Shown here one piece after another: positions 1-64,000 of a stretch of DNA of 64,000 bases. The notes below the pieces were generated by a model that saw only the letters and a program-made list of their open reading frames with translations, made no database searches and was not told the origin of the DNA. Location of the stretch: contig SUWG01000003.1 in the NCBI GenBank assembly GCA_015061625.1, positions 108,489 to 172,488 of the forward strand, read 5' to 3'. How positions within the stretch are numbered: the stretch's first letter is position 1; every line of letters starts with the position of its first letter. Position numbers and translations under genes: made by a program. This DNA is from Lentisphaerota bacterium. Lineage in GTDB: Bacteria; Verrucomicrobiota; Lentisphaeria; Victivallales; Victivallaceae.

Positions 1-1437
1 CTCGCCACTTCCCGCTTCCGTCAGCATCCGCTGGATTATCTGGAATCCATGACCAAAGTCGTCCGGGAGGTTTTGGCCGGTCAGAACCCCGCCGCCGTCA
101 GAGGTATCGGCATTGATACCACCGGTTCCACCCCCTGTGCCGTCGACTGCAATGGTGTGCCTCTGGCTCTCAATGAGCGTTTTACAGATGATCCCGATGC
201 CATGTTCGTCTTATGGAAAGATCACACCGCTTTGCCTGAAGCCGAAGAAATTTTGCAGAAAGCCAAATCATCTTCCGTCGATTACACCCGTTACGAGGGC
301 GGCAGTTACTCCCCGGAATGGTTCTGGGCCAAATATCTGCATATCCTGCGGCATAATCCCGCTGTGCGTGAGGCTTGCGCCGGATTTGTTGAACATTGCG
401 ACTGGATCCCCGCCGAATTGACCGCCTCTCCGGTGAGAACCGGTCGTTGCGCCGCCGGACACAAGGCCATGTGGCACCCCGATTGGAATGGTTATCCGCC
501 GGAATCTTTCTTCACTTCGATCGACCCGCTTTTCCGCGGCCGGGTCGATACTTTGGATAAGGAAACTTTCACTCCGGATAATCCGGTCGGCAAACTTTCT
601 GCCAAATGGGCCGGAATTTTCGGTTTGAGTACCGATGTCGTGGTCGCCGGTGGTATTTTGGATTGTCACAGCGGTGCCGTCGGAGCGGGTATACGCCCCG
701 GACAACTGGTCAAAGTTGTCGGCACTTCCACCTGCGAAATCGTGGTCGCTCCGGAAGTTGACCGCTGCATCCCCGGTATTTGCGGTCAGGTCGATGGCTC
801 CGTGCTGCCCGGCATGACCGGTTTGGAAGCCGGACAATCGGCTTTCGGCGACATCTATTCGTGGTTCATCCGTTTTCTTTCTTATGCCGGAGAAGTCGAT
901 TTTCAAAAACTTGAAGCCGATGCCGCCCGGCAATCGCCCGGCTGTGTGCTGGCTTTGGATTGGCACAATGCCCGCCGTACTCCCTTTGCCAATCCTTTTT
1001 TGACCGGAGCGATCGGCAATTTGACTCTGGGAACCACTGTCCCCATGGTTTACCGGGGCCTGATCGAAGCCACGGCATTCGGCGCAAAGCGCATCGTGGA
1101 ACATTTCATCCAAGAAGGTTTCCCGGTCGATTCCATTCTGGCAGTCGGCGGCATCCCCAAAAAATCACCGCTGGTAATGCAGATTTGTGCCGATGTTTTG
1201 AATATGAATATTCAGATCGTCGATACCGATGAGTGTTGTGCTTTGGGTGGTGCGATCTTTGCCGCCGTTGCTTCCGGAGTATTTCCCGATGTGGCAAAAG
1301 CCTCTGCCGTTATGGCGGCAAAAACCGGCAACTCCTACACCCCGGATGCTGATATGAGCAAAATATATGCCGGTTTGTACCGGAAATATCTGGCCTGCGC
1401 CGATGCAGTGGAATCCCTCATCTCGGCCGGAATGTGA
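1..1437 (+). CDS. araB: Ribulokinase (FGGY family), 5' truncated by window edge
   Basis: Frame is open from base 1 (LATSRFRQHPLDYLESMTKVV...) into ORF 49..1437; GIDTTGSTPCAVD, GGILDCHSGAVGAG and AVGGIPKKSPLVMQI motifs typical of ribulokinase. Confidence 0.9.
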   Translation, partial: LATSRFRQHPLDYLESMTKVVREVLAGQNPAAVRGIGIDTTGSTPCAVDCNGVPLALNERFTDDPDAMFVLWKDHTALPEAEEILQKAKSSSVDYTRYEGGSYSPEWFWAKYLHILRHNPAVREACAGFVEHCDWIPAELTASPVRTGRCAAGHKAMWHPDWNGYPPESFFTSIDPLFRGRVDTLDKETFTPDNPVGKLSAKWAGIFGLSTDVVVAGGILDCHSGAVGAGIRPGQLVKVVGTSTCEIVVAPEVDRCIPGICGQVDGSVLPGMTGLEAGQSAFGDIYSWFIRFLSYAGEVDFQKLEADAARQSPGCVLALDWHNARRTPFANPFLTGAIGNLTLGTTVPMVYRGLIEATAFGAKRIVEHFIQEGFPVDSILAVGGIPKKSPLVMQICADVLNMNIQIVDTDECCALGGAIFAAVASGVFPDVAKASAVMAAKTGNSYTPDADMSKIYAGLYRKYLACADAVESLISAGM

Positions 1438-1470
1438 ATGACTCTCCGGCTGTTTTGATTCTTACTCCAC

Positions 1471-1520
1471 AAAAAATGGATGCGGCAGAATCTGAAAACT
1501 CTGCCGCATCCCATGTTTTT
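1471..1520. terminator. Probable bidirectional intrinsic terminator between araB and the convergent SGNH hydrolase gene
   Basis: GGATGCGGCAGA...TCTGCCGCATCC inverted repeat flanked by A-run and T-run between convergent genes. Confidence 0.75.
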
Positions 1521-1531
1521 GGCGGGGAAGA

Positions 1532-2614
1532 TTACTTCAATGCCTCTTTGAGTACCGGCAGTACACACTTATACATACGGTAGAAGCCCAGATCGTTGGG
1601 GTGGCAGCCGTCAACGGTGCAGCAGTCGCGCAGATCAGTGCCGAAAAGTTTTTCGCCATCCACGAAATAGACATTTTTATCCCCGGCATCGAGCGCATTC
1701 TGATAAGTCTGCCGGATGATTTCCCGGCGGCGGGCATGGACATCTATCGAGGGTTGATCGATATAAGCGAAATCGCATTTTGACAGCATGATGACCGGCA
1801 GATCGGGTTGTTTTTCCCGGATGATTTTGAAAAATGGTTCATGGGTCGCCTGCAAATGGGCCTCATCCGGAGCGTTGTGATCGTAATCAAGTACCAAGGC
1901 GGATAATTTTAACGAAGCGATCGCTTCGGCCATGGCTTTTTCACCTTTGGCAGAACCGGAAAATCCGAGATTGATCTGTTCGGCATCAATGGCGCGGCAG
2001 AGCATGGATGAATAGGCATTGCCGGGGCGTGAGGCACATCCGCCCTGGGTGATGGATGAGCCGTAGAAAAGCACCGGATGCGGTACTTTGTGCGCCTTGG
2101 GCGGGGCGATACGACTGCCGGCTTGCAGACCGATTTCCACGGAATCAACACCGCCGTAGAGGGGAAAGTTGATTACCCATTCGGCGAATTTCCGATCCGG
2201 ATTGTTCCCGGCGATCTCGGAAATTTCCACCTGGCCGGGGGAGGGCTTTACCGTGCAGTTGTAGAGCAGTTTTCTGCCGGGCATTTTACAAAACGTATCA
2301 AAACCGGCACTGCCGGCTCTGGGCATATGGTTCATATCGCAACTGTTGGAAAGTTTTGCCCGGATCATGATTTGTTTGGAATCCGAGCGAAAGCGCACGC
2401 ATACTCCGGAAGTGTGGAAACTCAACGCCAAAACACCTTCGTTGACATCGCTGACGGTCATCGTTTTGGGCAGGCGGTAATAAGCACCATCATTTTCCTT
2501 ATACCACGGCAGACCTTCCAATGCGAAAGGGGGATTTTTGACATCGCAGAAAATGAAACCGTTTTCATCAGCGGTACAGGCGGAAAAATTTTTGTCGATT
2601 CTGGTAATATCCAT
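1532..2614 (-). CDS. SGNH/GDSL hydrolase family protein
   Basis: 360 aa; block I VLFYGSSITQGG, GFSGSAKGE, and DGCHPNDLGFYRM (D-x-x-H) motifs. Confidence 0.8.
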   Translation of the reverse strand: MDITRIDKNFSACTADENGFIFCDVKNPPFALEGLPWYKENDGAYYRLPKTMTVSDVNEGVLALSFHTSGVCVRFRSDSKQIMIRAKLSNSCDMNHMPRAGSAGFDTFCKMPGRKLLYNCTVKPSPGQVEISEIAGNNPDRKFAEWVINFPLYGGVDSVEIGLQAGSRIAPPKAHKVPHPVLFYGSSITQGGCASRPGNAYSSMLCRAIDAEQINLGFSGSAKGEKAMAEAIASLKLSALVLDYDHNAPDEAHLQATHEPFFKIIREKQPDLPVIMLSKCDFAYIDQPSIDVHARRREIIRQTYQNALDAGDKNVYFVDGEKLFGTDLRDCCTVDGCHPNDLGFYRMYKCVLPVLKEALK

Positions 2615-2707
2615 GACTTGATCCTCTTATGTTTTAACGTGAAGTCAAAGGCATACTATAATTGCGAAAGGGAAAAAGTCAAATGCGGAATGCAGAAAAA
2701 ACGGCAA

Positions 2708-4075
2708 TCAATGCTTTTGCAACTGCCGCTCCAACTGAATGATGGTGCGGCGCAGAGAATCATCATTCTCGCAACGCTCCGGAATGGTTTTGGCAGCGTG
2801 CAGCACGTTGGCGTGAGTCCGGCCGAAAATATCCCCGATCTCATTGCTGGAAAGCCGGGTGAGTTTCCGGCAGAGGAACATCGCCACCATGCGTGGATCG
2901 GCGACATGACGGGCGCGGCATTTGCCGATGATATCCGCCACCGAGATACCGAAGTGGTTGGCTACTGTCTGCTGGATGGCTTCCGGGCGGATATCTTTGG
3001 CCAGACTCTCCTCGGCCAACTGGGCGTGGAGTTGATTTTCGGCTTCAGCGATGGAAAGGTCTTCCGTGCCGCTCATTTCCGCATAGGCAGACAGGCGCAG
3101 GAAACAACCCTTGAGCCGCCGGACGGAACTGGTGATGTTTTCAGCAAGAAATTCCAGAATGGAATCCGGCAATGCAGGATTGGTCAGATGAGCCTGCCGC
3201 CACATCCGCAAAATGACCAGACGCTGTTCATATTCCGGCATACCGACCTGACAGGTCATTCCCTGTTCAAAGCGGCTGCTTATGCGCCGGTCGATACCGG
3301 ATAATTCACATGGCTGGCGGTCACTGGTCAGCACGATTTGCTTGCCCTGCTGATAGAGGATGTTGAAAACGTTGAAAAATTCCTCCTGCAAAGCGGTCTT
3401 TTTTTCCAGACGGTGGATGTCGTCGATCAGCAGTACATCGGCGTTGAGGAATGAAGCCCGGAAGTCAGCGGCATTGCGATGGCGGGTCAGTGATTCATAA
3501 AAATCATTGAGCATCTCATCGCAAGTGACACTGCGGACGGTCATTTCGGGTCTTTCGGCAGAAATTTTACCGGCGATAGCCTGAAGCAGGTGGGTTTTAC
3601 CGATACCGTTGGTTCCGTAAATGAAAAGCGGATTGTAGCACTCACCGGGGGCTTCGGCGGCGGAACGCGCCATGGCGAAAGCGTGCCGGTTGCTGTTGCC
3701 GCAGATAAAGTTATCGAATGAATAAAGTTGATTGCGCCGTTTGGGGATCGCCGGAGTTTGCTCAACTTTCCGGATTTCCGGAACCGCATTCTTTCTGACT
3801 CCGGCGGCGGCTTGCGGGATTACGCCGGGGCGCAACTCGAAACGGTAACTTCTGCCGTGGATATTATCCAGCGCACTTTGAATAAGATCGCTGTAATTAT
3901 CATTGATCATATCCCGGAAAAATTCGTCAGAAACGCCGATGGTCAGCAAATCGCCTTCCAGCGTCAAAGCGGTCATCTGTGAGAACCACTGACGATAGAG
4001 GGATTCACTGCGGCTTTTCAAGATGCTGACGGCGAGATCCCAGATCTCTTCAGCTCTGAATGCTCCTGACTTCAT
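2708..4075 (-). CDS. dnaA: Chromosomal replication initiator protein DnaA
   Basis: 455 aa; Walker A YGTNGIGKTHLLQAI, DVLLIDDIHRLE, C-terminal domain IV with GRTHANVLHAAKTI. Confidence 0.95.
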   Translation of the reverse strand: MKSGAFRAEEIWDLAVSILKSRSESLYRQWFSQMTALTLEGDLLTIGVSDEFFRDMINDNYSDLIQSALDNIHGRSYRFELRPGVIPQAAAGVRKNAVPEIRKVEQTPAIPKRRNQLYSFDNFICGNSNRHAFAMARSAAEAPGECYNPLFIYGTNGIGKTHLLQAIAGKISAERPEMTVRSVTCDEMLNDFYESLTRHRNAADFRASFLNADVLLIDDIHRLEKKTALQEEFFNVFNILYQQGKQIVLTSDRQPCELSGIDRRISSRFEQGMTCQVGMPEYEQRLVILRMWRQAHLTNPALPDSILEFLAENITSSVRRLKGCFLRLSAYAEMSGTEDLSIAEAENQLHAQLAEESLAKDIRPEAIQQTVANHFGISVADIIGKCRARHVADPRMVAMFLCRKLTRLSSNEIGDIFGRTHANVLHAAKTIPERCENDDSLRRTIIQLERQLQKH

Positions 4076-4705
4076 TTTATACCCGAATCGTTAAACTGTT
4101 ACTCATTGAGGCGGTATCAAAATGTTGATCACGCCTGTATTACTAAACAAAAAAACCTGTCAGCAAACTGCTGCCAATTTGCTGTCAGCTTTCCGTCAAA
4201 CCGGCATCGCGGAACTCATGCAACTTTTCCGGAAATGCCGTTTTTATTAACCGCAGAACTCCTTTTGGACCTCTGCTCTCAACACAATGCATAATATATT
4301 CCGGAATAACCGTTTTTGCAAATGCTCTTTTCCGGAAAAAATCGCAACTCATACCGTTAAAAAAACGTAAGCAGGCGTTATCTCAAATAGTTATGGAAAA
4401 TAAAAATTTTCAGGAATTTTTTTTGAAAAAAAATCTCTTTTTATACAACCAGTTATGAATATTTTTGCAGTCATGCGGCACTTCAAGGGTTTACGAAAAA
4501 TCCGTCTGAAAAAACATCTGAAAAAGTCGAAAATAAGGATTGCCGATCTAATTTTCTGCTAAAAGTTAAGAAATGTTTTTATACGGAAGTGTATTATAAT
4601 TTTATAACTCTGAATAGTGTGGGGAGAAATCATAAATTGCAACAATTTTTTGCGTTTCAGAGAAAAGTTGTTTACAAGTTATTAACAACCTGAAGCAACA
4701 ACGTT
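4076..4705. other. Candidate replication origin region (AT-rich non-coding DNA upstream of dnaA)
   Basis: About 630 bp with no convincing ORF, AT-rich runs, next to dnaA and within a dnaA/dnaN/recF neighbourhood; no perfect TTATCCACA boxes seen by eye. Confidence 0.4.
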
Positions 4706-4714
4706 ATTATTGAT

Positions 4715-5869
4715 TTATCGGACCGGTTTCAACGCTCCGGAAGTTTTGGCGATGGTTCTGCCGATGACCACGACGGAAACTTTTCCGGCACCGGCATCGA
4801 GCAGTTTTTCTGCGGCGGCAGTCAGAGTCGCCCCGGTGGTCAATACATCGTCGATCAGAATGATATGTTTGCCGGTGATATCCGGATTTTTGACGGTGTA
4901 AAAGGCATTCTGCAACCCCCGGTGCCGGGCTTTGCGGCCGAGGGTGGATTGCTTGCGCAAAGAAAATTTGCGGCGCAGCAGACCGGCGACCGGAATACCG
5001 GTGCGGCCGGAGATCACTCCGGCAAGCAGAGCTGCCTGATTGTAAGAGCGGAATAAATAGCGCAATGGATTCAGCGGCACCGGCACGAGCAGATCGGCAG
5101 TCATTCCGGCTGAACTCATCAGGTCGGCGGCCATTCTGCCCAGCGGCCGGGCAAGTTCCGGATGGTTGCGGAATTTGAACCGGTGGATAAGTTCCCGGCC
5201 GAGTCCCCGGTAGGCAAAGAGAGCCAGAGCCTGCTGCCACGGCCGTTTTTCTTCGGCCAGACAGCGGTCGCAGAATTCGAGCAGACCGTGATTTTCCCCG
5301 CCGCACCCGTTACAGCGGTAACGGGCATCGAAAAAGTAGAGTTTTTCCATGCATGACGGACAAAACGGCGTATGTTGCGGATTGGGAGCGTAACAGTTGA
5401 AACAGTTGTTGAATAACAGGCGGTCGGTAAGCCGGGTGGTGACCGGTTCCGGCGGCTCGGCTGCGGGCAGCTCCAGCGGCGGCAGATCCGGCAGATAGCC
5501 GTGATGGATGCGGATCTCCGGCATGGTAAAAGCGGAATGGATGGTGACTTCGATCAGGTCAAAGCGGGATAGCCTTCCAGTGATGTCAAAGGTTTTCAAA
5601 TAGAGTTTGGCGGCGTTGAAGTTGCGTTTGCGCTGACGGTATGAGAGATTTATCATCGGCGGAAAACCCGGCTTGAAGCGGCGGGTTTTTACTTCGGCAA
5701 AGACGATGGTTTCGCCGTCAAGGGCGATGATATCCAGTTCCCCGGCTTTGGTTTTCCAGTTGCGGCCGAGGATGATCAAACCGTTGGCCTCCAGGTGTCG
5801 GCAGGCGGCATTTTCGCCGAACCGGCCGACGGCGGCACTTTTCCGGCGCAATATGGCGGTGCTTTTCAT
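4715..5869 (-). CDS. Fusion protein: N-terminal YraN/UPF0102-type endonuclease-like domain and C-terminal ComF-family phosphoribosyltransferase
   Basis: 384 aa; N-term GRFGENAACRHLEANGLIILGRNWKTKAGELDIIALDGETIVFAEVKTR; C-term zinc ribbons CFNC..CPSC/CNGC..CDRC and PRPP motif IILIDDVLTTGATL. Confidence 0.88.
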   Translation of the reverse strand: MKSTAILRRKSAAVGRFGENAACRHLEANGLIILGRNWKTKAGELDIIALDGETIVFAEVKTRRFKPGFPPMINLSYRQRKRNFNAAKLYLKTFDITGRLSRFDLIEVTIHSAFTMPEIRIHHGYLPDLPPLELPAAEPPEPVTTRLTDRLLFNNCFNCYAPNPQHTPFCPSCMEKLYFFDARYRCNGCGGENHGLLEFCDRCLAEEKRPWQQALALFAYRGLGRELIHRFKFRNHPELARPLGRMAADLMSSAGMTADLLVPVPLNPLRYLFRSYNQAALLAGVISGRTGIPVAGLLRRKFSLRKQSTLGRKARHRGLQNAFYTVKNPDITGKHIILIDDVLTTGATLTAAAEKLLDAGAGKVSVVVIGRTIAKTSGALKPVR

Positions 5870-6639
5870 GGCAGTTGTCCGGCGACGAAGCGGTCACGGT
5901 CGCAGAGATCACGGATGATGGCGGCGGTCAACCCGGCGGATTCGAGTGCGGCGGCAGTCGGGGAAGCCTGTTCCGGGGAAAGTTCAAAGATCGCTCCGCC
6001 GTGAGGGTTGAGATGTTCAGCAAGAGCGTCGATGGTTTTCAGGATCAACTGCAAACCGTCATCCGGAGCGGTAAGGGCCAGTTTCGGTTCAAAATCTCTG
6101 ACTTCTCCGGGCAAGGTAAGATATTCTTCTTCAGTAACGTAGGGTAAATTGGCTCCGATAAGATCGAATTTGCCATTTCCCACTCCGGAAAAGAGATCAC
6201 TTTGAATGAAGCGGATATTTTCCGCATTATTGGCTCCGGCATTTTCCTGCGCCAGTTGCAGGGCATCGGCAGAAATATCCACGGCGGTCACATTCAGATC
6301 ACGCCTTTCAGTGGCAACGGCGATGGCGATCGCTCCGCTGCCGCAACCGATATCCAGCACCGAACCGTTTGGCGGGGCGTGGTCGATGAGCCATTGGGCG
6401 AGCAATTCGGTTTCCGGGCGGGGAATGAGTACCCGGCGGTCAACTTTGAGCATCAGATTCCGGAAAGGGGCAGTGCCGAGCAGATATTGCAAAGGTTCAC
6501 CGGCAACCCGGCGGCGGGCGATCTCGCGGGCGTGGTCGATAGAAGATGACTCCTCAACTATCCAGCGGGCTTCCTGATAAAAATTTTCCACATTTCCGCG
6601 TTGCAGAATATCACGGACGATCCGGATGGCGTCATTCAT
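5866..6639 (-). CDS. prmC: Peptide chain release factor N5-glutamine methyltransferase
   Basis: VLDIGCGSGAIAIAVA and NLPYV (NPPY-like) motifs, VLIPRPETELL; start taken at MNDAIRIV (6639). Confidence 0.88.
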   Translation of the reverse strand: MNDAIRIVRDILQRGNVENFYQEARWIVEESSSIDHAREIARRRVAGEPLQYLLGTAPFRNLMLKVDRRVLIPRPETELLAQWLIDHAPPNGSVLDIGCGSGAIAIAVATERRDLNVTAVDISADALQLAQENAGANNAENIRFIQSDLFSGVGNGKFDLIGANLPYVTEEEYLTLPGEVRDFEPKLALTAPDDGLQLILKTIDALAEHLNPHGGAIFELSPEQASPTAAALESAGLTAAIIRDLCDRDRFVAGQLP

Positions 6640-6784
6640 AAAAAAAATACCTCGTGCTGTATATATAATAGGTAATATAGCACGAATTGTGTTATAGTGC
6701 AATAAAAATTTGGTGTGGGCTATTGAAAAATTGCGTGCTTATGTTATATTGTCTGAAAGTCAAAATACCGGAGTAAGTTGAATT

Positions 6785-7726
6785 ATGGTTCAAACAGTGG
6801 CAAAACAGATTTTTTTGCGTGATGCAGACGGCGGGATCACGCCTTTCGACACGGGTGAATTGCAGACCCGGTTGATCGGCAGTTTTCTGGCGACCGGGTT
6901 GCGTGAAGAAAGTTTCATGTCAGAGGAGATCGTGCTGGCATTGGAATATACATTGTTGAATTCCCCCCGTCAGGAGCCGGTATTCTGCAAAAGCGAGATC
7001 GATGCGGCGGTCATCCGGCTGCTGGAAGGTATCGGTTTCCCGGAAGTTGCCCACGTTTTCCGGCGCAACGGCCATGAACAGATCGTGCGGATCGCCGCTG
7101 ATGAAGTGACGGTCGCCGGATTGCTGGTGTCGCATCTGGGATGTTCGGCGGAGCGGGCGGCGCATATAGCGCAACTGGTAGCCGGAGCGATGAAACAGTT
7201 GCATATCGAAAGTGCTTCACCGCATCTGCTGTTGGAAATGGCCCGCCATTATGAAAGAGATCTGGCGGAAGAGGATTTTCTTGCCGACAATACTCTGCTG
7301 CCCGGAGTGCCGCAGCAGACCCTTACCCGCAAGGATATTTATGAGATATTACCGGAAGCCCCCCGCAAACTGGTGGATGCCGGAGTGTTGCGGATCAACG
7401 GCATAACCACCCTGTTTCCCAGTGTGCGTTTCTTTTTCTTTATGAAAGAGTTTGCCCGGTCGGAAAAGTTGTCGTTCCCCGTGACGGAATTGGAGATCGA
7501 GCCATTGCTTTACAATGCCGGCAAGGCCCTGGAAGAGGCACGGTGCGCGATCAAAAAAGCGTTGCATCATCCGGAAGAATTGCCCTGCTGTCTGGCATTG
7601 CCGGATATCTTTGACTTTCTGGAATCATGTGCCGGCAGTGCACCGGATCAGCGTCTGGCCGCTGAATTGGCATCGGTGTTGACTGCGGCACTGGATTGTG
7701 AACTTTACCATTTGGCCTTCGATTGA
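6785..7726 (+). CDS. ATP-cone domain protein of unknown function
   Basis: 313 aa; N-term IFLRDADGGITPFDTGELQTRLIGSFLATGL...IDAAVIRLLEGIGFPEVAHVFRR resembles an ATP-cone; remainder unfamiliar. Confidence 0.6.
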   Translation: MVQTVAKQIFLRDADGGITPFDTGELQTRLIGSFLATGLREESFMSEEIVLALEYTLLNSPRQEPVFCKSEIDAAVIRLLEGIGFPEVAHVFRRNGHEQIVRIAADEVTVAGLLVSHLGCSAERAAHIAQLVAGAMKQLHIESASPHLLLEMARHYERDLAEEDFLADNTLLPGVPQQTLTRKDIYEILPEAPRKLVDAGVLRINGITTLFPSVRFFFFMKEFARSEKLSFPVTELEIEPLLYNAGKALEEARCAIKKALHHPEELPCCLALPDIFDFLESCAGSAPDQRLAAELASVLTAALDCELYHLAFD

Positions 7727-7829
7727 AATATTTTCCGGATTTTTGTTCCGGGCGACTGGAAAACCGGAAGAAAACGGGTTATATTAACTTACGATTTTAT
7801 GTTTGTATGACAGATAAGGAGAGAGTATC

Positions 7830-8924
7830 ATGAAATTTACGGTAGACCGGCTGAAATTGCAGAAAGCGTTGCAAAAAGTAAGCAATATCATTGGTTCACG
7901 TTCCATGCTTCCGTTGCTGGGCAATGTGTTGATCAAAGCCACGGAAGAGGGTTTGGAGTTGAGTACCACCGATCTGGAACTGCGTCTGGTGACCACGGTC
8001 GAAGCGGAAGTCAGCGAAGTCGGCACGACCACTTTGCCGGCGAAAAAACTTGCTTCACTGATCGGCAGTTTTTCGGCGGAAAAGGTGGATTTTGTCATCG
8101 ACGACAAAGATTTTGCCCGGATCACCTGCGGCACGGCGAAATTTACATTGCTGGGTCTTTCAGCGGCGGATTTCCCCGAAGCACTGGCATTTGAAGCGGT
8201 GCATACGATCAAGATCAAAGAGAGTCTTTTCAAACGGATGATCGGTTCGATCGCCTATGCGGTCAGCGTGGATGATTCCCGCAAAGTGCTGACCGGTGTG
8301 CTGTTGAGTTTGCGTGAAACCGCCATGACGCTGGTGGCGACCGACGGTAAACGTATGGCGATGCAGGAATCCAGTCCGGAAAGCATCATCGGCGGCGACG
8401 GCGATGCGATCATTCCTCTGAAAGCGATGTCCGAGATCCGCCGTCAGCTTGATGGCGACGAATTGCTGACCATCGAAGTCGGCGAAAAACTTTGCCGTTT
8501 CACCTGCGCCGGAGTGACCCTGACCAGCAAATTGATCGAGGGAGCCTATCCCAACTACCGTCAGGTGGTGCCGGGTAAATTTGCCAGCGAAGTGGAATTG
8601 CCGGTTCAGGCGTTGCTGGCGAAAATCGAAACGGTGGCGTTGATGATCGCCGGCGCGAATAGTTCCATTATTCTGCGTTTTGCCGACAATCAGCTGCAGT
8701 TGCAGGCCTCCAGTGCGGAAGTCGGCGAAGGCAGCGACCTTTTGGAAACCACCTTTGAGGGCGAAACGTTTGAAGTTTCCTTCAATCCGGTGTTTCTGGC
8801 CGATCCGTTGCGCAACACTGATGCGGATATGGTGAGATTCAAATTGAATGATCCTTTGAGTCCGGTGGCGATCGAAGCCGGTGAGGGATTCATCTATATC
8901 ATCATGCCGATCCGCAAAAAGTAA
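7830..8924 (+). CDS. dnaN: DNA polymerase III subunit beta (sliding clamp)
   Basis: 364 aa; MKFTVDRLKLQKALQKVSNIIGSRSMLPLLGNVLI..., C-term YIIMPIRKK. Confidence 0.95.
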   Translation: MKFTVDRLKLQKALQKVSNIIGSRSMLPLLGNVLIKATEEGLELSTTDLELRLVTTVEAEVSEVGTTTLPAKKLASLIGSFSAEKVDFVIDDKDFARITCGTAKFTLLGLSAADFPEALAFEAVHTIKIKESLFKRMIGSIAYAVSVDDSRKVLTGVLLSLRETAMTLVATDGKRMAMQESSPESIIGGDGDAIIPLKAMSEIRRQLDGDELLTIEVGEKLCRFTCAGVTLTSKLIEGAYPNYRQVVPGKFASEVELPVQALLAKIETVALMIAGANSSIILRFADNQLQLQASSAEVGEGSDLLETTFEGETFEVSFNPVFLADPLRNTDADMVRFKLNDPLSPVAIEAGEGFIYIIMPIRKK

Positions 8925-8926
8925 AA

Positions 8927-9967
8927 GTGGTTATCCGATCCATAGCATTGACCAATTTCCGCAACTTTGAGTCGCGGGAATTGGTTTTTTGCAATCGCAA
9001 CATATTTTTTGAAGGGCCCAATGGTTCCGGCAAGAGCAATTTGCTGGAAAGTATCGGGTTTGCCAGTTTGTTGCGTTCATTCCGTGGTGCGCCGCCGCGG
9101 GAAATGATCCGGATCGGGGCGCGGGAATTTCAAATCAGAATGGCGTTGCAGGGGCGTATCGCCCCGGAAATTCTGGAGATCAGTGAAAACGTTTCCGGCA
9201 ATCGCAAACTGGCGATCAATGGTTCGCCGGTTCGCCGGAGCAGTGATTTCATCCGGGAGTTTCACACGGTGGTTTTTGCTCCGGAAGACCGGGAGATCGT
9301 ATCCGGGCCGTCGGGGAACCGCCGGAGATTTTTTGACATACTTATTTCGGAGATCGAGCCGGAATATCTTTTGCGCTTGTCCCGGTATATCCGGGCGTTG
9401 CTCCAACGCAACCGGGCATTGAAATTTGCGCCGCATACTGCCGGGGCATTTGAGGATGAGTTAGCGGAAAATGCGCCATTTATTGCCGCCAAACGGCGGT
9501 TTTACGCTCAAAAAATTGCGGAAAAAGTGGCTTTACTGCTGGGGGATAGAGGCGGCTTTGAGGTGATATACCGCACTGATGCCGGGGAAGATTTCCGGAT
9601 GCACAAGGCATTGATCCGGGCGAAAAAGGAGAGCGAATTGCGCCGCCAATGCACCGCTTGCGGAGTGCAGTTGGATGATTTTGAATTTATTTTCAACGGC
9701 AAACTTTTGCGCACTTACGGCTCGACCGGACAGGTGAGATTGATCGCATTGCTGCTGAAACTGGCGCAATTTCAGGTGGTTCAGAGTAATTCCGATGCGC
9801 CGCTGGCGGTACTGGCCGACGATGTTACCGGCGAATTGGATGAAAATAATCTGTCACTTTTCCTCGATACCATTGCCGAAGCCGGGCAGTCATTTTTCAC
9901 CTTTGCCGAACCGCCCCGCTTCTCATTGCCCGACAGTGCGACCATACCTGTTGGAAATAATGGCTGA
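8927..9967 (+). CDS. recF: DNA replication/repair protein RecF (GTG start)
   Basis: LTNFRNFESRELVF, Walker A GPNGSGKSNLLESI, 2 bp after dnaN. Confidence 0.9.
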   Translation: MVIRSIALTNFRNFESRELVFCNRNIFFEGPNGSGKSNLLESIGFASLLRSFRGAPPREMIRIGAREFQIRMALQGRIAPEILEISENVSGNRKLAINGSPVRRSSDFIREFHTVVFAPEDREIVSGPSGNRRRFFDILISEIEPEYLLRLSRYIRALLQRNRALKFAPHTAGAFEDELAENAPFIAAKRRFYAQKIAEKVALLLGDRGGFEVIYRTDAGEDFRMHKALIRAKKESELRRQCTACGVQLDDFEFIFNGKLLRTYGSTGQVRLIALLLKLAQFQVVQSNSDAPLAVLADDVTGELDENNLSLFLDTIAEAGQSFFTFAEPPRFSLPDSATIPVGNNG

Positions 9968-9974
9968 AGATAAT

Positions 9975-10877
9975 TCAGAATGGTGACGGCGGAGTATAAC
10001 TTTTCCTTAATAAATGACCGCCATACGGCGCTGATGAGATGTCGTTACAAAACATTATTGTCCAATTGGCAATTTCTTCTTCAGTAAAATTATATCTCAA
10101 AGCCATTTCCCGGAGTTCTTTCAAGCGGCCGCGGACTGCCAAAAAGGCGGCAAGTTCAACAAATTTACGTTCTCTTATCTGTTGCCAATCCGTGCTTTGA
10201 GGGGGAGTATCGCTAAATATTTTTTCACCAGATAGATTGGAATAATGTATTTCCTTCTCCCAGCCGGTGGTGTCGAAGCCCATGGTGACATTCAGATACA
10301 CCGCGCCAACCGCACCGGCGTAATATATTTCGTCGGTCCATTTGAACCACAAACCCTTTTGCGGGTGACGGCAGCCGCAAATATTATTAGTGGGGTCAAA
10401 AAGTCCAATCGCACTGAATGAAACGACTTCTCTCCAGCAATTGCCGGAAATATCAAAAATCGTGGTTTGGGTGTATCCGGCATCTGCTCCTGAACCGAAA
10501 TTGTGAGCGGAAACTATCAGGTAGCGGCAAAGACCACTGTTATCGGCAGCGCATAAGAGGGAATCAATATCAAGAACTTCATCTTCCGGATTGGGATCAC
10601 CGGGAACAAATGGATCAGATTGGGCAGCGCGGATCCATTCACATTTATTTATGCCATGACTGATTTTACTGAAATAAATGTATCGCCCTTCGGTAGAAAA
10701 AAGAATAGTATTACCTTTTTTGATTTGTACTGTTGCATTATATCCGTATGATACATACACCCGTATTTTTTCGCTGTCACCGGCAGTGGGTGCTGTTTGC
10801 GGCTCGTTTTCTGCCGCAAAGGCGACTGTAACGGCGGCAAAGACCGCGGTAAAAATTGAAGTGAAAATCTTTCTCAT
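9975..10877 (-). CDS. Hypothetical secreted protein
   Basis: 300 aa with N-terminal signal peptide MRKIFTSIFTAVFAAVTVAFAAE; RBS-like ggaagt upstream. Confidence 0.6.
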   Translation of the reverse strand: MRKIFTSIFTAVFAAVTVAFAAENEPQTAPTAGDSEKIRVYVSYGYNATVQIKKGNTILFSTEGRYIYFSKISHGINKCEWIRAAQSDPFVPGDPNPEDEVLDIDSLLCAADNSGLCRYLIVSAHNFGSGADAGYTQTTIFDISGNCWREVVSFSAIGLFDPTNNICGCRHPQKGLWFKWTDEIYYAGAVGAVYLNVTMGFDTTGWEKEIHYSNLSGEKIFSDTPPQSTDWQQIRERKFVELAAFLAVRGRLKELREMALRYNFTEEEIANWTIMFCNDISSAPYGGHLLRKSYTPPSPF

Positions 10878-10949
10878 TTTTTGTACTTCCTTTTTTTTAT
10901 TCTCTTAAACTGCATTTTTACCATCTGCCATGTAATATATCACTGATGA

Positions 10950-10969
10950 TTGGACATTTTCAGTCCATG
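10950..10969 (-). promoter_or_regulatory. Palindromic promoter-like element copy 1 (upstream of 9975..10877)
   Basis: Minus strand CATGGACTGAAAATGTCCAA-N10-TATATTA; same architecture as copies at 22966 and 24543. Confidence 0.55.
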
Positions 10970-11200
10970 TAAATAAAAAAACGTAAAATTTTTCCGGCAT
11001 CACGTTGTCAGAAAAGGGCCGTGACAATAGTCTAATAAAGCAGACAGATTCGCAAATATCACAAAGCAAGACCAACAGAAAAAAGGAGAGATATTATGAG
11101 ATATATCCCAAATTGACGCAGTAGTTAAAATTTTGTCACTCTTGTATTATGAATTAAACTTGAAAAAATAATTATAAATCAAAAAAAAGGAAAAATAATA

Positions 11201-11482
11201 ATGAGTTACGGTCTGGATTCAAAAAATTACCCGCCCAAAAGTCGTTTTACATTTATTTTGCTGTCGTTGTTTTTTAACAGTTTGGGGTTACATTTATTCT
11301 ATATCGGCTATGCAGGTGGCGGGGTGTTCACTTTGCTTTGGAATGCCGCTACGGTGTATTTTGCACTTCAAGGTGAGCAGATGGTGGAAACGGTGCTGTG
11401 GATGTATGGAATTCATTGGGTTGTCACTTTGATCGGGATCATTTCAGCCGACACAGATGCGAGAAATATGCCTTTGCAATAA
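11201..11482 (+). CDS. Small TM2-domain-like membrane protein
   Basis: 93 aa; LLSLFFNSLGLHLFYIGYAGGGVFTLLW pattern. Confidence 0.55.
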   Translation: MSYGLDSKNYPPKSRFTFILLSLFFNSLGLHLFYIGYAGGGVFTLLWNAATVYFALQGEQMVETVLWMYGIHWVVTLIGIISADTDARNMPLQ

Positions 11483-11506
11483 ATAACTGTCAGGAGATAT
11501 GAAATT

Positions 11507-12214
11507 ATGATCATGAAAAAAATGTTGTTTTCTGCCGCCATTATTTTGGGATGCAATTCTTTTTCAGCCGGTGCTTTTGAATATTTACCGCTGCCGCCTC
11601 CGCCTCCGCCGCAAAGTGCTTATGACGGACGGGATAATGCCTGGCGCAACGGCAATTATCAAAGTGCGCTGGATTATCAGTTGAGAATAGCAAATATGGA
11701 TAATTCAATTGAAATAAGTGCTGCCAGTGATTGTTTTGTTCTTGCTATGTGCTATTGGAATGTCGGCAACCGGTCGCAGGCGATTGCCTGTGTGGAGCGC
11801 GGGATCAGTTGTTTGAGAAATGGCCGGTATACTGCCGGTTCCGGATGCGAACGAGCGGCCGTGGAATTTTTACAGAAAATGCGCAATGGCGATCTGCCTG
11901 ATAAGTTCAACTATTATGATACTCACTCATTCGGTGTTCTGGGTTATATAATGGCGGTGCCGGAGGCTGTCTGGTATCATAAAATGGGACAGCACAATGC
12001 CAGACTGGATGCCATAATAAGGTATTGTGATTCCATGATTCAAAGTTATCAAAGACGGCAGGATGAGATCGAAAGGGAAGCAAAAAGATATGCCCGGCTG
12101 GAATATTTGAATGGTACCGGCTGTGAATTTTCCATAGATCATCCTCCGGCTTACGGAACTGAACTGCGCAACAAATGGGATGCGTGCCGGCGGGTATATG
12201 ATATATTCCGGTGA
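11507..12214 (+). CDS. Hypothetical secreted protein with polyproline segment and TPR-like region
   Basis: 235 aa, signal peptide, LPLPPPPPPQSAYDG; preceded by caggagat SD. Confidence 0.6.
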   Translation: MIMKKMLFSAAIILGCNSFSAGAFEYLPLPPPPPPQSAYDGRDNAWRNGNYQSALDYQLRIANMDNSIEISAASDCFVLAMCYWNVGNRSQAIACVERGISCLRNGRYTAGSGCERAAVEFLQKMRNGDLPDKFNYYDTHSFGVLGYIMAVPEAVWYHKMGQHNARLDAIIRYCDSMIQSYQRRQDEIEREAKRYARLEYLNGTGCEFSIDHPPAYGTELRNKWDACRRVYDIFR

Positions 12215-12256
12215 ATGGCATTGTAAAGTCAACAAAATATTAAAAGGAAATGTTAT

Positions 12257-12742
12257 ATGGATAGCGAAAGATTGATACTCACTTCTTTTGAGTGGGAAAA
12301 TAAGGAAAATTTCAAGTTCCTGCCGGAAGAAAAAAAGTTGCAGTTTTTTGCCTGTCAGAAAGTTGAAGGTAAATCCAGTTACAAAGTGCAAGTATTGGTA
12401 ACTGATGAAAGAGTCGTACTTTTGCGGCGGTTCAATCTGCTTCCGTTGCTGCTTCTTGCATTGGGCTTGGGGGGCGGGTGTATTGTCATCGGCTGTATTT
12501 TCGGTGCGGGATTGGCGATAAAAATGTTAGCATTGGCTCCTTACATACTGGCAGGCGCGCAGTATGCAAGGCAAAGTAATCCGGAGTGTTACCGTTTTAT
12601 CCAGTCCATTCCGCATAAAGCGATCACGGAAGTGGATTTTTCCGATGAAAAGTTGGTAAAAATAAATATCAGTGACAGTGAACCGCTGATGCTTCAAATG
12701 GGGCGTTCTGCCCGGAAAAAATTTGAAGAAAACGTCGGATGA
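12257..12742 (+). CDS. Hypothetical membrane protein
   Basis: 161 aa with central hydrophobic segment LLPLLLLALGLGGGCIVIGCIFGAGLAI; aaaggaa SD. Confidence 0.5.
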   Translation: MDSERLILTSFEWENKENFKFLPEEKKLQFFACQKVEGKSSYKVQVLVTDERVVLLRRFNLLPLLLLALGLGGGCIVIGCIFGAGLAIKMLALAPYILAGAQYARQSNPECYRFIQSIPHKAITEVDFSDEKLVKINISDSEPLMLQMGRSARKKFEENVG

Positions 12743-13142
12743 GCCGCCATTGAATATCGAAAGGCTGTGGTCAAATTGTCTGATAAAAAGCAATTTTGCC
12801 GCAGCCTCGATTTTTTTTCCGCAGTTCCCATCCGCCTTATTAAAAGGTGATACTTCTTTAACCTTTTTATATGTTGTAAAAAATGGTAAATTTTACAAAT
12901 ATATTGTCAGAAATATGCACTTGCAATAACCTAATTAAATAAAGAAATATCATCAAAGATTGAGGAAAATATTGCTTTTAATAAGAATCTTTTAGATAAA
13001 ATATCAATAAATATCGTATTTGTGTTGTAAATATTAAAATGAAGTGTTAAATTATGAGGTGTTGTTGAATTTTATATTAAATATCGTTTGCTGAAATTTG
13101 GATTGTCGGTTGCAGGAGTTGGAATGAAAAAGCAAGAGGAAT

Positions 13143-13994
13143 TTGAAAATGAATATAATTTGTCCGAAGTGTAAAACAAATCATAAAATAAAATATTTTG
13201 ATGGTAAGTCAATGAAATTTTGCCCTGAATGCGGTGAAAAATTTTCAGAATCAGGTGCAGTGGAATCAATTTCAAAAGAGAAAATCCAAAAGGTTGAAAA
13301 AGGTCAGCCGTCAAATGACTCCCGGTGCAAATCACAGGCTTTTGAATTGTTGAAACAGGGGAAGCCGAGAGCAGCTTTGTTGACCGCCGTTCAATGTGAT
13401 GATTTTGAGGATGGGGATTTGCAATACATTTTCGGCCGTTGTTATGAACATGAATTTGTGTTTAATGATAATGAGTTGAAATATACTAAATTTTTGAAAA
13501 AAGGAGGTTTTCGGGTGATTGACGACAGATGGGAGTGTAATTCTGCTTTTTATGTGTCAATGTTCTGTTTCAAAGAGTCATTTTTGGAAGCAGTCAAATT
13601 TTATTCCGAGGCATTGTATCTGGAACCTGCCAAACATATTGTATCGGATATATATCGCCGGGTGAAACAGCATTCGTTACGTTGTCTTTTGCACATTATC
13701 TGCTGGCCGTTGTATTGTTTTAAGGCAATGGGCAGAGAGTATGATGGATTAATGGGATACAAAGACAATCGTTTTTCTGTCTGGTTTTTGAGTTGTTTGT
13801 TTTTTTCGCTGCTGCCTTATGGGATTTTGGGGAGCGAAATGGGGTGGTCAAATCTGCTGGCCATCGGTTGTTCTTTTTTGATCGGCTATGTTAGTACCGG
13901 GATAATACTTGCGATAATGGCAAAAGTACATTTAAATAAAATGTTGAAACATCGTTTCACTTTTTGCTCTATGGAAAACTGTGATTGGCTTTGA
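13143..13994 (+). CDS. Zinc-ribbon membrane protein, unknown function
   Basis: N-term CPKCKTNHKIKYFDGKSMKFCPECGEKF; C-terminal hydrophobic segments. Start probably 13149 (second M) or 13143. Confidence 0.55.
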   Translation: MKMNIICPKCKTNHKIKYFDGKSMKFCPECGEKFSESGAVESISKEKIQKVEKGQPSNDSRCKSQAFELLKQGKPRAALLTAVQCDDFEDGDLQYIFGRCYEHEFVFNDNELKYTKFLKKGGFRVIDDRWECNSAFYVSMFCFKESFLEAVKFYSEALYLEPAKHIVSDIYRRVKQHSLRCLLHIICWPLYCFKAMGREYDGLMGYKDNRFSVWFLSCLFFSLLPYGILGSEMGWSNLLAIGCSFLIGYVSTGIILAIMAKVHLNKMLKHRFTFCSMENCDWL

Positions 13995-14010
13995 TAAGGA
14001 ATAAACTGTT

Positions 14011-15072
14011 ATGAATTTGAAAAAAACAGGTGCAGAGGTTGAACTTTGCTTGAAATGGCTGTGTTCATCAGATCAGAATGTGGTGATTGATAAAGAAATT
14101 AATGATATTTTATCGCTTTTGACCGATGAACATTGCGTTTGGCCGGCCGGAGTAAACGTTGACCGGTTGAAAACAGTTTTTGTTGAACCGCCGCCGCGGG
14201 TTATGAACCCGTTGGGTACATGGACAACATATTCAAACCGGAGACGTGAAAAAGTTGTTTCATATTGTGAAATGCTGTTGAATGACGGTCATGAAAAAGA
14301 ATTTCTGGATTTCATTATTGATCTGTTTGAATGTGTGAAAAATGATTTTATTACTGTCGGTGTTATTTCTCCGGCAGACCGGGCTTGCAATACTGATAAT
14401 GAGATCGATTTTAATCCATCGGGTATAATCCAGGCACTTTTAAGTGCAACAACGTTGGGATTTTTTATCCGGCAGTCGGTGGCAAACAGTAAAATCACCA
14501 GCGATAAAACATTGGCGGTCTTAAGCCGTATCGTTGCTGTACTCGGACATTATTGCTTCAGAATTCTGGAACCGTGCAAAAATATTCCGCCGACCGGATA
14601 TTTCAATGATATGAAAGATTTTGCTTCCGGGGAGTTGTCACAACTTGCCGCAGCAATGAAACAAACATCATTGAGTTTTGAGGAGGTCGGGAAAATATAC
14701 AAATCAGCACTTGCTGTCCGTCACCCTGATTGGTATAACGTTCAGAAGGCCTGCCACCCTGATCACGCGAAAGAAAGTACTGTTTATAATAGCAACGATT
14801 TGCTGGAATGTCCGGTTTGCGGAAAACATACAGACAGTCTGAAGCGTTGTAATTTTACCGGTGTGGGATTTTATCTGATATTCTTTTCTATTTACAGCCA
14901 TGACATTACCGCTTGTCCGGAGTGTATGCGTAAGTGTATAAAGATATTGATGAAAAAATATATTTTCAGGGCAAATATTTTATATCCTTTTGTTCTTCTC
15001 GGTGCCTGGATAAATTTCTGTAAAATCAGGAAACGCGGACATTCCGGAAATCTTTTTAAAAAAGGATGGTAA
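14011..15072 (+). CDS. Hypothetical protein with C-terminal Cys-rich/membrane region
   Basis: 353 aa; LLECPVCGKHTDSLKRC and TACPECMRKC; close spacing to upstream ORF. Confidence 0.5.
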   Translation: MNLKKTGAEVELCLKWLCSSDQNVVIDKEINDILSLLTDEHCVWPAGVNVDRLKTVFVEPPPRVMNPLGTWTTYSNRRREKVVSYCEMLLNDGHEKEFLDFIIDLFECVKNDFITVGVISPADRACNTDNEIDFNPSGIIQALLSATTLGFFIRQSVANSKITSDKTLAVLSRIVAVLGHYCFRILEPCKNIPPTGYFNDMKDFASGELSQLAAAMKQTSLSFEEVGKIYKSALAVRHPDWYNVQKACHPDHAKESTVYNSNDLLECPVCGKHTDSLKRCNFTGVGFYLIFFSIYSHDITACPECMRKCIKILMKKYIFRANILYPFVLLGAWINFCKIRKRGHSGNLFKKGW

Positions 15073-15215
15073 TTGTAAAAAATATGGATATTCATGAGTT
15101 CTATCGCGGTGACTTATGCGTTGAATAAAATTACAAGGTGAAATTACGCTGAAACCGGAGTTGCCGTATCGGCTGCAGATGAAAATATAAATGTATAAAA
15201 TAATGGAGTTGAAAA

Positions 15216-15728
15216 ATGAATCATATCGAAACTTGTTTCAAAAAGTATTGGGATTTTTCCGGTCGTGCCAGTCGCAGTGAATTTTGGAGTTTCTGGCTGT
15301 TTTGTATTGTAATCAATATCATTATCGGTTTGGCAGGTCTGTTTGTTGATTTGCTGCTGACTTCGGATAAAAATCCTTTGGTTCCCGGTAGTGGCATAAG
15401 TTGGCCGGGCATCGTTTTTTACTTATTGGTATTCATGCCCCAGTTGGCAGTTGTTTCCAGAAGGCTTCATGATTTGGATAGAGGCGCAGTGGATTTCAGT
15501 TTGTATATGATATTTCTGTGGCTGCCCGCAACATTTTTGGATTCCGTTTTTTGTATTATGCCATGGGGGAATTTCATCAGCGATCTTATCGGTGATGAAA
15601 ATATGGTTGCTGTTGTATTTATTTGCTTTTTGCTGTGCTTTGTTTCCGGTCTCATATTTTTGATCAACTTCTGCCGCCGGGGAACAGTGGGAGATAACTG
15701 TTTCGGTAAAGATCCGCTTGCCGAATAA
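15216..15728 (+). CDS. DUF805 family membrane protein
   Basis: CFKKYWDFSGRASRSEFWSFWLF, AVVSRRLHDLDRG, and C-term GDNCFGKDP match DUF805 pattern. Confidence 0.85.
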   Translation: MNHIETCFKKYWDFSGRASRSEFWSFWLFCIVINIIIGLAGLFVDLLLTSDKNPLVPGSGISWPGIVFYLLVFMPQLAVVSRRLHDLDRGAVDFSLYMIFLWLPATFLDSVFCIMPWGNFISDLIGDENMVAVVFICFLLCFVSGLIFLINFCRRGTVGDNCFGKDPLAE

Positions 15729-15839
15729 GTTTTTTTCCTGAATTTTTTCACCGATAAAATTTTTCCGGCCGTTGGAAAATGCGGCAAATGCCTTATAGTT
15801 GTAAAATGCAGAAGAAAATATTTTGCAACGGTAAGGAGA

Positions 15840-16913
15840 ATGGCTGTGATAAAAAAGGTGATAATTATTCTGGCGGTGTTGTCCTGTGTGCTTCTGGCGG
15901 TGAATTTTTACCTGAATTACCGCAAAAATGCCATCTACCGCAATCCGGCATTCGCTTACGGTAATGGCCGTCTGGAAGCCACGGAAATAAGCATTTCCAC
16001 CAAATTGCCCGGCCGCATCGAGGCGATCTATGTCAATGACGGCGATTTCGTCACCAAAGGACAACTTCTGGCTCTGATGCAGACCGATGTGCTTGAGGCT
16101 GAACTCGCCCAGGCGCAGGCCCGCAAAGAACAATCCGAAGCCACACTTACTGCCGCCCAAGCCGCCGTTTCCCTGCGCCAGAGTGAATATGAATCCGCTC
16201 TGGCAGTCGTCCGGCAGAAAGAAAGTGCTTGTGACGGAGCCAAAAAACGGTATGACCGGGCGGTGATCTTGCGTCAGGATGCGGCAATGTCGCAGCAGGA
16301 TTTTGAGGTCGATGAAACCTATTATCAAACCTGTACCGCTGAATTATCTGCCGCCCGGGCCGCCGCCCGCAAAGCCCAGGCCGCCATTGCCGCCGCTCAA
16401 GCCGAAGTTTCCGGAGCGCAGGCGGCGATCACTGCCGCCGGGGCGGATATTGCCCGTATTCAGGCGGATTTATCCGATTGCCGCCTGACCGCCCCGGTCG
16501 ATGGGCGCATCCAATACCGCATCGCTCAAACCGGTGAAGTGCTTGCCGCCGGTGGCAAAGTGCTTAATCTCGTCGATCTTTCCGATGTTTACATGACCTT
16601 TTTTCTTTCCGAAGCCAGTGCGGGCAAAGTGAAAATCGGTTCCCCGGTGCGTCTGGTGCTGGATGCCGCACCGGAGAGACCCATTCCGGCGACGGTTTAT
16701 TTTGTTTCCAGCGTGGCGCAATTCACCCCCAAAACGGTGGAAACGGCCGAGGAACGGCAAAAACTCATGTTCCGGGTCAAAGCCCGGATCGATCCGGAAC
16801 TTCTGCGCCGTCACCTTGCCGCCGTCAAAACCGGTCTGCCCGGCGTGGCATGGGTGAAACTTGATGAAAATGAGCCGTGGCCGCAATTTCTCCGGGCGGA
16901 GAGTGAAAAATGA
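15840..16913 (+). CDS. HlyD/YhiI-like membrane fusion protein
   Basis: 357 aa; N-term TM, barrel-sandwich KLPGRIEAIYVNDGDFVTKGQLLALMQ, Ala-rich coiled coil, DCRLTAPVDGRI. Confidence 0.85.
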   Translation: MAVIKKVIIILAVLSCVLLAVNFYLNYRKNAIYRNPAFAYGNGRLEATEISISTKLPGRIEAIYVNDGDFVTKGQLLALMQTDVLEAELAQAQARKEQSEATLTAAQAAVSLRQSEYESALAVVRQKESACDGAKKRYDRAVILRQDAAMSQQDFEVDETYYQTCTAELSAARAAARKAQAAIAAAQAEVSGAQAAITAAGADIARIQADLSDCRLTAPVDGRIQYRIAQTGEVLAAGGKVLNLVDLSDVYMTFFLSEASAGKVKIGSPVRLVLDAAPERPIPATVYFVSSVAQFTPKTVETAEERQKLMFRVKARIDPELLRRHLAAVKTGLPGVAWVKLDENEPWPQFLRAESEK

Positions 16914-19600
16914 CTCCTCTGGTTCAGGCGGAAAATCTGGAGTTCCGCTTTAAGAAAACTCTTGCTTTGAACCGGGTTTCGCTGTCGGTCTATCCCGGAG
17001 GATTATACGGTTTGATCGGCCCGGATGGGGTGGGCAAATCCACTTTGCTTTCGCTGATTTCCGGGGCAAGGCGTATGCAGAAAGGAAAACTTTTCTGTTT
17101 GAATGGCGATATGCGTGATCCCCGTCACCGGGAAAAGTGCTGTCCGCAAATCGCCTATATGCCGCAGGGCTTGGGCAAAAATCTTTATTTCACTTTGACC
17201 GTGGAGGAAAATCTGCAATATTTCGCCCGTCTTTTCGGGCATGATCCGGCAGAACGCCGCCGCCGCATCGACTTGTTGACCGCCAGTACCGGGTTGAAAG
17301 ATTTTCTGGATCGTCCGGCGGGGAAACTTTCCGGCGGCATGAAACAGAAACTCGGCTTATGCTGTGCCTTGATCCACGATCCGGAACTTCTGATCCTGGA
17401 TGAACCGACCACCGGCGTCGATCCGCTGGCCCGGCGGCAATTCTGGGAACTTATCGACCGTATCCGGGAACAGAATCCGGCGATGGGAGTGATCGCCGCC
17501 ACTGCTTACATGGATGAAGCCGCCCGCTTTGACCGGCTGCTGGCGATGGATGAGGGAAAGATCCTTTTTGACGGTACTCCCGCTGATTTGTTGAAAAACA
17601 GCGGCAAACGTGACCTTGACGGCGCATTCATCCAATTACTGCCGCCGGAAAAACGTGCCGGTCACCGTGAACCATTACTTACTCCCTTGCCGCCGGATGA
17701 TGATATTGCCATTTCCGCTCATGATCTTTCCAAAAAATTCGGTTCATTTACTGCGGTGGATAAGGTTTCATTCACCATCCGCCGGGGGGAAATATTCGGC
17801 TTTCTGGGGTCGAATGGGTGCGGCAAAACCACGACGATGCGGATGCTTACCGGTTTATTGGAACCCAGCGGCGGCACAGCTTGTCTTTTCGGGCATCCGG
17901 TATCGGGAAACACCATGGAGATCCGTAAAACTCTGGGGTATATGACCCAGAGTTTTTCGCTTTACAATGAATTGACGGTCAAAGCCAATTTGATGCTTTA
18001 CGCCCGTTTGTGCCAACTGCCGGAAAAAATCGTTGCCGGGCGTTGCAGTCAGATGCTCGACCGTTTCGGATTGCAGGAGTATGCCGGGGAATTTCCCGCC
18101 GCTTTGCCTCTGGGCATCAAACAACGGCTTTCGCTGGCGGCGGCAGTTATCCATCGGCCGCAAATCTTGATTCTGGATGAACCGACTTCCGGTGTCGATC
18201 CGGTGGCGCGCGACAACTTCTGGGAATTGATAATCGAATTATCCCGCCGGGATAAAGTGACCATATTCATCACCACTCATTTTATGAATGAAGCCATGCG
18301 TTGTGACCGCATTTCATTGATGCATTCCGGCAGATCGCTGGCGTGTGACACTCCGGCAAATGTGATAAAAGCCAGCGGAAAAAATGACCTTGAAGCGGCA
18401 TTCATCCATCTGCTTGAATCGGCTTCCCCGCCGGTGGAACTGCCGGATTTGCCGGAAATAAAAACTGCCCGGCAGGAAAAAACATCCCGCTTCAGCATCC
18501 GGCGGCTGATGGCCTGTGCGTGGAAGGAAAATCTGGAATTGCTCCGGGATCCCATTCGCGCCGCCCTTGCGCTTTTCGGCGCATTGCTCCTGATGACCGT
18601 CATGGGGTACGGGATCAGCATGGATGTCGAAGAACTGCCCTTTGCCGTGCTTGACCGGGATAATTCCACGATAAGCACTGATTATGCTTTGAATATTTCC
18701 GGCAGCCGTTATTTCGTGGAAAAATCCCCGGTGAAAAATTATGCCGACCTTGACCGCCGGATGAAAAACGGCGAATTGAGCATGGTCGTGGAGTTGCCGC
18801 CGCAATTCGGCAAAGATCTGGAATCCGGCAAATCCCCGGAGGTCGCCGTCTGGGTCGATGGGGCAATGCCCATGCGTTCGGAAACGATCAATGCCTATAT
18901 CAATGCCATGCACAAGCAGTGGCTGGCTTCCCGTCCGGAAAATTTCTCTGTCAAGCCGCTGGATATCGAGATCCGTTACCGTTATAATCCGGATGTCCGC
19001 AGTCTGCCATCCATGGTGCCGGGGGTGATCCCGGTGCTGTTGATCATGCTTCCGGCGACTCTGGCGGCTCTGGCGGTCGTCCGGGAAAAAGAGATGGGGT
19101 CGATCATCAATTTTTATGTCACTCCGCTGACCCGGCTGGAATTCCTGCTCGGCAAACAGATACCTTACGTTTTTTTCGCTTATTTAAGTGCATTGCTGAT
19201 GGTCGTTATGGCGGTAACGGCATTTGACGTGCCGGTGAAAGGCAGTTGGATTTTGCTTCTGACCTCACTGTTTTTGTATTGCATTACTTCTACGGGCATG
19301 GGGTTGCTCGCTTCTTCCGTGACCCGCAGTCAGATCGCCGTGATTTTTCTCACCATGCTGGCGACCATGCTTCCGGCGACCCAGTTATGCGGCCTGATCA
19401 ATCCGGTTTCCACCCAGCAAGGTCTGGCGAAACTCATCGGCACGATCTATCCGACGACTTATATGTTGCTCATCAGTCGCGGAGTTTTCAATAAAGCATT
19501 GGGATTCAAAGAACTGTCCGGCACATTTTTTGTGTTGCTCATCAGCGTGCCGATCGTTATTTTACTTGGCGCATCATGCCAGAGGAAACAGGAAAAATGA
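16910..19600 (+). CDS. RbbA-like ABC transporter: two ATPase domains fused to an ABC-2 permease
   Basis: 896 aa; two Walker A motifs (GPDGVGKSTLL, GSNGCGKTTTM), signature motifs, C-terminal ABC-2 membrane domain. Confidence 0.85.
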   Translation: MTPLVQAENLEFRFKKTLALNRVSLSVYPGGLYGLIGPDGVGKSTLLSLISGARRMQKGKLFCLNGDMRDPRHREKCCPQIAYMPQGLGKNLYFTLTVEENLQYFARLFGHDPAERRRRIDLLTASTGLKDFLDRPAGKLSGGMKQKLGLCCALIHDPELLILDEPTTGVDPLARRQFWELIDRIREQNPAMGVIAATAYMDEAARFDRLLAMDEGKILFDGTPADLLKNSGKRDLDGAFIQLLPPEKRAGHREPLLTPLPPDDDIAISAHDLSKKFGSFTAVDKVSFTIRRGEIFGFLGSNGCGKTTTMRMLTGLLEPSGGTACLFGHPVSGNTMEIRKTLGYMTQSFSLYNELTVKANLMLYARLCQLPEKIVAGRCSQMLDRFGLQEYAGEFPAALPLGIKQRLSLAAAVIHRPQILILDEPTSGVDPVARDNFWELIIELSRRDKVTIFITTHFMNEAMRCDRISLMHSGRSLACDTPANVIKASGKNDLEAAFIHLLESASPPVELPDLPEIKTARQEKTSRFSIRRLMACAWKENLELLRDPIRAALALFGALLLMTVMGYGISMDVEELPFAVLDRDNSTISTDYALNISGSRYFVEKSPVKNYADLDRRMKNGELSMVVELPPQFGKDLESGKSPEVAVWVDGAMPMRSETINAYINAMHKQWLASRPENFSVKPLDIEIRYRYNPDVRSLPSMVPGVIPVLLIMLPATLAALAVVREKEMGSIINFYVTPLTRLEFLLGKQIPYVFFAYLSALLMVVMAVTAFDVPVKGSWILLLTSLFLYCITSTGMGLLASSVTRSQIAVIFLTMLATMLPATQLCGLINPVSTQQGLAKLIGTIYPTTYMLLISRGVFNKALGFKELSGTFFVLLISVPIVILLGASCQRKQEK

Positions 19601-20715
19601 AACAGCATTTACGCAATATCTACCGTCTGGGAATCAAGGAATTAAGCGGATTATACCGGGATAAACTCATGCTTATTCTGATAATTTATTCCTTTTCACT
19701 GGGAATATATATTTCCGCCAAAGCCGCGCCGGAATCGATCACCAATGCGGCGATCGCAGTGGTCGATGAAGACCATTCGACGCTCTCCCGGCGCATAACC
19801 GATGCTTTTACGCCGCCGATGTTCAGTAAGGTCAAATATATCCGGCTGAATCAGATCGATCCGGGGATGGATAAGGGGGAATATACTTTTGTAATGGTCA
19901 TTCCGCCGGATTTTCAGAAAGATCTGCTGGCTGGACTGGATCCGGCATTGCAGTTGAATGTGGATGCCACGCGCATGAGTCAGGCCTTTACCGGGGCCGG
20001 ATATATCCAGCAGATAACCAATCTGGAAGCAGAGCGTTTTCTGACAGATGGTAAAAATCCTGTTCCGGCATCCCGTCTGGTCATGCGCAACCGTTTCAAC
20101 CCCAATCTGACCCGTTCATGGTTCAGTTCAGTGGTGCAGTTGATCAACAACGTTTCGCTTCTGGCGGTCATTCTGACCGGGGCGGCACTGATCCGGGAAA
20201 GGGAAAACGGCACTCTGGAACACTTACTCGTTCTGCCGCTTACTCCGCTGGAGATCATGCTGTCCAAAATCTGGGCGATGTCGCTGGTCGTGCTGATCGC
20301 CGCCGGAGCATCGTTGATTTTTCTCATTCAGGGGATATTGAAAATGCCGGTCGTCGGTTCCCGGTGGCTGTTTATGCTGGGGATGCTGATCAACCTTTTT
20401 GCCGTGACTTCTCTGGGGATTTTTCTCTCATGTATCGCCAGAAATCTGCCGCAACTGGGAATTTTGCTGATTCTGGTGCTGATGCCGATGGATATGCTTT
20501 CCGGCGGCATGACTCCGCAGGAAAGTATGCCGCAGGCGGTTCGTTTTATCATGCAGGCGGCTCCGGCGACGCACTTTGTCAGTTTGAGTCAGGCGATACT
20601 TTACCGCGGGGCGGGGATCGAAGTGGTGTGGAAACAGTTTCTGGCATTAACTGTTATCGGCGGTATTCTTTTTTACTTTTCACTTTGGCGATTCAAAAAG
20701 AGCATTGCATCCTGA
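19576..20715 (+). CDS. ABC-2 type permease, YhhJ-like
   Basis: 379 aa; overlaps upstream gene; conserved ENGTLEHLLVLPLTPLEIMLSKI and GGMTPQESMP. Confidence 0.85.
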   Translation: MPEETGKMKQHLRNIYRLGIKELSGLYRDKLMLILIIYSFSLGIYISAKAAPESITNAAIAVVDEDHSTLSRRITDAFTPPMFSKVKYIRLNQIDPGMDKGEYTFVMVIPPDFQKDLLAGLDPALQLNVDATRMSQAFTGAGYIQQITNLEAERFLTDGKNPVPASRLVMRNRFNPNLTRSWFSSVVQLINNVSLLAVILTGAALIRERENGTLEHLLVLPLTPLEIMLSKIWAMSLVVLIAAGASLIFLIQGILKMPVVGSRWLFMLGMLINLFAVTSLGIFLSCIARNLPQLGILLILVLMPMDMLSGGMTPQESMPQAVRFIMQAAPATHFVSLSQAILYRGAGIEVVWKQFLALTVIGGILFYFSLWRFKKSIAS

Positions 20716-20865
20716 AAAATCTGTTTTACTGCAGTTTTGACTTTTCACCCTGACCGTGGGGGGCAAAAAATACTGTTTTTGCCCGTTGCAATACTTGTAT
20801 TTCATTGTGCAGGATGTTATCTTATATCCGAATATTATACTGCACAAAATAAAAGGATACAGGTT

Positions 20866-22098
20866 ATGAAAATCTCCCATTTTGAAAAGGTAATTTCTCC
20901 GGAAATCGGAGTCACTCTCGCCGGTTACGGCGCAAAAGATGTCGCCAAACGCCTGCATGATGATTTGAAGTTGTCCGTTCTGCTGATGGATGACGGTAAA
21001 ACAAAAGGTGCTGTTTTGAGTTTTGACCTGATCGGTCTGGATGAGGAATATATCATCAAAATCAGTCAGGATGCCGCCGCTGTCATCGGTTGCGAAGCGG
21101 AAAATGTCATTGTCACTTGCACTCATACCCATTCCGGGCCGCATACCCGCACGGCATACACTTACGGTGCCAATCTTGAATATATGGAAAAACTTTTCCA
21201 ATGGGTCAGAGAAGCCGTCACCGCCGCCATGGATAAGTGGCAGGAAGCCGATACCTATTTCTACAGTTGCCAGTGTGATGAAAATTACAACCGCCGTTAC
21301 ACCGACGGAGCAAATAACGGCAAATATCTGCCCATGAACCGCAGTTTTGAACCGCTGGCCACCGGATTCAAAGATCAGGAACTCGGTTTGCTCATCTTTA
21401 CGGAAGTCGGCAGTTGGGAACCGCTGGGCGTAATGGTCAACTTTGCCGCTCATCCGCTGGCTTCTCACTCCATGGGATTGGGCAGCCACCAGATTTCAGC
21501 TGATTTTCCCGGTGTGTTGCGCGATGTGCTGGCGGATAACAGTTGCTGGAGCGTTTTTCTGCAGGGTGCCGCCGGTGATCAATTCCCCAAAGATGCCGAA
21601 TGCGGTTTTGAAGCCGCCCGCCGCTGTGCCAACGGCGTGGCTATCGAAGTTATGCGCGGCCTGTGCGATGCTCCCCGCAACCCCGAACTTTATAAAATCG
21701 AAAATCCTGAAATTCGCACTTCCATCGTCAAAGTACCGGTCGCCATCCGTCACGATAAGGCCTCGGTCGGTCGTCAATACCCATATCTGGCGGGCAGGGA
21801 CGAGGTTGAATTGCGCTTGCACCTTTTCGCCATCGGCGATGTCTGTCTGGTCGGTGTTCCCGGTGAACTCTTTGGCGAACTCGGTCAGGAAATCAAATGG
21901 CACAGCCCCTTCCGCAGAACTTTTATTCTTTATAACTCCACAGCTTACATAAGTTATATATGCCATGCCAACGCTTTTATTTCCGGCGGTTACGAAACCG
22001 GAAGTTCCCAGTTGCAACCCTATGAAGGACTGAAACTGGTCGTTGCCGCCGTCGAAGGTATGCGCAAAATACACGCCCCATTCCCCTTTGAGTTGTAA
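20866..22098 (+). CDS. Neutral/alkaline ceramidase N-terminal-like domain protein
   Basis: Start taken at MKISHFEKVISPEIGVTLAGYGAK; VIVTCTHTHSGPHT and FLQGAAGDQFPKD. Confidence 0.7.
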   Translation: MKISHFEKVISPEIGVTLAGYGAKDVAKRLHDDLKLSVLLMDDGKTKGAVLSFDLIGLDEEYIIKISQDAAAVIGCEAENVIVTCTHTHSGPHTRTAYTYGANLEYMEKLFQWVREAVTAAMDKWQEADTYFYSCQCDENYNRRYTDGANNGKYLPMNRSFEPLATGFKDQELGLLIFTEVGSWEPLGVMVNFAAHPLASHSMGLGSHQISADFPGVLRDVLADNSCWSVFLQGAAGDQFPKDAECGFEAARRCANGVAIEVMRGLCDAPRNPELYKIENPEIRTSIVKVPVAIRHDKASVGRQYPYLAGRDEVELRLHLFAIGDVCLVGVPGELFGELGQEIKWHSPFRRTFILYNSTAYISYICHANAFISGGYETGSSQLQPYEGLKLVVAAVEGMRKIHAPFPFEL

Positions 22099-22233
22099 TT
22101 TGCTTTGTGTTATGGGCAATCTCACGCCTTGTTTGTCGTTGGCTCGGTCGAGTACGGCAGTACACTCCCTCGCCGCCTCCGGCACAAAACGTGACCTTGC
22201 CGCATACTCCAAAGCAAATTGCCGAACATGATT

Positions 22234-22261
22234 CCCCGGTAGAATTCGCACTCTGCCGGGG
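22234..22261. repeat. 28-nt dispersed hairpin repeat, copy A
   Basis: CCCCGGTAGAATTCGCACTCTGCCGGGG; 25/28 identical to copy at 62684. Confidence 0.75.
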
Positions 22262-22309
22262 TTGTTTTGTATCTGCCAGCCGCAAGAGGTCGTCTTTGTC
22301 ACGGGAAAC

Positions 22310-22620
22310 CGCGCAGACCGCAGTCGAATGCACTTTTGCGGAGCAAAAGCCGCCGCAACAATAGTTGCAAGGATGAGCAAGCGGGCGAGCAATAGCCGGC
22401 ATGTGCAGTGGAAAGGCCGCCCAGGCAAGCCGTAAGGCGAAGCCGCTTGACGACCGGCAAAGCCGGTCTGGCGGCCGCCCCACGGAATCGACGGCGTTAC
22501 TTCCGTGGGGAAATCACGCCCGGAGCAACTCTTTATCACGGGAAATCTCCGGCAAAAGGTGGGGAGTTTGAGGGGAGGAAAAGGCGTTAGCGTTTGCCTT
22601 CCCTCAAGCGGACAAAAGCA
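22310..22620. repeat. Hairpin-dense non-coding block
   Basis: CTTTTGC-GGA-GCAAAAG (22333-22349), GCAAC/GTTGC (22355-22368), GGCCGCC/GGCGGCC (22415-22476) enclosing GACCGGC-AAA-GCCGGTC (22452-22468), CCCCACGGAA/TTCCGTGGGG (22478-22510). Confidence 0.7.
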
Positions 22621-22742
22621 TATAAACGCTCCACAGGGTGATTAACGGCAACAATATGTGGCTTGTTTACGCTTGATATCCCACCCCTTCGTCCCCTTGC
22701 AAAAATTTTAAAAAAATAAAATTTGCATCTTGACAAATGCTT

Positions 22743-22907
22743 TTATCCGCACAGGGCGATGCCGATGGTCAATATGCGTTGGGATTGTGTTATGAAAAGG
22801 GGGTGGGCGTCACCAAAGATCAAACCGAGGCCGTTAAATATTATCGTTTGTCTGCTGCTCAAGGATTTCAGTTGGCAGTTGATGCATTGAGGCGATTGGG
22901 GCTGTAA
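22743..22907 (+). pseudogene. C-terminal fragment of a Sel1-repeat protein gene
   Basis: Frame LSAQGDADGQYALGLCYEKGVGVTKDQTEAVKYYRLSAAQGFQLAVDALRRLGL* mirrors the C-terminus of 23042..24484; no start codon or upstream repeats. Confidence 0.8.
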
Positions 22908-23017
22908 AAGCGTGTCTGGGACATTGATGAAACAACATTGAAAAATTGTTAATAACTTTTTGTTGCTTGGACTAAAAATGTCCAAGTGTCGGTGTTATAT
23001 TATCGGCCTGTCAATTC
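22878..23017. repeat. Long direct repeat, copy 1
   Basis: 22878..22994 is identical to 24455..24571 (offset 1577 bp); similarity continues about 20 bp further. Confidence 0.92.
22966..22986 (+). promoter_or_regulatory. Palindromic promoter-like element copy 2 (upstream of the Sel1 gene)
   Basis: CTTGGAC-TAAAAAT-GTCCAAG, then 10 nt after GTCCAA to TATATTAT. Confidence 0.65.
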
Positions 23018-23041
23018 TAAAACGGGGAAAGGAAACATTTA

Positions 23042-24484
23042 ATGGCGGGAAAAGTTTTTTGGTCGGTTGCGGTAGTGGTGATGGTTCAATTTTTCCTTTA
23101 TGCTCAAGCAGATATTGCTGTTTTGCGTACTGCCGCAGAAAACGGCGATGTCAATGCTCAAAACGAGTTGGGATTATGTTATTATAGAGGAAACGGAGTT
23201 GAACAGGATCACGCCGAAGCCTTCCGGCTTTTCCGCCTTTCTGCCGAAAAAGGCAATGCCGAAGGTCAATGTTGGCTTGGAGTGTGTTACTATAAAGGTC
23301 ATGGTGTGGAACAGAATTACGCCGAAGCCGTTCGTTACATTCGCCTTTCTGCCGAACAGGGCAACGCCGATGGTCAGGTTAGGCTTGGAGTGTGTTACTA
23401 TAAAGGTCATGGTGTGGAACAGAATTACGCCGAAGCAGTAAAATACTTCCGTCTCTCTGCCGATCAAGGCAATGCTCTTGGTCAATGTTGGCTTGGAGTG
23501 TGTTACTATAATGGACATGGCGTGGAACAGGATTATGCCGAAGCCGTCCGATTGGTCTGTTTGGCTGTCGAACAGGGCAATTCCAATGGGCAGGTTTGTC
23601 TTGGGGTATGTTATTTCGAAGGCAAAGGCGTGGAACAGAATTACGCCGAAGCCTTCCGTTTGTTCTATTTGGCTACCGATCAGGGGGATGCTGAAGGTCA
23701 GGTTTGGCTTGGAGTGTGTTACTATTATGGTTGTGGCGTGGAACAGTATTATGCCGAAGCCTTCCGTTTGTTCCGTCTCTCTGCCGATCAAGGCAATGCT
23801 TTTGGGCAAACTTTGCTTGGTCGTTGTTATTTTGAAGGCAAAGGCGTAGAACCAAATTATACCGAAGCTGTTCGTTTATTTCGCCTTGCTGCCGATCAGG
23901 GGGATGCTGAAGGTCAGATTTTGCTTGGATGGTGTTACTATAATGGTCATGGCGTGGAACGAAATTACACTGAAGCCGTCCGATGGTTCCGTCTCCTTGC
24001 CGATCAGGGCAATGCTCTTGGGCAAACTTGGCTTGGCCGCTGTTATTTTGAAGGCAAAGGCGTGGAACGAAATTACGCCGAAGCTGTTCGTTTATTTCGC
24101 CTTGCTGCCGATCAGGGGGATGCTGAAGGTCAGATTTTGCTTGGATGGTGTTACTATAATGGTCATGGCGTGGAACGAAATTACACTGAAGCCGTCCGAT
24201 GGTTCCGTCTCCTTGCCGATCAGGGCAATGCTCTTGGTCAATGTTGGCTTGGAGTGTGTTACTATAATGGACATGGTGTGGAACAGGATTATGCCGAAGC
24301 CGTGAAGTATTTTCGCCTCTCTGCCTATCAGGGGGATGCCGAAAGTCAATATTTGCTTGGACTTTGTTATGAAAAGGGGTTGGGAGTCACCAAAAATCAA
24401 AACGAAGCCGTTAGATATTATCGCCTTGCAGCAGTTCAAAATTTTCAAAATGCGGTTGATGCATTGAGGCGATTGGGGCTGTAA
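23042..24484 (+). CDS. Secreted Sel1-repeat (TPR-like) protein
   Basis: 480 aa; signal peptide; about 12 tandem 36-aa units of type AEAVRLFRLAADQGDAEGQxLLGxCYYxGxGVExNY. Confidence 0.9.
   Translation: MAGKVFWSVAVVVMVQFFLYAQADIAVLRTAAENGDVNAQNELGLCYYRGNGVEQDHAEAFRLFRLSAEKGNAEGQCWLGVCYYKGHGVEQNYAEAVRYIRLSAEQGNADGQVRLGVCYYKGHGVEQNYAEAVKYFRLSADQGNALGQCWLGVCYYNGHGVEQDYAEAVRLVCLAVEQGNSNGQVCLGVCYFEGKGVEQNYAEAFRLFYLATDQGDAEGQVWLGVCYYYGCGVEQYYAEAFRLFRLSADQGNAFGQTLLGRCYFEGKGVEPNYTEAVRLFRLAADQGDAEGQILLGWCYYNGHGVERNYTEAVRWFRLLADQGNALGQTWLGRCYFEGKGVERNYAEAVRLFRLAADQGDAEGQILLGWCYYNGHGVERNYTEAVRWFRLLADQGNALGQCWLGVCYYNGHGVEQDYAEAVKYFRLSAYQGDAESQYLLGLCYEKGLGVTKNQNEAVRYYRLAAVQNFQNAVDALRRLGL
23150..24470 (+). 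repeat. 108-bp tandem coding repeat array with a 216-bp higher-order duplication
   Basis: Period 108 bp (36 aa); 23862..24021 and 24078..24237 are identical over 160 bp. Confidence 0.9.
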
Positions 24485-24594
24485 AAGCGTGTCTGGGACA
24501 TTGATGAAACAACATTGAAAAATTGTTAATAACTTTTTGTTGCTTGGACTAAAAATGTCCAAGTGTCGGTGCTATATTATCGGCCTGTCAACTC
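24455..24594. repeat. Long direct repeat, copy 2
   Basis: See 22878..23017. Confidence 0.92.
24543..24563 (+). promoter_or_regulatory. Palindromic promoter-like element copy 3
   Basis: CTTGGACTAAAAATGTCCAAG with 10 nt after GTCCAA to TATATTAT. Confidence 0.6.
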
Positions 24595-24773
24595 TAACAC
24601 AGGAAAGGATTATTCCCTCCGGGAATGTGTTATTTGATGGGCATCGGCCGCAATGAAAGGCAATGATAATGCGGCACGGTCCTTGTTGATTTTGGGAGAT
24701 TAAGAGTTTGAAACAACTGCACTCAAGGTGGGGGCAGAAAAAATAATTTTATAAACAGAAAGGAAAAGACGAA

Positions 24774-26024
24774 ATGGCGGAAAGTGAACAAAATCAAAAT
24801 CTGAACAATGAAGAAAGCATCAATGAAAATCCAGTACTGCATCCGGAAAAAATTTATCCCGGTAATGTTTGTCCGGCATCACCCGAAAATATGAAGAAAA
24901 AACACGGTCTCAAGCCGGTGACCAAGACGGAAAAACTCATCGTCAAACTGGTGACGATCGCCGCTATTCTTGCTGCATTGCATATACCTTTGCATATGGT
25001 CAAATATCAAAATAGAGAGAGAGCCGGAAGATTGAGAGGGGTTCAGAGTGAGATCGCCGCCTCCTGGGGCGGTGAGCAGACCGTCTCGTTTAATGTCGTT
25101 CCGCAGAATTTGACCATCGAGGCTGATGTCACTTCCGAAATCCGCTCCCGCGGTATCTATCAGGTGCCGGTTTACTCTGCGGCGATTAAGATGGATATGC
25201 AATTTGCCGAAGGGGTGACTGAAGTAAAAATCTACATCTCCGATGATATCGGTTTGCGCAGTGCCACCGCCGAAGTCGATGGTCATCCGGTCGAGTGTAA
25301 ATCCGGTACAAAATATATCCTTATTGCAGATAATGGGCGGGAAATCAGTTCATGCCGGATCAGTCTGCAGTTGCGCGGCAGCGGCAAACTGTTGTTTGAA
25401 ACCAACAGATGTAACAGCAAAATAAAAATTCGCGGCAATTGCAGCGATCCCGGTTTTATCGGCACTACATTGCCCGATTCCCGCTCCGTCGAAGAAGACG
25501 GGTTTTCCGCCACCTGGAATTTGAGCAATGTGGCAAACCAGCATCAGATCGGAGTCAACTTCCTGGTCGCCGCCAGCAACTATCAGCGGGTGGAAAGAAC
25601 GATGACTTATGCCACATTTTTCCTGATCGTCTTTTTCATTACCATCTTTGTCGGGGAAATGCTGACCTCCTGGCAGATCCATCCTCTGCAGTATGCTGTT
25701 GCCGCCGGTGGTCCGGTGCTTTTCTATCTTATGCTGCTGGCTCTTTCTGAACACATCAATTTTGCGGCTTCTTATTTTATCAGTGCGGCGATGATCGTGC
25801 TGATGGTGACTGCCTATGCTAAAATGTTCATGAGAAGATATGTTCCGGCCTTGATCATGGGAGGGGTTTTCATTGCCAGTTATGTGGTCAACTACATTGT
25901 CCTGCAGTTGGAAGATTTCGCCTTGCTCGCCGGAACTCTGGTGCTGGCGGTGATCCTCGGCGCATTGATGCTGATCACCGGTAAGGTCAATCAGCAGGAG
26001 TCTGAAAAGAAAGATAACGCCTGA
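24774..26024 (+). CDS. CreD-like inner membrane protein
   Basis: 416 aa; SWGGEQTVSFNVVP...RSRGIYQVPVYSAAIKMDMQF plus C-terminal TM bundle. Confidence 0.65.
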   Translation: MAESEQNQNLNNEESINENPVLHPEKIYPGNVCPASPENMKKKHGLKPVTKTEKLIVKLVTIAAILAALHIPLHMVKYQNRERAGRLRGVQSEIAASWGGEQTVSFNVVPQNLTIEADVTSEIRSRGIYQVPVYSAAIKMDMQFAEGVTEVKIYISDDIGLRSATAEVDGHPVECKSGTKYILIADNGREISSCRISLQLRGSGKLLFETNRCNSKIKIRGNCSDPGFIGTTLPDSRSVEEDGFSATWNLSNVANQHQIGVNFLVAASNYQRVERTMTYATFFLIVFFITIFVGEMLTSWQIHPLQYAVAAGGPVLFYLMLLALSEHINFAASYFISAAMIVLMVTAYAKMFMRRYVPALIMGGVFIASYVVNYIVLQLEDFALLAGTLVLAVILGALMLITGKVNQQESEKKDNA

Positions 26025-26038
26025 TAATTAACTTTTAC

Positions 26039-26092
26039 CGAAAGGGGTTTGCCAGATCTTGAAATCAACGGCAACGCCCCTTTCGTTTTTTA
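26039..26092. terminator. Intrinsic terminator between convergent genes
   Basis: CGAAAGGGG...CCCCTTTCG followed by T-run. Confidence 0.75.
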
Positions 26093-26101
26093 TGTTTGAG
26101 A

Positions 26102-28903
26102 TTAACCATCGACCGGGCGGCCGCCCGCATCGACCTTTTTGCCGTTCTTATCCATGATTCCGGCGATAGCCAAACCGGAAATCAACTTATCTTCCGGCCA
26201 TTCGGGGGCAGGGGCGAAGTCGTTGCCATTGAGATATTCGACCAGAACCCGGAGCATATATTTTGCCCCCGGATCGTCGGCATCGAAACGCCAGCCGCTG
26301 ACCAGCAACCGCCCTTTGCCGACGGTGAATTCGGAAAGCATGGATTTATGTTTGACCATTTTGAATGAGGGGATCAATTCAAAAATCGGGGCAAATTCCG
26401 GCATATCGCCACTGTATATCAACGATTTACTGTTGGTCATCATCGGGAAAAACTGCCAATCCAAAAAGCCGTTATGAGGGAATTTTTCCCAGATCGGGTG
26501 CGCATTGAGCAATGCTCCGCCGTGACCGAGGGAACGGCCGGAAGTAAAGGAGCGGAAGCGTTCTCCGGAGGCCAGCGCAGGGAAGTTGCCGGTCAACAGC
26601 ACTCTGCCGCCGCCGCTGATGAATCTGATCAGGTTTTCATCCAGTTTATCCACGATTTTTACCTGATCATCAAGGGTGAAATCCCCGGCGGGAAAGATCC
26701 AGAAATTCCAGCGGTTTTCCCACGACTTTTCTCCGGTACTCAAGGTGACTTTGAGCGTGGCACTCACCCCTTTTTCGCATGACGGCAGAGTAAAATTGAC
26801 TGCTCCGGCCGGCACGACTTTACCGGGGGCAAAGGTGTCGCAGAGATGTTTGCCAGCCGCAATCACCTGACCGTCGGCGGTGTCAAACGACCATTGCAAA
26901 ACTGCTCCGGATAAGGGTTGTTCCTCAAAGCAGGAAAATTCAATGGTTTCAGAGAATGCGGTTCCGGCGGGGCGGTTTCTCTGATTCCCGGCGGAACAAA
27001 GCAGGATGCTTTCACCGCAGTAACGGCGCACATCGGCAACAGTTTCGCCATATTTTTCCTCATAAAATTCATTGAAAACCCCGCAGGGATAGCCGATCAG
27101 ATGCCAGTGAGTGTCGATGCCGCCCAGATAATCGAAGCCGGAAACGTTGCGCATGGAACGGATATTTTCGATCAGTTGTTTGCGGCATTCCGTGATAAAG
27201 AGTGTATTTTTTTCGTAGTAGATCCGGGCTTTTTCATAAACTCCGTGTTTGGTCATGTGTTCTCTGGCCGCCCGGAAAAGGTCGGTGCCGATAAAGGTAT
27301 TTTCGTAACGGGATTCCAGCGAAAAATCCAGATAGCCGCCGAGAATGCCCGCTTCATGGCAGAGGCATGGCCGCTGATAGACGGCGTTGCGCGCTTCCAT
27401 AAGTTCCCTGCCGGGATATTCATCATGACCGTAACTGAATTCTCCGGCGAGATTGCCGAAGCAATCGGAAATTTCCCGCACCCGGTCGAGCCTTTGAGCA
27501 TCATACTCCATCGGGTAGTGGGTGATTTCCCGCCCGGCATCAAAATCATATTCGATCCCGCGCATGGCTGATTGCGGATTGAAGAGCATTCCGGGGGCCA
27601 TCTGCCGGAGCATGGCGGCAAGTTTTTCCAAACGGATAATGGCCGTTTCGTCGATCTTTTTTTCGTTGCCTTCGCATAATATCACTGCGGATGGATGACG
27701 GCGGATCTGCCGGATGATGTCGGCGGCTTCATCGAAACTCCAGACCGAGGGCAATTCCGTTTCCACCAGCAAACCCAGTTGGTCGCAGGCCTCGTAGAAG
27801 GCTTCCGGCGGACACCAGGTGTGACAGCGCACGAAGTTGAATCCGGCCCGTTGTAAAACGCCCAATTCACGCAGATATTTTTCCCGGTCGCAATGCGGAT
27901 TGGTGGTGTCGGCAAAGTAACAGTGTTCGGTCACGCCCCGGAAAAAGGTGGGAATACCGTTGATCTCTATACTCATCCCGTTGACGGTCAACTGTCTTGC
28001 GCCCCACCGGAATTTGACGGCATCGGTGATTTGCCCATCGGCATCGAGGGTCAGTTCGATATCGCACAATTCCGGGTGGCGGTCGCTCCACAAGGCGGGG
28101 GGACATTGGGAAGTGAATTCAACTCTGCCATCGATGGGGAGCGTGCCGGAATCAAATTTTTCCCCTTTGTACGATATCGACCAGTGCAACATGGCTTTGC
28201 CGCCGCGATTTTCAACGTGCCACACCGGCACACCGTTGGCGAAGGTGATATAGTAATCGCTCAAGGTGGATTGCGGAGTAAGTTTCAAAGCGACTCCGCC
28301 ATTGATGCCGCCTCTTTCCGACTGATATCCCTGGGCGGCAAGTCCCCGGTGCTGACCGGGGCGGGTGCCGAAAGGTATGCCGTCATGACTTTTATCCAGC
28401 CGGTGATAGGCTCCGCCGTCATCGTGGAAATTGCAGACGGCGATGATGAGTTCATTTTCGCCGGGTTTGAGCAGTTTTTCCAGTTGATAAGTGCTGGCGG
28501 TGGAATATCCGGTGGTACTTCCGGCAAAACAGCCGTTGCAGTAAACACTGCAACCCCACATTGCCGGGCCCACGGTCAAAGTGGCACAGCAGAAATCCTG
28601 ATCGACCGTGAAGCGTTTGCGGTAGAATCCGGTGCCGATAAGAAAACTGCTGGCGGCATGAGGCAGCAAAGTGCGCCCCATGGGGAAGTGCGGTTTGCGG
28701 TAATCGGGGTTGAATCTGGCGGTCAGACCGAAGAAATCTTCTTCGTCAAAAAGTTCATAGTGGTCATCCCAGTAGCCGGGCGTGACCATCTGACCGGAAA
28801 ATTCCTCCGGTGCGGGCAGCGGAGAAAGCAGATTGTTGAATGGTTGGGGAGAATAGAAAAAGTCCCATCTGCCGTCAAGGGAAACTGTATTGAAAGCACT
28901 CAT
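26102..28903 (-). CDS. Glycoside hydrolase family 2-type protein (beta-galactosidase-like)
   Basis: About 930 aa; NTVSLDGRWDFFYSP, FYRKRFTV, FFRGVTEHCY, ILCEGNEKK, TE-containing TIM barrel. Confidence 0.8.
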   Translation of the reverse strand: MSAFNTVSLDGRWDFFYSPQPFNNLLSPLPAPEEFSGQMVTPGYWDDHYELFDEEDFFGLTARFNPDYRKPHFPMGRTLLPHAASSFLIGTGFYRKRFTVDQDFCCATLTVGPAMWGCSVYCNGCFAGSTTGYSTASTYQLEKLLKPGENELIIAVCNFHDDGGAYHRLDKSHDGIPFGTRPGQHRGLAAQGYQSERGGINGGVALKLTPQSTLSDYYITFANGVPVWHVENRGGKAMLHWSISYKGEKFDSGTLPIDGRVEFTSQCPPALWSDRHPELCDIELTLDADGQITDAVKFRWGARQLTVNGMSIEINGIPTFFRGVTEHCYFADTTNPHCDREKYLRELGVLQRAGFNFVRCHTWCPPEAFYEACDQLGLLVETELPSVWSFDEAADIIRQIRRHPSAVILCEGNEKKIDETAIIRLEKLAAMLRQMAPGMLFNPQSAMRGIEYDFDAGREITHYPMEYDAQRLDRVREISDCFGNLAGEFSYGHDEYPGRELMEARNAVYQRPCLCHEAGILGGYLDFSLESRYENTFIGTDLFRAAREHMTKHGVYEKARIYYEKNTLFITECRKQLIENIRSMRNVSGFDYLGGIDTHWHLIGYPCGVFNEFYEEKYGETVADVRRYCGESILLCSAGNQRNRPAGTAFSETIEFSCFEEQPLSGAVLQWSFDTADGQVIAAGKHLCDTFAPGKVVPAGAVNFTLPSCEKGVSATLKVTLSTGEKSWENRWNFWIFPAGDFTLDDQVKIVDKLDENLIRFISGGGRVLLTGNFPALASGERFRSFTSGRSLGHGGALLNAHPIWEKFPHNGFLDWQFFPMMTNSKSLIYSGDMPEFAPIFELIPSFKMVKHKSMLSEFTVGKGRLLVSGWRFDADDPGAKYMLRVLVEYLNGNDFAPAPEWPEDKLISGLAIAGIMDKNGKKVDAGGRPVDG

Positions 28904-29078
28904 GATCTTGTTTTGATTTCGGTTGATATTCAATTTTACATACTATAACTTCACGGATGACAATTTGCAAACCGGATTTGTTCCGGGATCGGGTAAAAAA
29001 GCGGGATTTACCGGTGTTTTTCTTGACAAAACGGCAAAACGATGCTTTATTTATGTGGAATACATCACAGGTGATTTT

Positions 29079-30779
29079 ATGAACAGACGAAAAGTACATC
29101 AGCATCATACTTTGCAAACCTTTATCAGCGGTCACCGCAATCCGGATATCGATTCGCTGGCGGCCGCCGCCGGATTGGCCGTTTTACGCGGCCGTCACGG
29201 AGAAGGTGAATTCATTCCGTTGTGTCCGGGGGTGTTGCCCGACCGGGCGAAATATCTCTTTGACCGCTTTCAAATCCCTTATCCGGTCAGCCGCAACGAT
29301 GTGTATATCAAAATCGCCGATCTGATGAGCGATGTGCCGCTGGTCGGCGGCGATATGCCGCTGTTTTCCGCAGTGGAAAAGTTGCGGGAGACCCGGTTGG
29401 CAAGATTGCCGGTGACGGATGAAAACGGCCGTTATCTGGGAATGTTGAGCGGCCTGGCACTTTTGAGCAAACTTTTGAGTGTCGGCGGTGATGGTGACGG
29501 CGGCGACGGTCTGACCGGGCGCAAAGTTTATTCTTCGGCGGCATTGATCAAAGAGGTGCTGGAAGCGGAATTGCTCACCGGGGAAAATCTGGCTGCCGGT
29601 CAGGATTTTGAAGTTTATGTGGCCGCCATGAGTGCGGCGACATTTAAAAAACATCTGCCGTCATGCAGTGAAAAACTGGCGGTGATCGTCGGCGACCGGC
29701 CGGATATCCAGCAGTTGGTCGTTGAACGCAATATCCGGTTGATGATCGTTACCGGCAACCGCCCGGTAAGTGACGAAGTTCTGGCCAAAGCCAGAGAAAA
29801 CAAGGTGGTTTTACTGCTTACCGGCCTGGATTCGGCCGCGGCGATACGCCGGTTGAAATTCAGTGTGCCGGTGAAATTTGCGGTGAAACGTGACGATGAA
29901 GAATTGATCGTTTCGCCCGCTGACCGTTTGCGGGATGTCAAGCGGAAGATACTTGACCATTATGAAGATGTGATCCCGGCAGTGGATAATGACGGCATTT
30001 TGAAAGGGGTGATCCTCAAACACACCTTGCATCAGCAGCCGCCTTACCGGATGATCCTGGTCGATCACAATGAGATCGATCAGAGTCCGCCGGGAGTGGA
30101 GGAAATCCCGGTGGTCGAGGTGGTCGATCACCACCGGATCGGCATGATGCCGACGGCGGTGCCGATACGTTTTACCGGCGATGTGGTCGGCAGCAGTTGT
30201 ACACTGGTGGCGATGATGTACCGCAGTGCCGGCGAGAGATTGACTCCGGAAATGGCCGGATTGCTTTTAGGCGGCATAATTTCCGATACTCTGCTGTTGA
30301 AATCCCCGACCACTGCCGATCTTGACCGGCGGATGTGTGACTGGCTGGAAAAACTTTCCGGGGTGGGGCGCAAAGAATTGATGGATGAATTGTTGCAGAT
30401 CGACTCACCGCTGGCGGTCAAACCGGCACTGGAAGTTATCAATGGCGACCGCAAAGATTACACCGACCGGAATATCCGTTTCGCCCTGTCGCAGGTCGAG
30501 GAGAGCAATCTGGAATTGCTCCATCAGCGCAGAAGTGAATTGACTGAAGCGATGTACAAAATCATGGAAACGGAAAAACTGGACTTTTTCGGCTTGCTGG
30601 TGACCGATGCGGTGCGGGGCAATTCTGAATTGCTGGCACTGGGTGACCGGGCCATGCGGCGCAGTCTGCCGTACCGCAGTGACGATGATGAAATTTTCCT
30701 GCTGCCGGGGGTGTTGAGCCGCAAAAAACAGTTGTTGCCGCAGATGTTGTCGATCACATCTACCTTACAGGATAAATAG
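29079..30779 (+). CDS. Manganese-dependent inorganic pyrophosphatase with CBS/DRTGG regulatory region
   Basis: SGHRNPDIDSLAAAAGLA, VDHNEIDQSP, VVDHHRIG motifs of DHH/PPase-C family; intervening CBS-like segments. Confidence 0.88.
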   Translation: MNRRKVHQHHTLQTFISGHRNPDIDSLAAAAGLAVLRGRHGEGEFIPLCPGVLPDRAKYLFDRFQIPYPVSRNDVYIKIADLMSDVPLVGGDMPLFSAVEKLRETRLARLPVTDENGRYLGMLSGLALLSKLLSVGGDGDGGDGLTGRKVYSSAALIKEVLEAELLTGENLAAGQDFEVYVAAMSAATFKKHLPSCSEKLAVIVGDRPDIQQLVVERNIRLMIVTGNRPVSDEVLAKARENKVVLLLTGLDSAAAIRRLKFSVPVKFAVKRDDEELIVSPADRLRDVKRKILDHYEDVIPAVDNDGILKGVILKHTLHQQPPYRMILVDHNEIDQSPPGVEEIPVVEVVDHHRIGMMPTAVPIRFTGDVVGSSCTLVAMMYRSAGERLTPEMAGLLLGGIISDTLLLKSPTTADLDRRMCDWLEKLSGVGRKELMDELLQIDSPLAVKPALEVINGDRKDYTDRNIRFALSQVEESNLELLHQRRSELTEAMYKIMETEKLDFFGLLVTDAVRGNSELLALGDRAMRRSLPYRSDDDEIFLLPGVLSRKKQLLPQMLSITSTLQDK

Positions 30780-30795
30780 GTACAGAGAGGGAGAA

Positions 30796-31101
30796 ATGAA
30801 AAAGATTCTGTTTCAGATGGTGTTTATGATGTTGTGCGCTCTGGTGCTTTGCGGTTGCGTTTGTGACCATACCCATGTGCCGGGCAGGGTGATCAACCAT
30901 CCGGCGGAGCCGGATAGTACCGATGCATTTTTCTGTATTTTGGATTATATGCTTTTCACTCCGGATGGTCAATGGCGGGAAAGCGATCAGCGTGATGCCC
31001 AGATCCAGCGTGAACAGCAGGAACGGGAGGCACGGGAAGCACGGGAGCAGGAACAGGAACGGGAGCGTTTGCGTCAAACCCGTCCCCGCCGTCAGAGATG
31101 A
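30796..31101 (+). CDS. Small lipoprotein with charged Glu/Arg/Gln tail
   Basis: Lipobox LVLCGC; tail QREQQEREAREAREQEQERERLRQTRPRRQR. Confidence 0.65.
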   Translation: MKKILFQMVFMMLCALVLCGCVCDHTHVPGRVINHPAEPDSTDAFFCILDYMLFTPDGQWRESDQRDAQIQREQQEREAREAREQEQERERLRQTRPRRQR

Positions 31102-31117
31102 ACGGAGTAAGGCGGAT

Positions 31118-32071
31118 ATGAGTATGGTAAAGTGTCGTGCGCCGCGCAACCGGACATTGCAACTGACTGCGGATGAATCGGATGAGTTGTTGAAACACAC
31201 GGTTTTTCCTGCCGGAAGCCGGTTGACTTTACCGGAAGTGGAAAACCGGATCATTTGCGGTGACATCTTTGCTGTTGCTCCGCTTCTGCCCCGGAATTTT
31301 GCCGATCTTATTATTGTCGATCCGCCGTATAACCTGACCAAAAATTTCAATGGCAGAGTATTCAAAAGTACCAATATAGCGGAGTATGAAGATTATACCC
31401 GCAGTTGGCTGTCATTGATCGCTCCGTTGCTCAAGACGGCGGGTTCGATCTATGTCTGCTGTGACTGGATAAGTTCTCCGGTGATCGGTCGGGTGCTGGG
31501 TGAATTTTTCGTCTTGCGCAACCGGATAACCTGGCAGCGGGAAAAGGGGCGCGGGGCGGCGGGAAACTGGAAAAATTCTTCCGAAGATATCTATTTTGCC
31601 ACGGCCGGAAAATCTTATACATTCAACCTTGAAGCGGTGAAAATGCGGCGGCGGGTGATTGCTCCCTACCGTTGTGACGGCAAGCCGAAAGACTGGGTGG
31701 CAAGTGACAGCGGCAATTACCGGGATAGTTGTCCGGGGAATTTCTGGGATGATATAACGGTGCCATTCTGGTCGATGCCGGAAAATACCGATCATCCCAC
31801 GCAGAAGCCGGAAAAACTTTTAGCCAAACTGATTCTGGCTTCCAGCAACGAAAATATGGTGGTTTTCGACCCATTCGGCGGCAGTGGTTCGACGGCGGTG
31901 ACGGCGAAAAAACTCCGCCGGCGTTACTGTTCGGTGGAAATCGACCGTAACTATTGTGCCTGGGCGGAAAAGCGGCTTCAGATCGCGGAAAATGATAAAA
32001 GTATCCAGGGCTTTGACGGTAAAGTTTTCTATGAACGCAACACTGTGCCGCCAACGGGGAAAAAAGGTTGA
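31118..32071 (+). CDS. Beta-class site-specific DNA methyltransferase, apparently orphan
   Basis: LIIVDPPYNLTKNF, HPTQKPEKLL, VFDPFGGSGSTAVTAKKLRRRYCSVEID; start at MSMVKCRAP. Confidence 0.85.
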   Translation: MSMVKCRAPRNRTLQLTADESDELLKHTVFPAGSRLTLPEVENRIICGDIFAVAPLLPRNFADLIIVDPPYNLTKNFNGRVFKSTNIAEYEDYTRSWLSLIAPLLKTAGSIYVCCDWISSPVIGRVLGEFFVLRNRITWQREKGRGAAGNWKNSSEDIYFATAGKSYTFNLEAVKMRRRVIAPYRCDGKPKDWVASDSGNYRDSCPGNFWDDITVPFWSMPENTDHPTQKPEKLLAKLILASSNENMVVFDPFGGSGSTAVTAKKLRRRYCSVEIDRNYCAWAEKRLQIAENDKSIQGFDGKVFYERNTVPPTGKKG

Positions 32072-32072
32072 T

Positions 32073-33875
32073 TCAGTAAGAGTCGGCTTCCCGGATCAGT
32101 CCCCGGTAAAGTTTGAAAATATCCACCGCAGAAACAAAACCCATGAATTTGCCGTCTTTATTTTTTACCGGCAGATGCTCAAGGCGGCTTTTTTCCAGCA
32201 TATTCATCGCTCTGGATAAGTCATCATCCTCATTGAGTATCCACTTCGGGGCTTCCATAAGGTCGAAAACCAGCATACTGCCCGCCAGACGGGGATCAAG
32301 AAGAATGGGTGTGATCTGCTCCAGATGGAGGATGCCTTCCAATTCACCGGAGTCATTGAGTACCGGGAAAAGATCGCTTTTGGGGGAATCTTCAATGATC
32401 CGGCTCAACTGTGAAACATTGAGTTCCGGGGCAAGCCGGGTATATTCCGGAGTGATACAGACCCGCACAGAAAGGGTGCGGAGCAGGGCCTGATCCCGGT
32501 CATCGGTCAGCAGATCGGCTTCCGCAAGGGCTTTGCGGTAGATCGAATGCGGCTCAAAGAAACGTGCCACGGCATGAGCCACGCTGGAAACGATCATCAG
32601 CGGCACCAGCAGAATATAACTGTAAGTGACTTCCGCAATAAGGAATATTCCGGTCAATGGCGCCCGCAGAACTGCGGAAAACACTCCGCACATACCGATA
32701 ACGATGAAGTTGGCTTCATGCAATTCGGCCATGCCGGAAAGGTTGATCATCCGGGCAAAGGCGAAGCCGGAAAAGGCCCCGATGAACATTGCCGGAGCGA
32801 AAATGCCGCCGTCACCGCCGGAATTTACTGTCAATTCTGAAACGGCCGCTTTCAGTAATATCGCCGCCGCCACGACCACTGCCAATGCTGCCGGCAGCGG
32901 CAGACCGGCAAGTACCGGGCAATACTCTTGCAAAACTTCCAACTCCCCATGAAACAGCCGGGAAATGAAGTAGTATCCCTGACCGCGCAAGACCGGGAAA
33001 AAGGCCAGGATCGTTCCCATAATGATCCCCCCGGCGAGCAACCGCCGTCCGGGAGCCGGCAGTGTTTTTTTCAGCAATCCGGAAATGTAATAGACGCTTT
33101 TGATGACGAAAACCCCGATGAGCGCACAGAAAATGCCGCAGAGAAAATAGTAGGGTATGGCATCCAGACGCCATTGGGGATTGATGACAAACAGCGGCGG
33201 TTCATGATAAAAGAGCGCGCGGGAAACCACCATCGCCACTGCGCTGGATATCAGCATCGGGATCAGTGCCGCCACGCTGAATTGCGGCAGCAGAACTTCA
33301 ATGGCAAACAAAACTCCGCCGATCGGACTTTGGAATATGGCGGAAATGGCGGCGGCGGCACCGCAACCGATCATCAGCATCTTCTGCCGCCGGTCAATGC
33401 CGAAAAATCCGGCGGTATTCGCTCCGATCGCCGCTCCGGTCAGCACGCTCGGAGCTTCCAACCCCGCCGAGCCTCCGCAGCCGACCGACAGCGCACTGGA
33501 AATAACATGGTTGAAGGTCTCTTTCAGGGGAATGCCGGTACGTCTGCGGTTGAGAGACAAAATCAGCGGACTTAAACTTTTGGCATAACGGTTGCCGCCG
33601 ATGAGCCGCTGGGAAAAGTATGAAAGCGTGATACCGGTCACCGGCATCAGGAAAAACAGGGCCGTTGCCCAGTAAGAACCGTTGTTCCGGAGCAGTTGGC
33701 CGCAATGTTCCAGACCGGCGACCAATTCATGCAGAATTGCCGCGGCCACGGCGGCAGTTACCCCGATGAGCATGGCGATCGGCACCGCCCGGTAACGCGA
33801 ACCGAACCGGGTTTCCCACAGGCGGCGCAGGCGCAAAACTGATTTGCGGCGCAATTTGATCAAAAATCTGCTCAT
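32073..33875 (-). CDS. ClC-family chloride channel with CBS domains
   Basis: GCGGSAGLEAPSVLTGAAIG, GGDGGIFAPAMFIGAFSGF; C-term CBS pair. Confidence 0.9.
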   Translation of the reverse strand: MSRFLIKLRRKSVLRLRRLWETRFGSRYRAVPIAMLIGVTAAVAAAILHELVAGLEHCGQLLRNNGSYWATALFFLMPVTGITLSYFSQRLIGGNRYAKSLSPLILSLNRRRTGIPLKETFNHVISSALSVGCGGSAGLEAPSVLTGAAIGANTAGFFGIDRRQKMLMIGCGAAAAISAIFQSPIGGVLFAIEVLLPQFSVAALIPMLISSAVAMVVSRALFYHEPPLFVINPQWRLDAIPYYFLCGIFCALIGVFVIKSVYYISGLLKKTLPAPGRRLLAGGIIMGTILAFFPVLRGQGYYFISRLFHGELEVLQEYCPVLAGLPLPAALAVVVAAAILLKAAVSELTVNSGGDGGIFAPAMFIGAFSGFAFARMINLSGMAELHEANFIVIGMCGVFSAVLRAPLTGIFLIAEVTYSYILLVPLMIVSSVAHAVARFFEPHSIYRKALAEADLLTDDRDQALLRTLSVRVCITPEYTRLAPELNVSQLSRIIEDSPKSDLFPVLNDSGELEGILHLEQITPILLDPRLAGSMLVFDLMEAPKWILNEDDDLSRAMNMLEKSRLEHLPVKNKDGKFMGFVSAVDIFKLYRGLIREADSY

Positions 33876-33967
33876 TTTACCGGGTGATATCCTGTAAACA
33901 TTTGATAGACAACTCTATAATATAGCACAGTTTGATCTCTTTTACAAGATTTCATCCGGTGATAACT

Positions 33968-34603
33968 TCAAATAAAAGCGCGGGAAAGTTTCCGGGCGAT
34001 CTCCGTGCCGGTGACTGTTTCGCCGGGCAGTTTCAATATTTTTACCCAGTCATTTTCTTCTGAAAGGGTGATCAGACCGGCATGAGCCGCCAAATTACCG
34101 ATCAGGGAACCGGCGGGAAATTCCAGGGCTTTGGCGCAGAGGATGAAGTCGCAGTCGATATCCAGAATATAGGGGATAGAGGGGAAATTTTCCGGCAGAA
34201 GCGGAGCAAGAAAACGGTCACTTAAAACGGTTTCCAGCACCGGCCGGGCGTCATCCGGAGCATTGAGAATGGTTGGCAAATCCGGGATATCCGGGTGGTT
34301 GCGCACATCCAGAAGCGGATGCTCCGGCGGTATGGCGCAGGGGGATAAGGCGATTATCACCGCCTGACTGATGATACCGCTTCTCAACGCCCAGTCAAAG
34401 TGTTCGTCATGGTGAAGCTCTTTGACTGCCGCAGCGGCATCGCCGGGCAGGGGGATGTTGCGCCGTTGGCAATTCAGCGTGTCGGTGTGGAAATCCAGCG
34501 ACAACACCTGCGGGGCAACGGCACACTCTTTCCGGAATTTTTCCCACGCTTCCAGCACTTCATGGTGCAATGAAACGGTTACACACTTATTCATGAAAAC
34601 CAA
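33968..34603 (-). CDS. UPF0489-like protein
   Basis: SLDFHTDTLNCQ and LDIDCDFILCA arginase-like Asp motifs. Confidence 0.55.
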   Translation of the reverse strand: MVFMNKCVTVSLHHEVLEAWEKFRKECAVAPQVLSLDFHTDTLNCQRRNIPLPGDAAAAVKELHHDEHFDWALRSGIISQAVIIALSPCAIPPEHPLLDVRNHPDIPDLPTILNAPDDARPVLETVLSDRFLAPLLPENFPSIPYILDIDCDFILCAKALEFPAGSLIGNLAAHAGLITLSEENDWVKILKLPGETVTGTEIARKLSRAFI

Positions 34604-34632
34604 AAAAAGCCGGTCGTTTCCAACCGGCTCAT
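34600..34632 (-). terminator. Intrinsic terminator downstream of the NifU-like gene
   Basis: Minus strand AGCCGGT-tggaaacg-ACCGGCT-TTTTTT. Confidence 0.75.
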
Positions 34633-34651
34633 GCTGATTCGTGTTACCGGA

Positions 34652-34882
34652 TCACATCACTCTTTCGAGGGTGATTTCCGGGTCGAGTTCTTCCCGCAAA
34701 ATGCGTTCCAGACCCTCTTTGATGGTCATCGTGGCGTGAGGACAGCTGCCGCAGGCCCCGCGCAGACGCAATTTTACCAGTTTTCCTTCGATGGAAACAA
34801 CTTCCAGATCGCCGCCGTCGGCTTGCAGACAACTGCGCAATTCATTCAGACGGGCGGAAATTTTTGCCGCAAGATCATCCAT
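34652..34882 (-). CDS. NifU C-terminal domain Fe-S scaffold protein
   Basis: LRSCLQADGGDLEVVSI...LRGACGSCPHATMTIKEGLERILREE; start at MDDLAAKI. Confidence 0.88.
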   Translation of the reverse strand: MDDLAAKISARLNELRSCLQADGGDLEVVSIEGKLVKLRLRGACGSCPHATMTIKEGLERILREELDPEITLERVM

Positions 34883-35094
34883 GATTATTTTCTCCTGAAT
34901 TAAGTTTTTTTTCATCATTCCGGTCAACCGGAAGCAACACTGTCAAATATAGCCCGTTTTTGTAATAAAAACAAGTCATCCGCTGAAAAAAAACGTGATT
35001 TGCTTATCGGGGGCAACTTGAAAAAAGAGTTTGGCGGTGGTAAATTATATAATTAGGTATTTAGAATTATATCAAAGTTGATTATACGAAAGGG

Positions 35095-35703
35095 ATGATT
35101 ATGGCAGAGGAACTTCAAAGCCTGCTTGAGAAGATCAATCAGGATGGCATCAAGAAAGCCGAGGCGCAAAAGGCGGCAATCGTTGCGGCGGCCGAAGCCG
35201 AGGCGGCAGAGATCATCGCCAATGCACAGAAAGAGGCCGCAAAGATCATTTCCGCGGCGCAGCAGGAAGCGGAATCCACCGCCCAGCGCACCGCCGGAGC
35301 ATTGGAACAATCCCGCCGGGATATCCTTTTGCAGTTGCGGGAGGAATTGGCTGACCGTCTGCATGAGGCGATCCAGGATGCCGGAAGTGCGGCACTTTCT
35401 CCGGAATTCATGGCCGCTTTGGTGCGGGAGCTGGCTCTGGCTTTCAGCGTTGCGCCCGATACTCCGGTCACCGTCCGCAGTGCGGTGAAAGATGCCGCCA
35501 AACTGGATGCCGCATTGCGCAGTGCGCTGGCAGATTCTTTTGTGAAAGAGCCGAAAGTTTTTACCGGCAAAGAGATCGCTCATGGTATGGAAGTTTCCTT
35601 TGACGGCGGCAGATGCTTCTACGATTTCACGCTCGATGCGGTTTCCGATCTGCTCAATGAGTATGTCGGGGAGAAATTGAGCAGTATATTCAAGGCGAAG
35701 TAA
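35095..35703 (+). CDS. atpE: V-type ATP synthase subunit E
   Basis: Ala/Glu-rich coiled-coil N-term, first gene of V-ATPase operon. Confidence 0.75.
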   Translation: MIMAEELQSLLEKINQDGIKKAEAQKAAIVAAAEAEAAEIIANAQKEAAKIISAAQQEAESTAQRTAGALEQSRRDILLQLREELADRLHEAIQDAGSAALSPEFMAALVRELALAFSVAPDTPVTVRSAVKDAAKLDAALRSALADSFVKEPKVFTGKEIAHGMEVSFDGGRCFYDFTLDAVSDLLNEYVGEKLSSIFKAK

Positions 35704-35705
35704 AA

Positions 35706-36233
35706 ATGATCTATCCCTTTTTCAGTGCCATTTTGCCGGTGCTTCTTCCGGGAGCCATTCCGGAGTTGAGCGTGGCGGAATTTGATGCCATGGCACAGGA
35801 GGCCCTTTCAGAAAAGGCTTTTGCCCGGTTGCTTTCCATGGATGATCCGCAGGCCGCTGAAAAGATCCCGGTCTGCGCCGCCATGCGGCAATTCCGGGAG
35901 TGCCTGAATTACCGCATTGCCCTGATCCGCGCCGAAAGGTTGAAAGTCAGCGACCGCTTTGAGGTGCCGGATGAACTTTTCGGCGAAATAGATTTCGCCT
36001 TGAATTCAGCGATCACCGCATCACCGCTGGAGCGGGAAAAATTGATCGATGCGGCGCTGTGGCGCAAACTTGACGATCTGGAAACCGGTCACGGGATGGA
36101 TTTTGAATATCTCTGTATCTACCGGATGCGTTTGCAGATACTGGAAAAATATTGCGGCCGCAGTGAAGAAGACGGCCGGGGAAATTTTGAAGCGGCTCTG
36201 GAAAAACTGGCCGGAAAATTCAATGAACCGTAA
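35706..36233 (+). CDS. DUF2764-like V-ATPase operon protein
   Basis: 175 aa between E and A subunits as in chlamydial-type V-ATPase operons. Confidence 0.65.
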   Translation: MIYPFFSAILPVLLPGAIPELSVAEFDAMAQEALSEKAFARLLSMDDPQAAEKIPVCAAMRQFRECLNYRIALIRAERLKVSDRFEVPDELFGEIDFALNSAITASPLEREKLIDAALWRKLDDLETGHGMDFEYLCIYRMRLQILEKYCGRSEEDGRGNFEAALEKLAGKFNEP

Positions 36234-36260
36234 TCTCTTTTGCAAGGAGTTGTTTTTGTT

Positions 36261-38003
36261 ATGGAGCAGGAGAAATTTTTAGAACCTATCGTCGGGGTGA
36301 ATGGCAACATGATCACCGTGGAATACTCCGGCAGGATCATGCAGAATGAAGTGGCGTATGCCGCAGTCGGCGATGCCCGGATCAAATGCGAAGTTATCCG
36401 TGTCCGCGGTAAATATGCCGATCTGCAGGTCTTTGAGAGTACCAACGGTCTCAAAGTCGGTGACATGGTGGAATTCACCGGGGAATTGCTCAGCGTGGAA
36501 CTCGGCCCCGGCCTTTTGACCCAGGTCTATGACGGTTTGCAGAATCCTCTGCCGCTTCTGGCGGAGAAGTCCGGCTTTTTTCTTCAGCGCGGCATCTATC
36601 TGCGTGCGCTCGACCGGGAACGTATCTGGCACTTTACCCCGCTGGCCAAAGCCGGGGATAAAGTTCTGCCCGGCGACCGGATCGGTTTCGTTATGGAAGG
36701 GGTCGTGAAGCACTATATCATGGTTCCGATGCGCTGGCAGGGCGAATATGTTCTGGAAAGTGTCACTGCCGGGGGGGATTACACCATTGACGATACGATG
36801 GCAGTTGCCAAAGATGAAGCGGGCGATACATTCAAAATCACCATGACCCAGCACTGGCCGGTGAAAATTCCGATCTCCGATTATGCTGAAAAACTGTTGC
36901 CGGAAACTCCGCTGATCACCTGTCAGCGCACGATCGACACCTTTTTCCCGGTGGCCACCGGCGGCACATTCTGCACCCCCGGCCCATTCGGGGCGGGCAA
37001 GACGGTGCTTCAGCACGCCATCAGCCAGAATGCCGAAGCCGACGTGGTGGTGATCGCCGCCTGCGGTGAGCGGGCCGGTGAGGTGGTGGAAATTTTGCGG
37101 GAATACCCGGATCTTACCGACCCGCGTACCGGCAGATCGCTGATGGATCGCTCGATAATCATCTGCAATACCAGCAGTATGCCGGTCTCCGCCCGTGAAG
37201 CAAGTGTGTACACGGCGGTGACTCTGGCAGAATATTACCGGCAGATGGGGTTGAATACCTTACTGCTTGCCGACTCCACCAGCCGCTGGGCGCAGGCATT
37301 GCGTGAGATGTCCGGCCGTCTGGAAGAGATCCCCGGTGAAGAGGCATTCCCTGCTTACCTCGAATCTCTGATCGCCAGTTTCTATGAACGTGCCGGTCTG
37401 GTGAAACTGCGCAGCGGCGAAACCGGTTCGATCACCATCGGCGGATCGGTTTCACCCGCCGGAGGAAACTTTGAGGAACCGGTGACCCAGGCGACCCTTA
37501 AAGTGGTCGGTGCATTTCTGGGGCTTTCCCGTGAACGCTCCGATGCCCGCCGCTATCCGGCGATCCATCCGCTGGATAGCTGGAGCAAATATCCCAGTAT
37601 CGTGGATAAGCAGTTGTTGGCCTTTGCCAGAGGCATTCTGCACCGCGGTTCGGAAGTCAACCAGATGATGAAGGTCATCGGCGAGGAAGGTACGGCGATG
37701 GAGGATTTCATCGTCTATCTGAAAAGCGAATTCCTTGACTATACCTATTTACAGCAGAATACCTTTGATCAGATCGACGGTGCGACCCCGGCGGAGCGTC
37801 AGCGGATCATGTTCGACGATGTGTCACGGGTGTTGAAAACGGCATTTGACTTTGACGACAAGGAAACGGCCCGTAAATTCTTCCTCGAATTGCGTCAGCT
37901 TTTCACCGACCGCAACTACATGGCTCTGGATAGTGACGAATACCGTGAGCAGAGTGCTTTGATCGAAAAATTAATCTCCACAGGGAGCAGAAAAGATGCG
38001 TAA
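36261..38003 (+). CDS. atpA: V-type ATP synthase subunit A
   Basis: [16 protein letters not shown]-loop, [29 protein letters not shown]. Confidence 0.95.
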
Positions 38004-39294
38004 GGTTTATCACAAGATCATCAAAATTTCCGGCAACGTCATCACCGTCGAAGCCGAAGGTGCCGCTTACAATGAACTTGCGGAAGTGACTTCCGCCAGA
38101 GGTGTTTCTCTGGCCCAGGTCATCCGGCTCGACGGCAATCAGGTTTCTTTGCAGGTCTTTGCCGGAGCCAGAGGGATCAGCACCGGGGATCAGATCCGTT
38201 TTCTGGGCCGGGAAATGACTGTTTCCGGTTCCGAAGCGTTGCTGGGCCGGGTTTTCAACGGTCGCGGTCTGCCCCGTGACAACCGTCCGGAAGTCAGTGA
38301 TGAACCGACCGCCATCGGTGCGCCGTCGGTCAATCCTGCCAAACGTATCATCCCCCGGAATATGATCCGTACCAATATTCCGATGATCGACGTTTTCAAT
38401 ACTCTGGTCGAATCCCAGAAACTGCCGATCTTTTCCGTGGCCGGTGAACCTTACAATGAACTTCTCGCCCGTATCGCATTGCAGGCGGAAGTCGATGTGA
38501 TCATTCTCGGCGGCATGGGGTTGAAGTATGACGATTATCTGATTTTCAAACGCACGCTGGATGAGCATGGCGCATTGGGACGCACGGTGATGTTCATCCA
38601 CACGGCCGCCGATCCGGTGGTGGAGTGCCTGATGGTGCCGGATATGTCACTGGCAGTGGCGGAGTCTTACGCACTCAAAGGCAAACGGGTGCTGGTGCTG
38701 CTGACCGATATGACCAACTTCGCCGATGCACTCAAAGAGATCGCTGTCACCATGGAGCAGATCCCCGCCACCCGCGGTTATCCGGGCGACCTTTACAGTC
38801 AGTTGGCCGGCCGTTATGAAAAGGCAGTGGACTTTGACAGTGCCGGATCGATCACCATTCTGGCGGTGACGACCATGCCCGGCGATGATGTCACCCACCC
38901 GGTGCCGGATAATACCGGATATATTACGGAGGGCCAGTTCTATCTCAAAGGCGGACGCATCGAACCATTCGGTTCGCTTTCCCGGCTCAAACAGCAGGTC
39001 AACGGCCGCACCCGCAGTGACCACCGGGCGATCATGGATGCGATGATCCGGCTGTTTTCCGACTACCGCAGCACTCTGGAAAAGCAATCCATGGGCTTCC
39101 GGATGTCGGCCTGGGATGAAAAGTTGCTCAAATACGGCAAACGTTTTGAAAATGAGATGATGGATCTTTCGGTCAATATCCCGCTGGAAGCCGCACTGGA
39201 TCTGGGCTGGGAGATTCTGGCTGATTGTTTTGACCGCAACGAGGTCGGTATCAAAACCGACCTGATCGAAGAATACTGGCCGGAAAAAGCATAA
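37996..39294 (+). CDS. atpB: V-type ATP synthase subunit B
   Basis: [44 protein letters not shown]. Confidence 0.95.
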
Positions 39295-39899
39295 TGGCAA
39301 AGATCAAATATACCAAAACCGAGCAGAAGCATCAGCAGGATGCGTTGAAGCAGTTCAACCGCTTCCTGCCGACTCTGCAACTCAAGAAACAGCAGCTTCA
39401 GCAGGAGGTGCGTTTGAGCGTGGAAAAACTTACCGCCAACCGCATCGCCCGCAAAGAGGCTCTGGATAAACTTGCCGGTTTACTGTTGTTTTTCAGTTCA
39501 CCGCAGGAAGCGGAAAAATTCACTGCATTGGTGGAAGTTGTCACCATTGATACTTCCACGGTCAATATCGCCGGAATCACCATCCCGGTTTTTGACAAGG
39601 TGGAATTTGCCGATATCCACTGGGATCTGCTGAATACTCCGTGGCATACTGACGAGTGTGTTGCCGCTCTTAAAGATTCACTGTCGTTGCGTGCCGAGGG
39701 CAAAGTGCTGGAAAAACAGTATCAACTGCTGCTGGCGGAATTGACCACCACCACCCAGCGGGTGAACCTCTTTGAAAAGGTGAAGATTCCCGAATGTAAA
39801 GAGAATATCCGCCGGATCAAGATCCAGTTGGGTGATATGGAAACCAGTGCCGTCGCCCGGAGCAAGATCGCCAAAAGCAAATCGCAGAAACTGTTATAA
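39294..39899 (+). CDS. atpD: V-type ATP synthase subunit D
   Basis: Coiled-coil protein, VNLFEKVKIPECKENIRRIKIQLGDMETSAVARSKIAK. Confidence 0.9.
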   Translation: MAKIKYTKTEQKHQQDALKQFNRFLPTLQLKKQQLQQEVRLSVEKLTANRIARKEALDKLAGLLLFFSSPQEAEKFTALVEVVTIDTSTVNIAGITIPVFDKVEFADIHWDLLNTPWHTDECVAALKDSLSLRAEGKVLEKQYQLLLAELTTTTQRVNLFEKVKIPECKENIRRIKIQLGDMETSAVARSKIAKSKSQKLL

Positions 39900-39933
39900 G
39901 ACGCATTAGTTGATGGGGATGCCGTTGACACTG

Positions 39934-39962
39934 TTGAAAAACGGTGATCGGCGGCGTATATT
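39934..39962 (+). promoter_or_regulatory. Sigma70-type promoter abutting the LeuA-family start codon
   Basis: TTGAAA-N17-TATATT; -10 ends at the base before ATG 39963. Confidence 0.6.
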
Positions 39963-41504
39963 ATGAGCATGAACAGCAAAGTTAAACATCCGTACATCGA
40001 AATTCTCGACACCACCTTGCGTGATGGCGAGCAGACACCGGGAGTCAGTTTTTCCCCACAGGAAAAACTGGAGATCTCCCGTCTGCTGCTTTCCAGAGTC
40101 AAGGTAGACCGTCTGGAATTGGCCAGTGCCGGAGTTTCCGAAGGCGAAGCGCAGGCGGTGAAAGAGATCATCCGCTGGGCGGAGCCGCATGGATTTCTGC
40201 ATCAACTGGAAATCCTCGGTTTTATCGATAACGGCAAATCGACCGCATGGATTTCCGGAGTCGGCGGCAAAGTGGTCAATCTGGTGGCCAAAGGTTCGGT
40301 GGAGCATTGCCGGTTGCAGTTGCGCAAAACCCCGACCCGGCACATCGACGATGTCGTGCGGGAGATCAAACGTGCCGCCGATGCCGGTCTGGAAATAAAT
40401 CTGTACCTTGAAGCGTGGTCGGAAGGGATGAAAAAGGATTATCCATTCATCTGCGAATTGATCCATGCGGTCGGCGAATTGCCGGTCAAAAGGGTGATGC
40501 TGGCCGATACGCTGGGGTTGCTTTCGCCGGATGAAGCGGGGCGTTATGCTCAATGGATGGTGGCGGCTTTCCCCGAAAAACATTTTGAATTTCACGGTCA
40601 CAACGATTACGGTCTGGTCAATGCCAATTCACTGGCGGCGGTCAATGCCGGATTTGCCGGAGTGCATACCACCATCAACGGTCTCGGTGAAAGAGCCGGT
40701 AATCTGCCGTTGGCACAATTTGTAGTGGCCCTGCATGATTTTACCGCCCGGCGCACGAAGATCGTGGAAAAGGAGTTGCATCACGCCTCCCAGCTTATCC
40801 AGTCATTTTCCGGCAAACGCTGTCCGTGGAATATGCCGGTCGTCGGCAGTGATGTTTACACCCACACTTGCGGGGTACACGCCGACGGCGATCAGAAAGG
40901 CGGACTTTACGGCAACAAACTGCGTCCGGAGCGTTTCGGCAGACAGCGGGATATCGCATTGGGAAAACTGGCGGGCAAAGCCTCGATCGAAACGATTCTG
41001 GAAGATACCGCATGGAATACCGTTCTTTCTCCGGAACAAAAGGAGCATCTGCTTTCGGAGATCATCCGTCTGGGAGATAAGAAAAAGACCGTATCGGTCG
41101 CCGACCTGCCGTATATTGTTGCGGGGGTGAAAAAGACTCCGCTCAATAAAGTTTTCCGGATCACGGCGGCGGATTTTACTTCCAAACTCCACGGTTTGGC
41201 CAGTTCTCATGTGGCAGTGGAATTCAACGGCCGTCAGGCCGAAGCATCGGCCAAAGGCGACGGCGGTTACGATGCCTTTGTCAAGGCGTTGAAAAAGTGT
41301 TTGAAAGAATTCAATATCACCATGCCGAAACTGGTGGATTACGAAGAACGTATCCCGCCCGGCGGTCGGACTGATGCCATCGTGGAAACCACGATCACCT
41401 GGAGTTACGGCGGCCGGACTCATATAACTACCGGGGTCGATTCCGACCAGGTGCTTTCTGCGGTGGCGGCGACGGAAAAGATGATCAACTTCATGGTGCA
41501 GTAA
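39963..41504 (+). CDS. 2-isopropylmalate synthase / citramalate synthase family enzyme
   Basis: IEILDTTLRDGEQTPGVSFS, FHGHNDYGLVNANSLAAVNAGF, GLGERAGNLPL; C-terminal regulatory domain. Confidence 0.85.
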   Translation: MSMNSKVKHPYIEILDTTLRDGEQTPGVSFSPQEKLEISRLLLSRVKVDRLELASAGVSEGEAQAVKEIIRWAEPHGFLHQLEILGFIDNGKSTAWISGVGGKVVNLVAKGSVEHCRLQLRKTPTRHIDDVVREIKRAADAGLEINLYLEAWSEGMKKDYPFICELIHAVGELPVKRVMLADTLGLLSPDEAGRYAQWMVAAFPEKHFEFHGHNDYGLVNANSLAAVNAGFAGVHTTINGLGERAGNLPLAQFVVALHDFTARRTKIVEKELHHASQLIQSFSGKRCPWNMPVVGSDVYTHTCGVHADGDQKGGLYGNKLRPERFGRQRDIALGKLAGKASIETILEDTAWNTVLSPEQKEHLLSEIIRLGDKKKTVSVADLPYIVAGVKKTPLNKVFRITAADFTSKLHGLASSHVAVEFNGRQAEASAKGDGGYDAFVKALKKCLKEFNITMPKLVDYEERIPPGGRTDAIVETTITWSYGGRTHITTGVDSDQVLSAVAATEKMINFMVQ

Positions 41505-41505
41505 G

Positions 41506-42576
41506 ATGGGAAAACTTTATCTGATATCCGGCGACGATGACTTTGCCCGTAAACAGCGGGCAAGGGAAACTGTTATCATGCTTGCCGGGGGAGGGGAACC
41601 GGAAAATGCCGATGATGTGGAAATCATTCAGGGTGATCTGCCGGAGTTGAAAAATGAGGTGATCGCCGACCGTTTTCTGGAGTCGTTGCGCACTCCGCCG
41701 TTTCTGGCTCCGCAAAAGATCGTCTGGATGCGTCATCATCCGGATCTGGATTCATTGACTTCTGATTCCGCTCCGGCAGTGGTAAAGGAACTGGCGGCAT
41801 TTCTGTCGGCGGCTCTGCCGGAGGAGTTGTCAGTGGTCATCGACGGCCCCGGTCTGGATAAACGCAAAACTCTCTGGAAAACGCTGACCAAAGCCGGAGC
41901 AGTTATCGAATTATCCAATATCACCCGTGCCACTGACCGTAATTTTGCGGAAACCCGCCGCAATATCCTCAATAATTTTGCCAAAACCACCGGTAAACGT
42001 CTGCGGCCGGATGCCATGCAGTATCTTACCGAGGTCATCGGCGGAGATTCCGGCATATTGGCCAATGAACTGGATAAACTTGCCAGTTACACCGGCAATG
42101 CTCCGGAAATAACCTTGAATGACTGCCGGGCGATCGTCAGCCGCACTCCGGAAGCGGTCATCTGGGAGTATACCGAGGCGATCCAGAATGGCCGCAAAGA
42201 GTTGGCATTGCATTCACTTGCTCTGCTGGGCAGACAGAATGAACAGGGATTTGAATTGAAACTTATCGCCTTGCTTTCCAATTCATTTCAAAAAACACTG
42301 AACTGCCGTCAGGCGATGCAGGAGTTGGGCATCCGCCATCCGTCGCCGGGAGCGTTTGAAAATATTTCCGATGAGATCAAAGCCAAATATCCGGATAATC
42401 CGCTGATAAAACTGCATCCTTACCGGGCATTCAAAATGTGTGAAGCTGCAGTGAAACTTGATGGAGCATCTATTGCCCGCAAATTGACTTTGATCCGCAA
42501 TGCCAACCGCGCTCTGGTTTCCGGCGGCGGCGATCCCCGGATGACATTGGAACAACTTACTATCAATCTTTGTTGA
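41506..42576 (+). CDS. holA: DNA polymerase III subunit delta
   Basis: 356 aa; MGKLYLISGDDDFARKQ..., GNELDKL-type motif LANELDKLASYTG. Confidence 0.8.
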   Translation: MGKLYLISGDDDFARKQRARETVIMLAGGGEPENADDVEIIQGDLPELKNEVIADRFLESLRTPPFLAPQKIVWMRHHPDLDSLTSDSAPAVVKELAAFLSAALPEELSVVIDGPGLDKRKTLWKTLTKAGAVIELSNITRATDRNFAETRRNILNNFAKTTGKRLRPDAMQYLTEVIGGDSGILANELDKLASYTGNAPEITLNDCRAIVSRTPEAVIWEYTEAIQNGRKELALHSLALLGRQNEQGFELKLIALLSNSFQKTLNCRQAMQELGIRHPSPGAFENISDEIKAKYPDNPLIKLHPYRAFKMCEAAVKLDGASIARKLTLIRNANRALVSGGGDPRMTLEQLTINLC

Positions 42577-42578
42577 TC

Positions 42579-43334
42579 ATGAAGATTTTGCGCTGTACCG
42601 TAAAAATCATACTGCTCATTTTGTGGGGCTTGCTGCTGATGCTTCCGGCGGTGCTGTCATATATCGGATTATCCCGGTGGCAGCGGGTGCGCCGGGGGGC
42701 ATTCTGGGCGCAATTCTGGGCGCGTGGTGCGGCGAAGATCGCCGGAGTTAAAACGGTGGTTCACGGTGAGATACCGCAGGGGACGGGGGCGTTGCTGGTT
42801 TCCAACCACCTCGGCTATCTGGATATACTGGCTCATGCGTGTAATTTCCGCATCCGTTTCACGCCCAATAACGGTATAAAACATTGGCCTTTTATCGGTC
42901 AGTTGGTGGCGTTGAGTGTGCCGGTGTGGATCGATCGCAAGCACCCGCGCAAAGCGGCCGGTTATGCGGAAGTTTTTCAGCAGACGATGGATAACGGGGT
43001 GTCGCTTCTGGTCTATCCGGAAGGAACGAGTACCGATGGCAAACATGGTATGCTGCCATTCAAATCGACGGTGTTTGCGGCGGTGCATCCGGGAACTCCG
43101 ATCGTGCCGATGGTGTTGTTTTACCATGAGACACCGGCAAATTCTGCTCCGGCGGCGTGGTTCGATGATACCGGTTTTGCCGCTCATGCGATCGGAGTGC
43201 TGGGATTGAAAAAAGTGGTGATAGACCTTTATATTATGCCGGAAATGTACGCAAAAGAGGGCGAAGAACGCAAGGTTTTGGCCCGCCGGGTGCGGGAGGC
43301 AATGCTTGAGGAGTATAATAAATATGCACAATGA
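42579..43334 (+). CDS. plsC: 1-acyl-sn-glycerol-3-phosphate acyltransferase
   Basis: VSNHLGYLDILAH (NHxxxxD-like) and VYPEGTSTDG. Confidence 0.85.
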   Translation: MKILRCTVKIILLILWGLLLMLPAVLSYIGLSRWQRVRRGAFWAQFWARGAAKIAGVKTVVHGEIPQGTGALLVSNHLGYLDILAHACNFRIRFTPNNGIKHWPFIGQLVALSVPVWIDRKHPRKAAGYAEVFQQTMDNGVSLLVYPEGTSTDGKHGMLPFKSTVFAAVHPGTPIVPMVLFYHETPANSAPAAWFDDTGFAAHAIGVLGLKKVVIDLYIMPEMYAKEGEERKVLARRVREAMLEEYNKYAQ

Positions 43335-44043
43335 ATTGATCGGGGTTTCCGGAGCGTTGTGCCGGGTGTGGCAGAGATTTTTCAATTTACCGCTTACCGG
43401 CAGATGGAAAAAAGTTGCGGAGGATAACGGCCGCCAATATGAAGCAGCCGCCATTGCCGGGGCGTGCTGGCTGACCGGAGTGTCGATCGCATTGATTGGA
43501 GTGCTGTTGTCGGTGCTGTTCAACCGTTTTGTTGGTGCGGCAGTATTTGTTCTGCTGGCATACGGTGCGCTTTTGAAACATGACCGGGGCAGCGGCGACG
43601 GCATGATCGCTCAAATCATCGCATCCAAACTGCCCGGAGAATACATTCCCTTTGATTTGATCATTCCGATATTGACGGTGCTGGTGAAACTCTTTTTGCT
43701 GGCGGTGATATTTTTCTATGGTTCGCCGTGGTTTCTCGGCTGTGTTTTTGCCGGTGGAGCGGCGATGGAGGTTTATCTGGCGGGGGAAATGCAAGTTTCC
43801 CCGCCGTTGATCGACGCTTCCGGAACTTCCCGGAAAAGATTCTGGGTGGTGCTGGGTGCGGTTTTTATCATCTCATTTTTTATTTCTGCGCTGGCGGCCA
43901 GTTGCGGGGTTCTGGCATTTGTGCTGTTGTGGAAATATGCCGCCGGACAGACGGCGGCAAGGGGGATCACCCTGCAGGGGATCCGCGGTTACGGAGCGAT
44001 TTGTGTCTGGTTGATGCTGATTGCCGGAGTGTTGACGATTTGA
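43324..44043 (+). CDS. Hypothetical polytopic membrane protein
   Basis: Several hydrophobic segments; start at MHNELIGV. Confidence 0.5.
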   Translation: MHNELIGVSGALCRVWQRFFNLPLTGRWKKVAEDNGRQYEAAAIAGACWLTGVSIALIGVLLSVLFNRFVGAAVFVLLAYGALLKHDRGSGDGMIAQIIASKLPGEYIPFDLIIPILTVLVKLFLLAVIFFYGSPWFLGCVFAGGAAMEVYLAGEMQVSPPLIDASGTSRKRFWVVLGAVFIISFFISALAASCGVLAFVLLWKYAAGQTAARGITLQGIRGYGAICVWLMLIAGVLTI

Positions 44044-44104
44044 AAAAATATCCATTTGAAGTTATATTATAGAATTTACCAAAAAACAGAAAAGAGGTGC
44101 AGTT

Positions 44105-45337
44105 ATGGCGACGTTACAGCCGTTTCACGGATTGGTGCCGACCCCGGATAAGGCGGCGATGGTTTCAGCAGTTCCCTACGATGTGGTCAACAGTGAAGAA
44201 GCGGCAGTGCTTGCCGCCGGAAATCCTTTGAGTTTTCTGCACGTTTCCCGCCCGGAAATCGATCTTGAGCCGGGTATCGATCTGCACGATGACAAAGTTT
44301 ATGCCCAGGCCAAAGCGGCTTTTGACCGGATCATTGCCGAAGCTCCGCTGACGCTCGATGCCGGTGAACATCTTTATATTTACCGGTTGATCATGAATGG
44401 CCGCAGTCAGACCGGGGTCATCGGTGCCGCCAGTGCCGCAGAATACAATGCCGGGATCATCAAAAAACATGAAAAGACCCGCAAAGATAAAGAAGATGAC
44501 CGTACCCGTCATGTGATGACATTGCGTTCCCATACCGGTCCGGCGTTTTTCACTTACCGTGCCGTGGATAAGATCAATGCTCTGATCAAAGCGGAAACGG
44601 CGGCGGTGCCGACCTTTGATTTTACTGCTCCGGATGGTATTCAGCATACGGTCTGGCGCATGGATGAAGCCAAAAGTGCCGAATTGTCTGCCTTGTTTGC
44701 CGCCGAAGTGCCGGTTTTCTATATTGCCGACGGTCACCACCGCAGTGCGGCGGCCGCCCGTACTGCCGCCGAATGTGCGCCGAATAATCCGGCTCATACC
44801 GGCAAAGAGGATTACAACTTTTTCCTGACCGTGGCATTCCCCGACAGCGAATTGGCGATCATGCCCTACAACCGGGCGGTCAAAACGCTCAACGGATTGG
44901 ATGAAGCCGGTTTTATTGCCGCTTTGGAAAAGGAATTTACCGTGAGCGATGCCGCTGACGGTGTGGTTGCCAAGCCGGGCGAATTCAAATTCTATATGAA
45001 TGGGGCATGGCGTTTGGCGGTGCCGAAATTTGATATCAGCAAATTTGACGAGATCGGCCGTCTGGATGCCAGTTGGCTTCAGGATCGGGTGCTGGCTCCG
45101 ATACTGGGTATCGATGATCCGCGCACGAGTACGGGTATCGACTTCATCGGCGGTATCCGCGGCACGGCGGAATTGGAAAAACTGGTCAATACCGGAAGCC
45201 ATGCGGTGACGATCTCACTTCACGCGGTGACTCTGGATCAGTTGATGGCGATTGCGGATGCGGGCAAGATCATGCCGCCGAAATCGACCTGGTTTGAGCC
45301 GAAATTGCGCGACGGATTGGTTTCTCACAACTTTTAA
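44105..45337 (+). CDS. DUF1015 family protein
   Basis: LVPTPDKAAMVSAVPYDVVN...HVSRPEIDL, FYIADGHHRSAAAART. Confidence 0.88.
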   Translation: MATLQPFHGLVPTPDKAAMVSAVPYDVVNSEEAAVLAAGNPLSFLHVSRPEIDLEPGIDLHDDKVYAQAKAAFDRIIAEAPLTLDAGEHLYIYRLIMNGRSQTGVIGAASAAEYNAGIIKKHEKTRKDKEDDRTRHVMTLRSHTGPAFFTYRAVDKINALIKAETAAVPTFDFTAPDGIQHTVWRMDEAKSAELSALFAAEVPVFYIADGHHRSAAAARTAAECAPNNPAHTGKEDYNFFLTVAFPDSELAIMPYNRAVKTLNGLDEAGFIAALEKEFTVSDAADGVVAKPGEFKFYMNGAWRLAVPKFDISKFDEIGRLDASWLQDRVLAPILGIDDPRTSTGIDFIGGIRGTAELEKLVNTGSHAVTISLHAVTLDQLMAIADAGKIMPPKSTWFEPKLRDGLVSHNF

Positions 45338-45438
45338 TGATAAAAATGCCATTTGCAACTTGCAATTTTGAAAAAGTGGTGTATTTTATCTGAATGTCAA
45401 GTGCAATATTTGTAAATTTTTAATAAGGAGACTCAATC

Positions 45439-45687
45439 ATGGCACATAAAAAAGGACAGTCCAGCAGCCGTAACGGCCGCGACAGCAATCCGAAGTTCCT
45501 CGGTGTCAAAGCTTACAGCAGTGAATTTGTGACTGCCGGTTCGATCATCGTCCGTCAGCGCGGTACCCGTTTCCGTCCCGGCAACAATGTCGGTTGCGGT
45601 CGTGACTTCACTCTTTTCGCTCTTTGCGACGGAACTGTTGAGTTCGTTCGTGAGCAGCGCAAAGTCAACGTCATTCCTGCGCAGTAA
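45439..45687 (+). CDS. rpmA: 50S ribosomal protein L27
   Basis: [26 protein letters not shown]...[15 protein letters not shown]. Confidence 0.95.
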
Positions 45688-45721
45688 TCTGCTGTGCCGG
45701 AAAGGGCAAAATTTGACGTAT

Positions 45722-45757
45722 ATCCCCGGTTCGGTTGCTGAATCCGGGGATTTTTTG
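45722..45757 (+). terminator. Intrinsic terminator after rpmA
   Basis: ATCCCCGG...CCGGGGAT-TTTTTT. Confidence 0.8.
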
Positions 45758-45790
45758 TATATATTCTGTATAGGAAAGGTGCGGTAAATA

Positions 45791-46816
45791 ATGTTTGTTG
45801 ACAGAACTCAAATCACGGTGAAAAGCGGTGATGGCGGCAATGGCTGTTGCAGTTTCCGCCGGGAAAAATTCATCCCCAAGGGCGGGCCTGACGGCGGAGA
45901 CGGCGGAAATGGCGGCGATGTGATTCTGGAAAGCACCACCAGCGAGCAGAATCTTAATTCTCTGGTCTACCGCCGGCGTTACTGTGCCGCCAACGGTCCC
46001 GGCGGGCAAGGTTCGGATATGCATGGCAGAAATGCCGATGCCATCGTGGTCAAAGTGCCGGTCGGCACGGTCATCCGGGATGCGGCGACCGGCGAGGTAC
46101 TGGCTGATCTGGATACTCCCGGAGCGCAGGTGGTCGTGGCCAAAGGCGGCCGGGGCGGCCGGGGCAATGCCCGTTTTGCCACCAGCACCAACCGTGCGCC
46201 CAGACGGCGGGAACTGGGATTTCCCGGTGAGGAAAAAATGCTTGATCTGGAGTTGAAGTTGATCGCCGATGCCGGTCTGGTCGGTTATCCCAATGCCGGA
46301 AAATCCACGTTGCTCACCCGTATTTCCGGAGCGCGGCCCAAAGTGGCGGCGTATCCGTTTACCACCTTGCATCCGGTGATCGGAGTGGCAGAGTATTTTG
46401 ACTATGCCAGAGTGAATGTGGCGGATATCCCCGGTCTGATCGACGGGGCCCATGCCAACGTCGGTCTGGGGCATGAATTTCTGCGGCATATCGAAAGAAC
46501 CAAAGTGCTGGTTTATGTGCTGGATATGGGCGGAGTTGACGGCCGTGATCCGCTGGATGATTACGAGAATCTCAAAAAAGAACTTGAACTTTACAAAGAT
46601 GGACTTGCCGGTCGTCCGTCTCTGATCGTGGCGAATAAGATGGATGTAGCTGGTGCGGCGGAAAATCTGACCCGGCTTCAGGAAAAACTGGGCAGGAATG
46701 CTCCGGCTCTTTTTGCCTTGCAGCCTGACGGTGATTGTTCAGAATTCCTCGATGCATTGCGCGCTCTGGTCAAGGCTAATTCCAGTGAAGAGGAAGCCGC
46801 GTTGCGCCGGTTGTAA
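45791..46816 (+). CDS. obgE: GTPase Obg/CgtA
   Basis: Gly-rich OBG fold GGDGGNGGDVI, GYPNAGKSTLL, DIPGLIDGAH. Confidence 0.95.
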   Translation: MFVDRTQITVKSGDGGNGCCSFRREKFIPKGGPDGGDGGNGGDVILESTTSEQNLNSLVYRRRYCAANGPGGQGSDMHGRNADAIVVKVPVGTVIRDAATGEVLADLDTPGAQVVVAKGGRGGRGNARFATSTNRAPRRRELGFPGEEKMLDLELKLIADAGLVGYPNAGKSTLLTRISGARPKVAAYPFTTLHPVIGVAEYFDYARVNVADIPGLIDGAHANVGLGHEFLRHIERTKVLVYVLDMGGVDGRDPLDDYENLKKELELYKDGLAGRPSLIVANKMDVAGAAENLTRLQEKLGRNAPALFALQPDGDCSEFLDALRALVKANSSEEEAALRRL

Positions 46817-46831
46817 ACGCTTGCAGATGTA

Positions 46832-46876
46832 AAAAACGGCATTTTTTTCAAAAAAAGTGAAAAAAATGCCGTTTTT
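46832..46876. terminator. Perfect 18-bp-stem bidirectional terminator after obgE
   Basis: AAAAACGGCATTTTTTTC-N9-GAAAAAAATGCCGTTTTT. Confidence 0.85.
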
Positions 46877-46919
46877 GGTGGAAAAAATTTGCATAATTGC
46901 GCTTTGACAAGTATATTAT

Positions 46920-47113
46920 AAGACTTTTACAGATGCAATAAGCATGGATCTATGGCCGAAATCCTCTGGGCCTGTCGGTTCGTCGCATCCGCAAAGCAGG
47001 TGAAACTGTGGGAAAAACGGTTTCTGTAACGTAGCTGTACTGCCTGCGGCAAGTGTGAACAGGAAAAGTGAAAACGTGAAGAAACGAATTTTAAAAAGAG
47101 GTAAAAATTTCTT
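46920..47113 (+). ncRNA. Candidate structured leader RNA of rpsP operon
   Basis: Promoter-like TTGCAT-N17-TATATT just upstream, then about 190 nt non-coding; nested GCAGG/CCTGC (46996-47000/47043-47047) and GAAACTG/CGGTTTC (47002-47008/47018-47024). Confidence 0.4.
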
Positions 47114-47494
47114 ATGGTCAGAATCAGATTGAAACGTACCGGTACCCGTAATGCGGTTTGCTTCCGTATCGTTGTTATGGATCAGCGTTCCAGCCGCGAC
47201 GGCAAAGCTATCGAAGAAGTCGGTTTCTACAATCCCCGCAGCAAAGAAGAGAAGATCAATCTCGATCGCGTGGCTTACTGGACCGGCGTCGGTGCTGTTG
47301 TTTCCGAGACGGTTAAAGACATCGTTGAGCGTGCCAAAGGCGGAATCGTGTTGAAAGACCGTGTCCGTCCGGCGAATATCTCCAAAAAAGCCAAAGCCAA
47401 AGCCGCCGCTGAAGCTGAAGCCAAAGCCGCCGCCGAAGCCGAGGCCAAGGCCGCTGCCGAAGCTGCCGCCGCTGAAGCTCCTGCCGAGGCATAA
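47114..47494 (+). CDS. rpsP: 30S ribosomal protein S16 with Ala/Glu/Lys-rich C-terminal extension
   Basis: MVRIRLKRTGTRNAVCFRIVVMDQRSSRDGKAIEEVGFYNP; tail KAKAKAAAEAEAKAAAEAEAKAAAEAAAAEAPAEA. Confidence 0.95.
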   Translation: MVRIRLKRTGTRNAVCFRIVVMDQRSSRDGKAIEEVGFYNPRSKEEKINLDRVAYWTGVGAVVSETVKDIVERAKGGIVLKDRVRPANISKKAKAKAAAEAEAKAAAEAEAKAAAEAAAAEAPAEA

Positions 47495-47514
47495 TTAATC
47501 TGGAGTGGATTCCG

Positions 47515-47835
47515 ATGTTTAAGAAGTTGTTCGGCTTCCTTTTTGGCAGCAATAAAGAGCAGGCAGTGGCGGATAAACGCAATGCCGGTACCTTGAGGGA
47601 GCTGGAGTCATTCGTCGATTATGTGGTTAAATCTCTGGTCGACAAGCCGGATGAAGTCAAACTTTCCACGGTCGAAACCGATGAAGGTGCGACGATCCAG
47701 ATCCGCTGCAGCAAGGAAGATATCGGAAAAATTGTCGGAAAACGTGGCAAGACCATCATGGCTATCCGTTCATTGGTCAGCGGAGCCGCCGGCAGACAGC
47801 GCAAACGCGTTTCTGTCGATGTGATGGATGAGTGA
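47515..47835 (+). CDS. khpA: KH-domain RNA-binding protein (KhpA/YlqC-like)
   Basis: LESFVDYVVKSLVDKPDEVKL, DIGKIVGKRGKTIMAIRSLV. Confidence 0.88.
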   Translation: MFKKLFGFLFGSNKEQAVADKRNAGTLRELESFVDYVVKSLVDKPDEVKLSTVETDEGATIQIRCSKEDIGKIVGKRGKTIMAIRSLVSGAAGRQRKRVSVDVMDE

Positions 47836-47864
47836 CGTTTGAATTTTTTTCAGCGGGTTAATCC

Positions 47865-48572
47865 ATGCGGATCGACATATTGACACTCTTTCCGGAGTTG
47901 TTCCCCGGCCCCCTCGGTGGCAGTATCATCGGGCGGGCCGCCAGAAAGGGACTTTTTTCGGTAAATGCGGTCGATGTGAGAAGTTTCGCTGAAGATTCCC
48001 GTGGTACGGTGGATGAGAAGCCCTATGGCGGCGGGCCGGGTATGCTGATGATGCCCGATGTGCTGACCAGAGCGGTCGAATCCGTCAAAAGCGAGCGAAG
48101 CACCGTGATCCTTACTTCACCGAGAGGTGAGGTGATGAATCAGCAGTTGGCTTCCGAACTGGCAAAAGAGGAGCATCTGATCCTCGTTGCCGGTCATTAT
48201 GAAGGCGTGGATCAAAGGTTTATCGATCTGGTCGTTGACCGGGAGATATCGATCGGAGATTTCGTTCTTTCCAGCGGCAATATCGCCGCAATGGCGATCG
48301 CCGATGCAGTTATCAGATTGCTGCCGGGAGTGCTGGGGGATGACGAATCTGCCGTTGAGGAATCTCATTCGATGGGATTGCTTGAATACCCGCAATACAC
48401 GCGGCCTCCGGTTTTCCGGGGGATGAAGGTGCCGGATTGCCTTGTCAGCGGCGATCATGGCAAAGTAGCTGAGTTCCGGAGAGTTGAAGCGGAAAAAGTG
48501 ACCCGCGAGAGACGACCGGATTTATGGGAAAAGTATCTGATTTCAGAACTTAATAAAGAGGTAAGAAAATGA
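47865..48572 (+). CDS. trmD: tRNA (guanine-N1)-methyltransferase
   Basis: [49 protein letters not shown]. Confidence 0.95.
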
Positions 48573-48913
48573 CTATAGTTGACAACATCCGTAATGCAGA
48601 GGCCAAAGCCGATTATCAGTTCAGCATTGGTGACACCATCAAAATCGCGGTGAAGATCGTCGAAGGTGACACCGAGCGTATTCAGTATTTCCAGGGTACG
48701 GTCATTGCCCGTCGCGGCAGCGGCATCGAGGAAACTTTCACCGTCCGCCGTGTGCAGGCCGGTCAGGGTGTGGAACGTGTGTTCCCGATCAACAGCCCCC
48801 GCATCGCCGGTATCGAGGTTATCCGTCGCGGTTCTGTCCGTCGCGCCAAACTCTACTACCTCCGCGACAAAGTCGGCAAAGCCGCCCGTGTCAAAGAACT
48901 TCGCACGAAGTAA
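48569..48913 (+). CDS. rplS: 50S ribosomal protein L19
   Basis: [41 protein letters not shown]. Confidence 0.95.
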
Positions 48914-48936
48914 TTTTTCTGCTGTGGCACAATAAG

Positions 48937-49605
48937 ATGGCACGGCAAAATGCTGTCCTGAGACAGGACGATCAACTCCTCCTCTCGGAGCGACAGCTTC
49001 GGGCGGAGGGTTTTTCTTGGGTCGCCGGGGTCGATGAGGCCGGGCGCGGCCCATTGGCAGGTTCGGTGGTGGCAGCGGCAGTGGTGCTGCCCTGCGATCA
49101 GCCGGAGTTGCCGGGAGTTTTTGACTCCAAACAACTTACGGAAGCGGAGCGTGAGGAACTTTTTGAGGAACTTTATGCTCTGCCGGGTATCCGGATCTCC
49201 GTGGCATCGGCTTCGGTGGCGGAGATCGATAAATTGAATATTCTGCGGGCCACCCATCTGGCGATGCGCCGGGCGGTCAGCGGCATAAAGGAAGCAGATT
49301 TTGTTCTGGTTGATGGATTGCCGGTGCAATTTACTTTGCCCTCGCGCAATATCATCAAAGGCGATGCGAAGTGTGCCAGTATTGCGGCCGCCAGCATTAT
49401 CGCCAAAGTGACCAGAGACCGGGAAATGATGCAGTTGGATGAAATTTATCCGGAATATGGTTTTGCCAGACATAAAGGTTATGGTACGGCGGAGCATCTT
49501 GAAGCTCTGAAAAAATTCGGTCCGTCAGCGGTACACCGGAAAAGTTTCCGGCCGGTGTATGAACTTTTGCCGGATTCTCCGGTGCAGGGAACATTGGATT
49601 TTTGA
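48937..49605 (+). CDS. rnhB: Ribonuclease HII
   Basis: VAGVDEAGRGPLAGSVVAAAVVL, GDAKCASIAAASIIAKVTRDREM. Confidence 0.95.
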   Translation: MARQNAVLRQDDQLLLSERQLRAEGFSWVAGVDEAGRGPLAGSVVAAAVVLPCDQPELPGVFDSKQLTEAEREELFEELYALPGIRISVASASVAEIDKLNILRATHLAMRRAVSGIKEADFVLVDGLPVQFTLPSRNIIKGDAKCASIAAASIIAKVTRDREMMQLDEIYPEYGFARHKGYGTAEHLEALKKFGPSAVHRKSFRPVYELLPDSPVQGTLDF

Positions 49606-49761
49606 TGATGAGAAAACAGAACTTGCAGTGCAGAAAAGGAGGTATCCCCCACGCTACCGGCGTGGGTGCGACCGGCAGATGATCCATTTACAGGAGAAAT
49701 GTATCTGTGTTTTTTTGTGTTTAAGTTTTATATATGATTATAGTTTTGGAGTGCAATTATT

Positions 49762-51489
49762 ATGAGCAAGTTTGATTTGGAAACCATCCGTCACAGTGCG
49801 GCTCACGTTATGGCCGCGGCCGTGAAACAACTTTATCCCGATGCCCGTTTCGATATCGGGCCGGCTACTGATAACGGATTTTATTATGACTTTGATATGG
49901 AGCACCGTCTGGTCGCTGAAGATCTCAAAGAGATCGAAAAGGTCATGAAAAAGATCATCGGGCGCAAACTTCCCTTTGAAAGATTTGAAACCTCCCGTGA
50001 AGAGGCCAAAGAGTTGCTTGCCGGTCAGAATTATAAACTTGAGCGTCTGGCGGATATTGAAGATGGGGCTCCCATCAGTTTCTACCGCACCGGCGATTAT
50101 CTGGATCTCTGCCGCGGCCCTCATGTGGATAATTCCGGCGACATCGGTGCGGTCAAATTGACCGGTATTGCCGGCAGTTACTTCCGCGGTGATGAAAACA
50201 ATCCCATGCTGCAGCGTATCTACGGCACGGCTTTCGCCACGCAGGAAGAGCTGCAGACCTATCTCAAGCAGTTGGAAGAAGCCGCCAAACGCGATCACCG
50301 CAAACTCGGCACGGAACTGGATCTTTTCGGTTTCTCCGATTGTGTCGGTCCCGGTCTGGTTTTGTGGCATCCCAAAGGTGCGCTGGTGCGTCATCTGATG
50401 GAAACTTTCTGGAAAGATGAGCATTACAAAAACGGTTATGAATTGCTTTACACCCCCCACATCGGTCAGAGCAACCTCTGGGAGACCAGCGGACACTTGA
50501 ATTTCTACCGTGAGGGTATGTATTCGGCCATGGAGATCGACGAAAAAGATTACTATGTCAAGCCGATGAATTGCCCGTTCCACATTGAAGTTTACCGTTC
50601 AAAATTGCGCAGTTACCGGGAATTGCCGCTGCGCTGGGCGGAATTGGGAACGGTCTACCGTTATGAAAAATCCGGTTCACTTCACGGTTTGATGCGGGTG
50701 CGCGGATTCACCCAGGATGACTCTCACATCATCTGTACTCCGGAATCCATCGAAGACGAGATCGCTGAAGTTCTCCGTTTCAGTCTGGCGATCAACCGGG
50801 CATTCGGCTTTACCGATATCAAGGCTTACCTTTCCACCCGGCCGGAAAAGGCGGTCGGCGAACCGGAACGCTGGGATAAGGCGATCGATTCTCTGCGCAA
50901 AGCCGTGGCGAAGTGTGAATTGGAGTGCGATGTCGATGAGGGCGGTGGTGCTTTCTACGGGCCGAAAATCGACCTGAAACTGCGCGATGCCATCGGCCGT
51001 GAATGGCAGACGACGACCATTCAGTTTGACTTCAATCTGCCGGAAAGATTCGATATGACCTATATCGGAGAAGATGGCAAAAAGCACCGTCCTTTCATGG
51101 TTCACCGTGCATTGCTCGGTTCGTTGGAGCGTTTCTTCGGTATTCTGGTCGAGCATTATGCCGGCAAGTTCCCGATGTGGCTGGCTCCGGAACAGGCGAG
51201 GATTTTGCCGGTTTCCGACAAGCAGCTTGATCTGGCCAAAGAATTCCAGCAGGAGTTGCGGGCCAAAGGTTTCCGGGTCGGCATCGATACGCAGGCCGCC
51301 GGTCTCGGAGCGAAGATCCGGGCTGCCCGTTCCGAGCGCATTCCCTATTTGCTGGTGCTGGGTGAAAGAGAGCAGGAAAACCGTACATTGTCCGTCCGCA
51401 ACCGCAATGAAGGCGAGATCGGTGAGATGACCATCGACAAACTTGCAGAAAAAATGCGTGCAGAAGTTGACAATAAGGTAATTTGGTAA
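49762..51489 (+). CDS. thrS: Threonyl-tRNA synthetase lacking an N-terminal TGS domain
   Basis: Starts at editing domain HSAAHVMAAAVKQLYPDARFDIGP; class II motifs; SD GGAG before ATG. Confidence 0.93.
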   Translation: MSKFDLETIRHSAAHVMAAAVKQLYPDARFDIGPATDNGFYYDFDMEHRLVAEDLKEIEKVMKKIIGRKLPFERFETSREEAKELLAGQNYKLERLADIEDGAPISFYRTGDYLDLCRGPHVDNSGDIGAVKLTGIAGSYFRGDENNPMLQRIYGTAFATQEELQTYLKQLEEAAKRDHRKLGTELDLFGFSDCVGPGLVLWHPKGALVRHLMETFWKDEHYKNGYELLYTPHIGQSNLWETSGHLNFYREGMYSAMEIDEKDYYVKPMNCPFHIEVYRSKLRSYRELPLRWAELGTVYRYEKSGSLHGLMRVRGFTQDDSHIICTPESIEDEIAEVLRFSLAINRAFGFTDIKAYLSTRPEKAVGEPERWDKAIDSLRKAVAKCELECDVDEGGGAFYGPKIDLKLRDAIGREWQTTTIQFDFNLPERFDMTYIGEDGKKHRPFMVHRALLGSLERFFGILVEHYAGKFPMWLAPEQARILPVSDKQLDLAKEFQQELRAKGFRVGIDTQAAGLGAKIRAARSERIPYLLVLGEREQENRTLSVRNRNEGEIGEMTIDKLAEKMRAEVDNKVIW

Positions 51490-51508
51490 TATATTATATG
51501 AAGTGACA

Positions 51509-51540
51509 CCCTCTGCTGTCGTGGCAGAGGGGGTCTTTAA
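51509..51540 (+). terminator. Hairpin (terminator/attenuator-like) between thrS and infC
   Basis: CCCTCTGC-tgtcgtg-GCAGAGGG followed by short U-containing tract. Confidence 0.5.
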
Positions 51541-51622
51541 GTATGGAAAACTTTGATCACAGTGACAAGGTTTTCTGAAATTGGTGAGAATTAAAGTACC
51601 GTTTTGAGAGGAGGGTGTTCTT

Positions 51623-52135
51623 ATCGCCAAGTTGTTGAAACCCAATGATCGCAGCGTCCAGCTCGATCAGGTGCGCCTGATTGGTTCAGATGGAAGTCAG
51701 CTGGGGGTGGTTCCTTATGTCCGCGCCAAGGAGTTGGCATTAGAGGCAGGGGAGGATCTCGTATTGGTTTCCGATACGTCGAATCCGCCGGTGGTCAGGA
51801 TCATGAATTTCGGCAAACTGTGCTATGAGCAGAAAAAGAATCTCAAAGCACAGCGCAAGAACACCGCCGCGCAAAAGGTCAAAGAGATCAAGTTTCATAT
51901 CAATATCGACCAGCACGATTATGAAACCAAGATCAATAAAGCGATCGACTTCCTTGATAAGAAGTTCCGCGTGAAGATCACTTTGGCAATGCGCGGCCGT
52001 GAGATGGCTCATCAGGATATGGCCTTTGAACTTATGGATAAGGTCACTGAAGCCCTGACTCCCTACGCAGATGCTGACGGCAAAGCCAAGTTGCTCGGCC
52101 GTAATATCTCGGTGAATTTCGCACCTAAAAATTAA
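51623..52135 (+). CDS. infC: Translation initiation factor IF-3, probable AUC start
   Basis: aggagg SD 8 nt before ATC 51623; frame I-A-K-L-L-K-P-N-D-R; in-frame stop TGA at 51605; no ATG/GTG upstream. Confidence 0.9.
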   Translation: MAKLLKPNDRSVQLDQVRLIGSDGSQLGVVPYVRAKELALEAGEDLVLVSDTSNPPVVRIMNFGKLCYEQKKNLKAQRKNTAAQKVKEIKFHINIDQHDYETKINKAIDFLDKKFRVKITLAMRGREMAHQDMAFELMDKVTEALTPYADADGKAKLLGRNISVNFAPKN

Positions 52136-52250
52136 TGGAAGTGCCCTGCATTTGCAGGATTTAGTATGGCAGCCGCAAGAGTGCCGCACCGGAAAGGGTA
52201 AAGCATTGACCCTGCCGGTGGAAAAACATCAAAAATAAAGGATGTAAACA

Positions 52251-52451
52251 ATGCCGAAACTCAAAACCAGAAAATGTGCCGCCAAACGTCTGAAACAGAC
52301 CGGCACCGGTAAGTTCCGCCACAACAAGGCGGGCGCACGTCACCTCATGAGCAGCAAAAACGCCAAACGCCGTCGTCGTCTCCGTCAGGATGGTGCCGTT
52401 TCTCACGCCGAGAAACGCCGTATCCAGGTCGCGTTGCCGTATGGTCTGTAA
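52251..52451 (+). CDS. rpmI: 50S ribosomal protein L35
   Basis: MPKLKTRKCAAKRLKQTGTGKFRHNKAGARHLMSSKNAKRRRRLR. Confidence 0.95.
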   Translation: MPKLKTRKCAAKRLKQTGTGKFRHNKAGARHLMSSKNAKRRRRLRQDGAVSHAEKRRIQVALPYGL

Positions 52452-52477
52452 TTTTTGAATAGAAGGAGACTGCGAAT

Positions 52478-52828
52478 ATGTCCAGAACTACTTGTGCTGT
52501 TCCGTCACGCAAACGCCGCAAAATGGTGCTTGCCCGTGCTAAAGGTTTTTACGGTAACTCCAGTCGCAATATCCGTACTGCTTATGATGCCGTGGATAAA
52601 GCGTTGGTTCACTCTTACAAGGGCCGCAAACAGAAGAAACAGCAGTACCGTCAGCTGTGGATCGTCCGTATCAACGCCGCTTGCCGCGCGCTGAACGTCA
52701 ACTACAGTACCTTTATGAACGGTCTGAAAAAAGCTAACATCGGTCTCAACCGCAAAGTCCTCGCGGATCTCGCTGTGACTGCGCCGGCCGAGTTTAAGGC
52801 TCTGGTGGAGAAAGTCACCCAGGCCTGA
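52478..52828 (+). CDS. rplT: 50S ribosomal protein L20
   Basis: [45 protein letters not shown]. Confidence 0.95.
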
Positions 52829-52849
52829 GGTTGGTTTAACAAGATCACA

Positions 52850-52904
52850 ACAGCTTGGAAATGGTGACTTTTTTCACCACTTTCAAGCTGTTTTTTGTTT
52901 TTTT
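52850..52904 (+). terminator. Intrinsic terminator after rplT
   Basis: ACAGCTTGGAAATGGTGA...TTCACCACTTTCAAGCTGT then long T-run. Confidence 0.85.
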
Positions 52905-52951
52905 GCCGGAAAAGAGTCGTTTTTCCGGCGGGGATTTCAGAGGAAAAGAAA

Positions 52952-53971
52952 ATGAACGAAATTATCGAAGCGGTAAATCGCGCCGCAGTTGATGCCGAAA
53001 CCAAAGCCGCCGCCGCAGTCGATGCCGCCGCTTTGGAAGCGTTGCGCATCGAGTATTTCGGCCGCAACGGACTCTTTCAGGAGTTGTCCAAAAAGATGGG
53101 GAGCATCCCCAAAGAGGAGAAAAAAGATACCGGAATGGCATTCAATTCCGGAAGAAACCGGATCCAGGCGGCTCTGGATGCTGCCAATGCCCGTATCGGC
53201 ACGGCCGGTAAATGTGATCAGGATGCTATTGATCTGACTCTGCCCGGCAGACGTACTGCTCCGGGGCACCGGCATCCGATCACCCAGTTGGCTGATGAAT
53301 GTGTTTCCGTATTCCGCCGCATGGGATTTGTTGCGGTCGATGGTCCGGAAATCGAGGATATTTATCACAACTTTGATGCGCTCAATACACCTGACGATCA
53401 CCCCTCGCGTGATCCCAAGGATACCTTTTATTTCCCGGATGGCAGGATTTTGCGTTCCCAGACCAGTCCGGTTCAGATCCGGGTCATGGAAACTCATGAA
53501 CCGCCGGTGCGTATCGTTGCGCCGGGCCGGGTGTTCCGCCGGGATACTCCCGATGCCACTCACGGCATGAATTTCCACCAGATCGAGGGATTGTATATTG
53601 ACAAAAATGTGTCGATGGCCGATCTTAAAAGTGTGTTGCAGACCTTTGCCTGGGAGATGTTCGGCAAGGATGTGAAGATCCGTTTGCGGCCGCACTTTTT
53701 CCCCTTTACCGAACCGAGCGTGGAGTATGACTTCAGTTGCGTGGTTTGCGGCGGCAAGGGGTGCAATGTCTGTAAAAATTCCGGTTATATTGAAATCGCC
53801 GGTGCGGGCATGGTCGATCCCAATGTGTTGAAAAATGTCGGATACGATCCGGAGATCTGGAGCGGTTATGCTTTCGGTCTCGGTCTGGAGCGTCTGGCAA
53901 TGTTGCGTTACCGGATCCCGGATCTGCGTTTCCTCTACGATAACGATGTCCGTTTTCTGGAACAATTTTGA
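52952..53971 (+). CDS. pheS: Phenylalanyl-tRNA synthetase alpha subunit
   Basis: PGRRTAPGHRHPITQ, GLGLERLAMLRYRIPDLRFLYDNDVRFLEQF; start at MNEIIEAV. Confidence 0.95.
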   Translation: MNEIIEAVNRAAVDAETKAAAAVDAAALEALRIEYFGRNGLFQELSKKMGSIPKEEKKDTGMAFNSGRNRIQAALDAANARIGTAGKCDQDAIDLTLPGRRTAPGHRHPITQLADECVSVFRRMGFVAVDGPEIEDIYHNFDALNTPDDHPSRDPKDTFYFPDGRILRSQTSPVQIRVMETHEPPVRIVAPGRVFRRDTPDATHGMNFHQIEGLYIDKNVSMADLKSVLQTFAWEMFGKDVKIRLRPHFFPFTEPSVEYDFSCVVCGGKGCNVCKNSGYIEIAGAGMVDPNVLKNVGYDPEIWSGYAFGLGLERLAMLRYRIPDLRFLYDNDVRFLEQF

Positions 53972-53981
53972 GGTGCGTTAA

Positions 53982-56387
53982 ATGGATATTTCAAGAAAAT
54001 GGTTGAGTGACTACGTCAAACTTGATTGTGATGACGCATATCTCTGTGATAAACTGACCATGGCGGGTATCGAGGTGGAGAAGATCGAAAAGAATTCCAC
54101 CATTCCCGAAGGCGTGGTCACGGCAAAAATCCTTTCCCGTGATGCTCATCCGGGGAGCGATCACCTTTCGGTATGCAAAGTTACCGATGGCTGTGAGGAG
54201 TTGCAGATCGTCTGCGGTGCTCCAAACTGCGATGCCGGATGTATTGTGCCGCTGGCGAAAATCGGAACGGTTTTTCACACTGACGAAGGGGATTTCAAGA
54301 TCAAACGTTCCAAATTGCGCGGCGTGGAATCCTGCGGCATGATGTGCAGTGAAAAAGAGTTGGGCATTTCTGAAAACAATGACGGCCTGATGATTTTTCC
54401 GGCGGATACCGCTTTGGGCGTGCCGCTTACCCAACTTTATCCGGGAGATACCCGCATTGAATTGGAGATCACCCCCAACCGTCCGGATTGTCTTTCCATG
54501 TGGGGTGTGGCGCGGGATGTTTCCTGTCTGCTTTCCACCCCGGCGGAACTGCCGGAAATTTCCATTCCCGGTTGCGATACGGAAGTCCCCGGCCTGGTCA
54601 CGGTGGAAAATCAGGAACTTTGCCCCCGTTACATCGGCCGGGTGATCAAAAATGTGAAGATCGGGCCGTCTCCGGATTGGCTGAAAGAACGTTTGGAAAG
54701 TGTTGGTTTGCGTGCCATCAACAATGTCGTAGACGTCACCAACTTTGTCATGCTGGAACTCGGTCAGCCGCTTCATGCTTTTGACCGTGACACGCTGGCT
54801 GGCAACCGGGTCGTTGCCCGCAACGCCAGAGCCGGAGAAAAAATCACTCTGCTGGATGGCAAAGTCGTTGAACTCAACGAAAACCATTTCGTGATCGCCG
54901 ATGCGGAAAAGCCGATGGCTCTGGCCGGTATCATGGGCGGGGAAAATTCCGGAGTTACGGAAAAGACCACCGAAATTCTGCTGGAAAGTGCCGTATTCAA
55001 ATCATCCCACATCCGCAGTGAAAGCCGCAGTCTGGGGATTTCCACTGATGCCAGTTACCGTTACGAGCGCGGAGTTGATTTTGATATGGCGGAATTGGCG
55101 TCGATCCGCGCCTGCCAGTTGATTCTGGCGACTGCCGGCGGCGAATTGGCAAGCAAAGCGATGGAAGTGACTGCTGCCCGTCCGGCGGAACCGGTGATCA
55201 ACTGCCGTTTTGATAAGATCCGGGCCTTGATCGGTACGACGGTCACCAATGAGCGGATCGTGGATATTTTGCAGAAACTTCATTTGAAAGTGGAAAATAT
55301 TACCGATGAATCCTGTGTGGTTACAGCTCCGCTTTTCCGCCTTGACCTTACCCGGGAAGCCGATTTGGCCGAGGAGGTCGCCCGGATCGACGGTTTGGAT
55401 AAGATCCCGATGATCCCGGTTGCCGGTAAAGTCTGCCATCCGGATAGTGAAGATGCTTATGCGCCTTTGCGCAATTTGCGTGATCTGGTGATCGGCATGG
55501 GCTTTGATGAGTGTGTGCATTACAGCATCGTCGGATCGGCTTCCGCGCTGGTTGACAGCCGTTTTGAGAAAAGCGATCTGATCGAATTATCCAATCCGCT
55601 TTCGCCGGATAACGGCTGGATGCGTCCGGGATTGCTGGGTGAGATGCTCGGCACCGTCGGCCGCAATATTGCCCGCGGCAACCGTGATCTGCGGTTGTTT
55701 GAGTTGGATAAAGCTTTCTGCAAGAATCCGGAAAAGTTCCCGGAAGAACGCAATGAATTGCTGATCCTGATGACCGGCAAACGTCATCCGGAATTGTTCT
55801 CTGCCGAGGGTGATGCGCTGGTGGATTTCTACGATATCAAAGGTGTGGTGGAAACTCTGCTGGAAAAACTTTCCGTCACCAATTACCGCTTTGTTGCTCC
55901 GGCAGAGGCCGACAGCCGTTTCCGCACCGGTCATGCTCTGGTGTTGATGCTGGAAGGCAAAGTTGCCGGTATGTTCGGTGAACTCAATGGCAAACACGCC
56001 TCATCCTGGCGCAGTTCCGCCCCGGTATTTTTCGCCCAGTTGGAAGTTGCCGCTCTGATCAATGCGGCCGGCCGGGTGAAAAAGAGTTGCAAGCCTCTGG
56101 CCCAATTCCCCGGCACGACCCGTGACATTGCCTTTGTCGCTCCGGAAACGCTCACCCACGGTGAGGTGATCGACTTCATCCGCAAGTGCAAAGCCCCCAA
56201 TTTTGAATCGGTTCGTCTTTTCGATATTTTCGTCGGCGATGATTTGAAAAAACAACAGAAAAAGAGTATGGCTTACAGTTTGAGCTTCCGCAACCGGGAG
56301 CGGACATTGACCGATAACGAAGTCAATGCCGCCATGGATAAGATCCGCGCCCGGCTGGCCGCTGAATTGAAAGTCGAATTGCGATAA
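53982..56387 (+). CDS. pheT: Phenylalanyl-tRNA synthetase beta subunit
   Basis: 801 aa; tRNA-binding, B3/B4 and FDX-ACB-like domains. Confidence 0.95.
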   Translation: MDISRKWLSDYVKLDCDDAYLCDKLTMAGIEVEKIEKNSTIPEGVVTAKILSRDAHPGSDHLSVCKVTDGCEELQIVCGAPNCDAGCIVPLAKIGTVFHTDEGDFKIKRSKLRGVESCGMMCSEKELGISENNDGLMIFPADTALGVPLTQLYPGDTRIELEITPNRPDCLSMWGVARDVSCLLSTPAELPEISIPGCDTEVPGLVTVENQELCPRYIGRVIKNVKIGPSPDWLKERLESVGLRAINNVVDVTNFVMLELGQPLHAFDRDTLAGNRVVARNARAGEKITLLDGKVVELNENHFVIADAEKPMALAGIMGGENSGVTEKTTEILLESAVFKSSHIRSESRSLGISTDASYRYERGVDFDMAELASIRACQLILATAGGELASKAMEVTAARPAEPVINCRFDKIRALIGTTVTNERIVDILQKLHLKVENITDESCVVTAPLFRLDLTREADLAEEVARIDGLDKIPMIPVAGKVCHPDSEDAYAPLRNLRDLVIGMGFDECVHYSIVGSASALVDSRFEKSDLIELSNPLSPDNGWMRPGLLGEMLGTVGRNIARGNRDLRLFELDKAFCKNPEKFPEERNELLILMTGKRHPELFSAEGDALVDFYDIKGVVETLLEKLSVTNYRFVAPAEADSRFRTGHALVLMLEGKVAGMFGELNGKHASSWRSSAPVFFAQLEVAALINAAGRVKKSCKPLAQFPGTTRDIAFVAPETLTHGEVIDFIRKCKAPNFESVRLFDIFVGDDLKKQQKKSMAYSLSFRNRERTLTDNEVNAAMDKIRARLAAELKVELR

Positions 56388-56414
56388 CTTCCGTAAAGAG
56401 GAAAGGATTTCACA

Positions 56415-56900
56415 ATGGATAAGAATGCAGGCAGGATCTTTGAAGGCAATCTCGATGCCAAAGGGATCAAAATCGGTATCGTTTGCGCCCGTTTCAATGA
56501 TTTTCTGGTCAGCCGTCTGCTCTCCGGGGCGATGGATGCCATTGTCCGTCACGGCGGCGATGCCGCCAATGTTTCCGTGGCCTATGTGCCGGGATCTTAT
56601 GAGATACCTTTTGCAGTGAAAAAGATGCTTGACCGCAAAGAATTTGATGCGATCGTGGCTCTGGGAGTGGTCATTCAGGGTGATACTCCGCACGCATCTT
56701 ACATCAATTCCGAAGTGGCAAAAGGTCTGGCGCAACTCGGCATGGAATCCGGTATCCCGGTGACCTATGGCATGATCACCGCTGACAATCTGGAGCAGGC
56801 GATCAACCGCAGCGGCGTTAAAGCCGGTAATAAAGGTGTCGATGCCGCCATTGCGGCGATCGAAATGGTCAATTTGTCACGGGCGATAAAAAATGCGTAA
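56415..56900 (+). CDS. ribH: 6,7-dimethyl-8-ribityllumazine synthase
   Basis: VPGSYEIPFAVKKML, ALGVVIQGDTPHASYI. Confidence 0.95.
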   Translation: MDKNAGRIFEGNLDAKGIKIGIVCARFNDFLVSRLLSGAMDAIVRHGGDAANVSVAYVPGSYEIPFAVKKMLDRKEFDAIVALGVVIQGDTPHASYINSEVAKGLAQLGMESGIPVTYGMITADNLEQAINRSGVKAGNKGVDAAIAAIEMVNLSRAIKNA

Positions 56901-57375
56901 TCCGGCGGCAGATGAAATGGCTCCGACGCACTCCAAGCGTCTGGGCAGAGAGTTGGCAATGGAGTTCCTTTTTGCCTGCGAAAGCAAAAAGGAACTCCCC
57001 GGAGCCGCCGGATTTGATCTGTTTCTGGAATCGGTCAAAGAGGAATTTGCTCTTGATGACAACCGTACCACCCGGCGGGGCAGAGATTATGCGGTGCGCC
57101 TTTATGAGTCGGTTGCCTGTGACCGGGAAAAGATCGATGGCATTATTGCGGCGCATTGCCGCAACTGGGATATGGATCGTATTTCCGCCGTGGAACGCAA
57201 TATCATGCGGGTGGCAGTAGCGGAAATGCTCTTTTTTGACGATGTTCCGGCAGTGGTAAGTATTGATGAAGCTGTGGGCATTGCCAGAGATTTTTCCGGT
57301 ATTGAGGCGGGAAATTTTATTAACGGTGTGCTGAATTCCGTAAAGGATTCAGAATGCCCCAATGACGGCAGATAA
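56893..57375 (+). CDS. nusB: Transcription antitermination protein NusB
   Basis: DRISAVERNIMRVAVAEML, FINGVLNSV. Confidence 0.9.
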   Translation: MRNPAADEMAPTHSKRLGRELAMEFLFACESKKELPGAAGFDLFLESVKEEFALDDNRTTRRGRDYAVRLYESVACDREKIDGIIAAHCRNWDMDRISAVERNIMRVAVAEMLFFDDVPAVVSIDEAVGIARDFSGIEAGNFINGVLNSVKDSECPNDGR

Positions 57376-58303
57376 TATGTCGATATTTTCAATATTCAAA
57401 CGTGGACTGGAAAAAAGCGCGACCAAACTCGCACGGGTGGTCAGCGGAGTGTTTTCCGGTGTAAAAAGCCATGGCACCGCCAGTTTTGATGATTTGGAAG
57501 CGATGTTGATCGCCGCCGATTTCGGGGTGGCGGCTGCTAAAAAAGTGGTGGATGAGATCCGTGACCGGTATGAACGCGGCAAGATCGCCACTGATGCGGA
57601 TCTGATCGCCGTTGCCAAAGAGGAAGTTTGCAACATCCTCAAACGTGGCGCACGGGAGATCACGACTGCTCCGGCGGGTGAACCGCTGGTGATTCTGATG
57701 GTCGGGGTCAATGGCAGCGGTAAAACCACCACGATCGGTAAATTGGCTGCCAGGTGGAAAAACGAGGGTAAGAAAGTTATTCTCGGTGCCTGTGATACAT
57801 TCCGGGCCGCGGCGGTGGAGCAGTTGCAGTTGTGGGGTGAACGCACCGGCTGTCAGGTCGTGGCGGCCAAGCATGGTGCAGACCCCGCCAGTGTGGCTTT
57901 TGATGCGACGATGGCGGCGAAATCCCGCGATGCGGATATTCTGCTTATCGACACTGCCGGCCGTCAGCAGAATCAGCAGGATCTGATGGCGGAATTGAGC
58001 AAGATACGCCGTTCCATCGGCAAAGTTTTGCCCGGTGCGCCGCATGAAGTATGGTTGACAGTGGATAGTTCTCTGGGGTCAAATGTGATCAATCAGGCAC
58101 GGGAATTCGGCAAAACTGCCGGAGTTACCGGTCTGGTGCTGACCAAACTTGACGGCACCGGCCGTGGTGGTATGGCGGTGGCTTTGCATGAAGAATTTGA
58201 TCTGCCGACCTTCTTTGCCGGTTTCGGTGAAGCTCCGGAAGATTTGCAGGATTTCGATCCGGAATTTTATGCCGAAGCCCTTTTCAGTGTGGAGAAGGCA
58301 TGA
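57362..58303 (+). CDS. ftsY: Signal recognition particle receptor FtsY
   Basis: GVNGSGKTTTIGKLA, DTFRAAAVEQL, DTAGRQQNQQDLMAEL, TKLDGTGRGG. Confidence 0.95.
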   Translation: MTADNMSIFSIFKRGLEKSATKLARVVSGVFSGVKSHGTASFDDLEAMLIAADFGVAAAKKVVDEIRDRYERGKIATDADLIAVAKEEVCNILKRGAREITTAPAGEPLVILMVGVNGSGKTTTIGKLAARWKNEGKKVILGACDTFRAAAVEQLQLWGERTGCQVVAAKHGADPASVAFDATMAAKSRDADILLIDTAGRQQNQQDLMAELSKIRRSIGKVLPGAPHEVWLTVDSSLGSNVINQAREFGKTAGVTGLVLTKLDGTGRGGMAVALHEEFDLPTFFAGFGEAPEDLQDFDPEFYAEALFSVEKA

Positions 58304-59331
58304 ATACTGATTCAGAATTCATGCTTGAGGCTCTGGCGTTGGCGCGCATGGGGTGGGGATTGACCAATCCCAATCCCATGGTCGGTGCTGTCATTGTCAA
58401 AGATGGCGTTATCATCGGCCGGGGATTTCATCGCAAGGCCGGTGAGGCTCACGCGGAGATCAATGCTTTGCACGATGCTGAAAGGCACGGACACAGTGTC
58501 ACCGGAGCGACGATCTATGTAACTTTGGAACCGTGTTCGAGTTACGGTCGCACTCCGCCGTGTACTGAAGCGATCATTGCTTCCGGCATCAGCCGGGTGG
58601 TGATCGGTTCGCTTGATCCCAACCCCAAACACGCCGGCAGAGCGCAGGATATTCTGACTGCACAAGGTATTCAGGTCGATTGCGGCGTGGAAAATGCTGC
58701 CTGCTGGGATTTGAACAAGCACTTTTTCCGGTGGATAACCAGCGGGAAACCTTTTGTTATTCTGAAAATGGCGATGACTCTTGACGGCAAAACTGCCTGT
58801 GCCAACGGCCATTCCCGCTGGGTCACCGGGCCGGAAGCCCGGCGCCGGGTGCAAAAATTGCGCCGCTTATCCGATGCGATCATGGTCGGCGGCAATACGT
58901 TGCGCATGGATCACCCGCAACTGACGGTGCGTGAACCGGAGAATTTGGAACGTCAACCCCGGCGGATCATTGTTTCCAATTCGGTTACAGACGACGAACT
59001 TATGGAATATTTCCCTGACGGCAGGGCGGAAGTTGTTTCCCTGCCGGATGCCGGGGCGTGGCATGATTATCTGCTGAAACTCGGTCAAAGCGGGGTAACG
59101 GTTTTGCTTATTGAGGGCGGCAGTGAATTGGCCGCTTCTGCCATTGCCGCAGATGCGGTGGATTTCGTGGAGTTTCACATTGCGCCCAAACTGCTGGGCG
59201 GGCGGGATGCAGTGCCGGTTCTGGGCGGCGAATCGCCTTTGAGCATGGAAGACGCATTGGATCTTCACCGGGTGAAAACTTTTTTCTGCGGCAGTGATAT
59301 GGTGGTCAACGGATTTTTACGGGAGATTTGA
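58300..59331 (+). CDS. ribD: Bifunctional riboflavin biosynthesis deaminase/reductase
   Basis: HAEINAL, TLEPCSSYGRTPPCTEAI zinc motifs, C-terminal reductase. Confidence 0.95.
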   Translation: MNTDSEFMLEALALARMGWGLTNPNPMVGAVIVKDGVIIGRGFHRKAGEAHAEINALHDAERHGHSVTGATIYVTLEPCSSYGRTPPCTEAIIASGISRVVIGSLDPNPKHAGRAQDILTAQGIQVDCGVENAACWDLNKHFFRWITSGKPFVILKMAMTLDGKTACANGHSRWVTGPEARRRVQKLRRLSDAIMVGGNTLRMDHPQLTVREPENLERQPRRIIVSNSVTDDELMEYFPDGRAEVVSLPDAGAWHDYLLKLGQSGVTVLLIEGGSELAASAIAADAVDFVEFHIAPKLLGGRDAVPVLGGESPLSMEDALDLHRVKTFFCGSDMVVNGFLREI

Positions 59332-59332
59332 T

Positions 59333-59974
59333 ATGTTTACCGGATTGGTTCAAGGTATGGGCAAAATCGTTGCCCGCTCCAACGGCAAATTGGTCATCAA
59401 ACCGGAATTTACAGTGGATGCTCCGGTCTATGGTGAAAGCATCGCCGTCAATGGTTGCTGTCTTACTCTCGAATCTGCCGGTAACGGCGAATTGGTTTTC
59501 CACACTCTTGAGGAAAGTTTGCGCCGCACCAACCTCGGTTTGCTGCCGGTCAATGCAAAAGTCAATCTGGAACGGGCCTTGAGGGTAGGTGACCGGCTGG
59601 GCGGGCATATCGTTCAGGGCCACGTCGATACCGCCGCCGAAGTTCTTGAGTGCCGTCAGACCTCTGACGGCGACTTCAAACTTGCCATTGCTCTGGAGCG
59701 TCAATATGCCGATCTGGTGGTGGAAAAAGGCGGTATCGCTGTCGATGGTGTTTCGCTTACGGTGGTTGAAGCGGCGGAAGATTTTTTTGCCGTCCGCCTG
59801 ATCCCGGTTACTTTGCATGATACCGCATTATCCCAACGCTCTGCCGGTACTCCGGTCAATCTTGAATTTGATGTAGTCGGGCGTTATATCTTGCGTATGA
59901 TGGAGTTGCGTGATAATAAAAAAACATCATCTCCGATTACGATGGAAACTTTGCTGGAGGCCGGATTCCTGTGA
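59333..59974 (+). CDS. ribE: Riboflavin synthase alpha subunit
   Basis: MFTGLVQGMGKI, VNGCCLTLES, GGHIVQGHVDTAAEV. Confidence 0.93.
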   Translation: MFTGLVQGMGKIVARSNGKLVIKPEFTVDAPVYGESIAVNGCCLTLESAGNGELVFHTLEESLRRTNLGLLPVNAKVNLERALRVGDRLGGHIVQGHVDTAAEVLECRQTSDGDFKLAIALERQYADLVVEKGGIAVDGVSLTVVEAAEDFFAVRLIPVTLHDTALSQRSAGTPVNLEFDVVGRYILRMMELRDNKKTSSPITMETLLEAGFL

Positions 59975-60708
59975 AACTGCATATCGGTATTTCCATTGCC
60001 ACTGCCGGACAACTTGCTGAATTGCCGGAACTGAAAAAGGTTGACTTTCTGGAACTTCCTTTCAGTTTGTGCGGTCAGCCGGAATTTACTCTGCCGAAAA
60101 GTTGGAAAAACCGTCTGCACCGGATCAGCGGCCGCAGTGAAAGCCGCACTTTGAATTCTCTCATCGATACCGGCAATGTTATGCGCCGGGAATTTTACCG
60201 GCTCTTTTCCCGGAATTGTGCCGTTGCTTCATCCTTGAAAGCCGGTGAGGTCACTCTGGCGATCGACTGGGAATATGCTTTTGACAATGCCGGATATGCC
60301 GCTGAATTGCGGGAAATTTTGCGTTGCTGTTACGGTATTGCATTTAAATTTTCCCTGACTCCGGTGATCGAATTGCGTATTCCCGGTTCGGCCGTCCTCA
60401 AACCGGCGGATTTCATCCGTTTGCGCAATTCGTGGATGATTCCGGTGCGTACTTTGATCGATCTGCACCCCCACGAACCCGGCTCATTGGAAATGTTGGA
60501 AAATTTCTTTGCCGCCAACCGCTTTGAATGCAACAAATTCCGTATAAGTTATGATGCTGCCGGCGGCAATTATCTTACGGTCAAATTGCTTGACCGGATC
60601 AAAAACTGCATCTGTCCGGTCGGTTCAGAGATCCCTGAATTATGTTTTTATCCCGGCCGCAATGCTGACCGGGAAGCGTTTCAAGCCATTTTGCCGGTGA
60701 TCGCATGA
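59971..60708 (+). CDS. Hypothetical protein, possibly (beta/alpha) barrel-like
   Basis: 245 aa, GTG start overlapping ribE stop. Confidence 0.5.
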   Translation: MKLHIGISIATAGQLAELPELKKVDFLELPFSLCGQPEFTLPKSWKNRLHRISGRSESRTLNSLIDTGNVMRREFYRLFSRNCAVASSLKAGEVTLAIDWEYAFDNAGYAAELREILRCCYGIAFKFSLTPVIELRIPGSAVLKPADFIRLRNSWMIPVRTLIDLHPHEPGSLEMLENFFAANRFECNKFRISYDAAGGNYLTVKLLDRIKNCICPVGSEIPELCFYPGRNADREAFQAILPVIA

Positions 60709-62303
60709 GTAACAGCAACAATGAAGGCAAAATTCTGAAAAACTCGGTCGGTGTTTCGCTGGCTACTTTGGCAAGCCGTTTCCTCGGTCTGCTCCGGGTG
60801 CGCCTTGAAGCACTCACGCTCGGCGGCGGTACGATCGCCAGTATCTGGTTCCTGACCCTGATGATCCCGAATCTGCTCCGCCGTCTGCTTGGTGAAGGTG
60901 CCCTCGGCACCGCATTGACCCCGATCATTGCCGAAACGGAACGCGCCGAAAGCATCTCTCAAGCCCGCAAACATCTGGCGCAGATTTTCGCCATGCTCGG
61001 TGCTTTGCTTGCACTTATTGTTGTGATCGTTTCTCTTGCCGCATGGTTCTGGGGCAGACACGGAATTTTGTACGGTTACGGAATCATGCAAAGCGACCGG
61101 GTGATCGGAACTTGCCAACTGCTCCCGCTGATCATGCCTTACGCATTTTTTATCTGTCTTACCGGCGTTATCGGAGCGGTATTGAACTACTCCGGCATCT
61201 TTGTCCGCCCCGCTCTGACCGCCTTGTTTTTCAACCTTTGCATGATCCTCGGCCTTTGTGCCGGAGTTTTCTTTCATCTGCCTCCGCAATCTTTGCTTAC
61301 TTTACTGGCTTTGCTTACTCCGGCCGCCGGAGCGATCCAATTTCTGCTTATGCTCTGGCTGCTTTTTTCCTGCGGCAGATTTCCCATCTTTGACCGGGAA
61401 ACTTTCAAAAGTTTTGCCGTTACCGGCAGACTTATCAAACTTGCCACCCCCGGTCTGATCGGTTACGGTGTACTGCAATTAAGTTTTCTCATCGATCGGA
61501 CTCTGGCTCTTTATCTCAACGATCAGGCCGTGCCGGCACTCACTTATGTTGACCGCATCATCGATCTGCCGATCGGACTTTTTGCCGTTTCCCTCGGCTC
61601 CGTGCTGATGGCGGCGATGACTCATGCCGCCGCCGAAAAGGATTGGGATGCCATGCGCCGTCAACTCAACTTCTCTCTCCGCCATGTCTGGTTCGTCGGC
61701 GCACCCATGGCCGCCGGTGTGATCTTCTTTCACGTTGAAATTCTCCGGGTCCTCTGTCTCGGCGGCAGATACACTCAAGCCGACCTTGATGCCACCCGGT
61801 TGGTTGCTATCTTTTACGGTATGGGAATACCGTTTTTCTGCACCCTTAAAGTTCTGCTTCCGGCTTTCTACTCCCGGCAGGATATGAAACGCCCCTTTTA
61901 CGTTTCGCTTGCCGCCATTTCGCTCAATATCATTCTCAATCTGATCCTGATGTTCCCTCTGAAACAAGGCGGACTTGCTCTGGCGACCGTCATCGCTTCG
62001 ATCACCAATAATACTGTTTTGCTTTTTCTGCTTCACCGTGACGGTTTCCCGCTGGAAAAATCCACCATCCTTTCCTGTTGTCGTTCCGGAGCCATCGCTT
62101 TTGCTTCCGGTGCCGCCGTCTGGTTCATCATGCCCTTTATCCGTTGCCGTTTTTCTGCCTCATTCGGCAATGATTGCCTTTTACTCCTGATCTGCGCCAT
62201 TGCCTTTGCCATCACCTTTTTCGTCCTTGCCATCCTCTGCCGCACCCCGGAACTTAAAGAATTTTTCAACATTTTGCGCCGTAAAAAGAAAAATTCAGAT
62301 TGA
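60705..62303 (+). CDS. murJ: Lipid II flippase MurJ/MviN
   Basis: SLATLASRFLGLLRVRLEALTLG, polytopic; RRLLGEGALGTALTPI. Confidence 0.92.
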   Translation: MSNSNNEGKILKNSVGVSLATLASRFLGLLRVRLEALTLGGGTIASIWFLTLMIPNLLRRLLGEGALGTALTPIIAETERAESISQARKHLAQIFAMLGALLALIVVIVSLAAWFWGRHGILYGYGIMQSDRVIGTCQLLPLIMPYAFFICLTGVIGAVLNYSGIFVRPALTALFFNLCMILGLCAGVFFHLPPQSLLTLLALLTPAAGAIQFLLMLWLLFSCGRFPIFDRETFKSFAVTGRLIKLATPGLIGYGVLQLSFLIDRTLALYLNDQAVPALTYVDRIIDLPIGLFAVSLGSVLMAAMTHAAAEKDWDAMRRQLNFSLRHVWFVGAPMAAGVIFFHVEILRVLCLGGRYTQADLDATRLVAIFYGMGIPFFCTLKVLLPAFYSRQDMKRPFYVSLAAISLNIILNLILMFPLKQGGLALATVIASITNNTVLLFLLHRDGFPLEKSTILSCCRSGAIAFASGAAVWFIMPFIRCRFSASFGNDCLLLLICAIAFAITFFVLAILCRTPELKEFFNILRRKKKNSD

Positions 62304-62347
62304 CACATTGATTTTATTTATAATGTGATATATATTATATATCTGGC

Positions 62348-62431
62348 GTCCGGGTGGTGGAATGGCAGACACAGCAGACTTAAAATCTGCTTCCTTCGGG
62401 AGTGCGGGTTCGATCCCCGCTCCGGATACCA
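62348..62431 (+). tRNA. tRNA-Leu (anticodon TAA), CCA encoded
   Basis: Acceptor GTCCGGG/TCCGGAT, anticodon stem-loop GCAGA-CTTAAAA-TCTGC, T-arm GCGGG-TTCGATC-CCCGC, CCA. Confidence 0.95.
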
Positions 62432-62780
62432 GTTACTTTTCTTTTCCCGTGAAAAGAAAAGTAACCAAAAGAAAAGCGGGATGTCGCGCCGTTGCGTTGC
62501 AACGGCTTGATCGACGCTTTTTGAAAAAAAGCTTGGCAAAAACTCAGTGGAGTAACACCCGCTGGGTTTTTCTTTTTACGGAAAAAGAAAAGTAACCAAA
62601 AGAAAAACGGGATATCGCGGCACTCCATTGTCGTGCCTTGATCGGACGGCCTGACGGCCTTGACAGGGGCTTCGCCCCCGTACCCCCGGTAGATTTTGCA
62701 GTCTGCCGGGGTTTACTTTTTACGGAAAAAGAAAAGTAACCAAAAGTGCGGCACTCCGTTGTCGTGCCTTGACCGGTCTT
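62432..62780. repeat. Three diverged copies of a hairpin/GAAAAGTAACCAAAAG repeat downstream of tRNA-Leu
   Basis: GTTACTTTTCTTTTC-CCGT-GAAAAGAAAAGTAAC at 62432..62465; further copies start near 62567 and 62710; GGCACTCC(A/G)TTGTCGTGCCTTGA(T/C)CGG in two. Confidence 0.85.
62684..62711. repeat. 28-nt dispersed hairpin repeat, copy B
   Basis: CCCCGGTAGATTTTGCAGTCTGCCGGGG. Confidence 0.75.
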
Positions 62781-63176
62781 TTACGGGCCGTCAAAATATG
62801 TGGATATTTTTTGTGAAACGGCAATATCGTTGTGGTCAAATACCACTTCGTAATAATCCCAGCCGCCGGGAATGGCAAATGCACGTTCCGTTCTGAATCC
62901 GCCTATTGCACGGGCAGTTTGTATGCGTTGATCGGCGAGGGCTTCTCCGGCAGAAGTGAAGTATAAATATCCGTTGCAATTTAATGATTTATCGGAACTT
63001 ACGAGCAGACAGATCCTTTCATCATCAGGATTGGCGGCCGCAAGTATCCTGACGACTTCTTCACGGTTTTTACCGACAAAGTTTATTTCCGGCAATCTGG
63101 AAAATCCGGCACATCCGGATAAAAATGCGATCAGAAAAACGGAGATGGTAAGTATTCGTAACTTGCTTTCTGCCAT
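62781..63176 (-). CDS. Hypothetical lipoprotein
   Basis: MAESKLRILTISVFLIAFLSGCAG lipobox. Confidence 0.65.
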   Translation of the reverse strand: MAESKLRILTISVFLIAFLSGCAGFSRLPEINFVGKNREEVVRILAAANPDDERICLLVSSDKSLNCNGYLYFTSAGEALADQRIQTARAIGGFRTERAFAIPGGWDYYEVVFDHNDIAVSQKISTYFDGP

Positions 63177-63237
63177 AATGTAATAATCTCCTTTGAAACT
63201 CATTTATGCAGAAATTCACAACTGCCGTTGATTTGTT

Positions 63238-63870
63238 TCATTCGTTGATATTGTGTCGCTCCATAAAAAGATTCAAATTTTTACGGACTGCATCTACCTG
63301 TTCCATGGAGGCTGATCCGGCAGTAAAGGCGGCTTCTTCAAAAGATAAAATCTGCCGGTACCGCCGATATATTTCCATGACAAGATGGTTACGCATTGCA
63401 TCCGGCAGTTCTCTGGCATACAACATCCTGCGCATTATTTGTATTTCCAGATCAAGAATCGGCGGCAGTCCGATAATTCCCGCCTCATATTCCTTTTGAG
63501 ATGTATCTAATTTTACGAGGTATGCCTGAATCATTTGCGGATAGGTTTTATATTCAGAATCTTCCTGTACTTCCGGAAAATTTTTCGCATACTGCCAATA
63601 ATTTTCAGCATGGATTCTTGTCAAAAAATTGTGCATAAGAGAATCTTCGTAACTTCCATTGTCGATTTTCCCGTCTGCATCGATACGTTCCCCGATTATC
63701 GTTATGGATTCGGTTTCATAACTGGATGGGATGCACCCGCTGAATAAAATCAGCGATAAATATAAAACGCTGATAATGATTTTATTTATTCGCAGAATCA
63801 TGATTGGCACCATTGCGTAATCAACTTCAGGACATAACATATCATTGTAAAAGAAAAAATCAAGCCCCAT
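63238..63870 (-). CDS. Hypothetical lipoprotein (start probably downstream, at MVPIMILRIN or MILRIN)
   Basis: LYLSLILFSGCIPSS lipobox. Confidence 0.6.
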   Translation of the reverse strand: MGLDFFFYNDMLCPEVDYAMVPIMILRINKIIISVLYLSLILFSGCIPSSYETESITIIGERIDADGKIDNGSYEDSLMHNFLTRIHAENYWQYAKNFPEVQEDSEYKTYPQMIQAYLVKLDTSQKEYEAGIIGLPPILDLEIQIMRRMLYARELPDAMRNHLVMEIYRRYRQILSFEEAAFTAGSASMEQVDAVRKNLNLFMERHNINE

Positions 63871-64000
63871 GCGATAAAAATTTCAGTTCCCGGCAGGAGA
63901 TATATTTGAAACATCCTGCCGGGAACTGCATATTTGACTTTATATTTTCTGTCAATCCTGCTTCGCCGCTTCTGTCCGGTTATTCTGACTGTGTTTATAA

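Follow-up and report, generated by a model that had tools for sequence, protein, structure and literature searches.

The window analysed here, a stretch of 64,000 nucleotides (contig C10:108489-172488 of the Lentisphaerota genome G000, which comprises 2,705,441 bases in 44 contigs), carries three copies of a composite element in which the minimal dyad GGAC-N7-GTCC is followed, at each site, by exactly 12 nt and then by TATATT. An earlier note on this DNA had placed a palindromic promoter-like element at three sites, and all three sequences are present at the positions it gave. The features are as follows.

10952..10966, minus strand: dyad of site 1, GGACTGAAAATGTCC, within CATGGACTGAAAATGTCCAA (pattern search)
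10934..10939, minus strand: -10 element of site 1, TATATT, 12 nt past the dyad and preceded by TGA (extended -10)
9975..10877, minus strand: target of site 1, a 300-aa predicted secreted protein without a Pfam family; ATG 56 nt past the -10 element
22752..23033, plus strand: duplicated segment with the 3' end of a Sel1 gene and a promoter (second copy 24329-24609)
22969..22983, plus strand: dyad of site 2, GGACTAAAAATGTCC, within CTTGGACTAAAAATGTCCAAG (22966-22986; pattern search)
22996..23001, plus strand: -10 element of site 2, TATATT, 12 nt past the dyad and preceded by TGT (extended -10)
23042..24484, plus strand: target of site 2, a 480-aa Sel1-repeat protein (PF08238, 1.5e-118); ATG 40 nt past the -10 element
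24546..24560, plus strand: dyad of site 3, GGACTAAAAATGTCC, the duplicate of site 2
24573..24578, plus strand: -10 element of site 3, TATATT, 12 nt past the dyad
24774..26024, plus strand: probable target of site 3, a 416-aa CreD inner-membrane protein (PF06123, 1.2e-72), 195 nt past the -10 element

The copies at 22966 and 24543 share the duplicated segment (22752-23033 and 24329-24609), as the earlier note had recognized, and the copy at 10950 is independent of the duplication, as are five further copies elsewhere in the genome. The proposal that the fixed spacing exceeds chance holds as well, given that the composite pattern matches three times in the window against 0.00 times in shuffled sequence. 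The original observation is thus correct, and stronger than its own wording. Two features of the surroundings may be added. Positions 22734-22907 of the window hold a 57-codon 3' Sel1 remnant whose 3' end and promoter are the same as those of the intact Sel1 gene, which suggests, from the sequence, past recombination between tandem copies of Sel1 that each had a site of their own. The target of site 1 lies directly behind dnaN- and recF-like genes (window 7830-10877; translations read by eye) and is convergent with recF.

Genome-wide, GGACNNAAAANGTCC-N12-TATATT has exactly eight perfect matches, three of them in the window and five at C8:47962(-), C20:95624(-), C35:89355(+) and the divergent pair C43:10434(-)/10831(+). 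GGACnnAAAAnGTCC-N12-TATATT has no genome match with one or two mismatches, and at three mismatches there is background only (six matches in the whole genome, five for the reversed control). An ATG follows 28-64 nt past the -10 element at seven of the eight sites, the exception being 24546, where CreD is 195 nt away. With up to one mismatch allowed, about 90 sites turn up in 35 of 100 relatives, and the reversed control gives none. The earlier note had named a lack of further intergenic copies as grounds for its refutation; the scan instead yielded more copies, both in this genome (five) and in its relatives. When 85,462 species genomes of bacteria and archaea were scanned for exact matches, 52 stretches came back, the majority from records that bear the names Lentisphaerae, Lentisphaeria, Victivallis or Victivallales; several of the remaining stretches begin within ClpB-like coding sequence and look like chance. 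Judged by its distribution, the composite is a phylum-wide class of predicted promoters. Some sites occur in divergent pairs, about 60-90 bp apart in G087 (L133, C347:16740/16804; L112, C589:422/486; C189:29527/29613) and about 360 bp apart on C43 of G000 (L043); the two sites of each pair would fire in opposite directions, and one pair adjoins HIRAN and ARPP-1 genes.

The consensus of 108 distinct Lentisphaerota sites, chosen at no more than one mismatch, reads GGAC(A/g/t)(C/t)AAAATGTCC-N12-TATATT. When spacers of 2-26 nt were allowed, the gap between dyad and -10 element was 12 nt in 47 of 55 dyads, 11 nt in three and 13 nt in two. The -10 element is TATATT or TATAAT, with G at -14 in 57 of the 108 sites and TG in 41. 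Conservation is limited to the dyad and the -10 element, and flanks and downstream genes vary among sites. No -35 box was found, the best match to TTGACA at spacings of 15-19 being not better than in random sequence and in fact worse; the dyad therefore appears to take the place of the -35 box, which is how a promoter is built when it depends on an activator bound at -35.

The genes that follow the sites are diverse. In G000 they include a type I-C operon (cas3, cas5, a probable cas8 and cas7) whose ATG lies 28 nt past the -10 element, and beside which an examination of 3 kb revealed no CRISPR array, a 154-aa protein with no family assignment, and proteins of 51 and 60 aa with predicted membrane stretches. 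In relatives, sites precede the CRISPR effectors Cas12a (L083, L092), Cas12b (L143) and type I-C Cas3 (L047), as well as Hachiman HmaA (L160), a DruE-like helicase (L121), an IetA-like ATPase (L085) and type I methylases (HsdM; L149, L152, L153). HIRAN proteins account for seven of 60 downstream proteins; RmuC, an FtsK-like protein, ankyrin and Sel1 proteins are also found downstream, CreD genes directly follow a site in two relatives (L168, L172), and some sites precede WYL genes themselves (L057, L087). At E<1e-30, and with flanking genes from the same loci as controls, CRISPR effectors number five among the 60 downstream proteins and none among 60 controls, and defence matches in total about 11 against at most five; since the enrichment is clear for CRISPR effectors only, we claim no strong overall statistic. 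The idea of a regulon of secreted accessory proteins, put forward in the earlier note, is too narrow for a set that across the phylum takes in anti-phage effectors (Cas3 of type I-C, Cas12a, Cas12b, Hachiman, Druantia-like, type I methylase), DNA-repair-type proteins (HIRAN, RmuC), small membrane proteins, and CreD, Sel1 and ankyrin proteins.

The controller of these sites is, on the sequence evidence, very probably a WYL-domain protein. G000 has a single WYL-domain gene (PF13280, 3.6e-19), which lies outside the window (C8:48043-49017, 325 aa) and runs divergently from the C8 site, with 49 bp between its start and the outer edge of that site, an adjacency with a chance probability of about 0.002. 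Sites are present in all 14 relatives whose orthologue is at least 65% identical and in 21 of the 86 others (p=5e-8); within the genus, the counts are 12 of 12 orthologue carriers against five of 22 others (p=1e-5). Searched in the form NGACn-N5-nG(T/G)CN-N11/12-TA(T/C)AnT, the composite lies at most 300 bp upstream of 38 of 90 WYL genes, where shuffles expect 0.04, and in 32 of the 38 its -10 element points away from the WYL gene, giving a divergent layout. Five genomes have sites and no WYL match (G010, G013, G017, G080, G089), perhaps because their assemblies are incomplete. Among the 14 close orthologues, four have no site in the 600 bp upstream (L187, which starts at a contig end, L192, L193 and L196), and their genomes carry sites elsewhere. 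In the viral contigs searched, neither an exact copy of the composite nor a relative of the WYL protein was found.

Profile searches match the WYL protein to PafBC (4e-15), BrxR (9e-10), CapW (1e-8) and DriD (3.5e-5), the alignment spanning the WYL and WCX domains for PafBC and DriD and WYL alone for BrxR and CapW. An orthologue modelled with AlphaFold (pLDDT 80, pTM 0.47) has a wHTH, a three-helix bundle, WYL and WCX in one chain, the placement of the domains being uncertain at this pTM; Foldseek with the model returns PafBC (1.9e-13) and DriD (1.5e-11), and the BrxR and CapW structures also match. Residues W197, Y198, K200 and R216 are invariant in the eight sequences compared. With respect to R211 and R214 of PafB, only the second aligns with an Arg in the WYL protein, according to our reading of the alignment.

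Beside nearly half of the 38 WYL genes the dyad has the variant form TGACA-N5-TG(T/G)CA, and the variation is matched within the protein: residue 49, which falls in the predicted recognition helix of the wHTH (helix 48-60), is Lys in 23 of 23 WYL proteins of the GGACA type and Arg in 20 of 20 of the TGACA type. In a tree built without that region, residue 49 and dyad type switch together twice and never apart; with just two independent events, both concordant, the switches are too few for significance. Of the 100 genomes, 20 carry TGACA sites and 19 of these have an Arg-type WYL gene (p=3e-12), and GGACA sites track Lys-type genes (p=2e-6), both values ignoring kinship and counting WYL-adjacent sites; neither class tracks the opposite WYL type among the 100 relatives. 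G000 has a Lys-type WYL gene alone, and a search for TGACA sites in it found none. The sites that accompany Arg49-type genes (L243, L247, L248, L250, L252, L256, L257 and others) form a second putative promoter class, TGACA-N5-TG(T/G)CA-N11/12-TAYATT. Genes divergent from Arg49-type WYL genes encode, among others, ATPase-like proteins with a GxxGxGKT loop (L224, L228), an HsdM-like protein (L245, with an AGACA dyad) and small membrane peptides.

WYL activators known in detail are DriD of Caulobacter and PafBC and SiwR of mycobacteria. DriD of Caulobacter crescentus is an ssDNA-activated WYL activator of an SOS-independent DNA-damage response, its probe ATACGACAGTAACTGTCGTAT contains CGACA-N5-TGTCG, its sites lie across -35 at an unvarying distance from -10 with a conserved G-14, and the driD promoter works in both directions, with DriD activating the operon transcribed away from driD (PMC12340889); its target DidA is a division inhibitor (PMC4211646). 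The Lentisphaerota sites have in common with those of DriD the core GACA-N5-TGTC, the position over -35 and G-14, and the two regulators have in common the domain order, their length (327 and 325 aa) and a gene divergent from a site; small membrane proteins are among the targets in both. The systems differ in the outer base of the dyad (C for DriD, G in Lentisphaerota) and in the distance to -10 (11 nt from TGnCG in our own alignment of the DriD promoter oligos, against 12 nt), the proteins are only about 16% identical over the fold, and, unlike DriD, the Lentisphaerota system has CRISPR effectors and other defence systems among its targets as well as Lys and Arg site classes. In mycobacteria, the RecA-independent promoters of PafBC follow tTGTCRgtg-8 nt-TAnnnT (PMC5656591), a gap of 11 nt when counted as for the DriD oligos. 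PafBC is the best profile and fold match, and both systems have a TGTC block near -10 and no -35 box; however, PafBC is a heterodimer with one half-site, whereas Lentisphaerota would have one protein and a full dyad. The traits of the DriD/PafB type, a dyad over -35 at a constant distance from -10 with no usable -35 box, are seen here.

Considering these likenesses, we think it likely that a DriD-like WYL activator works through this class of promoter and governs a dispersed regulon of phage-defence, DNA-damage-type and envelope genes. The sequences themselves show that the sites form a class, how they are spaced and spread over the phylum, which genes lie downstream, that WYL genes adjoin them, and that residue and base covary. 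We infer that the protein binds the dyad, that it does so as a dimer, and that it activates rather than represses. In this scheme, a dimer of the 325-aa wHTH-3HB-WYL-WCX protein would bind GGACA-N5-TGTCC, replace the -35 box and recruit the housekeeping RNA polymerase, which would use the TATATT element, in many cases preceded by TG, that lies 12 nt past the dyad. The signal is probably ssDNA from damaged or phage-attacked DNA, held in the WYL groove, a suggestion that comes by analogy from the WYL family; the arginines essential in PafB are conserved here only in part. The response would comprise a 35-aa peptide encoded divergently from the regulator gene and, at other sites, CRISPR effectors (I-C in G000, Cas12a and Cas12b in relatives), further anti-phage systems, and repair-type, small membrane, CreD and Sel1 proteins.

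The same WYL protein might instead sit at the dyad as a repressor of the CapW/BrxR type, freed by a phage-attack ligand in its WYL domain. BrxR and CapW are defence-linked WYL repressors of BREX and CBASS that bind inverted repeats (PMC9122588, PMC9122601), they match the WYL protein by profile and by fold, and several motif targets are defence genes, so that in both settings a WYL regulator and inverted repeats (with binding predicted here) occur near defence genes. The placement of the operator is nevertheless different: CapW palindromes sit across -10 and the repeat of BrxR is downstream of the predicted -10 (PMC9122588, PMC9122601), from where each represses a neighbouring operon, whereas the present dyad lies over -35, ends a near-constant 12 nt upstream of -10 and recurs at sites spread through the genome. 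Because the two repressors act from over or downstream of -10, we hold activation to be likelier. Moreover, a polymerase unaided would have no -35 box to use, the activator DriD shares core sequence and position with these sites, and the profile alignments reach into WCX for PafBC and DriD but not for BrxR and CapW. Taken together, these points make repression unlikely.

Other readings dispense with the WYL protein. If a different dyad-binding regulator used the sites, WYL genes would be just some of its targets, and the WYL genes downstream of certain sites (L057, L087) and the site-bearing genomes lacking a WYL match would agree with this; the co-occurrence, the divergent adjacency in many genomes, the covariation of residue and base, and the near-identical target of DriD make it quite improbable. 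The earlier note had left the choice between an operator and a site for an alternative sigma factor or an activator; part of this is borne out, in that the element is dispersed and of the activator kind, its dyad taking the place of -35 at a fixed distance from -10. An alternative sigma factor is unneeded, a WYL-domain activator being the better candidate. Fixed spacing and a conserved two-block promoter could in themselves be the -35 and -10 elements of an ECF-type sigma factor, with an incidental palindrome. However, both arms of the upstream block are conserved and make up a near-perfect dyad, whose variants are symmetric (GGACA..TGTCC to TGACA..TGTCA) and covary with a residue of the WYL recognition helix, and the -10 element is plain TATATT/TATAAT, where an ECF promoter would have an asymmetric -35 element and a non-housekeeping -10; on dyad symmetry and the WYL evidence we reject this very improbable explanation. 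In favour of chance matches or a mobile repeat stands the duplication of window copies 2 and 3, but flanks and downstream genes differ among sites, conservation is confined to dyad and -10, and shuffled and reversed controls give zero; such an origin, which the phylum-wide scan contradicts, is hardly credible, and the mobile repeat was rejected.

Returning to the proposed DriD-like activator, its dispersed set of DNA-damage-type genes under one regulator would resemble the LexA/SOS system, from which it differs in protein family and site. The LexA DNA-binding domain PF01726 was not found in G000 (91% complete), and a reading of the element as a LexA box was rejected on that account. Nor was PF01726 found in G004, G008, G012, G016, G020 and G021, six of the eight further carriers of the orthologue that were tested in the genus; within the genus it is present in two of nine carriers and 10 of 15 non-carriers (p=0.04), a pattern that, with incomplete assemblies, is a lead and not a result.

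It is possible, though we would not yet call it probable, that Lentisphaerota have parallel DriD-type WYL regulons for damage or phage attack, with a code in which Lys49 specifies GGACA and Arg49 TGACA, that place CRISPR-Cas I-C, V-A and V-B, Hachiman, other defences and repair-type genes under one switch, and that in the G000 lineage replace a lost LexA. Within the literature collection searched, no paper dealt with WYL regulation in Lentisphaerota. Mechanisms of this kind are already known; what appears to be new is the phylum, the set of targets and the switch in specificity. If true, the proposal would link damage-type WYL activators with defence-linked WYL proteins through a dispersed regulon that includes CRISPR effectors, and the rule NGACA-N5-TGTCN, 11-12 nt, TATATT, together with the one-residue prediction of specificity, could be used to find WYL regulons elsewhere.

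Finally, many species encode, in divergent orientation to the WYL gene, a recurring peptide some 35 aa long with the pattern MxKKIIALFxRP...KPYTPP...QLTLPF or YQPELPF. The G000 copy (L040, on C8) has its ATG 47 nt past the -10 element of C8:47962, and copies in relatives are found at L053, L068, L071, L088, L093, L119, L124, L164, L169, L171, L173 and L179. Its C-terminus appears similar in sequence to the sliding-clamp-binding motif of Hda, QLSLPL (PMC12309361).
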